From a virus: a stretch of 34,199 bases of DNA. The stretch spans positions 1 to 34,199 of IMG/VR virus record IMGVR_UViG_3300010396_000080; one strand, 5' to 3'. Position 1 is the stretch's first letter. Every line of letters starts with the position of its first letter. Of this stretch, positions 1 through 34,199 are shown in pieces. The notes beneath the pieces were generated by a model, which was not told the DNA's origin, searched no databases, and saw nothing but the letters and a program-made list of their open reading frames with translations. A program made the position numbers and the translations under genes.

Positions 1-204
1 GAGCAGCTAGCGCCGTTCTTCGGCTCGGCAGATTGGCCGCACAAGCACGCGCATCACTGCACGGCCTGCAAAAGCTGCTATTCGTGCGAGTGCCCGCATG
101 ACGACGCGATGTACCGCGACTGCCCGACGTGCATCGCGGTCGCAACGCCGCCGACAGCGGCGGATGTGATTCACGCGCATGCGCTCGGCATCGCGCTGGA
201 GTGA
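1..204 (+). CDS. Cysteine-rich small protein, 5'-truncated
   Basis: The reading frame is open from the first base and stops at 202-204, giving 67 residues of a protein whose start lies outside the window. It holds a dense Cys/His cluster, CTACKSCYSCEC followed by CPTC, which would bind one or two zinc ions in a treble-clef or ribbon-like fold. The rest is polar. It is followed at once by the next gene, whose Shine-Dalgarno GGAG lies inside its last codons, so the two are probably cotranslated. The function is unknown. Small zinc-binding proteins are common in phage early operons, and this is probably the end of such an operon. Confidence 0.6.
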   Translation, partial: EQLAPFFGSADWPHKHAHHCTACKSCYSCECPHDDAMYRDCPTCIAVATPPTAADVIHAHALGIALE

Positions 205-205
205 G

Positions 206-394
206 ATGCTGCGGCACCGGATTGCGCCCGACCACGAGTTGGCGGCGCTCAGGCGGATGTGCGGCGAGTGGCATCCGGTGTTCGCGGAGCGGCAGGGATT
301 TGGATTCCAGCAGCCCGTGACCACGCGGGAATCCGGCAAGGAAAGCGAGCAAGCGAATGCAGACCGAGCAGCCGAGCCAAGAATTGCGCAGTAG
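206..394 (+). CDS. Hypothetical protein (62 aa)
   Basis: The ATG at 206 starts one base after the previous stop and has GGAGTGAG just upstream, so I prefer it to the in-frame ATG at 179, which overlaps the previous gene. The product is polar and charged (begins MLRHRIAPDHELAALRRMCG) with no membrane segment or known motif. It overlaps the next small gene by 38 bases. The short length and lack of a recognisable family keep confidence moderate; no function can be given. Confidence 0.45.
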   Translation: MLRHRIAPDHELAALRRMCGEWHPVFAERQGFGFQQPVTTRESGKESEQANADRAAEPRIAQ

Positions 395-521
395 CGCGGA
401 GCGCGTGCACGACAGCGCGCAAGCGGGCGCGAGAATCCGCGCCATCGCGTCGTGGTACGCGCATCACCCCAGCACGCCGACTCCGGCCAGCTGGGAATTG
501 ATCTTCGAGCAGCAGCAGTAA
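357..521 (+). CDS. Hypothetical protein (54 aa)
   Basis: A 54-codon frame starts at ATG 357 with a purine-rich stretch (GGAAAGCGAG) about 10 bases upstream, and ends at TAA 519-521. The C-terminal half, with WYAHHPSTPTPASWELIFEQ, has well-spaced aromatics and a predicted helix, which looks more protein-like than the overlapping frames. It overlaps the gene before it. No family is recognised. Downstream, 522-744 holds no convincing gene; the terminase frame is open from 502 but has no ATG, GTG or TTG before 745. Confidence 0.45.
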   Translation: MQTEQPSQELRSSAERVHDSAQAGARIRAIASWYAHHPSTPTPASWELIFEQQQ

Positions 522-744
522 GCAGGCCAGCACAATTGCCGCCGGTTGCGCCACTTGCCGGCTACCCATCGCGGAAACGCGACTCGCGCGAAAACGCGCG
601 CACGAATCTGAGCGGAAACGCAAACCAGGATTCGGCGGGTCAGGAAGGCAATCACGTGCCGCGCCGAACATATATCGCACTGGACCCTATAAGGGCTACC
701 TGCGCGCAGCGGAAACACTGGAGGATTGCGGTGGGGAAACTTCG

Positions 745-1314
745 ATGAGGAAGTCCGCGAAAGAGAAAGTGGCGAAGCTCCCGGCGGGGTCGAACCAGTA
801 TGGCGCGCCGACCCGCGAGCGGGTGACGCCAAATCGCGTCTGCGAGCTGGCGTCGCAAGGCTGCACGAATGATGAGATCGCGGCACGTCTCCAGTGCTCC
901 GCTGATTCGCTGGAGCGCCGATTCGCCGAGGCGTTGCGGCTCGGGCGCGCCGATCTCCACATCGGGTTGCGCGCATCGCAAGTGGATTTGGCGATGAAGT
1001 CGCCGCATGAGGTGGCGCGCGGCAACATGCTGATGTGGCTCGGCAAGCAGTACCTCGGGCAGCGGGACCAGCAGGAAGTGCGGACGACGGGCGAGCACGC
1101 GGTAGTCCATGCGGTGCTGCAGCTCGATGATGGGGAGCTGCAGCGGGCGCTCCAGACAGCGCGCAAGCGCGAGAGCCTGCCGCCGCTCGCAGTCGAGGTT
1201 CTGGCGGCACCCGCTGAGCCGCCAGGGCAAGCAGCGATGCCACAGCCAGGCGCAACTGCAGGATGGCAATCGGGATGGCGTGAGTGCGAGCTAAGTCGTG
1301 CTGGCTGCGGGTAA
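745..1314 (+). CDS. Phage terminase small subunit (TerS-like)
   Basis: This 189-residue protein is probably the DNA-recognition subunit of the packaging motor, binding phage DNA and recruiting the large subunit. Residues about 28-62 form a helix-turn-helix (ELASQGCTNDEIAARLQC, then SLERRF), the typical N-terminal DNA-binding domain of small terminases. It is followed by a helical segment with NMLMWLGKQYLGQRD, a pattern usual in this family. The C-terminus is low-complexity Ala/Gln/Pro. The start has GGTGGGGA upstream. The position directly before the large terminase supports the call. A generic HTH regulator is the alternative but is much less likely here. Confidence 0.8.
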   Translation: MRKSAKEKVAKLPAGSNQYGAPTRERVTPNRVCELASQGCTNDEIAARLQCSADSLERRFAEALRLGRADLHIGLRASQVDLAMKSPHEVARGNMLMWLGKQYLGQRDQQEVRTTGEHAVVHAVLQLDDGELQRALQTARKRESLPPLAVEVLAAPAEPPGQAAMPQPGATAGWQSGWRECELSRAGCG

Positions 1315-1333
1315 ATCGCCCGCTCGTGCAAGT

Positions 1334-1352
1334 GTTGGGTTGGCAACCCAAC
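1334..1352 (+). other. Perfect hairpin between terminase genes
   Basis: GTTGGGTT and AACCCAAC form a perfect 8-bp stem around a GGC loop, 20 bases after the small terminase stop. No T-run follows, so it is not a clear intrinsic terminator. It may protect mRNA ends or tune expression of the large terminase. The rest of 1315-1452 holds only a possible 37-codon frame starting at 1355, judged doubtful. Confidence 0.4.
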
Positions 1353-1452
1353 GGATGGCGATGAAAAGAAAGAGTTTAACTATGTTTTGTGTCCGCGTAG
1401 ATGCCCAGGGAACGGCAATCGCGGCGCAAAAGTGGGACCCCTTCGGCGGCGG

Positions 1453-3261
1453 ATGGCCGCGGTGGTGACTGCCCCTCCCATAAATCCCCAAGTCCCCAAG
1501 GGGGCCGCCGAACCGGAATCGGCTGAAAAAATAGCGGAATTTTCCGAAGGGGAAATCCCGCTAAGCCGGCGGCGGTCGAAGATCAAGGGCCAGTACCGGA
1601 AGGGCTATGTGGCGCGCCAGCTGGCTGGTGGCATCCCGCGTGGCGCGACGCGCGAGATGCTGGAGGCCGAGCTTGCCCGGAGGCTTGCGGGGCGGTCGCT
1701 GATGGCGTTCACGCTTGCGACGTTCCCTGGGTACGAACCGGAGCGGTTCCACGAGGAAGTCGCGGAGGCGCTGGACTGGTTCTTGGCCGAGGTGCTGGCG
1801 AAGCGCGGGCCGCGCCTCATGATCGCGGCACCGCCGCAGCATGGGAAGTCGGAGCTGGTCAGCAGGCGGTTCCCTCCCTATGCGCTCGGGCGGGCTCCGG
1901 CGTTGCGGATCATCGGCACGAGCTATGCGGCCGATTTGGCGGAATCGTTCTCGACTGCGGCGCAGCGCACGATGGAGTCGGCGGCTTACCGGGCGATTTT
2001 CCCCGCGACCGTGATTCCGGGCGATTTCGCCCCGTCGGCGACCGAGAAGCGCAGGGCGGATGTTTTTGAGATCGTGGGGACTGGCGGAAGCTACCGGGCG
2101 GCGGGCGTCGGCGGCGGCATCACGGGCCAGTCGGCGGATGTCCTGATCGTGGATGATCCGATCAAGGATTTCGCGCAGGCCCACAGCGAGGCGTACCGGA
2201 ACTCGCTGCGGAACTGGTACGGCTCGACCGCATACACGCGCCTGAGTTCGGGCGGAGGCGTGCTCGTGATGCAGACCCGCTGGCACCAGGATGACCTTGC
2301 GGGCCAACTGCTGCGCGAGGAGCTGGAGGGCTCGGGCGACCGCTGGCGGGTGCTGAACTTCCCCGCCGTCGCGGAGCGCGACGGGCCATGGCGGAAGGCC
2401 GGCGAGGCGCTCGCGCCGAAGCGGTTCAGCCTGGTGGACCTTGAGCTGCGCCGCAGGACGCTCGGCAGCTACACGTTCGCGGCTCTGTACCAGCAGAGGC
2501 CGGCACCAGCCGAAGGCGGCATTTGGAAGCGGGATTGGTGGCGGTTCTGGGGCGGCAAGCCTGGCCAGCGGAAGCTGCCGGACCAGTTCGACCGGATGCT
2601 GCAGTCGTGGGATTGCGCGTTCAAGGACACCGATGGGTCGGATTATGTCTGCGGCGGCGTGTGGGCGATGCGGGGCGGCGATGCCTACCTGCTCGCGGCC
2701 GCGCACCAGCGGATGGATTTCGTCAAGACCGTCCAGGAGTTGCGGGCGATGGATGGGCGCTGGCCGCTCTGCGGGGCGAAGCTGGTCGAGGACAAGGCGA
2801 ACGGGCCTGCCGTCATCAGCGCGCTCCGGCACGAGATACCGGGCATCATCGAGGTCAACCCGCAGGGCGGAAAAGAAGCTCGTGCGCACGCGGCGAGCCC
2901 GCTGATCGAGGCCGGGAACGTCTACCTGCCGGACCCTGAGCAGAATCCGTGGGTCCACGACCTGATCGAGGAATGCGCCGCGTTCCCGAATGGGGCGCAC
3001 GACGATTGGGTGGACATGGTGAGCCAGGCGCTGAACTGGTGGCGGGGATCGAGCGGAGGGATTTTCGATTTCTACCGGCAGTTGGCGGCAGCGGCGCAAG
3101 CGCCCGCGGCGGCGAAGCAGCCGGCGGCTGGCGGCGTTTGCCCCGCGTGCTCGTCCGCGCAGTTCCGAACGAGCGGGTATGTGCCCGCGACCGGCATGGA
3201 GCACCGCGAATGCTGCCAGTGCGGGAAGGTTTATCAGATCGTGAGGGTTGATGGGGCCTAA
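1453..3261 (+). CDS. terL: Phage terminase large subunit with C-terminal zinc ribbon
   Basis: This is the packaging ATPase/nuclease that drives DNA into the prohead and cuts it. From ATG 1453 it has 602 residues. A Walker A-like motif, APPQHGKSE, lies near residue 126, and Walker B, VLIVDDP, near 230. The RNase H-like nuclease follows, with SWDCAFKDTDGSDY near 386 and AHDDWVD near 516. These are hallmarks of the TIGR01630-type large terminases. An unusual tail from about residue 563 carries CPAC and CCQCG, a zinc ribbon not part of the usual family. A TTG at 1387 would add 22 basic residues with no family support, but neither start has a strong Shine-Dalgarno. It overlaps the next gene by 11 bases. 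Confidence 0.93.
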   Translation: MAAVVTAPPINPQVPKGAAEPESAEKIAEFSEGEIPLSRRRSKIKGQYRKGYVARQLAGGIPRGATREMLEAELARRLAGRSLMAFTLATFPGYEPERFHEEVAEALDWFLAEVLAKRGPRLMIAAPPQHGKSELVSRRFPPYALGRAPALRIIGTSYAADLAESFSTAAQRTMESAAYRAIFPATVIPGDFAPSATEKRRADVFEIVGTGGSYRAAGVGGGITGQSADVLIVDDPIKDFAQAHSEAYRNSLRNWYGSTAYTRLSSGGGVLVMQTRWHQDDLAGQLLREELEGSGDRWRVLNFPAVAERDGPWRKAGEALAPKRFSLVDLELRRRTLGSYTFAALYQQRPAPAEGGIWKRDWWRFWGGKPGQRKLPDQFDRMLQSWDCAFKDTDGSDYVCGGVWAMRGGDAYLLAAAHQRMDFVKTVQELRAMDGRWPLCGAKLVEDKANGPAVISALRHEIPGIIEVNPQGGKEARAHAASPLIEAGNVYLPDPEQNPWVHDLIEECAAFPNGAHDDWVDMVSQALNWWRGSSGGIFDFYRQLAAAAQAPAAAKQPAAGGVCPACSSAQFRTSGYVPATGMEHRECCQCGKVYQIVRVDGA

Positions 3262-3496
3262 TTTCCTTGGACCGATCGAAGAGTTGACGCTGGCGCTCTG
3301 CGGGAAGCCGGCGCGCGACCATTGGCGTCCGACCCCGGAGGGTTTCGAGCGCGCAAGCTGCCAGGAGTGCGCCGCCATCGGGCGCGTCCTGAGCGCGAAC
3401 CGCCGCCAGCAGCAGCCTGCGGTGCCCGCGCCAATCCCGGCGGCTGCGCCAGCCGCCGGGCAGCCGATCCGGTTGCCGCAGCCGGCGAGGCGGTGA
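3251..3496 (+). CDS. Hypothetical protein (81 aa)
   Basis: ATG 3251 overlaps the end of the large terminase and has GAGGG just upstream, suggesting translational coupling; a TTG at 3248 in the same frame is less likely. The N-terminal half contains ELTLALCGKPARDHWRPTP and a CQEC pair, and the C-terminal third is Ala/Pro/Gln-rich and probably disordered. No known family is recognised. Its place between terminase and portal is where many phages carry small head or packaging accessory genes, but no role can be assigned. Confidence 0.6.
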   Translation: MGPNFLGPIEELTLALCGKPARDHWRPTPEGFERASCQECAAIGRVLSANRRQQQPAVPAPIPAAAPAAGQPIRLPQPARR

Positions 3497-3498
3497 TC

Positions 3499-3834
3499 AT
3501 GTGGGCCATCCGGACCAAGGGAGCATGCCGCGGGTTCACGACGCCGCTCGCGTTCCTGTGGCGGGTTGACGGCGTGAACCTGCCGGGCCACGGCGCGCCA
3601 TGCTCTGGATGGCTCGTCGGCTTCCTGCCAGGCCGCCATGGGCCCGCGCGGGAGTTTGTGCGGGAGCACCCGACTGAAGCGCCGATGAACCGGCAGCGGA
3701 CGAGGCGCGAGGCGCGCGCGATGGCCAGCGCCGTGACGGGCCGCTACGGCGCGCCCAGGCGGCAGCGCCGGAAGGTCGGGCGCTCGATGGCGGCCAATGC
3801 GGCCAGGAAGACGCTCGGGAGCAGGAAGAAGTGA
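3499..3834 (+). CDS. Hypothetical basic protein (111 aa)
   Basis: ATG 3499 follows two bases after the previous stop and has GAGGCGG upstream. The N-terminal 60 residues contain a hydrophobic, glycine-rich segment (PLAFLWRVDGVNLPGHG). The C-terminal half is very rich in Arg and Lys (RQRRKVGRSMAANAARK) and could bind nucleic acid. The same frame is open further upstream, but the later start fits the packed gene order. No family is recognised. Confidence 0.5.
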   Translation: MWAIRTKGACRGFTTPLAFLWRVDGVNLPGHGAPCSGWLVGFLPGRHGPAREFVREHPTEAPMNRQRTRREARAMASAVTGRYGAPRRQRRKVGRSMAANAARKTLGSRKK

Positions 3835-4061
3835 GGCGCGCGCGAGCGCTCATGGCCGCCATCTGGCGCGGGCTCGTGATCCGGTTCACTTGGATTCCGG
3901 TCCACCAGAAGTGCCCCTACTGCGGCCACTGGCGGGGCGGCATCGTGTTCGACCACGAGGACAAAAAGATCGTCCATCGCTGCCGGACGTGCCATGGCCT
4001 GTGGGCCGAAGAGCCGCTGACCAAGCTGTTGCCCGCGAGGACGCCGACCAAGAATGCCTGA
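3831..4061 (+). CDS. Small zinc-ribbon protein
   Basis: The GTG at 3831 overlaps the previous stop as GTGA and has AGCAGGAAG upstream; ATG 3852 would give a product 7 residues shorter. The protein has two Cys pairs, CPYCGHWRGG and CRTCHGLW, about 25 residues apart, the layout of a classical zinc ribbon. A short hydrophobic segment (MAAIWRGLVIRFTWIPV) comes before it. It overlaps the portal gene by 8 bases. It may bind DNA or another head protein, but nothing in the sequence proves this. Confidence 0.65.
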   Translation: MRRARALMAAIWRGLVIRFTWIPVHQKCPYCGHWRGGIVFDHEDKKIVHRCRTCHGLWAEEPLTKLLPARTPTKNA

Positions 4062-6300
4062 AGGCGGGACCAAAAAACCGTTCGATCCTGGGACCGTCGC
4101 GCTCGTGGCGAGCGGCCAGGCCGCCGTATGGCGGAACGCCGCCAGGAATTTCATCTCCGGCGTGGACGGTTCCTGGTTCTCGCCGCTCGAACCGCTGAAG
4201 CCGACCGCCCCGGACGGAACGCCCCCGCGGCTGCTCGACTACGAGATCGGGTACAACCTCCTGATCCAGCCCCGCGGGACGGGCCAGGAAGGGATAAGTT
4301 TCAGGGATTTGCGGGCGCTCGCGGACAGTTTCGGGCTCCTGCGGATGATCATCGAGACCCGCAAGGATCAGCTCTGCCGCATCCCGCTCGACTTCCGCGC
4401 GAAGGCGAAGCCGGGAGAGGCCCCGAGCGCGTTGCAGCGCCGGAGCGCCGATGATCCGGCGGTCGCGCGCGTCAGGAATTTCTTCGAGTTCCCGGACCGG
4501 GAGCACGATTTCGACACGTGGCTGCGGGAGCTGCTCGAAGACCTGTTTGTCCTCGATGCGCCCTCGATCCTGGTCAACCGGGACCGGGCCGGCAGGGTCT
4601 GCAGCCTCGAGGTGATTGACGGCGCGACGATCGTGCCGAAAATTGACGCCCAGGGGCGTCGCCCGCGGCCGCCCGATGTGGCGTTCCAGCAGGTCATCAA
4701 GGGGATCCCGTCAGTGGACCTGACGCGGGACCAGTTGATCTACAGGCCCCGAAACGTGCGGTCGCACCGCATCTACGGGTACGGGCCGGTCGAGCAGGCG
4801 GTCATGATGATCAACATCGGGCTGCGGCGCGAGCTGGGCCAGCTCGACTTCTTCACCGAGGGCACGATTCCGCTCGGACTCGCGCAGGTGCCCGACACCT
4901 GGACGGCGGACCAGATCAAGCAGTTCCAGACGTATTTCGACGCCCGCTACAGCGGCAACCAGCCCCAGCGGTCCAAGCTGATCTTCACGCCGAAGCTCGA
5001 AAAGCTGGACTTCCCGAAGCTCGCGGCCCCCAAGGATGAATTCGATGAATGGGTGGCCCGGATATTGTGCTTCTGCTTCTCGATTCCGCCGCTGCCATTC
5101 ATCCGCCAGATGAACCGCGCGACGGCCAAGACCTCGCAGGAAACCTCGCAGGACGAGGGGACGCTGGCGCTGCTGCGCTGGCTGAGGCCGCTCATCAACT
5201 TCCTGGTGCAGGTCGTGCTGGGCGAGACCGAGGTCGAGGCGGCATTCCAGACGGGCCGCAGCTCGGACCCGCTCAAGCAGGCCCAGATTGATGCGTCGGA
5301 TGTGGCGAACGGCATCATGGCCCCGAACGAGGTCCGCGCCGCGCGCGGCCTTGACCCGGTGCAGCACGGCGACCAGGTCGGGATCAAGACGGCGACCGGG
5401 TTCGTCCCCATCGGGGCGGCCCCGGCGCAGCCTCCAGCGCCGGACCATGACGGGGATCGGCCCGCTGCCGAGAAGGCCGCGGCGCTCGCTAAAAAAAAAG
5501 CCTTGACGGCGCGGCCTGATCTTGCGGCTGGATCGGCCCCGGATTCCATCGAGCGGATCGCGCGCGCCGTCCACCGGGCGTTCGGCAACTCGGCACCCGT
5601 CATCGCGGGCGACCTCGGGAGGATTCTCGGGACCGCCGCGAAAGCGGACGATGACCGCGACCGCAGGCTCGCGGACTTGCTGGCCTACATCGCGGGCCTC
5701 GATTTCAGCGACTGGCAGTACTTGGCGCAGCCGGTCGAGGATGCGCTGCTGGCGGAGGCCGACACCGCCGCGCGCGCCGGGGCCGGACTCGCGGGCGCGC
5801 AAGAGGGAGCCGCCGAGGCGGCGCGGCAGGATGCTGGCGATTACGCGCATGACCGCGCGGCCGCGATGGTGGGGATGAAGTTCGTTGACGGGGCGCTGGT
5901 CCAGAACCCGGATGCCCGGTGGGCCATCACCGATGCCACCCGCGCGGGCCTGCGGTCGCTTGTTGAGGAAGCGGTCGCGGAAGGATGGTCCGGCCAGCAG
6001 GTGCAGGAAGCGATTGAGGAATCGTATTGGCTAGGCCCGGACCGCGCGATGACGATTGCGCGGACGGAAGTGGCGGCGGCGCAGTCGGCGGGGACGCTCG
6101 CCGGGTGGCGGCGCTCAGGAGTTGTCGCGGCCACGAGATGGCTGCTCGCTCCGGGGCACGGTCGGCTGGATGAGTGCGACGGAAACGCCGCCGCGGGAGC
6201 GGTGCCGCTCGGCAAGAAGTTCCCGAGCGGGGACTACCACGTCCCCGCCCATCCGAATTGCGAATGCGCGCAGGTTGCGGTCCTGAAGGAGGCCCAATGA
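4054..6300 (+). CDS. Portal protein fused to MuF-like head morphogenesis domain
   Basis: The N-terminal ~470 residues are a phage portal protein, the dodecameric ring through which DNA enters the capsid. Typical segments are RDLRALADSFGLLRMIIETR, YRPRNVRSHRIYGYGPVEQA and IPPLPFIRQMNRATAKTS. After an Ala/Pro/Lys-rich linker, the C-terminal ~270 residues end in a Mu gpF/SPP1 gp7-like domain (PF04233), seen as AMTIARTEVAAAQSAG, then DECDGN and VPAHPNCECAQV. MuF proteins are normally separate minor head proteins encoded just after the portal, so at 748 residues this is a fusion. The linker is encoded over a run of nine A bases at 5491-5499. The stop overlaps the next start as ATGA. Confidence 0.92.
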   Translation: MPEGGTKKPFDPGTVALVASGQAAVWRNAARNFISGVDGSWFSPLEPLKPTAPDGTPPRLLDYEIGYNLLIQPRGTGQEGISFRDLRALADSFGLLRMIIETRKDQLCRIPLDFRAKAKPGEAPSALQRRSADDPAVARVRNFFEFPDREHDFDTWLRELLEDLFVLDAPSILVNRDRAGRVCSLEVIDGATIVPKIDAQGRRPRPPDVAFQQVIKGIPSVDLTRDQLIYRPRNVRSHRIYGYGPVEQAVMMINIGLRRELGQLDFFTEGTIPLGLAQVPDTWTADQIKQFQTYFDARYSGNQPQRSKLIFTPKLEKLDFPKLAAPKDEFDEWVARILCFCFSIPPLPFIRQMNRATAKTSQETSQDEGTLALLRWLRPLINFLVQVVLGETEVEAAFQTGRSSDPLKQAQIDASDVANGIMAPNEVRAARGLDPVQHGDQVGIKTATGFVPIGAAPAQPPAPDHDGDRPAAEKAAALAKKKALTARPDLAAGSAPDSIERIARAVHRAFGNSAPVIAGDLGRILGTAAKADDDRDRRLADLLAYIAGLDFSDWQYLAQPVEDALLAEADTAARAGAGLAGAQEGAAEAARQDAGDYAHDRAAAMVGMKFVDGALVQNPDARWAITDATRAGLRSLVEEAVAEGWSGQQVQEAIEESYWLGPDRAMTIARTEVAAAQSAGTLAGWRRSGVVAATRWLLAPGHGRLDECDGNAAAGAVPLGKKFPSGDYHVPAHPNCECAQVAVLKEAQ
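5491..5499 (+). other. A9 slippery run at portal/MuF junction
   Basis: Nine consecutive A bases are read as AAA AAA AAA inside the portal-MuF gene, in very GC-rich surroundings. Polymerase slippage or ribosome frameshifting here would stop almost at once: the +1 frame reaches TGA at 5504-5506 and the -1 frame reaches TGA at 5517-5519. Either shift would make a stand-alone portal of about 484-488 residues. Whether slippage occurs is inference. Confidence 0.4.
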
Positions 6301-7730
6301 ACAAGCATCTGTTTGCCCGGCTGGCGAAAGTGGACGAGGCGAAGCGCGAGATCACCGGCATCCTCGCGTGCGAAGAGCCGGACCGCGACGGCGAGATATT
6401 CGACTACGCCTCCAGCGTCCCGTATTTCAAGGCGTGGAACGCGGATTTCGAGAAGGTCACGAACGGCCAGAGCGTGGGGAACGTCCGCGAGATGCATGGC
6501 CTGACGGCGGTCGGGAAGTTCATCGCAATGGACTACGACGATGCCGCCAAGCGGATCGGAGTGGTGGCGAAGATCGTGGACGACACCACCTGGAAGAAGG
6601 TGCAGGAAGGGGTCCTGACGGGCTTCAGCATCGGCGGCGATTACAAAAAGAAGTGGCTGGACGGCAATTTGAAGCGCTACACCGCCGAGCCGATCGAGGG
6701 CAGCGTTGTGGATTATCCCTGCATGCCGGGCGCGATCTTCGAGGCCATCAAGGCCAACGGCGAGGTCGAGATGCGGAAGTTCGCAAAGGAAGCGAAGACC
6801 AAACGCGTGGATGGCGAGGATTTGGAGTCATCCGCGTTCGCGTACGTCGGGGACCCGGAGAAAACCGATACGTGGAAACTGCCGATCAGGTTCAGCGACG
6901 ACGAAAAGACCAAAGCCCACATCCGCAACGCGCTGGCGCGGTTCGGCCAGACCGAAGGCATCCCGGAGGGCGAGAAGGCCGGCGTCAAGGCCAAGATCGA
7001 GGCGGCGGCCAAGCAGCACGGCATCGAGGTATCGGATGACGATGCCAAGAAGGCGGCGGCAGCGGCCCTGCGGAAGGGCATGTGCAACGTCGCAGACCTC
7101 GCATGGACGCTCGACCAGCTCAACCGGATCAGGCAGCAGGCGGACTGGGAAGCCGAGTTCGAGCAGGATGATTCGCCGCTGGGCGCGCAGCTCAAGGGGG
7201 CGGTCGGGTTGGTCGGCAGGGTTCTGCAGGCCATGGTGGCTGAAGAAGTCGCGGAGTTGGCGGGCGATGAGCCCGATTTCACATTGGAGGTTTTTCAGAT
7301 GAGCACTCAAATCGGCGGCTTGCTGAAGCGCGGCCGCACCCTCAAGGAACACTTGGACAAGGCGAAGGAAGCCCATCAAAAGATGGGCGAGCACCTCGAC
7401 AACCTTGGCAAGGCTATTGATGGCGGGGACGACCCCGCCGGAAAGGCAGCCGAGCCGGCGACGCTCGCCAAGAGCGCCGAGGACCGCATCGCCGCAATCG
7501 AATCCAGCCAAGCCTCGGCGGGCGAGCTGCTGGTCGAGATGGCGAAGATGCTGGCCGCGATTGCGAGCCAGCCCGCCGCGCCTGCCGCCGCGGCCAACGG
7601 CGCAGGGACGGTTGCCGTCACCAAGGCGGCGGATGGCCATCCGGCCGAGCCCGCCATTGACCCGAAAGACCCGGACGCGGCCCTCAAGACCGCAAAGGCC
7701 GCCCTGTCGAAGCCAATCGCGGTGCGCTAG
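6297..7730 (+). CDS. XkdF-like prohead protease with C-terminal scaffold
   Basis: This 477-residue protein starts at ATG 6297, overlapping the portal stop, with AAGGAGG upstream. Residues 1-160 match XkdF-type putative phage serine proteases (PF14550): His67 in REMHGLTAVG and Ser111 in VLTGFSIGGDY are the likely catalytic pair. Residues about 180-245 (YVGDPEKTDTWKLPIRFSDD) resemble the DUF6582 module. The last ~140 residues are helical and acidic, then Ala/Pro-rich, as in scaffolding proteins. The protein would act inside the prohead, cutting scaffold before DNA entry. A strong internal start at 7299 may give the scaffold alone. Confidence 0.82.
   Translation: MNKHLFARLAKVDEAKREITGILACEEPDRDGEIFDYASSVPYFKAWNADFEKVTNGQSVGNVREMHGLTAVGKFIAMDYDDAAKRIGVVAKIVDDTTWKKVQEGVLTGFSIGGDYKKKWLDGNLKRYTAEPIEGSVVDYPCMPGAIFEAIKANGEVEMRKFAKEAKTKRVDGEDLESSAFAYVGDPEKTDTWKLPIRFSDDEKTKAHIRNALARFGQTEGIPEGEKAGVKAKIEAAAKQHGIEVSDDDAKKAAAAALRKGMCNVADLAWTLDQLNRIRQQADWEAEFEQDDSPLGAQLKGAVGLVGRVLQAMVAEEVAELAGDEPDFTLEVFQMSTQIGGLLKRGRTLKEHLDKAKEAHQKMGEHLDNLGKAIDGGDDPAGKAAEPATLAKSAEDRIAAIESSQASAGELLVEMAKMLAAIASQPAAPAAAANGAGTVAVTKAADGHPAEPAIDPKDPDAALKTAKAALSKPIAVR
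7299..7730 (+). CDS. Nested scaffold protein from internal start
   Basis: Inside the protease gene an in-frame ATG at 7299 has a perfect GGAGG at 7286-7290, with 8 bases between. It would give a 143-residue protein: a helical, charged core (LLKRGRTLKEHLDKAKEAHQ) followed by an Ala/Pro-rich tail. This is the arrangement of lambda C and Nu3, where the scaffold is also made from an in-frame start inside the protease gene. The signal is directly visible; actual use of this start is inference. Confidence 0.55.
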   Translation: MSTQIGGLLKRGRTLKEHLDKAKEAHQKMGEHLDNLGKAIDGGDDPAGKAAEPATLAKSAEDRIAAIESSQASAGELLVEMAKMLAAIASQPAAPAAAANGAGTVAVTKAADGHPAEPAIDPKDPDAALKTAKAALSKPIAVR

Positions 7731-7814
7731 CCGCCCGCCTCCCCCATCTCCGCAAACCCAGGCGCATTTCCCATCGGGGCGCTGACGCACCCGACTGCCC
7801 AGGAGGGCAAAACC

Positions 7815-9314
7815 GTGGACCCTGCCGTTATTCAACAGACCCTGCAGATGCTGAAGCAGGCCCAGGCGAATCCGCTCCGCAAGGACGCGACGACCCAGGG
7901 GTTCAGCACCGGCACCGGCCTCCAGTTCTATTCGCTGGAGCCCGCCGCAAAACTGCTGTACCCCGTCCTGACGCCGCTCCGCAACTTGATCCCCCGCAAG
8001 GGACGGATCAACGCGGGCGCAGGCACCGCCGAGCATTGGAAGGCCATCACGGCGGTCAATCCCGGCAACTACTTCGCGGGCGTTTCCGAAGGGAACCGCG
8101 GCGCTGTGATTGATGTCACCGAGAAGGACTACACCCGCGCATACGTCGGGATCGGCCTTGAGAATTCGGTCACGTACGAGGCCGAATATGCCGCCGAAGG
8201 CTTCGATGACGAGCGGGCGCTTGCATCGCTCTCGCTGCTGCAGGCCCTCATGATCGCCGAGGAAAAGATGATCCTGACCGGCAACGGCAGCTACGCGCTC
8301 GGGACCGCCCCGACGCCGACGCTCGCCCAGGTCACGACCGCGGTGACCGGCATCGCGGCCGGCACGACCAACAAGGTCGCGGTCGTGGCACTGACGGAAG
8401 CCGGCTATCAGCGCGCAACCGCTACTGGCGTGGTCCCGACGTTCACCAAGACGAACGCCGACGGTTCGACCGATACCGGCATCGCGGGCGGGGTGTCGGC
8501 GATCTCGGCCCTCTCCGCTGCCGCCACCACCGACAGCAGCCACACGCAACTGAAGGCGAGCTGCGCCGCCGTCCAGGGCGCGTTCGGGTACGGGTGGTTC
8601 TTCACCGAGGATGGCACGCTCGCGCATGCCTATTTCGTCGGGACCACGCGCGTCAACACCATCACGCTCACGACCGACCCGACCAACACCAACCAGGCTG
8701 GAACCGCGACCGGGCTCAGCACCGACAATTCGGCCTGCGGGCTTGCGTTCGATGGCCTCCTGACCCAGGCGCTGCAGGGGGGCGGGTATTTCAAATCGCT
8801 CGATGCCGCCACCATGACGGCGGACGGCGAGGGCGGCATCGTGGAGTGGAACACGGCCCTGAAGTATTTCTGGGACAACTTCCGCATCAGCCCGTCGCGG
8901 ATTCGCGTCGGGTCCCAGGTGCTGAAGGACGCCAACACCAAAATCCTCTCCGGCACGACGAATCCGGTCTACCGCATCCAGCTTGAGCAGGGGATGGCGG
9001 GGCAGGCCAACGTGCTGGCCGGCTCGATGGTGCGCAGCTACCTCAACCCGTTCGCGCTGGGCGGAGCGAAGGAGCTGCCGATTGACCTGCACCCCAACAT
9101 GCCGGATGGCGCGGTCTTCTTCGATCTGGAGACGGTGCCATACCCCAATGCCAACGTCCCGATGGCGCGCCGCATCCGCACGCGCCAGGACTACTACCAG
9201 GCGGACTGGCCGCGCGTGAAGCGCCAGTACCAGTTCGGCGTGTACGCCGACCTGATGCTGCAGGTGTACGTCCCGTTCGGAATGGGCGTCATCACCAATA
9301 TCCTGCCTGGATAG
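7815..9314 (+). CDS. Major capsid protein
   Basis: This 499-residue protein begins at GTG 7815 behind a strong AGGAGG. It follows the protease/scaffold gene, the standard position of the HK97-fold major capsid protein. The N-terminal part (LYPVLTPLRNLIPRKGRINA, then EHWKAITAVN) and the A-domain-like end (TRQDYYQADWPRVKRQYQFG) resemble long HK97-like capsid proteins. Residues about 160-300 are Thr/Ala-rich (VTTAVTGIAAGTTNK, TLTTDPTNTNQAG) and look like an inserted surface domain. It would form the icosahedral shell. The 84-base gap before it holds only the ribosome site. Confidence 0.85.
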   Translation: MDPAVIQQTLQMLKQAQANPLRKDATTQGFSTGTGLQFYSLEPAAKLLYPVLTPLRNLIPRKGRINAGAGTAEHWKAITAVNPGNYFAGVSEGNRGAVIDVTEKDYTRAYVGIGLENSVTYEAEYAAEGFDDERALASLSLLQALMIAEEKMILTGNGSYALGTAPTPTLAQVTTAVTGIAAGTTNKVAVVALTEAGYQRATATGVVPTFTKTNADGSTDTGIAGGVSAISALSAAATTDSSHTQLKASCAAVQGAFGYGWFFTEDGTLAHAYFVGTTRVNTITLTTDPTNTNQAGTATGLSTDNSACGLAFDGLLTQALQGGGYFKSLDAATMTADGEGGIVEWNTALKYFWDNFRISPSRIRVGSQVLKDANTKILSGTTNPVYRIQLEQGMAGQANVLAGSMVRSYLNPFALGGAKELPIDLHPNMPDGAVFFDLETVPYPNANVPMARRIRTRQDYYQADWPRVKRQYQFGVYADLMLQVYVPFGMGVITNILPG

Positions 9315-9323
9315 TTCGCGTTC

Positions 9324-9383
9324 GGGTCGCCAGTGCGCCTGCTGGCGGCCCGTTGGCGGGGCGGTCCTTCGGGGCTGCCCCGC
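9324..9383 (+). terminator. Two strong hairpins after the capsid gene
   Basis: The first stem pairs 9324-9333 with 9342-9351 (10 pairs, one wobble). The second pairs 9356-9367 with 9372-9383 around a TTCG tetraloop: 12 unbroken pairs, two of them wobble. No T-run follows, so they are more likely a leaky terminator or an mRNA-protecting structure that keeps capsid expression above the tail genes. They fill most of the 100-base gap before the connector gene. Confidence 0.5.
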
Positions 9384-9414
9384 AATCATTCCACCGTTCC
9401 GCAACGGCATCCCG

Positions 9415-9981
9415 ATGGCGCAAACAACCGACCTGACAACGCTGGCGGCCCTCAAGGCATGGCTCGGCTCATCGGCGACCGCCGATGAGGCCGTGCTGTC
9501 GAGCCTCATCTCGGGCGCGAGCGCGGATTTCCTTTCCCGGTGCGACAGGCCGACCCTGCTTTCGCAGACCTATGCAGAGCGCTACGACGGCCAGGGCAAC
9601 GGCGAATTGGCGCTCCTCAACTTCCCCGTCACGGCGGTTGCGTCCGTCACCGTCGGGACGTTCCTGGTCCCGCCATCGCCCGATTACGTTGTCGCGGGAT
9701 GGGTGTTCGACAGGTTCAGCATCAAGCTCGTCGGCGGGGCCTACGAGTTCTGCCGCGGCTACCAGAACGTCCTGGTTGCCTACACTGCCGGGTACGCCGC
9801 GATTCCGCTCGATGTCGGGCAGGCGGTGTGCGCGATGTGCAGCGCGTGGTTCAAGCGGCGCGGCTGGACCGATCAAGCGTCCAAGAACCTCGCGGGCGAG
9901 CTTGTCACATTCCGGCGCGAGGATGTTCCGCCCGAAGTCCAGCGCACCATCGAGCGCTACCGGCGGAGGATCGCCGCTTGA
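9415..9981 (+). CDS. Head-tail connector protein (gp6-like)
   Basis: This 188-residue protein opens with LTTLAALKAWLGSS and continues with VLSSLISGASADFLSRCDRP, the helical start typical of gp6/YqbG-type head-tail connectors (adaptors). It ends with a helical part that includes AVCAMCSAWFKRRGW and PPEVQRTIERYRRR. Such proteins form a ring under the portal that joins head to tail. The position right after the capsid gene agrees. The ATG at 9415 has only a weak ribosome site. The stop overlaps the next TTG start. Confidence 0.82.
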   Translation: MAQTTDLTTLAALKAWLGSSATADEAVLSSLISGASADFLSRCDRPTLLSQTYAERYDGQGNGELALLNFPVTAVASVTVGTFLVPPSPDYVVAGWVFDRFSIKLVGGAYEFCRGYQNVLVAYTAGYAAIPLDVGQAVCAMCSAWFKRRGWTDQASKNLAGELVTFRREDVPPEVQRTIERYRRRIAA

Positions 9982-10433
9982 GCACGACGCCGCTCTCGAT
10001 CACGATTGCGCCGCCCGCCGCGGCCATCAGCGAAGAGAAAGCGGACTCGCTCATCGGCCTGCTCGAAGCGCGCATGTCCGCGCTCCACATTGAACTCCAG
10101 CGCCGCATTGTCGAGGGAGCGCTGTCGGGCCAGGTCCTGAACGTCAGGACCGGGGCGCTCCGGCGCTCGATCCAGGAAGCCACCGTGCGGACCGGCGACC
10201 GGATTTCCTCGACCGTGTTCACCGGCCTCGTGTACGCCGCGATCCACGAGTACGGCGGCGTCATCACGCCCAAGGCGGCGAAGGCGCTGGTGTTCGAGAT
10301 TGACGGGCGTAAGATTTTCGCCCAATCGGTCACGATTCCGCCACGCCCCTACATGGGGCCGACCTATGACGCCATGCGGGAAGAGATCATCGCGGGCCTG
10401 CAGGCGGCGCTCAATGAGGGGATGGCGGCCTGA
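9978..10433 (+). CDS. HK97 gp10-like head-tail joining protein
   Basis: The start is TTG 9978, overlapping the previous stop, with GGCGGAGG 8 bases upstream; no later ATG fits as well. The 151-residue product contains LNVRTGALRRSIQ, FTGLVYAAIHEYGG and RPYMGPTYDAMREEI, the classic pattern of the HK97 gp10/tail-completion family. These small proteins sit at the neck or help attach the tail. It overlaps the next gene by one base (TGATG). Confidence 0.8.
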   Translation: MSTTPLSITIAPPAAAISEEKADSLIGLLEARMSALHIELQRRIVEGALSGQVLNVRTGALRRSIQEATVRTGDRISSTVFTGLVYAAIHEYGGVITPKAAKALVFEIDGRKIFAQSVTIPPRPYMGPTYDAMREEIIAGLQAALNEGMAA

Positions 10434-10855
10434 TGGAGCGCGAGCCGATCTACGCGGCGCTGTTCGCGCTGCTGAGCGGAGCGGCGGGGTTTTCGACGGT
10501 CGGGCGGCGGCTGCAGAGCTGGGAAGACACGCCCGCGCAGCCAGCTCTGTTCCAGATTCAGGCTGGCGAGAAGGCATCGGAGAAGTTCCCCGGCGCGCCT
10601 CTCCGGTGGCAATTGTCCGTTCGGGCGTGGATTTACTGCCAAAGCGATGCATCGCCGACGAGCGTTCCATCGAGCGTCCTGAATCCGCTGGTGGATGCCG
10701 TCGTGGCGGCGCTCTCGCCAACGCCAGCAGGCGAGAAGCAGACCCTCGGGGGGCTCGTCCTCAACGCTTGGGTGGATGGCGAAATCAGGATTTTTGAAGG
10801 GGTTCTCGGCCAGCAAGCGGTGGCGATCATTCCGATTTCAATCTTGGCGGCCTAG
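10433..10855 (+). CDS. Tail terminator-like protein
   Basis: This 140-residue protein sits where phages encode the tail terminator (lambda U-like), between the gp10-like gene and the major tail protein. It begins MEREPIYAALFALLSG, has WQLSVRAWIYCQSD in the middle and ends in VLGQQAVAIIPISI. This alternation of helix and strands matches small neck proteins that cap the tail tube. No catalytic motif is expected. The call rests on order and general shape more than on a diagnostic motif. Confidence 0.7.
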   Translation: MEREPIYAALFALLSGAAGFSTVGRRLQSWEDTPAQPALFQIQAGEKASEKFPGAPLRWQLSVRAWIYCQSDASPTSVPSSVLNPLVDAVVAALSPTPAGEKQTLGGLVLNAWVDGEIRIFEGVLGQQAVAIIPISILAA

Positions 10856-10873
10856 CAGGCCGGGAGGCAAACC

Positions 10874-11620
10874 ATGTTTACGTTCGGCTCTGGCTTCTTA
10901 TTCGGCGTCCCGGTTGGCGGCAACCAGGCACCCAACCCAACCCCGGTCCAATTCGGCACCCTCCAGGAAGTGTCGCTCGACATCTCGGCGGACATCAAGG
11001 AGCTGTACGGCCAGAACCAGTTTGCCGATGACATTGCGGTCGGGAAGCGGAAGGTAACTGGCAAAGCGAAGCTTGGCCGCATCAACGGCATCCTGCTGAA
11101 CCAATTGCTTTTCGGCGCAACGTCCACGGTCGGGTCCGTCAAATACGCGCGCGATGAAGCCGGGACCATTCCGGCATCCACGCCCTGGACCGTCACCGCG
11201 ACCAACTCGGCGACGTTCGGCGAAGACCTCGGCGTCAAATACGCCGCCACCGGAGTCTCGCTGACCAAGGTCGCGAGCGGCCCGACGACCGGCCAATACA
11301 GCGTCGCGGCCGGCGTCTACACGTTTGCCGCTGCCGATACCGGGCTCGGCGTTCGCATGAGCTACAGCTACGACCCCGCATCCCAGACGACCGGGACCAC
11401 CGTGCCGGTGTCGAACCAGCCGATGGGGTATTCGCCCATCGTGGAGGTTCATCTTTACAACAATTACGAGGCCAGCCAGTACGGGCTGCGCCTCTATTCG
11501 TGCCGGTTCACGAAGCTCTCGCTTGCGACCAAGCAGGAGGATTTCCTGATCCCGGAGCTTGATTTCTCAGCGAGCGCCAATGCCGCCGGGAATGTCTTCG
11601 ACCTCCTGCTCTCCGAGTAA
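10874..11620 (+). CDS. Major tail tube protein
   Basis: This 248-residue protein has GGGAGG 7 bases before its ATG. It contains FGTLQEVSLDISADIKELYG and KRKVTGKAKLGRINGILLN, features of major tail proteins that polymerise around the tape measure. Residues about 123-175 form an inserted beta domain with TTGQYSVAAGVYTFAAADTG; a matching segment occurs in the giant tail protein. The C-terminal part (ASQYGLRLYSCRFTKLSLA) completes the tube fold. Its place between the terminator and the tail chaperones agrees. Confidence 0.82.
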   Translation: MFTFGSGFLFGVPVGGNQAPNPTPVQFGTLQEVSLDISADIKELYGQNQFADDIAVGKRKVTGKAKLGRINGILLNQLLFGATSTVGSVKYARDEAGTIPASTPWTVTATNSATFGEDLGVKYAATGVSLTKVASGPTTGQYSVAAGVYTFAAADTGLGVRMSYSYDPASQTTGTTVPVSNQPMGYSPIVEVHLYNNYEASQYGLRLYSCRFTKLSLATKQEDFLIPELDFSASANAAGNVFDLLLSE

Positions 11621-11621
11621 C

Positions 11622-11951
11622 ATGGCCACAGTCAACCTCTCCATCGCCGGGCGCGAGTACAAGCTTGCGCCCCTCAACCTGAAGCAGATTCGCCAGTACC
11701 TGACCGATATCCCGGATGGCGAATCTCCGGGGTCGGCGGCCCAGCGGTCGCTCGGCATGATCGCGGCCAGTCTCGCCAACGCGGATCCATCGCAGCCCAC
11801 CGCCGCGCAGCTTGAGGAAACGCTGGACCTTGAAGGGTTCGCCGCCATGGTGCGGGCGGTCCTGCAGGTGTCCGGCCTCGCGCAGGCCGCCACGGGGGAA
11901 CCCCAGCCGGCGGTGGATTCGGGCTCGACCGCATCTACTGCGATTTCGTAG
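11622..11951 (+). CDS. Tail assembly chaperone, G-like short form
   Basis: This 109-residue protein starts at ATG 11622, two bases after the major tail gene. It begins with a short beta region (MATVNLSIAGREYKLAPLNL) followed by helices, the usual form of tail assembly chaperone G proteins. In siphophages these keep the tape measure soluble and recruit tail tube subunits. It ends at TAG 11949-11951, but a -1 slip at about 11894-11900 would continue into the T-like frame. The tape measure follows, as expected. Confidence 0.78.
   Translation: MATVNLSIAGREYKLAPLNLKQIRQYLTDIPDGESPGSAAQRSLGMIAASLANADPSQPTAAQLEETLDLEGFAAMVRAVLQVSGLAQAATGEPQPAVDSGSTASTAIS
11894..11900 (+). promoter_or_regulatory. 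Probable -1 programmed frameshift site
   Basis: The zero frame reads ACG GGG GAA here. A Gly-tRNA on GGG (11895-11897) can re-pair with GGG one base back, and the ribosome then enters the -1 frame, which is open from about 11836 to 12214. The five-G run is the best slip point in this window. It is not a perfect two-tRNA heptamer, because the second tRNA would mispair. Confidence 0.55.
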
Positions 11952-12214
11952 CCGCCACCGGCTGGACCCGCGAAGCAATCGGGCTCCTGACGATGCCGGA
12001 GGTGCTTGAGCACTATCGGTACTGGCAGGAGTTTCCGCCGCTCCATCTGCTCGTCCGGGCATTTGTCGGCTTCAAGCCAGCGCCGAGCAAGCGCGAGGGG
12101 CTCGCGGACCTCAAGGCCAATGTCGGGCGTGTCCCCGGCGTCAACGCAACCAAGATCAGCGATCTGCCCGATTGGGCGCGAAATCCAAAGCCATGGCCGA
12201 TGAACGCCAACTGA
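11897..12214 (+). CDS. Tail assembly chaperone T-like extension (frameshift product)
   Basis: This frame has no good start of its own; ATG 11993 would cut off a well-formed segment. Read by -1 slip from the G-like gene, it adds 105 residues, for a fusion of about 197. It contains GLDRIYCDFVAATGWTREAI and LEHYRYWQEFPPLHLLV, like the C-terminal parts of GT-type chaperones, which bind the tape measure. The last 22 bases overlap the tape measure gene. The coordinates cover the extension only. Confidence 0.7.
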   Translation, partial: GTPAGGGFGLDRIYCDFVAATGWTREAIGLLTMPEVLEHYRYWQEFPPLHLLVRAFVGFKPAPSKREGLADLKANVGRVPGVNATKISDLPDWARNPKPWPMNAN

Positions 12215-14400
12215 ACGTCACGACCAACTTGGACGCCAGCGGTGTGCGGGCTGGCATGGCGGAAGCCGCGACTGCGGTTCAGCAGGGTTCGGCCCAGATG
12301 GCCGAGGCGGTCAAGGCGGCCTCTGCCGCCGTCAAGGCCGCCATCGCGGACCAGAATGCCATTTTTAAGCAGGTCGGCGGCCAGGTCGCGGAGAACAGCG
12401 CCGCGTATGGCATGTACCAGGAGGCGACCCAGCGGGTTGCGGCCGCGCAGGCGGAGCTTGCTGCCGCCATGGCGCGCGCGGCCGCGGCAGGCCAAACCGA
12501 AGCCGCCGCCATGGGGGAACTCGCGGCATCGCATGCCGCGGCGGCGACTGGCGCGAACGCCCTCGGGAGCGCGGAGGCTTACGCCTCGACCCGCATCGCC
12601 GCATCGGCGGCAGGGGTCGGGAGCCTCGGGTACGCGCTCGGGTCGGTCGTGCGCTCATCGGCAACGCTCGGGCCGATCCTGCGAGCCGCGTTCCCGGTGC
12701 TGGCCGCCGGCGCGTTCGCGGACATCATCTACCAGATCGCTTCCGCCTTCAAGAAGTGGTACGACAACGCCATCCTGCTGAAGCAGCTCAACCAGGACCT
12801 GCTGGCGGCATCGGAATCGTCCGCAAATGCGGCGGCAGCCAAGAACTGGGAGTACGTAGAGAGCGTCGTCGCGCTGCGGCGCGCGCTTGGGGATGAATCG
12901 GGAGCGGTCCGGGAGCTGCAGGCCAACATCGCGGCGAAGCCGGTCAAGATCGAGATCGGGAACCTCAAGGACAAGGACCTCCAGCAGACCGAGCAGGTCC
13001 TGAGCGGGATCAGCAAGCTTGTCGGCCAGATTCGGGGCAGCAACACGCTTGGATCGGCGGATGCGCTGGTCGGGCCGATTTCGGCGGCGGCCGATGCGGC
13101 CAACGCAAAGCTCGCGGAATTGCAGCGCAACCTTGCCGCGCTGCAGAACGCAGCAGCCGTTGCGGGCCCGAACCCCTACAGTCCAGCCCGCCAGGACAAC
13201 AGCGCCGCCATTGCGAGCACGCAAGCGCAGATTCAGGCCGTGAACCAGACGGCTGCCGCACTCCAGTCGGCGCTCGGCCAGATCGAAAGCTCGCAGGGAA
13301 CGGCCTTCAACCAGATCGCTGCCCAGACCGCTACGGGAGCGAAGCGCAGCGCGCGCGAGATGGTCGAGGCGTTCGATCCGGCGACTCGCCAGGTCGAGCG
13401 GGTCCCGAAGCAGCTTGCCGCCGTGTGGGCGGAAGTCGGGAGAGCGGCGCGCGGTGCCGCCGCCGAAGTGACGGCGTTCGATGCGGACCAGAAGCGCGCA
13501 CTCGAAAGCGCAACTGCCGCCTACTCGAAATCGAACACCGCCGCGATTGAGCAGCTCAAGGCCAATGAGCACCTGTGGGAACGGATTTCGGCTGGCGCGC
13601 GCGCGGCTGCAGACCAGGCGGATCGCTACAACGCCGGGATCGGGCGGATGTACGAGCAACAGGCCGAGAGCCAGATCAGGCAGGAGCTTGCCGACGCCAA
13701 GAAGCAGCCGCAGGTTGTCGGGCTTGGCGATGCGCTTGAGAAGAGCTTCTCGGGCGTCGGCAATGCATTCCAGTCCATGATGCGCGGCGTCCTGCAGGGC
13801 ACCCAAACCCTCAGCCTCGCGTGGCGGCGCATGGGGGCCGACATGCTCGCATCGGTGGTCGGAGGCTTGGTCAAGATCGAGGTCCACAATGCGGCGGTTG
13901 AGGCCCGGAGGGTTGCCCAGCATGCCGTTGCGAACGCCGCCAACGTGGCGAGCGACACCAGCGCGGCGGTGGCGTCCGGCACGATAGCGTCAGCCTCCGC
14001 ATTCCAGCAGGCCCGCAAGTTCGCGGGCCTTGCGGCAACCAAGACCTATGCCGCCATCGCGGGGATCCCGATCATCGGTCCATTCCTGGCACCCGAGGCC
14101 GCTGGCGCGGCCTACATCGGGGCGCTCGCGTTCGCATCCGCGGCTGGCGGCCAGTGGCGGGTTCCGGGCGACGGCCAGATGACGATGCTCCACCGGGACG
14201 AAATGGTGCTCCCGGCGGCGCACGCCGAGCCGCTGCGCCGGGCTGTCGAGGGCGGCCAATCTGGCGGCGCTGTGCAGTTTCACTTCGCCCCGACCATTCA
14301 CGCGATGGACGCCGCTGGCGTTGATCGGGTGCTGGCCGCGCACGGCGACCGCTTCGCCAAGGCGATGCATCGCCACTTGCGGGCGAGGAACGCCGTATGA
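12193..14400 (+). CDS. Tail tape measure protein
   Basis: This 735-residue protein sets tail length and is ejected with the DNA. It is rich in Ala, Gln and heptad-like helices (residues 20-140 and 270-500). A hydrophobic stretch, LGPILRAAFPVLAAGAFADI, lies near residue 165. The C-terminal end holds GQMTMLHRDEMVLPAAHAEP, seen in many tape measure proteins. ATG 12193 is preferred to TTG 12172. Using the usual 1.5 angstrom per residue rule, the tail would be about 110 nm, an inference. No lysozyme or peptidase motif was seen inside it. Confidence 0.85.
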   Translation: MADERQLNVTTNLDASGVRAGMAEAATAVQQGSAQMAEAVKAASAAVKAAIADQNAIFKQVGGQVAENSAAYGMYQEATQRVAAAQAELAAAMARAAAAGQTEAAAMGELAASHAAAATGANALGSAEAYASTRIAASAAGVGSLGYALGSVVRSSATLGPILRAAFPVLAAGAFADIIYQIASAFKKWYDNAILLKQLNQDLLAASESSANAAAAKNWEYVESVVALRRALGDESGAVRELQANIAAKPVKIEIGNLKDKDLQQTEQVLSGISKLVGQIRGSNTLGSADALVGPISAAADAANAKLAELQRNLAALQNAAAVAGPNPYSPARQDNSAAIASTQAQIQAVNQTAAALQSALGQIESSQGTAFNQIAAQTATGAKRSAREMVEAFDPATRQVERVPKQLAAVWAEVGRAARGAAAEVTAFDADQKRALESATAAYSKSNTAAIEQLKANEHLWERISAGARAAADQADRYNAGIGRMYEQQAESQIRQELADAKKQPQVVGLGDALEKSFSGVGNAFQSMMRGVLQGTQTLSLAWRRMGADMLASVVGGLVKIEVHNAAVEARRVAQHAVANAANVASDTSAAVASGTIASASAFQQARKFAGLAATKTYAAIAGIPIIGPFLAPEAAGAAYIGALAFASAAGGQWRVPGDGQMTMLHRDEMVLPAAHAEPLRRAVEGGQSGGAVQFHFAPTIHAMDAAGVDRVLAAHGDRFAKAMHRHLRARNAV

Positions 14401-14834
14401 GGGTTCCACGTGGAACCTCGCGGCGAGTGACTCCCGAAGGCGCGGTCAAGCTCGCGGTCCAGGACCTGCTGACCGCTGAGCGCATCTGGTGGTGTCGCCA
14501 AAACACCGGCTCCATCGTGCTCGGCCAAGGCAAGAGCCGCCGCTGCTTCACGAGTGGCCGCGCGGGCATGGCGGACATTTTGGCGCTGCCTCGGCTCTGG
14601 CGGTGCGACCGCTGCGCCAATCTCCGGCGCGATGGCTCGAGGTGCGCGTGCGGAGGCTATCGGACGGCGGTAGTGATGCCGCTGTGGATCGAGTGCAAGC
14701 GCCCGCGCGGCGGCGTCCATTCGCTCGCACAAAAGGAGTTTCAGCGCGAAGTCGAGGCCGAGGGCCACATCTATCTGCTGGTCAGCGATGTGCGGCAAGT
14801 CGTTCAGTTCCTCAAGGAGACCATTGGCCGATGA
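14397..14834 (+). CDS. VRR-NUC nuclease with inserted cysteine cluster
   Basis: This 145-residue protein fits the VRR-NUC branch of the PD-(D/E)XK nucleases. The active-site residues are visible: GRAGMADILAL (Asp60), then WIECKRPRGG (Glu99, Lys101), then a Gln at about 112, followed by a helix and the strand HIYLLVSD. Between the Asp and the ExK motif lies CDRCANLRRDGSRCAC (Cys70, 73, 83, 85), a likely zinc site not part of the minimal family. Stand-alone VRR-NUC enzymes of phages often cut branched or junction DNA. Its place after the tape measure is unusual for a DNA enzyme. The start overlaps the previous stop, with GAGGAA upstream. Confidence 0.75.
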   Translation: MRVPRGTSRRVTPEGAVKLAVQDLLTAERIWWCRQNTGSIVLGQGKSRRCFTSGRAGMADILALPRLWRCDRCANLRRDGSRCACGGYRTAVVMPLWIECKRPRGGVHSLAQKEFQREVEAEGHIYLLVSDVRQVVQFLKETIGR

Positions 14835-15034
14835 TGCGCAAACTACGCGATTCAGGGCCGCTCGTGGCCGCCATCGCCGCAATCCTCATCGCCGCCACCG
14901 GCTGGCTCCGGTCCGACGGCAGTCGCAGCCAGCAGCTTGCCGACGTGCAGGCGCAGGTCAGCCAAATCTCGCAGCAGATGCAGCGCCTCCAGCAAGAGAT
15001 TGACGAGTACCTGCTGCATCACGACGGGCACTAG
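14831..15034 (+). CDS. Small membrane-anchored coiled-coil protein
   Basis: This 67-residue protein has one N-terminal membrane helix (GPLVAAIAAILIAATGWL) and then a short coiled coil rich in Gln (QVSQISQQMQRLQQEIDEYL). Its start overlaps the nuclease stop and AAGGAG lies about 11 bases upstream. Such layouts are typical of phage lysis accessories (inner-membrane spanin-like or holin-like proteins) and of some tail-linked membrane proteins. No sequence proves either role. Confidence 0.6.
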   Translation: MMRKLRDSGPLVAAIAAILIAATGWLRSDGSRSQQLADVQAQVSQISQQMQRLQQEIDEYLLHHDGH

Positions 15035-15041
15035 CCCGAGA

Positions 15042-15102
15042 AAGGAGACGGGAGAATCCAGAGCGGGGGCGGTCCGCGCCGCCCCAAAATCTCCCGCGCC
15101 AA
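15042..15102 (+). promoter_or_regulatory. Nested hairpin bridging Shine-Dalgarno and start codon
   Basis: AAGGAG lies at 15042-15047, far from ATG 15103. Between them an outer stem pairs 15049-15055 (CGGGAGA) with 15090-15096 (TCTCCCG), and an inner stem pairs 15066-15072 with 15079-15085 (GGGGCGG/CCGCCCC). When folded, the Shine-Dalgarno is about 7 bases from the ATG, the ideal distance. No other ribosome site is seen nearby. T4 gene 38 uses the same device. Confidence 0.5.
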
Positions 15103-15288
15103 ATGAACTTCCTCAACTCCCACGGCCTGGCGCTGATGCTGGGCTACTACGTTTTCTCGGCGGTGGTGTCGGGCATGCCGGAGCCGCCGTCCGATGCAAC
15201 GCTGGCCTACATCTGGGCCTACCACTCGGCCCATGCACTTGCGGGCGACCTGAGCCATGCATTCGGGAGCCGCATTCAGAAACCCTAA
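15103..15288 (+). CDS. Conserved-looking phage hypothetical protein (61 aa)
   Basis: This 61-residue protein begins MNFLNSHGLALMLGYYVFSA and has one hydrophobic segment that could span or touch the membrane. It also holds aromatic and His-rich stretches (LAYIWAYHSAHALAGDLSHA). Similar small proteins are, to my memory, found in environmental phages, but no function is known. It lies among other small membrane-type genes, so a lysis or membrane role is possible. Translation probably depends on the hairpin just upstream. Confidence 0.6.
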   Translation: MNFLNSHGLALMLGYYVFSAVVSGMPEPPSDATLAYIWAYHSAHALAGDLSHAFGSRIQKP

Positions 15289-15318
15289 CCGCTGGCCTCC
15301 AGCAGAATCGAGTTCCCC

Positions 15319-15705
15319 ATGAGCACTTCAGCAGTCACGCCCGCCCCCAGCCAAGGCGGCGGCATCGGCGGGTTCTTCCGCTCCATCGGCCACTTCTTCG
15401 CAGCGATTTTCCAGGGTGCCGTCACCCCCAGTGCGATCCTCGGCGGCGAAACGCCGCTGCAGGTCGGCACCAGCATCGCGGCGCTGCTCAACCCGAAAGC
15501 CCCGGCGGTGGTGTCGGCAGGCATGGCCGCCCTCGGGCAGGTCACTGCCGCGATTGCTGCGACCGGGCAGGCCGTCGCAGCCAAGGGCCTGAACATCACG
15601 TTTGACGAGAACGCCATCGCGGCGATCCTGCCTGGCATCCAGGATGTGCTTGCCGTGTTCGAGGGCAAGACAGTGCCCGCTCCGCCGGCCCCCGCAACGA
15701 AATAG
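15319..15705 (+). CDS. Hypothetical protein with amphipathic N-terminus (128 aa)
   Basis: The N-terminus has a Gly/Phe-rich amphipathic helix (GGGIGGFFRSIGHFFAAIFQ). Ala/Val-rich helices follow (VVSAGMAALGQVTAAIAATG), and the C-terminus is Pro-rich. No catalytic motif or clear family is seen. It lies between two small genes and a secreted-looking tail-region protein. A membrane-active or virion-associated role is conceivable, but the sequence does not show it. Confidence 0.6.
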   Translation: MSTSAVTPAPSQGGGIGGFFRSIGHFFAAIFQGAVTPSAILGGETPLQVGTSIAALLNPKAPAVVSAGMAALGQVTAAIAATGQAVAAKGLNITFDENAIAAILPGIQDVLAVFEGKTVPAPPAPATK

Positions 15706-15714
15706 GAGTCCCGA

Positions 15715-17538
15715 ATGCACCGCCTGCACGATCTGTCTCTCGCCATCGAGCGTCGGCGCACGCTTCACCGTCGCCGCTCGATGGTCTGGCGCACCGCTGG
15801 CCTGCTGGCCGCCATGTTCTTCGCATGGGGGCTTGCGGCGCATGCCCAGGCTCCTGCCCTCACGACCGTTCAAGACAATATCTACCTCGCCAACGGCACG
15901 CTGACCATCGTGGCGACGCACGATTTCACGACGCCGGATGGCGTTCCCGTCGCGCAGGGGCAGGAGTGGACCCCGACTGTGACCAATGGCGCGTTCAGCG
16001 TCGCGCTGCCGCCCAACATCGGGTCCACGCCGAGCGGCACCAGCTACACGGTCTACTACAACATCACGCCGGGCGGCCAATACACCAGAACGTGGATTGT
16101 GCCCCAGAGCGGAACGCCCGTGAACCTGGCCGATGTGCAGTCGGCAGGACCGCCCCCGACCCCTGCCGTGATGTTTCCGCTGGCGCAAATCGTGCCGCTG
16201 GCCAACTGCGTCCTGGGGGTCCCGCAGGTCAATTCTGCAGGGACTGGCTGGCAGTGCAGCACGCCGCTCGTGAACCCGATGACGGGCGTGGGGGATTTGC
16301 TGGTTGGCGGGGCAAGCGGCGCGGCCAGCAGGCTTCCGGCTGCCGGTTCGGCGGGGCTCGTGCTCACGAGCAACGCGCCTGGAACGGTACCGACATGGCA
16401 GGCTGGCGGGGCAGCCGGCGTGGCGAGCTTCGATACCCGCACCGGCGCGGTCACGCTCACGGCTTCGGACGTGGATGCAATCGGAGCCATCACAAACTCC
16501 ACTTCTGGCAATGCGGGGACTGCGACCGCGCTTGCCACAACTCCGACGCAATGCCCGAGCACCCAGATCGTGACGGGCGTGGCGGCGAACGGCGACGCTA
16601 ACTGCCAAGACCCGCTTGTGAGCGGTCCGACCGCGATCGGCGCGGCACCGGGCGTCAACAATCCGGTGTTCATGGGCGGCTGGGACGGCACCGATATCCG
16701 CGCGTTGCTCACGGACACCAGCGGCCACGCCATCGTGAACATCAACGGAACGGTGCCCGTGTCGGGCACATTCTGGCAGGCAACACAGCCAGTCTCGATC
16801 GCTACGCTGCCGGCGCTCGCCGCTGGCGCGGCCACGATTGGCGCGGTGGACCAGGCCGGATCGTGGACCGTTGGCATCACGGGCGCGATTCCCGCCGGGG
16901 CCAACACCATTGGCGGGGTGAACATCGAGAATGTTCCCGGCGTGAACATCGCGCAGCTCAACGGTGTTGCGCTCGCCAGCCCGACCGCATACGGCACCGC
17001 GCCAACCGGCAACGCGCTCGGCGTCAACGCCGATGTGACCAACACGGTTACCGTCGCGCAGACGACGGGCAGCAACCTCCACGTCAATGTGGACAACCTC
17101 CCGAGCACACAGCCCGTGAGCGGCACGGTGACCGCCAACCAAGGCAGCGCTGGCAGCACGCCGTGGCCGGTGACCGCTCAGCCGTCCAGCGCTTCGGCGG
17201 CCGCGCTGACGAATTTCACGCCAGCGTTTGTCACGAGCGCCGCGACGATCGACGCGAGCCCCGGCAACTTACTGAGCTTTCAGGTCTGGGACTCGGGCTC
17301 GGCGGCTTGCTATCTGGAGTTTTTTAACGCCGCTTCGGGTAGCGTAACGCTCGGCACGACTCCACCCATCTGGGTCGTGGGCCTTTTCCCGACCAGCTCC
17401 AATTCCTTCGAGGCCAACTCGCCTGCCGGGTTCGCTCTGAATTTCTCAACCGCCTTGAGCGTGGCTGCAGTCACGACCGAAGGCGGCAGCACAACCTGTC
17501 CGAGCAGCACCGCGTTTCTGAACGCAGGCTACAAATAG
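15715..17538 (+). CDS. Large beta-rich protein with signal peptide, tail-region
   Basis: This 607-residue protein has TAGGAG 7 bases before ATG 15715. Residues 1-22 are basic. A hydrophobic segment (LLAAMFFAWGLAAHAQA) follows with an AHAQA site fit for signal peptidase I, so it looks exported by the Sec route. The rest is Thr/Ser/Gly/Val-rich with fibre-like stretches such as TGVGDLLVGGASGAASRLPA. Repeats such as VPVSGTFWQATQPVS and later QPVSGTVTANQGSAG are common in phage fibre-like proteins. It may be a tail appendage, yet the signal peptide is odd for a virion protein assembled in the cytoplasm. Confidence 0.7.
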   Translation: MHRLHDLSLAIERRRTLHRRRSMVWRTAGLLAAMFFAWGLAAHAQAPALTTVQDNIYLANGTLTIVATHDFTTPDGVPVAQGQEWTPTVTNGAFSVALPPNIGSTPSGTSYTVYYNITPGGQYTRTWIVPQSGTPVNLADVQSAGPPPTPAVMFPLAQIVPLANCVLGVPQVNSAGTGWQCSTPLVNPMTGVGDLLVGGASGAASRLPAAGSAGLVLTSNAPGTVPTWQAGGAAGVASFDTRTGAVTLTASDVDAIGAITNSTSGNAGTATALATTPTQCPSTQIVTGVAANGDANCQDPLVSGPTAIGAAPGVNNPVFMGGWDGTDIRALLTDTSGHAIVNINGTVPVSGTFWQATQPVSIATLPALAAGAATIGAVDQAGSWTVGITGAIPAGANTIGGVNIENVPGVNIAQLNGVALASPTAYGTAPTGNALGVNADVTNTVTVAQTTGSNLHVNVDNLPSTQPVSGTVTANQGSAGSTPWPVTAQPSSASAAALTNFTPAFVTSAATIDASPGNLLSFQVWDSGSAACYLEFFNAASGSVTLGTTPPIWVVGLFPTSSNSFEANSPAGFALNFSTALSVAAVTTEGGSTTCPSSTAFLNAGYK

Positions 17539-17545
17539 GAGTCAC

Positions 17546-17878
17546 ATGGCCAAACAAGTCATAGTTCTGCAGCGCAGCACGAACGGCACGCAACAGACGA
17601 TTCAAGCCGCATTTTGGTTTGCAATCACGAGCGGCGCTGCGCCCGTAACCGCCAACTCTGCTTGGGCTGGCGCGAGCGCCGCCGAGAACCAGGCCATCCA
17701 AAATGGCAGCGTCCTTGAGGAAGTGCAGGCGCTGACCGTGCCCATCGGGCTGGCCGCAGCGAACATCAAGGCGACCCTGCAGCAGGCATGGACTGAGCGC
17801 AACAACCAGCTAGCCGGCATCGGTCCGAATGTTTTCTCCGGCGTGTTTTTCGATTCTGGAACCGGATGGAGCGCATAA
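17546..17878 (+). CDS. Hypothetical protein (110 aa)
   Basis: ATG 17546 has TAGGAG six bases upstream, the same site style as the preceding gene. The product contains QQTIQAAFWFAITSGAAP, then a helical part (SVLEEVQALTVPIGLAAANI and LQQAWTERNNQLA). There is no signal peptide or membrane segment. It lies between two signal-peptide proteins and ends in overlap with the next start (TAATG). No domain with known function is recognised. Confidence 0.65.
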   Translation: MAKQVIVLQRSTNGTQQTIQAAFWFAITSGAAPVTANSAWAGASAAENQAIQNGSVLEEVQALTVPIGLAAANIKATLQQAWTERNNQLAGIGPNVFSGVFFDSGTGWSA

Positions 17879-18870
17879 TGCGACGGCTGCTTGCCATCCT
17901 CTGTCTGCTCGCCTGCTCGCTGAGCGCGACTTTCGTCCAGTCGAATCAGGCGACCGCGACGAGCGTCGCATTCACCAGTGCCAACACCGCAGGCAACCTG
18001 CTGGTCTGCGGCGTTGAAAACAATTCCTACGTCGCCGGTCCTCTCACCGTGACCGACACGGCGGGCAATACTTGGACGCCGCTTGGCACCGAGACGAACA
18101 GCGAAAGCCAGGTTGTGGCGCTGTTCTACACGATCGCCCGCAGCGGGCCGAACACCGTTAGCGTAGCCGGGACCGGCGGGAACTACACCGACATCGCGGT
18201 CGAGGAAGACTCGGGCGTGAGCGTGTTCGACGGCTCTGCGGCAGCGTCCGGGAACGGCACGAGCGCGGCGACCGGAAATTTTGCCGTCACGTCGGGCGAC
18301 CTCGTGGTTGCGATGGGGGTGTTCGGCGCTGGCGGCACGACAGCCGGTTCCGGGTTCACCTCGCGCGGCACCGACACGTTTTCGATGCTCGAAGACCAAA
18401 TCGCCTCTGGCAGCACCGCCAATGCGACCCTGAGCGGCACCTCGCACCCATGGGCGATGGTCGCGGCGGCATTCAAGCCCGCGAGTACATCGTTCCCGCC
18501 CTGCACCCTTGCGACGCTGGGTGCCGGTGGCTGCATCGCGCCAGTGGTCGCTCGCGTAGACCTCAGCGGACTGGGCAGCCTGGTGGTGTCGGGGCAGGTG
18601 ACCTACGGTGGCGCCGGCCAGGTGTCGTCGCTCGTCGTGCGCAGCGCCCAGTTTGGACCGGAGATCCTCTCGTGGCAGATCGTCATGGAGGATGTCGCCA
18701 AGCTGACGTGTACCTCGATGCTGCCGTGCGCACCGATTGGGACCGGTGGCAAGTACCAGGCGCAGCCCGATTGGAGCGGGCGCAGCGGCACGCTTGCGAT
18801 CGGGCTGCCTGCCGCGACGCTGGAGGCGCTCGGGCTCGGGCCCGGCTTCGGCATCGCGCTGGAACGCTAA
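17878..18870 (+). CDS. Secreted or lipoprotein-like beta-sandwich protein
   Basis: The ATG at 17878 overlaps the previous stop and has GGAG 8 bases upstream; ATG 17866 would add four residues. The 330-residue product starts with MRRLLAILCLLACSLSA, a signal peptide with a possible lipobox (LLAC). Residues ~20-205 resemble a beta-sandwich module often repeated in environmental phage and bacterial surface proteins, with NTAGNLLVCGVENNS, VTDTAGNTWTPLG and PNTVSVAGTGGNYTDIAVEE. The remainder (ARVDLSGLGSLVVSGQVTYG) is a second beta-rich part. Together with the 607-residue protein it forms a pair of exported-looking proteins inside a tail module. Confidence 0.68.
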   Translation: MRRLLAILCLLACSLSATFVQSNQATATSVAFTSANTAGNLLVCGVENNSYVAGPLTVTDTAGNTWTPLGTETNSESQVVALFYTIARSGPNTVSVAGTGGNYTDIAVEEDSGVSVFDGSAAASGNGTSAATGNFAVTSGDLVVAMGVFGAGGTTAGSGFTSRGTDTFSMLEDQIASGSTANATLSGTSHPWAMVAAAFKPASTSFPPCTLATLGAGGCIAPVVARVDLSGLGSLVVSGQVTYGGAGQVSSLVVRSAQFGPEILSWQIVMEDVAKLTCTSMLPCAPIGTGGKYQAQPDWSGRSGTLAIGLPAATLEALGLGPGFGIALER

Positions 18871-19485
18871 ATGAGCAGTCTCGTTTTCCCAACGGCGACT
18901 TCGGGCCTCGGAATCGGGTGGCCGGTGCGGAAGACGCCGCAATACTCGACCATCGTTCAGACGCCGGTGTCGAGGCGTGGCGAAGTTCGGCTGGCCCAGC
19001 AAGTCTACCCCCAATGGTTGTTCGAGCTGGACCTGACGTACCTCAAGGGCGACTTCTCGCAGCCGACTTCCGCGCTTGGCGTCCTGGCCGGGTTCTTCGC
19101 CGCCGTCCAAGGGAAGGCGCAGGATTGGCTCTACCAAGACCCCTACGACAACGCCGTCACGGCGGCGCAGTTCGGGACTGGCGACGGCGCAACCACCACA
19201 TTCCAGCTTTTGCGGCCGCTCGCCACCAGTGCGCCCGACATCGTGCAGAACCTCAACGGCACGCCGACGATTTATGTCGCGGGAACGCCCGTCACGCCCG
19301 CCTCGATTGGCGCGACCGGCCTTGTGACGTTCACCACCGCGCCTGCATCCGGCGCAGCCCTGACGTGGACTGGCGGCTTTTATTTCCGCTGCCGGTTCGA
19401 TGATGACTCGCTTGGGCAGCTCCAGGAGAATTTCTTTCAAATCTGGGATCTGCAAAGCCTGAAGTTCCGATCCGTGATCCTGTGA
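18871..19485 (+). CDS. DUF2460 tail-tip protein (GTA gp12-like)
   Basis: This 204-residue protein shows the DUF2460 pattern found in GTA ORFg12 and many siphophages: FPTATSGLGIGWPVRKTPQY, YPQWLFELDLTYLKGDF, FFAAVQGKAQDWLYQDPYDN and RCRFDDDSLGQLQENFFQIW near the end. It forms part of the distal tail or baseplate hub. The ATG follows the previous stop directly. It begins a block of four genes in GTA order (g12, g13, g14, g15). The last 4 bases overlap the next GTG start. Confidence 0.85.
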   Translation: MSSLVFPTATSGLGIGWPVRKTPQYSTIVQTPVSRRGEVRLAQQVYPQWLFELDLTYLKGDFSQPTSALGVLAGFFAAVQGKAQDWLYQDPYDNAVTAAQFGTGDGATTTFQLLRPLATSAPDIVQNLNGTPTIYVAGTPVTPASIGATGLVTFTTAPASGAALTWTGGFYFRCRFDDDSLGQLQENFFQIWDLQSLKFRSVIL

Positions 19486-20411
19486 AGAACATCTCGCCAA
19501 CCCAAATAGCGTGGCTCGCCGCAAACCCGGACCGCTATCGCGTGGACCTGCTGACGATCACGCTCCCCAACGGGCAAATCATGCGGGCGGTGTGCGGCGG
19601 GGCGGCTGACCTCGCCTACGGCGGCAATACCTACTTCGCCACCGCCAATGGCTCGTGGTCGCGCGGGCGCGAGACCTCTGAGGCGATGCGGGGCGAGATC
19701 AAATCCCAGAGTGTGGACCTGACCGTGAGCGCAGCGGAGGGCGTCGTTTATCCAGGCACCAGCGTCCCGATGCAGGAGACGTTCGCCCTTGGGGTCTGGG
19801 ATGCTGCGACGGTGGCGCTCACCTCGATCAGCATGCCAGCAGGCCAATGGGGCACGGTCGAGATCGCGCTGCAGGGGTTCACCGGCATGGTGTCGGAGTG
19901 CCGCAAGACCGGGCGCTCCACCGCTACCCTGACCTGCCAAGACTGGCTCTACCTCGCAAATCAGCAGGTCCCGAAGCGCGTCATCCAGCCGGGCTGCTTC
20001 AACACCTTCGGGGATTCATCCTGCACGTTCACCCTGATCGGATTCGCCAACACTGTTGGCGCGGGATTCACCGGCGTCATCATCCCGCCCGCATCATCAT
20101 GGCCAGCTACGGATTCCCGCGGCAACAGCCTTTCGGGGAACTACAGCGGCGCTGGCTATTTCGCCAACGGGAAGGTGAAGTGGACAAGCGGCCAGAACTC
20201 CGGGTTCTTCTCCCACATCGCATCCCAGCAGTCCATTACGGGCGCGACCCTTGTCCTTGCCTCCCCGCCCCCATTCCCGATCACGCTCGGGGACGGCTTC
20301 ACGGCCTACGGGGGTTGCCAGAAGACGCTGGGCGACTGCACCGTCCGCTGGGGCAATGCCGCCCATTTCCTCGGCTTCCCGTTCGTTCCTCCGCCGGAGC
20401 ACAGCGTATGA
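19482..20411 (+). CDS. DUF2163 / BR0599 tail-tip protein (GTA gp13-like)
   Basis: This 309-residue protein begins at GTG 19482, overlapping the previous stop. It contains KSQSVDLTVSAAEG, CFNTFGDSSCTF, then GCQKTLGDCTVRWGNAAHFL. The last segment is the Cys-containing C-terminal motif of phage BR0599-type proteins (PF09356), which follow DUF2163 in GTA ORFg13. It is part of the tail tip hub, where the Cys residues may bind a metal cluster. Its place between DUF2460 and NlpC/P60 supports the call. Confidence 0.85.
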   Translation: MKNISPTQIAWLAANPDRYRVDLLTITLPNGQIMRAVCGGAADLAYGGNTYFATANGSWSRGRETSEAMRGEIKSQSVDLTVSAAEGVVYPGTSVPMQETFALGVWDAATVALTSISMPAGQWGTVEIALQGFTGMVSECRKTGRSTATLTCQDWLYLANQQVPKRVIQPGCFNTFGDSSCTFTLIGFANTVGAGFTGVIIPPASSWPATDSRGNSLSGNYSGAGYFANGKVKWTSGQNSGFFSHIASQQSITGATLVLASPPPFPITLGDGFTAYGGCQKTLGDCTVRWGNAAHFLGFPFVPPPEHSV

Positions 20412-20833
20412 TGCCAGCAGAGCGCGTCCTTGAGGCAGCGCGCGGATGGCTCGGGACGCCGTTCCTGCCGGGCGCATGCCAGCGCGGGCGCGGATGCGAC
20501 TGCGGGTCATTCCTCGCTGGCGTGTTCGCCGACGCGGGCGTGATCGAGCCGCTCGCGCTCGGCAAATACGACTACCTTGCGCCAGCGATGCGCGGCGATG
20601 CGTTCTACTCCGATCTAGTGTCGCTGCATGCACGCGCCGTCTCAGAGCCGCGCCCCGGCGACATCGTGATGTACCTCATGGGCCGCGCCTACTCGCATGC
20701 GGCCCTCGTCGTCGAGTGGCCGCGCGCCGTCATGCATGCCTGCCGGGAGTCCGGCGTCACGATGGCGCGCGGCGACGGCGGACGCCTGCGCGGGCGCGCT
20801 CCGCTGTTTTTCCGCATGAACGGACTCATCTGA
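20408..20833 (+). CDS. NlpC/P60 tail peptidase (GTA gp14-like)
   Basis: This 141-residue enzyme belongs to the NlpC/P60 cysteine peptidases that cut peptidoglycan peptide bonds during DNA entry. It has ARGWLGTPFLPGACQRGRGC, then CDCGSF with catalytic Cys32, YSHAALVVEW with His97, and VMHACRES with His110 as likely third residue. Phage versions sit on the tail tip, between the DUF2163 protein and the large tail protein, as here. The motif is CDCGSF rather than the common DCSG, as in some tail versions. The start has GGAG 9 bases upstream. Confidence 0.85.
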   Translation: MMPAERVLEAARGWLGTPFLPGACQRGRGCDCGSFLAGVFADAGVIEPLALGKYDYLAPAMRGDAFYSDLVSLHARAVSEPRPGDIVMYLMGRAYSHAALVVEWPRAVMHACRESGVTMARGDGGRLRGRAPLFFRMNGLI

Positions 20834-21570
20834 TGCTGTTCTCGCCGCCGCCCAAGGTCTCGCCGATCAACAATGTCCCGGTCACGCAATCCCTCCAGGG
20901 GATCCCGGTCCCGATTGTGTTCGGGACCGAGCGCGTGTCCGGCAAGCTGATCTACGACGCCGACCTCCAGGCCCATGCCGAGTCCGCCGCCGGGAAGGCG
21001 AAGGGCGGCAAGAGCGGCATGTACGCCTACACGGGCACCTTCATCGCAGTCCTGTGCCAAGGCCCGATCCTCGGCGTCAACGGCATCTGGGACCAGAACG
21101 GCCTGCTGCCCGTCACGCCCTACCAGGTCACGTTCGACATTCTGAGCCAGCCTGCCGCAGCGCCGTCGCTCTCATCGGTTGCTGGCGGCTCCCTTGGAGC
21201 CCGGACCCTCTACGCGACAGCGACCTATACCGACGCCAATGGCGAGAGCGGCCACAGCGCCGAGGCAACGATCTCGCTTGCGGCTGGGCACCTGCTGTCG
21301 TGTGCATCGCCGCCATCCTCCGGTGGCGCAACCGGCTGGAACCTTTATCTTGCAACCTCGTCTGGCGGCGAGCAGCTTGCGACATCGGCCCCGCTTGCGC
21401 TAGGCGTGGCCTACAGCGAGCCATCAACCGGGTTTGTCACGGGGACGATTCCTCACCCGCCCCAGCCAGTGGTCGGCCCGACGCCGCCCCCTGGTTCGAG
21501 CACTATCGTGACCGACATCGGCGTGACCGGCCCGACCGGCCCGAAAGAGAAATTCCCCGACACCTTCTGA
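20833..21570 (+). CDS. Tail-tip protein, N-terminal partner of the giant tail protein
   Basis: This 245-residue protein starts in overlap with the peptidase stop (TGATG). The N-terminal region (SLQGIPVPIVFGTERVSGKL and MYAYTGTFIAVLCQGPILGV) resembles the beginning of the large host-specificity/tail proteins (GTA ORFg15, lambda J group). After about residue 105 comes a fibronectin-like beta insert (RTLYATATYTDANGESGHSA). It stops only 3 bases before the next, 1431-residue gene. In related phages these are often one polypeptide, so here the tail protein looks split in two. Confidence 0.7.
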   Translation: MLFSPPPKVSPINNVPVTQSLQGIPVPIVFGTERVSGKLIYDADLQAHAESAAGKAKGGKSGMYAYTGTFIAVLCQGPILGVNGIWDQNGLLPVTPYQVTFDILSQPAAAPSLSSVAGGSLGARTLYATATYTDANGESGHSAEATISLAAGHLLSCASPPSSGGATGWNLYLATSSGGEQLATSAPLALGVAYSEPSTGFVTGTIPHPPQPVVGPTPPPGSSTIVTDIGVTGPTGPKEKFPDTF

Positions 21571-21573
21571 GCC

Positions 21574-24500
21574 ATGGCGTACCCGACCCTAGGGCCTGAC
21601 CAATACATCTTCGATCCGAACGGCACGCCGCCCAACAATGGCGTTCCGCAGACGACGCCTGGCGTGTACGTCGGGTCCAACTCTGATGGCGGCCAAACCG
21701 TCACGGCGAAGCTTACCTACGATCCGCGGTATCTGTTCACCTCGGAGCTTTACGTGGTCCCGGCATCGTCGCCGTACCAGATCGTCGTAAGCCACGGCGG
21801 CGAGCAGCAGATCACGAAACCGGGCGGCGCGACGAGCAATTCGGTTGTGTTCCAGCAGGATGCAGGAGTCGCGTATTATCCGGGCGGCTCCGCCTTAACG
21901 AACGTTGGCGGCTCGCCGGCGGCAGGCCAATACAGTTGGGCCAACACCTCGGTCGGGGGCGTCGGCGGATTCGGGGTCTACACATTCAATGCCGCCGATG
22001 CGGGCAAGGAAATCGTGATCCGGTACATGTACCTGAACCCGGATTACGACATGTTCGCGCTGCAATTCTCCGAGGCGCTCGATTTCGCGGCGGGCGGCTT
22101 GGGGCAAGCGCCCAGCGCCTACATGGAGGCATCCCATCCATCGCAGGCGGTGGGGTACTCGCTGACGGCGCTGGTTGAGTCCGACAACGGCTACCTCGGA
22201 ACCTCCGGCGTGATGCCGAACTACAGCTACGAGGTGATGGGTTTCGGGATCGTGGGCGGCGGAGTGCTGGATGCCGACCCCATCGAGTGCGCCGAGCTTC
22301 TGCTGACCGATCAATTCATCGGCATCGGCGTTCCGTCCGGCGTCATTGACGCCGCGACTTGGCGCACGAATGCATCAAGCGCCGCCAACTGGTGCGCCGC
22401 TAATCAGTTCTACATCTCGCAGTCAATCGAGAATCCCGCATCGGCCGCATCCATCATCGGCGCTTGGCTTGAAGCATTCAACGTCGCGGCCATCTACAGC
22501 GAAGGCGTCATCAAACTGCTGCCGTATGGCGATGAGGCGGTCGGCGTCTACACGCCGAACCTCACGGTTGCGGCGGTCCTGACCGATGATCAATTCCTCG
22601 GGCAGGAGAATTCCGACCCGGTCACGATAGAGCGCACGCCGTGGGCCGACGCCTGGAACCGCGTCCAGATCAACTACAAGAACCGCTCCAACAGCTACAA
22701 CGATGACCTCGTGTACGAGCAGGACGAGGCGAGCGTCGAGCGGTTCGGGCTCCGCATCCGGGGCGCGGATTCGGTGGACTTCATCACGACGTGGCAGCTT
22801 GCGTCCGCTGTTGCGAACATGGCGCTGAAGCGCGTCACGCAAGTCCGCAATACCTACGAATTCCGGCTCCCGATCACGTTCGAGTACCTGGAGCCGATGG
22901 ACCTGGTTTCGTTGACGGATTCGCGGATCGGACTCTCCGCCAACGTGGTCCGCATCACCAAAATAGACCTGGACCCGAAAGAGGGGCTGACCGTCACGTG
23001 CGAGGATTGGCCAGGCAACGGCTACGCGATGCCGGTCGCAAACCCGAAGGCCAGCACGCCAGTCCTGCATCCTACGCATGGGGTCGCGGTCGCGGGCGGG
23101 ACCGAGCTTGTGATCGTGCAGGCCTCGAACGTCACCGCCAACCAGCAGTCGAGCAAGCTCTACATCTGGGCGCGCGGGACCGATTCCGCCAACTGGGCCG
23201 GCGCGGCAATCTACTATTCCCTCGATGGGACCAGCTACACCCAGCTTGACGTGGCGAAGCTTGCTGCGCCGGTCTTCACCCTTACGGCGGCGCTCTCGTC
23301 CATCGCGGCATCGCCATCGGGTGCGCTCGGGCTGACGCACGATACGACCAACACCATCGAGGTAGCGCCCACCACCACCGGAAACCAGGTCGCCCTCACG
23401 GCGGGCCTGCCAGCATGGGACCCGGCGACCTCGTTTTCGCTCGGAGCTGCTGTGGTCTACGATGGCGTGCCGTGGATCGCCATCCAGGCAAATTCCGCCG
23501 CCGTCCCGACCGATGCCTCTCCCTACTGGCAGCGCATAGCGTCCGCCAGCGCCGCAGCCGCCGCCCCGCAGGGCATTACGGATGCCGCCGCGTCAACGCT
23601 GTTCAACATGGCCGCCGTGATCGCGCAAAGCGGGGGCGTCCCGACGGCGCTGGAGTTCCTCTCGTTCGCGACGGTTGCGCCGGGCTCGCAGCCGAGCACC
23701 TATGCCCTCAGCGACCTCTACCGCGGCGCACTCGGGACCGCGCCGACAGCGTTCCCGGCAGGCTCGCAGCTTGTCGAGTTCGCATCCGCGTCCACGAGCT
23801 GGGAGATTCCCGCTGGATTGTCGGGCCAGACGGTGTACTTCAAGGCGCTCTCGTGGAACTCGGCTGGCGAGTCGCGGCAATCGCTCGACCGCGTGCCTGC
23901 CGTGCAGTTCACGATTGCGGCTCCAGGGTCGGCAGGCGTCTGGGAAGGGCTCGCGGGTCCTGTGGCGGATGTGGTCGGCGTCGGAAGCGGTGGCCATGGG
24001 GAGCTGATCGTCAATCCGACGGGCGGCGTCTCCGGCCAACTCCCGTACTCGAACCACAGCCCGATCATCACCGGCGCGATCACCACGAGCAGCAACCTGG
24101 CCAGCGGCCAGAAAATCGGCGGTGACAGCGGCGTCACAGCCGATGGTACTGGCGGCAATCTCGGCCTGGGTGGCACACCCGGCCTCGGCCTCGACGTGTT
24201 CAGCGTGTACCTGCGCGCGCAATCCGGTGCCAGCGGCGCGAACCTGCTGATCACCGACAACGCGACGGGCGGCGTGGAGGTGCGGCTGCAATCCTTGGCC
24301 GGGGTGCTCACCGAATATCGAGCGGGCGGCACGGTGCGCACCAACAACTCGGTTGGCTCGGCGTTCCAGGGCATCGCGTCCACCGACAACTTCGAGTTGT
24401 ACGGCAACGGCGGAGCGATCCGCTCTTCGCAGCCGTATTTCCGGCTGCACGATACTGGCGGGAGCGAGTTCTACCATCAGTCCGAATCTGGCGCGCTCAT

Positions 24501-25869
24501 CGTCTATGACTCGACCCACGCTTCCACGCGCACTTCGGTCAACGCCAGCGGCCAATATGGCGTCGGCCGCACGGCTAGCACCCAGGTTGTAGAGGCTGCT
24601 GGAAGTTTTGCGGCCGATGCGACCTCGCCGTTTTTCATCGCCAACGATGCCGCCGCGGGCGGGCAGTCCGCGCTGCTGTCGAGCAACAGCGGCAACCTGG
24701 ACTTGGCGCTGAACGGCATCCGGAGTTTGGTCGGCGGGCCGGTCGGCTGGGGCGCGGACCGCATACCATCGAGTTACGAGCTTGAGAGCGCCGGCGACGT
24801 GCTAAGCGTCGGTGCCAACCCGGCCGGCCACATCGTGTCCGGGACCGAGGCGGGCGGCGTAGCGGGCTACTTGTCCGAGGTCGGCGGCAACCTCATCGAG
24901 GTGCGCAACGGCGGCCTGCGGCGCTACCTCACATCCACAGGCCACGGCTTCGAGGGCGCGAACAGCACTCTGGTAGACATCTTTGGCGGCAACGTGCGAG
25001 CCAACGAAAGTGGCGGCCCGGCGTTCGTCATGAACGATACGGCCGCAGGCGGCCGGAGTTTTTACCATCAGAGTGTAACCGGAGACTTGGTGGCGTACGA
25101 CCAGACAGCCGCGCAGACCCGCATCACGATCAACAGCAGCGGCGGCCTCGGGATCGGCGGTGCGCCCACGTCGGAGCTGCTCTCGATCGAGGGAGCGAGC
25201 GTCTACGACAAGCTCCTCGATGGCGCGCTCGCGGGCGCAATTCCGCTTGCCGCCTGCCACGGCTCTGGCACCGGCAAGCTGATCCATTTCGACAACGGAA
25301 TTTTCGACGGGACGACTTACGTTCGGCCGGCCCACGTCAACGCCGACCACACGTACCACGTCTCGACGGCGTTCAACGCGCAAGGCTCGGTCACGCCCGT
25401 CCCGTTCTCTGGCGTGGCGTTCATGGATTACAACACCGGCACCGGCCTGATCGAAGTCAAAGTTGCGTTCGCGGGCACGCTCTACCGCCCCGATGGCAGC
25501 ACTATTTCGGTTCCGACTTCGACGGCGACCTTTGGCACCTGGGCTGGGCAGGCAGTGGACTATCCGCCGCCGCCCAGCGACACGTCCACCAACACGAGTA
25601 CATTCACTGCGAATATCTGCTGGGACCCTAACGCCAACGTGCTCGTGATTCAGCAGGTAAAGGCCGACATCTCAAACTCGTCCGGTGTGATCACCAGCCA
25701 CCCGTCGGCCATGGGTGCTGCGCAGGTCGCGTCATTCGCAATCGCGGACGGCCTATTGCCGGTCATAATCAACGCCGACGTCGCGCTCTCGACGACGGGC
25801 GACGGTTCTGGCGGCGGCACGAACGGCGACGGGGGCAGGAGCGGCGACGCTCCCCTGCCGTACCTATGA
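21574..25869 (+). CDS. Giant tail protein (GTA gp15/J-like) with C-terminal fibre
   Basis: At 1431 residues this is the largest gene here and the likely host-recognition protein. Residues ~1-160 include a beta domain with GVYTFNAADAGKEIVIRYMY, matched in the major tail protein. Residues ~160-500 are the conserved core (VMPNYSYEVMGFGIVGGGVL, DAWNRVQINYKNRSNSYND, YLEPMDLVSLTDSRIGLSAN) typical of phage tail proteins with the PF13550-like domain. After Fn3-like parts, ~800-1230 is fibre with at least two similar repeats (SEFYHQSESGALIVYD and RSFYHQSVTGDLVAYD). The last ~200 residues may be a receptor-binding head, ending in Gly-rich GDGSGGGTNGDGGRSGD. The fibre probably changes fastest. Confidence 0.85.
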   Translation: MAYPTLGPDQYIFDPNGTPPNNGVPQTTPGVYVGSNSDGGQTVTAKLTYDPRYLFTSELYVVPASSPYQIVVSHGGEQQITKPGGATSNSVVFQQDAGVAYYPGGSALTNVGGSPAAGQYSWANTSVGGVGGFGVYTFNAADAGKEIVIRYMYLNPDYDMFALQFSEALDFAAGGLGQAPSAYMEASHPSQAVGYSLTALVESDNGYLGTSGVMPNYSYEVMGFGIVGGGVLDADPIECAELLLTDQFIGIGVPSGVIDAATWRTNASSAANWCAANQFYISQSIENPASAASIIGAWLEAFNVAAIYSEGVIKLLPYGDEAVGVYTPNLTVAAVLTDDQFLGQENSDPVTIERTPWADAWNRVQINYKNRSNSYNDDLVYEQDEASVERFGLRIRGADSVDFITTWQLASAVANMALKRVTQVRNTYEFRLPITFEYLEPMDLVSLTDSRIGLSANVVRITKIDLDPKEGLTVTCEDWPGNGYAMPVANPKASTPVLHPTHGVAVAGGTELVIVQASNVTANQQSSKLYIWARGTDSANWAGAAIYYSLDGTSYTQLDVAKLAAPVFTLTAALSSIAASPSGALGLTHDTTNTIEVAPTTTGNQVALTAGLPAWDPATSFSLGAAVVYDGVPWIAIQANSAAVPTDASPYWQRIASASAAAAAPQGITDAAASTLFNMAAVIAQSGGVPTALEFLSFATVAPGSQPSTYALSDLYRGALGTAPTAFPAGSQLVEFASASTSWEIPAGLSGQTVYFKALSWNSAGESRQSLDRVPAVQFTIAAPGSAGVWEGLAGPVADVVGVGSGGHGELIVNPTGGVSGQLPYSNHSPIITGAITTSSNLASGQKIGGDSGVTADGTGGNLGLGGTPGLGLDVFSVYLRAQSGASGANLLITDNATGGVEVRLQSLAGVLTEYRAGGTVRTNNSVGSAFQGIASTDNFELYGNGGAIRSSQPYFRLHDTGGSEFYHQSESGALIVYDSTHASTRTSVNASGQYGVGRTASTQVVEAAGSFAADATSPFFIANDAAAGGQSALLSSNSGNLDLALNGIRSLVGGPVGWGADRIPSSYELESAGDVLSVGANPAGHIVSGTEAGGVAGYLSEVGGNLIEVRNGGLRRYLTSTGHGFEGANSTLVDIFGGNVRANESGGPAFVMNDTAAGGRSFYHQSVTGDLVAYDQTAAQTRITINSSGGLGIGGAPTSELLSIEGASVYDKLLDGALAGAIPLAACHGSGTGKLIHFDNGIFDGTTYVRPAHVNADHTYHVSTAFNAQGSVTPVPFSGVAFMDYNTGTGLIEVKVAFAGTLYRPDGSTISVPTSTATFGTWAGQAVDYPPPPSDTSTNTSTFTANICWDPNANVLVIQQVKADISNSSGVITSHPSAMGAAQVASFAIADGLLPVIINADVALSTTGDGSGGGTNGDGGRSGDAPLPYL

Positions 25870-26177
25870 CACCCATCCACGTCATCGCCGCCGATCTGTC
25901 GCGCCTTATGCCCCACTGGCAGCGGGGCAGGTGGTCGTGGTTTCGGCGCGGAGGGACAGTGTTTGCGCGCTGCGAGCCCAAGCACCTCAGCGCGCGCGCC
26001 GCACTTGCTGCGGACAGCAATTTGCACACGCTTCCTGCCGCCGCCAATCCCACAGTGCTTCCAGCAGCGCTCGCCACCGCGCTTGCCGCCCACGGCGCGA
26101 CCGCGACCGACACCGCGCGGACGTTGCTCGCCAAGCTGCACGCGGCGGGCGTAGGAATTTTTGATCCCGATCTCTAG
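25866..26177 (+). CDS. Hypothetical protein (103 aa)
   Basis: The start ATG 25866 overlaps the stop of the giant tail gene. The product has a basic, Trp-rich N-terminal half (MPHWQRGRWSWFRRGGTVFA) and an Ala-rich helical C-terminal half. No known family is recognised. It sits next to the tail protein, where tail fibre chaperones or small virion proteins are often found, but nothing in the sequence confirms this. Confidence 0.6.
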   Translation: MTPIHVIAADLSRLMPHWQRGRWSWFRRGGTVFARCEPKHLSARAALAADSNLHTLPAAANPTVLPAALATALAAHGATATDTARTLLAKLHAAGVGIFDPDL

Positions 26178-26185
26178 GAGGAACG

Positions 26186-26926
26186 ATGCAAACCCGAGTC
26201 CATAAAGTTCTGCTGGGCGGCGTGAAGAGCGCCAACCATTTCGCCGCACTCACCGACGCCAAGGGCAAAACGCTTGACCTGAACGTGACGGCACAGGCCG
26301 TCAATCCGCGTTGGCCCGGTTACACCGATGTCTGCGCCGAAACGTGGGAACTGTACCCACACGAGGCGGCGGATGGCACTCACCAGTACTGGGTGCTGCG
26401 GGCGAACATGCGGTGCTCCTGCGCCGGACCGTGCCATTATCACGCCGACCACGGCGGGGATGCCTACGCGGCGATGCCGTCAGCTCCGGCACTCGCGGCG
26501 CAACCTGCGCGGACGAAGCACGGCGCTGCACACGGGCACGCCGAGGCCGTGCTCGTCGCGCGGGAATTGTCGGCGCTCACGGCGCAGGCAAAGGCCGTCG
26601 CTGGCGACCCGGCCGCGCGTGCGAAGCACGCAGCCACCATGGCCGCTGACGCGACAGCCCTGGACTTGTCTGCTGGTGATCTGGAGGGCGAGCTTGGCGT
26701 TGCGGGGGTGGACGATGACGGGCTGCTCAGCGCGCCGGGCGCGGCTGCCGCGGTGCTCGCCGGATCGAGCGCGGTAGCCAAAGACTACTACGTTGTTTCG
26801 GCGCTGCTCAAGCTGCACCGACGCCTGGTTCACCGGGTCCACGATCTCTTGGCATACGATTGGCCCCAGCGCGGCACGGCCAAGCCGATGCGTCTCGCAG
26901 CGCCGGTGCAGGGAGGTGCGCAGTGA
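26186..26926 (+). CDS. Hypothetical protein with Cys/His cluster (246 aa)
   Basis: A strong TAGGAGGA lies directly before ATG 26186, so high translation is likely. Residues ~1-75 are a compact mixed domain (VHKVLLGGVKSANHFAALTD, AETWELYPHEAAD). It ends in MRCSCAGPCHYHADHGG, a Cys/His cluster that could bind a metal. The rest is Ala-rich and helical, possibly coiled (VAKDYYVVSALLKLHRRLVH). It lies between the tail and lysis-like genes. No family is recognised; a virion or late cytoplasmic role is open. Confidence 0.62.
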   Translation: MQTRVHKVLLGGVKSANHFAALTDAKGKTLDLNVTAQAVNPRWPGYTDVCAETWELYPHEAADGTHQYWVLRANMRCSCAGPCHYHADHGGDAYAAMPSAPALAAQPARTKHGAAHGHAEAVLVARELSALTAQAKAVAGDPAARAKHAATMAADATALDLSAGDLEGELGVAGVDDDGLLSAPGAAAAVLAGSSAVAKDYYVVSALLKLHRRLVHRVHDLLAYDWPQRGTAKPMRLAAPVQGGAQ

Positions 26927-27189
26927 GCGAGCACACCCCGCTGCCCATTGACCGCGCGCCATCGGGGCCGCGGCTCACGCCGCAAGAACTCGTTGACCTC
27001 AACCTTGCGCTGGCCCGCGCTCAGCTGGCCGAGAAAGACGCCGTGATCGCGCAGGCGCATGCGCGGGAGGCGGTGCGGGAGTTCGTCGCGCTTCGCGCTC
27101 AGATTTCGGAGGCGCACGGCGTCGCCCTGGGCTCGTCCCATCTGTGGGATCAGCGCACCGGCGAGATCCAGGAGGCGCGCGAGAGCTAA
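26923..27189 (+). CDS. Small coiled-coil protein (88 aa)
   Basis: GTG 26923 overlaps the previous stop and has GGGAGG 7 bases upstream. After a polar N-terminus the middle is a long amphipathic helix (LVDLNLALARAQLAEKDAV, then REAVREFVALRAQISEAHG), probably a coiled coil. There is no signal peptide or membrane segment. It lies just before the candidate lysin with a one-base gap. No function can be named. Confidence 0.6.
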   Translation: MSEHTPLPIDRAPSGPRLTPQELVDLNLALARAQLAEKDAVIAQAHAREAVREFVALRAQISEAHGVALGSSHLWDQRTGEIQEARES

Positions 27190-27190
27190 T

Positions 27191-27595
27191 ATGTGGCAAT
27201 ACTCTCAATCAACTGGCGACCTCTCGGATGCGAACGGCTTCATCGTAGCAACGTGCTACTCGGGCCACGGCGCGGGTGTCAACAATCCCGCGATGCAACA
27301 GTGCGCCGATGTCGGGCCGATCCCGCAAGGGCTGTACTCGCTGGGCGCGCCGGTCAACGATCCCGACAATCCCGCGAGCGCGAACGCGGAATTGGCGCAC
27401 CTCGGCCCGTTCGCCATCACGCTGATTCCGCACGACGGGAACCAGATGTTCGGCCGCTCCGGCTTCTACATCCACGGCGATGACATCCACGAGCTTGGCC
27501 AGCGCGCCGCATCGCTCGGCTGCATCGTGGCTCCCCCGGATGCGCGCCGCCAGCTATGGAACTCGACGGATCACGTGCTCAGCGTGATTCCGTGA
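27191..27595 (+). CDS. L,D-transpeptidase-like DUF2778 protein, candidate lysis enzyme
   Basis: This 134-residue protein resembles the DUF2778/Tlde1 family, whose members act on peptidoglycan as L,D-transpeptidase-related enzymes. Visible motifs are MWQYSQSTGDLS at the start, YSGHGAGVNNP, VGPIPQGLYSLG, then FYIHGDD (His95) and ASLGCIV (Cys111), the expected catalytic pair. There is no signal peptide, so a holin or other route would be needed to reach the wall. No classical lysozyme, amidase or chitinase was found in the window, and this gene lies at the end of the late operon, so it is the best endolysin candidate. ATG 27191 has GCGAGAG upstream. Confidence 0.7.
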   Translation: MWQYSQSTGDLSDANGFIVATCYSGHGAGVNNPAMQQCADVGPIPQGLYSLGAPVNDPDNPASANAELAHLGPFAITLIPHDGNQMFGRSGFYIHGDDIHELGQRAASLGCIVAPPDARRQLWNSTDHVLSVIP

Positions 27596-27602
27596 TGGGC
27601 GG

Positions 27603-28364
27603 CTACTGCTGCGCGAGTTGCAGCAGCAGCCCGTTGGCCGTGCCGTTCGCAATGATATAAAGGTATGGGCCGCTCACGCCCTTGGTCCGAAGTGCCAGCA
27701 CATCGACCGATGACGTGAACGCCGCTCCGGTCCCGGCCCCAATGCACTCGTTGAGATTCCCCGCCGATGGCGCGCCGTCAACAATGGTAACCGTGTAGAT
27801 CCCCGCCTGAGTAGTCTGCACCATGGAGCCGGAAATAGCGCAGTTTGTCCGCGTCGCCCCAGTAAAACTGCCGTCCACCGCCATCGTGATCTGGACTGGG
27901 CTTTCGTCCAAATCATTCTCGTTCCCGGCATAATCGCCAGAGTTCGGCGGCGCGGCCGAAACCGACGCCAGCGAGAACGTCGCAGAGCCTTGCGGGTCCG
28001 ACACGGTTCCAGCGATTGCGGTCGCGGGGCTTCCCGTCGCCGATCCTGAGATCGAGAAAACCGGCTCCGTCGCAGTCAGGCTTTGTCCGGGCGGTGCCAC
28101 GAGCCCCAATGTGCCGCTGACCGCGCCAGCCTGCGAGAACGTCGGCAGCGTCCAAAAGTCGGAAGAATCCGCGAAGATTCCAGCGCCGCCGTCAGGCACA
28201 TATCCAACCACAGCCGACGGCTGCCCTCCCATGATCGTGTACGTTCCAGCGAAAGCACCGGCGACGCGGACTTCCGTCGCGGCTGAATTGTCCGATAGCG
28301 GCGAGCCTCCGCACGATGCCGCGAAGACCGCAGCCAGCACCAGCGCGGGCGCGATAGCTCTCAT
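27603..28364 (-). CDS. Putative lipoprotein, leftward (moron-like)
   Basis: This gene runs opposite to the late genes, ending 8 bases from the stop of the convergent lysin candidate. ATG 28364 has AAGGGAGG 6 bases upstream; the earlier in-frame ATG at 28388 lacks such a site. The 253-residue product begins with a signal peptide and lipobox (VLAAVFAASCGG, Cys18), so it should be lipidated. The mature part is Ser/Gly/Thr/Ala-rich and beta-like (FAGTYTIMGGQPSAVVG) with one later Cys pair. No family is recognised. It lies downstream of an RHH regulator on the same strand, so it may be expressed from a lysogen, for example for surface change or superinfection exclusion. Confidence 0.7.
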   Translation of the reverse strand: MRAIAPALVLAAVFAASCGGSPLSDNSAATEVRVAGAFAGTYTIMGGQPSAVVGYVPDGGAGIFADSSDFWTLPTFSQAGAVSGTLGLVAPPGQSLTATEPVFSISGSATGSPATAIAGTVSDPQGSATFSLASVSAAPPNSGDYAGNENDLDESPVQITMAVDGSFTGATRTNCAISGSMVQTTQAGIYTVTIVDGAPSAGNLNECIGAGTGAAFTSSVDVLALRTKGVSGPYLYIIANGTANGLLLQLAQQ

Positions 28365-28407
28365 TGCGTGCCTCCCTTTCCCGGCCATCTGAGCAGCTTA
28401 CCTCTTT

Positions 28408-28593
28408 TCATCGCATCGTGCCCTTTTTTTGGTGGCTGCCTGCGCGCACGGCCTCCTTCATGGCTGAACGCACCCAATCCGAGAGGCTGTCGAATCCGGA
28501 CTGATGGGCAAGCGACTCCATCTGCGCCTTCTCCTCGGGGGAGACGCGGATAGCTATCTGCTTTGTTTTCTTTTTGTTCCAGTTCCTTCCCAT
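28408..28593 (-). CDS. Ribbon-helix-helix regulator, leftward
   Basis: This 61-residue protein has a typical ribbon-helix-helix (Arc/CopG-like) domain: the strand KQIAIRVSPEEKAQM, helix MESLAHQSG, then SLSDWVRSAMKEA. Dimers insert the strand pair in the DNA major groove. It is divergent from a second RHH gene with the matching pattern IAFRVTPAEK, so both may bind the operators between them. The lipoprotein gene follows 43 bases downstream in the same direction. Its start codon lies inside a word (GTCAGACATG) repeated near the other gene's start. Antitoxin is an alternative, but no toxin is seen nearby. Confidence 0.75.
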   Translation of the reverse strand: MGRNWNKKKTKQIAIRVSPEEKAQMESLAHQSGFDSLSDWVRSAMKEAVRAGSHQKKGTMR

Positions 28594-28682
28594 GTCTGAC
28601 TAGAGCCTACCAAAAAAAAGTTGGTTCGGAGTTCCTTTTTCGCTTGACATCGCGCTAGACATGCGTATACCGTATGTCTGAC
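28592..28682. promoter_or_regulatory. Divergent regulatory region with repeated operator words
   Basis: ATGTCTGAC occurs at 28592-28600 and again at 28674-28682. The half-site AGACAT at 28657-28662 faces ATGTCT at 28674-28679, forming an imperfect palindrome around the -10. Each repeat covers or touches one of the two divergent start codons. A bound RHH dimer could thus control both directions. The stretch of A bases near 28612-28619 may curve the DNA. Confidence 0.5.
28644..28671 (+). promoter_or_regulatory. Rightward sigma-70-like promoter
   Basis: A perfect -35 TTGACA at 28644-28649 is followed 16 bases later by TATACC at 28666-28671 as -10. It would drive the second RHH gene and probably the early operon. 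The start point would fall near 28676-28680, so the mRNA would be leaderless or have only a few bases before ATG 28683. The promoter lies inside the operator-like repeats. Confidence 0.6.
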
Positions 28683-28847
28683 ATGAGCACACCACATCAA
28701 TCAGTGCAGATCGCTTTTCGGGTCACTCCCGCCGAGAAACGCGAATTGGTGCGACTTGCCAGGCGGCGCGGCGAGACGCTTTCGGATTTTTGCCGGAATG
28801 CGGCCCGCGAAAAACTGGCGTCCGCTCCATCGCGCAAGGCGGCATAA
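28683..28847 (+). CDS. Ribbon-helix-helix regulator, rightward
   Basis: This 54-residue protein (57 if ATG 28674 is used) has the RHH pattern: strand SVQIAFRVTPAEKREL, helix VRLARRRGE, then TLSDFCRNAAREKL. It resembles the leftward regulator in strand (IAxRVxPxEK) and in the second helix start (SDxxRxA). I chose ATG 28683 because the promoter -10 ends at 28671, so transcripts would begin at or after 28674. It heads the early operon and overlaps the repeated operator word. It is likely to control itself and its divergent partner. Confidence 0.72.
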   Translation: MSTPHQSVQIAFRVTPAEKRELVRLARRRGETLSDFCRNAAREKLASAPSRKAA

Positions 28848-28852
28848 CCGGC

Positions 28853-29140
28853 ATGGCGCTCGACTTCCCAACCACGCTGAAACTCCGCGAGGAAGAGCAC
28901 CGGGTCGTGCTTGAGCTTGTGGAGCGGGAGCCGCTGTTGTCGCGGGCCGAGGCGGTCATTGGCGTGTTCATCATGGGGGCAAGGATCGCCCGCGAGGGCG
29001 ACGGCTTCCAAGAGCTTTTGCGGATTCTTCGGCAACGGCGGCAGGGCGGGAACGTGATCGCGGCGCGGAAACCCGCGCAATCCGAGCGCAAGCAGGGCCT
29101 GCGCGGCAGTCCGGCCAGCGTGCCGGGGCGGTGCGCATGA
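28853..29140 (+). CDS. Small RHH-like DNA-binding protein (95 aa)
   Basis: The product begins MALDFPTTLKLREEEHRVV and continues LELVEREPLLSRAEAVIGVF, a strand followed by two helices as in ribbon-helix-helix proteins, though more divergent than the two before it. The C-terminus is basic (RILRQRRQGGNVIAARKPAQ). It follows the RHH gene by 5 bases, with its stop overlapping the next start. A regulatory role is possible; no family is certain. Confidence 0.55.
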   Translation: MALDFPTTLKLREEEHRVVLELVEREPLLSRAEAVIGVFIMGARIAREGDGFQELLRILRQRRQGGNVIAARKPAQSERKQGLRGSPASVPGRCA

Positions 29141-29274
29141 CCGACCGCGCCTTCGCGCTCTGGCTGGCCGCAATCCTGCTCCTTGGCGCATTGGGCATGG
29201 GCATCTGCGCCCACCGGCTCGATGCGCAACTCAACGCCGGGATGGCCGACCCGGCCCCAATGGAGGCGCAATGA
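29137..29274 (+). CDS. Tiny membrane protein (45 aa)
   Basis: The start overlaps the previous stop (ATGA). One N-terminal membrane helix (LWLAAILLLGALGMGICA) is followed by a short polar tail. Its size and shape match small phage inner-membrane proteins of early operons, for which roles range from exclusion to membrane stress. Nothing more specific can be seen. Its stop overlaps the next start (ATGA). Confidence 0.5.
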   Translation: MTDRAFALWLAAILLLGALGMGICAHRLDAQLNAGMADPAPMEAQ

Positions 29275-29504
29275 GAAGCGCCACACAATTCATCCCGCTG
29301 GAAGCTCGTCCCCATCGCCCGCAACACGGCAATGGCCCGATGGTCGGCACCGCTAGTTTCCGCGACGGCAGCGTGCAGGAAATTCATGGGCGCACTGCTG
29401 GCGAAATCTCGGACGGAGCCGAAGAGCTTGGCGCTTACCTGCTGCGGCTGCAGGGCGGCATACTCTTCCGTTTTCCGGACGGCGAATGGGCATGGATCAG
29501 CTAA
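29271..29504 (+). CDS. Hypothetical protein (77 aa)
   Basis: ATG 29271 has a clear GGAGG 5 bases upstream and overlaps the previous stop. The protein is mixed with a helix (SDGAEELGAYLLRLQGG) and an aromatic end (FRFPDGEWAWIS). It contains no Cys cluster or membrane segment and no family is recognised. It belongs to the early operon before the recombination genes. Confidence 0.6.
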   Translation: MRSATQFIPLEARPHRPQHGNGPMVGTASFRDGSVQEIHGRTAGEISDGAEELGAYLLRLQGGILFRFPDGEWAWIS

Positions 29505-29809
29505 TGATCGAAGAACCAGAGCCAGAACCGCCCAGCGAATCCGTCGGCGAGCCGGAAGACAATCCCTGGTGGGGCACGCCCGAGTACGAGGCCTTGCACG
29601 ATGCGTGGAGGGAGCGGTACATGGCGCGCCTCATGCGCGATAGCGATGAGCGGCAGAAGCTCGTGGATGCGGCGATTGCGGATGGCATCTGGCAGCAGGT
29701 GGCCGAACGACTGGCCGATGATGCCGCGAGTGATGCCCGACTCGCGCACGTTCAGGCCGAGAGCATGCGGATTCTCCGCGCCGCAATGGAGGCTCCCGAT
29801 GGCCGATGA
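29504..29809 (+). CDS. Acidic hypothetical protein (101 aa)
   Basis: ATG 29504 overlaps the previous stop (TAATG); ATG 29486 and 29492 are in the same frame and possible. The N-terminus is acidic and Pro-rich (MIEEPEPEPPSESVGEPEDN). The rest is helical and charged (ALHDAWRERYMARLMRDSDE). Its end overlaps the RecE-like gene by 11 bases. No function is known; an accessory role to the recombination pair is possible only by position. Confidence 0.55.
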   Translation: MIEEPEPEPPSESVGEPEDNPWWGTPEYEALHDAWRERYMARLMRDSDERQKLVDAAIADGIWQQVAERLADDAASDARLAHVQAESMRILRAAMEAPDGR

Positions 29810-30749
29810 CTTGGGCGTGAGCCTTCAGGACATCGAAGACCTGCTCGAAAGTCGCGGTCTGCGAGACGGATTCGATGATCCTCCGGATCCCACGCCCGCA
29901 CCAGCGTCCCCGCTGGAGTTCGAGCCGCCCAAGATTGTCGAGGGGCTGGACGCCGAAACCTACCATGCCGACACCGGGAGCGTGGGCGCAGGGGGCCTTT
30001 CGCTGCTGCGCCGCTCTCCGCTCCACCACTGGCATGCTTGCCGCCGCCCAGGTCGCACGCCAGAAGCCCCAACGGATGCGCAGCGGTTCGGGACCGCCGT
30101 TCACTGCGCCCTGCTGGAGCCGGACCAATTCGATGCCCGCGTGGCATTCCGGCCCGATTGTGACCGGCGCACGAAAGAGGGCAAAGCTATATGCGCTGAA
30201 TTCTCGAAGAGCCTCGGCAACCGCCTTGAGTTGAACGCCGGCGCGCGTGACAAGATCGCGGAAATCGTCGCCGCCGTGGCATCGCACCCCGCCGCCGCAA
30301 TGCTGATGTCTGGCGATGGCCTCCGGGAAGCATCGGTTTACTGGACCGACAGCCTCACCGGCGTCCGGTGCCGTTGCCGCCCCGACTTCGCGCCCAGGGA
30401 CGGCGAACCACTGCTGGTGGATCTCAAATGCACGGTGGACGCATCGGATCGCGGCATCGGGCGCACGGCCAGCAACCTCGGCTGGCCGATGCGGGCCGCG
30501 TGGTATGTGGACGGCTGGAAGGCCGCGACGGGCGAGAAGCGCGAATACGTGTTCGCCTGCTGGGAGTCCGAGCCGCCCCATGCGTTCGCCGCCTACTTTG
30601 TCGAGGATGAGCTGCTGCAATACGGGCGCGCCCAATACTGCGCGCTGCTGCAACGCTACGCCAAATGCCTCGCGGAGGATTCGTGGCCGGGATACTTCGA
30701 GCAGGTCCAGCCGCTGATCATGCCCGCGTGGTTCAAGGGGGACAAATGA
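29799..30749 (+). CDS. RecE-like exonuclease (PD-(D/E)XK, DUF3799)
   Basis: This 316-residue protein looks like the C-terminal nuclease of RecE/exonuclease VIII, which degrades one strand of DNA ends to give 3' overhangs. Motifs are VGAGGLSLLRRSPLHHWHA near 62, GTAVHCALLEP with His102, EASVYW with Glu178, CRPDF with Asp196 and VDLKCT with Asp208 and Lys210. The first 45 residues are an acidic, Pro-rich extension. ATG 29799 has GGAGG upstream. It overlaps the RecT-like gene by 4 bases, the normal pairing of a phage recombination system. Confidence 0.82.
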   Translation: MADDLGVSLQDIEDLLESRGLRDGFDDPPDPTPAPASPLEFEPPKIVEGLDAETYHADTGSVGAGGLSLLRRSPLHHWHACRRPGRTPEAPTDAQRFGTAVHCALLEPDQFDARVAFRPDCDRRTKEGKAICAEFSKSLGNRLELNAGARDKIAEIVAAVASHPAAAMLMSGDGLREASVYWTDSLTGVRCRCRPDFAPRDGEPLLVDLKCTVDASDRGIGRTASNLGWPMRAAWYVDGWKAATGEKREYVFACWESEPPHAFAAYFVEDELLQYGRAQYCALLQRYAKCLAEDSWPGYFEQVQPLIMPAWFKGDK

Positions 30750-31489
30750 GCGAAGAATTGGAACGGCAAACCACCGTCGCGGCGGTCGCGGAGGCGAAGC
30801 GAAGCGGCCTGCTTGACGCGATGGCCGATCACTACGGCCTGAGTCGCAGCGTGCTGGCGGACACGCTCAAGAAAACCATCTTTCCGAGCGGCACAGCAAC
30901 GAACGAGCAATTGGCGGCGTTCTGCGCGGTGGCTCACCTCTACGACCTGAACCCGTTCCTGAAGGAAATTTATGCATACCCGGCGAAGGGCGGGGGCGTC
31001 GTCCCCATCGTCGGCGTGGATGGCTGGTACAAGCTCATCAACCGCCAAGCCGCGTTCGATGGCGTTGAAGTCGTGGAAGTGCGGGAGGCCGGCAACCTGG
31101 TCGCGTTCACCTGCACGATCTGGCGCAAGGACCGCTCCCATCCGCTGACGATAACCGAATACGTCGTGGAATGCCGCCGCCAAACAGACCCGTGGAGGCA
31201 GCAGCCAGTGCGAATGCTGCGCCACCGCGCCATCGCCCAATGCGCCCGCATCGCGTTTGGGTTCGGGGGCCTCTACGACGAATACGACGGCGCGATGGCA
31301 GCTGGCATTCGCGCGCCTGCGAGCCCGTCAATCGAGCGCCTCAACCGGCAAATCGCTGGCGCGCCAATACCGGCGCTGGAAGCCGCGCCGGTTGAAGTGG
31401 AGCTTGCCGCGAACCATCAGGATGCCGCGCCCCAATCGGAACTCGGCCAGTACAGCAGCGGCCTCGAACTCGACTTTGACCGCCCATAA
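30746..31489 (+). CDS. RecT/Bet-family ssDNA annealing protein
   Basis: This 247-residue protein belongs to the phage recombination proteins that anneal complementary strands. Motifs are YDLNPFLKEIYAYPAKGGG, VPIVGVDGWYKLINRQ, FTCTIWRKDRSHPLTITEY and MLRHRAIAQCARIAFGF, all typical of the RecT/Bet core. The C-terminal 60 residues are Ala/Pro-rich and end acidic, as in other annealing proteins that recruit host SSB. It is translated with the nuclease upstream (ATGA overlap, GGGGG site). The pair could serve replication, repair or recombination. Confidence 0.88.
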   Translation: MSEELERQTTVAAVAEAKRSGLLDAMADHYGLSRSVLADTLKKTIFPSGTATNEQLAAFCAVAHLYDLNPFLKEIYAYPAKGGGVVPIVGVDGWYKLINRQAAFDGVEVVEVREAGNLVAFTCTIWRKDRSHPLTITEYVVECRRQTDPWRQQPVRMLRHRAIAQCARIAFGFGGLYDEYDGAMAAGIRAPASPSIERLNRQIAGAPIPALEAAPVEVELAANHQDAAPQSELGQYSSGLELDFDRP

Positions 31490-31506
31490 GGAACGCCCAT
31501 GACCAT
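31488..31506 (+). repeat. 19-bp direct repeat, copy 1
   Basis: AAGGAACGCCCATGACCAT covers the ribosome site and start of the gene at 31499. The same 19 bases recur at 31760-31778 around the next start. Recombination between copies would delete the HTH gene in a single step. Confidence 0.75.
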
Positions 31507-31774
31507 GCAACCTAGCGATGTGGAATCGAAGCCGGTAAAGCGGACCCTTGTACGCCTTTCCCAAGAGCAGCTTGAGGACTTTGTTAGGCGCTGGCAGCGT
31601 GATGGGTCAGTCATTACAATCGCCCGCGCGTTTGGGATCAGTCCGGCGTCAGCCGGAAAGAAAGCGAGCGACTTACGCAAGCATGGCGTGCCCTTGAAAG
31701 TTCGCCCCGGCGGTCCGTTTGGCGTGACCACAAACTACGCGCAGCTCGCAGCCATCGCAAAGGAACGCCCATGA
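31499..31774 (+). CDS. Small helix-turn-helix protein (91 aa)
   Basis: The start has AAGGAA 6 bases upstream. The middle contains DFVRRWQRDGSVITIARAFG followed by ISPASAGKKASDLRKHGV, a helix-turn-helix of the type found in small phage regulators. The C-terminus (VTTNYAQLAAIAKERP) is polar. It lies after the RecT-like gene and may regulate early genes. It is flanked by the two copies of a 19-bp repeat, so it may be a movable or dispensable gene. Confidence 0.65.
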   Translation: MTMQPSDVESKPVKRTLVRLSQEQLEDFVRRWQRDGSVITIARAFGISPASAGKKASDLRKHGVPLKVRPGGPFGVTTNYAQLAAIAKERP

Positions 31775-31778
31775 CCAT
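31760..31778 (+). repeat. 19-bp direct repeat, copy 2
   Basis: This is the second copy of the ribosome site and start sequence also seen at 31488-31506. It starts the coiled-coil zinc protein at 31771. The identity over both the AAGGAA site and the first codons suggests an inserted or duplicated gene start. Confidence 0.75.
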
Positions 31779-32133
31779 CGAAGAGCACGTCGAATCGCTC
31801 CAAGGCTCGATTGACAACACCAAGGGCCTGCTCGAGGATGCCAAGGCGAAGATCGCCGCCGTCGCAATTTTGGAAGCCTACCTTGCCCGCCTTGAGGCCG
31901 CGAAACTTGCCTTGGCCGCGCCTCAGACGCCATCGGGCCGGAAGCGGATCGCCGATGGGCAGCGGAAGCGAAAGGGGAAGGAAGCGCCGAAGCAGGTCAT
32001 TCCGGTTAAGTGCGCCGAATGCCATGAAGTCGGGGGCTCGGCGAGCCACTGCACGGCCCCTGAATGCGACGCTTTCGTGTGCAACGGTTGCTTGGCTCGC
32101 CACCAAGACCGCTTCCACTCGGAGCAGGAATGA
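31771..32133 (+). CDS. Coiled-coil protein with C-terminal zinc finger (120 aa)
   Basis: The first 50 residues form a coiled coil (VESLQGSIDNTKGLLEDAKA). A basic linker follows (GRKRIADGQRKRKGK), then a Cys/His-rich domain with CAECHEVGG, HCTAPECDAF and CNGCLARHQDRFH, fit for two zinc ions. It is probably a nucleic-acid or protein-binding factor of the early region. It overlaps the genes on both sides by 4 bases. No exact family is recognised. Confidence 0.65.
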   Translation: MTIEEHVESLQGSIDNTKGLLEDAKAKIAAVAILEAYLARLEAAKLALAAPQTPSGRKRIADGQRKRKGKEAPKQVIPVKCAECHEVGGSASHCTAPECDAFVCNGCLARHQDRFHSEQE

Positions 32134-32330
32134 TGCGCGACCGTCGCCTTGAAACCGCACGGCGGAAGCTGCATGAGCGGCTCAAGCTGCTGGCGTGGCA
32201 TGACCAGGATCATCAGACCCACGCACACAATGGCTACTGCTGCCCAGATGCCTGCAAAGAAGGAACAATGTCCCGCGCCCGCATCCGGATGCTCCGCGAG
32301 ATCATCCGCGAGTTTGGAGGTCGAGCATGA
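32130..32330 (+). CDS. Hypothetical basic Cys/His protein (66 aa)
   Basis: ATG 32130 overlaps the previous stop (ATGA) with GGAGCAGG upstream. The product is basic and His-rich (LKLLAWHDQDHQTHAHNGY) with CCPDAC, then a helix SRARIRMLREIIREFGG. A metal site is possible. No family is recognised; it is one of several small proteins in the early operon. Confidence 0.55.
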   Translation: MMRDRRLETARRKLHERLKLLAWHDQDHQTHAHNGYCCPDACKEGTMSRARIRMLREIIREFGGRA

Positions 32331-32539
32331 AGGGGCGCGTAACTTATCGGGCCGGTGACCGCTTCCGCGTGATCCGTGACCATTCGCATGGGGGCGAGAT
32401 CGTGACTGTGGATTTCGGCGCGTTCGAGGGCGACCCGATCGCTGGATTCGCAATGGTGGGTTTCGAGTGCTTGAAGTGCGGTGGCCTCCACTGCGGGACG
32501 TTCGACGGGCCCGATGCCACGCTGGAGCGTGAGCCATGA
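32327..32539 (+). CDS. Hypothetical beta-rich protein (70 aa)
   Basis: GGAGG lies 8 bases upstream of ATG 32327, which overlaps the previous stop. The product looks like a small beta barrel (VTYRAGDRFRVIRDHSHGGE, then EIVTVDFGAF) with CLKCGGLHCG near the end, perhaps a metal site. No known function is seen. It is translated together with the next gene. Confidence 0.6.
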   Translation: MKGRVTYRAGDRFRVIRDHSHGGEIVTVDFGAFEGDPIAGFAMVGFECLKCGGLHCGTFDGPDATLEREP

Positions 32540-32904
32540 CCGAGCGTGACCTCGATGAGCTGGAGCGGCTGGAGCGTGCGGCAACGCCGGGGCCGTGGTT
32601 CGAAGTAAAAATGGGGACGGTATGGCTCAGCGTCCCAATGATGGCCGGAATCCTAGCCGGTAGCGACGCCGCGTTCATCGCCTCTGCCCGCAACGCCCTC
32701 CCGGCGCTGATCGCCCGCGTGCGCGAGCTGGAGGTGGCCGCGAAGAAGGCGTCGGAGTTCATGAACATGCGACCCGAGCAGGGATTGCGCGCTTGGCGTG
32801 ACGCCGATCGAGCGCTCCGCCACGTTCTCAACGGCGACCCGCTGCTACCAGGAGACGATCAGGCCACTGCACCCGCCAACCCCGGTCCGGAGGTGAAGCC
32901 ATGA
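32536..32904 (+). CDS. Ead/Ea22-like phage protein
   Basis: This 122-residue protein has LERLERAATPGPWFEVK near the start and DAAFIASARNALPALIARVR in the middle, the features of Ead/Ea22-type proteins common in phage early regions. Their role is unknown. The C-terminal part is Pro-rich and variable. It overlaps both neighbours. Confidence 0.72.
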   Translation: MTERDLDELERLERAATPGPWFEVKMGTVWLSVPMMAGILAGSDAAFIASARNALPALIARVRELEVAAKKASEFMNMRPEQGLRAWRDADRALRHVLNGDPLLPGDDQATAPANPGPEVKP

Positions 32905-33167
32905 CGACTTCGCAAAGAACTTATGCCCGGCATGCGCTTGGGCTTCCGAACAAAAAGCTCGCATCGAACCGCAACTACTTCCGCATCGGCGCTGGCGGAA
33001 ACGGCTACGACGAGTGGGAGCAGATGGTGGCTCAAGGGGACGCCATAAAACGCGCCGGGGCCCCATGGGCTGCCTGGGGCAGCGACGACACGTTCTTCTT
33101 GACGCTGCAAGGGGCACTTGCGGCGCTCGATCCGAAGGAGCACATCGGCCAGTGGGAGGTTCCATGA
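32901..33167 (+). CDS. Conserved phage hypothetical protein (88 aa)
   Basis: ATG 32901 has a clear GGAGG 8 bases upstream. The protein contains YARHALGLPNKKLASNRNYF and DEWEQMVAQGDAIKRAG, then DDTFFLTLQGALAAL, a pattern I have seen in many phage early regions without known function. There is no metal or membrane motif. Its start overlaps the Ead-like stop. Confidence 0.68.
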   Translation: MTTSQRTYARHALGLPNKKLASNRNYFRIGAGGNGYDEWEQMVAQGDAIKRAGAPWAAWGSDDTFFLTLQGALAALDPKEHIGQWEVP

Positions 33168-33397
33168 AGCCCATGAGCGCTGAGCGACTGACGGAAATTG
33201 CTGCCAACAATGCCGACCCGGCGAATACGCCAGTGGGCCAACTCTTGACCGAAATTGACCGCCTCCGCTCCGAGCGCACCGCGTTCTTGGCGCTGCTGGA
33301 CGCGGTGGTGGAATATTTCAATTCCGGACGCACCGAACGCTCGCGTGGCGCGCTAATCAGCGAGATGCATAAATGCGGGACGCTCGATGGCAACTAA
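33164..33397 (+). CDS. Hypothetical coiled-coil protein (77 aa)
   Basis: GGGAGG lies four bases before ATG 33164, which overlaps the previous stop. The protein has an N-terminal helix (MSAERLTEIAANNADPANTP) and a coiled-coil stretch (LLTEIDRLRSERTAFLALLD). It overlaps the next start by 11 bases. No family is recognised. Confidence 0.58.
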   Translation: MKPMSAERLTEIAANNADPANTPVGQLLTEIDRLRSERTAFLALLDAVVEYFNSGRTERSRGALISEMHKCGTLDGN

Positions 33398-33602
33398 GCC
33401 CACCAAGCGCCAGCGGGAAGTGCTGGAACGGCTCCGGTCTGCCGGGAAGCCGCTGAGCGAGAGAGAGGCCGGATGCCGGATAGACGTGATGGAGCAGCTT
33501 TTCATTCACGGCTTGGTCAACATTGACGGTGCGATCAGCCTGATGGACGAGGACACGTGGTCCATCACCCCCGCCGGCCGCGACGCGCTGGAGGGCAAGT
33601 GA
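33387..33602 (+). CDS. Small winged-helix-like protein (71 aa)
   Basis: The product has KRQREVLERLRSAGKPLSER, then VMEQLFIHGLVNIDGAISLM and WSITPAGRDALEG, the helix-helix-wing order of small winged-helix proteins. It may bind DNA or modulate a regulator. It overlaps both neighbours, with GCGGGACG as its only weak ribosome site. Confidence 0.6.
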   Translation: MATKPTKRQREVLERLRSAGKPLSEREAGCRIDVMEQLFIHGLVNIDGAISLMDEDTWSITPAGRDALEGK

Positions 33603-33898
33603 CCGCCCTCCGCCAACTCGCCATCCTGCTCATCGTCGGCCCCGTGGGGTATGCGCTCTACCGCCTGCCGCGCTGCCGACACAAAACGGAATTGCTCTCC
33701 GCCGACGCGGGCGGAACGATGGGGCTGAAGTGCGCTTCATGCGGGCGCACTCGGCCCCATCCCTGGGGGAATGCGAAGCGGCAACTGGCCGCCAGTCGGC
33801 GAGAGTTGACCGGCATCGAGCGGGAGCTGCGCGAGAGGGCCGAGCAGAGCCGGGAGCGGAAGGTGGTGACGATGAGGGGACCAGGGGGCGGAGCGTGA
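33599..33898 (+). CDS. Membrane-anchored zinc-site protein (99 aa)
   Basis: GTG 33599 overlaps the previous stop (GTGA) with GGAGGG upstream. One N-terminal hydrophobic segment (QLAILLIVGPVGYALYRLP) comes first, then CRHK and CASCGRTRPH, likely one zinc site. A charged helix follows (QLAASRRELTGIERELRERA). The function is unknown. It overlaps the final gene as GTGA. Confidence 0.58.
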   Translation: MTALRQLAILLIVGPVGYALYRLPRCRHKTELLSADAGGTMGLKCASCGRTRPHPWGNAKRQLAASRRELTGIERELRERAEQSRERKVVTMRGPGGGA

Positions 33899-34199
33899 CC
33901 GTGCGCGAGCGAGTAAATGATCTGGACCGCCGCCTGTCCATCGCGGAGACGAAGCTGGCTGACCTCTCTGCCACGCTCCAGGATGCGCTCGAAGCGCTCA
34001 GGGAGGATGCGGACAAGCTGCGCACGGCGCGAGCGGCGGCGGCGGAAAGGCAGCGCCGATGGAGGGCAGAGCGTAACGTTACTGTCACGTCTACAGTAAC
34101 GTCACGCGTAACGTTACCTGATGCCGAATGTAGACGTGACAGTAACGTTACTGTAGACGTTACGCCCCCCTCCCCCTCGCCCCTTCCCCCCACACCCCC
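33895..34199 (+). CDS. Replication-region protein, 3'-truncated
   Basis: GTG 33895 overlaps the previous stop and has GGGGGCGGAG upstream. The first 50 residues are a coiled coil (VNDLDRRLSIAETKLADLSA). A basic segment follows (AAAERQRRWRAERN), then a Val/Thr-rich stretch (NVTVTSTVTSRVTLPD) and a Pro/Ser-rich end (VDVTPPSPSPLPPTP) that runs to the window edge. Val-Thr and Pro-Ser linkers of this kind are common in phage replication proteins. The Val/Thr stretch is encoded by the long inverted repeat. It may be a replication protein with an origin inside its gene, as lambda O, but the rest is missing. Confidence 0.5.
   Translation, partial: MTVRERVNDLDRRLSIAETKLADLSATLQDALEALREDADKLRTARAAAAERQRRWRAERNVTVTSTVTSRVTLPDAECRRDSNVTVDVTPPSPSPLPPTP
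34073..34151. repeat. 23-bp perfect inverted repeat with three palindromic iterons
   Basis: 34073-34095 and 34129-34151 are perfect inverted copies, with a 33-base loop. GTAACGTTAC, itself a palindrome, occurs at 34073, 34108 and 34142, spaced 35 and 34 bases. TGTAGACGT occurs at 34129 and 34152 and inverted within the first arm. Repeated palindromes of this kind are typical of replication origins or operator arrays; a coding low-complexity repeat is the alternative. Confidence 0.65.

Follow-up and report, generated by a model that had tools for sequence, protein, structure and literature searches.

Two divergent NikA-like ribbon-helix-helix genes and a recurring half-site between the late and early genes of a viral contig

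In phage lambda, the divergent HTH regulators cI and Cro border the early genes, and the rightward one is the first of the early series. A divergent pair of ribbon-helix-helix (RHH) proteins is known from the immI region of phage P22, in whose record a 90-bp gap separates the minus-strand gene mnt from the plus-strand gene arc; their promoters overlap, and over these both the 21-bp Arc operator and the 23-bp Mnt operator are placed; the exclusion gene sieA lies farther along the strand of mnt. Mnt represses both arc and ant; mnt in turn is repressed by Arc, which also moderates ant (PMC11016777; also PMC2629481). RHH proteins read DNA with a beta-strand in the major groove, where alternate residues contact bases, as exemplified by Lys18, Val20 and Arg22 of AmrZ (PMC3325190). 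For another RHH protein, RA3 plasmid MobC, autorepression via a palindrome in its own promoter has been proven (PMC4175270).

An earlier reading of the locus described here regarded two related RHH proteins at one control region as an unusual design. This claim needs correction because P22 immI, a close analogue of the present locus, already has paired divergent RHH repressors.

Gene order around the gap

The window, i.e. the whole stretch of DNA that was analysed, is a complete virus record of 34,199 bases (class linear, 65.8% GC) and is probably a fragment of the genome, hence incomplete. Its genes of interest are arranged as follows.

Rightward, upstream of the Tlde1-like gene: late block of terminase, MuF-type portal, head and tail genes
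27059-27595: Tlde1/L,D-transpeptidase-like gene (PF10908, PHROG 24118), last of the late genes
27603..28388 (likely start 28364), minus strand: putative lipoprotein gene, behind A and read in the same direction, with a signal-peptide-like start and AASC
28408..28593, minus strand: gene A, RHH protein (NikA-like), 61 aa, PF21983 at 34.4 bits
28683..28847, plus strand: gene B, RHH protein, 54 aa (57 aa from the ATG at 28674), PF21983 at 32.7-32.9 bits
28853..29140, plus strand: ORF C, 95 aa, the next frame after B
29799-30749, plus strand: exonuclease VIII-like gene (PHROG 412, E=2e-71; DUF3799)
30746-31489, plus strand: Bet annealing protein gene (PHROG 252, E=2e-56)

After position 27595, the putative lipoprotein gene (27603-28388) and the RHH gene A (28408-28593) form a leftward pair, and rightward from the same gap run B, C, three small ORFs, the exonuclease VIII-like gene, Bet and further small ORFs up to the contig end. 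The exonuclease VIII-like and Bet frames overlap, and both belong to the gene series headed by B. This gene order around the gap places the A/B pair between the late and early blocks, with B as the first early gene. The gap together with the 5' part of A is the lowest-GC stretch in the contig.

The putative lipoprotein gave no family above cut-off and no phage relative; from its position it is possibly co-transcribed with A, and a role in superinfection exclusion or conversion is conceivable. On the late side, the Tlde1/L,D-transpeptidase-like protein is possibly a lysis enzyme, and the product of 4054-6300 is a portal fused to a MuF-type head morphogenesis protein, whose nearest phage records are the Brevundimonas phages Strzyga and Polewnik (~40% identity). 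For ORF C, no phage relative and no family match, including any toxin family, was detected. A strand-helix-helix look by eye (TTLKLREEEHRVVLELVEREPLLSRAEAVIGVFIMGARIA) made C a candidate for a third RHH protein, which profile comparison, Pfam and Foldseek did not support.

The two RHH proteins and their relatives

The original prediction of two small divergent RHH proteins with similar cores was borne out. Both ORFs are present, both exceed the 27-bit cut-off of the Pfam family PF21983 (NikA-like), which assigns them to the RHH superfamily by family model, and the cores align as IAIRVSPEEK with IAFRVTPAEK and SDWVRSA with SDFCRNA. By BLASTP, A and B share 40% identity over 45 aa (E=4e-10), a likeness about equal to that of P22 Mnt and Arc (48% over 40 residues). 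A profile built from A and B gave weak matches to NikA, ORF56 and a CopG regulator, all with solved structures. The AlphaFold model of A (pLDDT 71.7) consists of an extended segment followed by two helices, and Foldseek with this model returned mainly RHH proteins, no E-value being significant. Pfam Arc (PF03869), which both P22 proteins match strongly, has no match in A or B even at E up to 10. A also matches the YlcI/YnfO family just below threshold, and a search of the literature on that family found nothing of relevance to A.

Alignment with Arc and Mnt showed that A and B both carry Q, A and R at the positions equivalent to the RHH base contacts. Among eight other aligned RHH-like proteins, seven differ from this QxAxR pattern at one or both variable positions, and the sole protein matching it is the best plasmid match of B. 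The identity of the predicted contact triad suggests that A and B may read the same sites.

Neither pattern scans, run over viral as well as genome contigs, nor tblastn against phage records revealed close relatives of A or B. One viral contig (L012) holds a distant single RHH protein with no divergent RHH partner, and the plasmid matches to the RHH proteins are weak. With Bet, the terminase, a tail protein and the exonuclease as anchors, only distant phages were retrieved, in which the A/B pair was not seen. In record G005, the distant relative found by the tail protein, the early region encodes a single weakly RHH-like protein (L020:12111-12380; E ~0.001 with a three-sequence profile), again with no divergent RHH partner. 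No family match to an integrase (tyrosine or serine recombinase), a resolvase or an HTH_3 repressor was obtained in the contig, which is probably a fragment; an integrase as well as an HTH_3 protein is present in a distant relative.

Half-sites, repeats and promoters in the gap

The intergenic gap measures 80 bp if B begins at the ATG at 28674 and 89 bp if it begins at 28683. The following elements were located in and around it.

28591..28612, minus strand: putative operator O1 at the start codon of A, ATGTCT at 28592-28597 inside a 21-nt direct repeat
28604..28612, minus strand: weak extended -10 candidate for A, TG-G-TAGGCT (TGGTAGGCT on the minus strand), with no good -35
28644..28673, plus strand: promoter-like sequence for B, TTGACA paired either with TATACC (spacer 16) or with TACCGT (spacer 18)
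28645..28662, plus strand: putative operator O2 from half-site clustering, direct half-sites TGACAT and AGACAT, the first overlapping the -35
28657..28679: candidate operator, an imperfect 23-bp inverted repeat with the -10 at its centre, AGACATGCG-TATAC-CGTATGTCT, 8/9 pairs
28674..28684, plus strand: putative operator O3, ATGTCTGACAT, an 11-bp inverted repeat at the predicted transcription start and start codon of B

Of the 13 copies of the half-site WGACAT in the 34.2 kb contig, five fall inside one 95-bp region at the gap, at 28592, 28645, 28657, 28674 and 28679, with no comparable cluster elsewhere in the contig. None of 5000 dinucleotide shuffles reached five WGACAT in the 95-bp region, and any 5-mer occurred five times in 6 of 5000 such shuffles. 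The longer repeat ATGTCTGAC begins at 28592 and at 28674; the first copy overlaps the ATG of A (28593-28591) and the second extends into the second ATG of B at 28683, confirming the earlier observation that two repeat copies each touch a start codon. Over 21 nt, the direct repeat is identical at 17 of 21 positions between 28592-28612 and 28674-28694, which none of 600 shuffles reached. A separate copy of the site accompanies each start codon, oriented alike relative to its gene. The palindrome ATGTCTGACAT, located at 28674, has no second exact copy in the contig, and O2 and O3 together fall within <45 bp.

A facing half-site around the -10 had also been proposed. The 23-bp inverted repeat that it forms is real, with eight of nine positions paired, but 43 of 600 shuffles (7%) reach it, so that it lies within chance when taken alone and is listed here as a candidate. 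No Rfam family was found in the window.

Promoters were scored with a rough sigma-70-like E. coli matrix. No placement anywhere in the contig scored higher than TTGACA (28644) with an 18-nt spacer and TACCGT on this matrix, which may not suit the host and its sigma factor. The originally described TTGACA-16-TATACC is indeed present in the gap and scored well too on the same rough matrix, and a strict consensus scan missed it and reported no promoter. If this promoter is used, transcription is predicted to begin near 28679-28681. Because the predicted start lies near 28680, the ATG at 28683 is the more likely start of B, whose mRNA would be nearly leaderless. On the minus strand, TGGTAGGCT gave the best score in the gap, yet a low one by the rough E. 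coli matrix; the 5' end of the A transcript is predicted near 28593, which would likewise leave it almost without a leader.

Regulatory readings and known systems

The half-site cluster, the palindrome and the direct repeat coincide with promoter elements and with both start codons. Regarding the shared operators of the original prediction, this anatomy favours two RHH regulators on a common control region, from which we infer the further steps, namely that the proteins bind there and that both use the same sites. The explanation preferred here, with a rough probability of 0.55, is an Arc/Mnt-like or cI/Cro-like repressor pair that would use shared WGACAT sites to control both promoters and the early genes. 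A and B would bind the same half-site family in the 80-89 bp gap and thereby control both promoters. B, as the first early (recombination) gene, would limit the strong promoter that drives it and, with it, the downstream genes, comparable to Arc and Cro. A, made from a weak promoter, would occupy the sites from -35 to +1 of the B promoter and keep the early genes off, comparable to Mnt and cI, since half-sites on the -35 and over the start point would block that promoter; at O1, A would limit its own expression. Such an arrangement would entail mutual repression and may have a role in lysogeny. A stronger version, in which A and B compete for one set of half-sites as the main lysis/lysogeny switch in the style of cI/Cro, built from NikA-like RHH proteins and not confined to the secondary role of Mnt/Arc in P22, is doubtful.

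The most serious rival is a simpler form than a mutual-repression pair, in which two separate autorepressors act with little cross-control and no switch, A on the transcription unit that it forms with the lipoprotein gene, B on the early genes, and in which the likeness of the half-sites stems from common ancestry. The separate copy of the site at each start codon, in the same orientation relative to its gene, fits this arrangement, as does the usual autorepression by small RHH proteins, e.g. RA3 MobC (PMC4175270). However, the identical contact triad and the common half-site make cross-binding likely, and O2 and O3 lie together in <45 bp; this rival is considered less likely than the preferred explanation. 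That the repeats are by-products of local duplication with no regulatory role is conceivable from the four B codons (ATG AGC ACA CCA) taken in by the 21-nt direct repeat and from the chance level of the -10 inverted repeat taken alone, but the half-sites at 28645 and 28657 lie outside the direct repeat and no similar cluster exists elsewhere in the contig, which renders this origin improbable.

The Pfam name NikA-like and weak matches to MobA, MbpA and TraJ models would agree with A and B being relaxosome- or partition-type accessory factors of DNA processing, the repeats then serving as an origin or centromere-like site. Against such a role, which is quite improbable, no relaxase or partition gene was present among the proteins scanned, whether close to the pair or in other parts of the contig, and the sites coincide with promoter elements and start codons. 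Very little probability is given to one or both proteins being antitoxins, for instance B with ORF C as its toxin: sub-threshold weak matches to the TacA1 and RelB antitoxins and the 95-aa C directly 3' of B point in that direction, but C matches no toxin family, no toxin gene adjoins A, and both A and B are short, with little outside the RHH core for binding a toxin.

The repressor pair preferred here can be set beside three described systems. Like the relaxosome proteins NikA and MobC, A and B fall in the same Pfam family or neighbouring ones; unlike RA3 MobC (176 aa), they are much shorter and lie in a phage early-region context in which no relaxase gene was found. Lambda cI/Cro resembles the locus in its divergent regulators at the early-gene border, in sites that here are seemingly shared, and in the rightward regulator heading the early series. 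It differs in that A and B are RHH and not HTH proteins, are far smaller and have no peptidase domain; the contig has no second operator cluster, and any part of the locus in lysogeny is hypothetical.

With P22 immI, the locus has in common related small RHH proteins, their divergent orientation, a gap of 80-90 bp that carries promoter and operator elements, and, read in the direction of the leftward repressor, a gene putatively of surface or exclusion type (sieA in P22, the lipoprotein gene here). In contrast to the distinct Arc and Mnt operators of P22, one half-site recurs here; recombination genes lie rightward of the pair, and the regulation is putative. A counterpart of the antirepressor gene ant was not found among the genes behind B, where C and the next small ORFs, which have no family match, are followed by the exonuclease and Bet. 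By analogy, the A/B locus may work like P22 immI, although its proteins do not belong to the Arc/Mnt family. Should A and B share their sites, they would form a two-repressor switch of very small size, ~440 bp with proteins of 54 and 61 residues, and the Mnt/Arc layout may have arisen twice, here out of a different RHH branch. The divergent RHH pair as such is known from P22 immI; what is different here is the other protein branch and the position at the head of the early genes.
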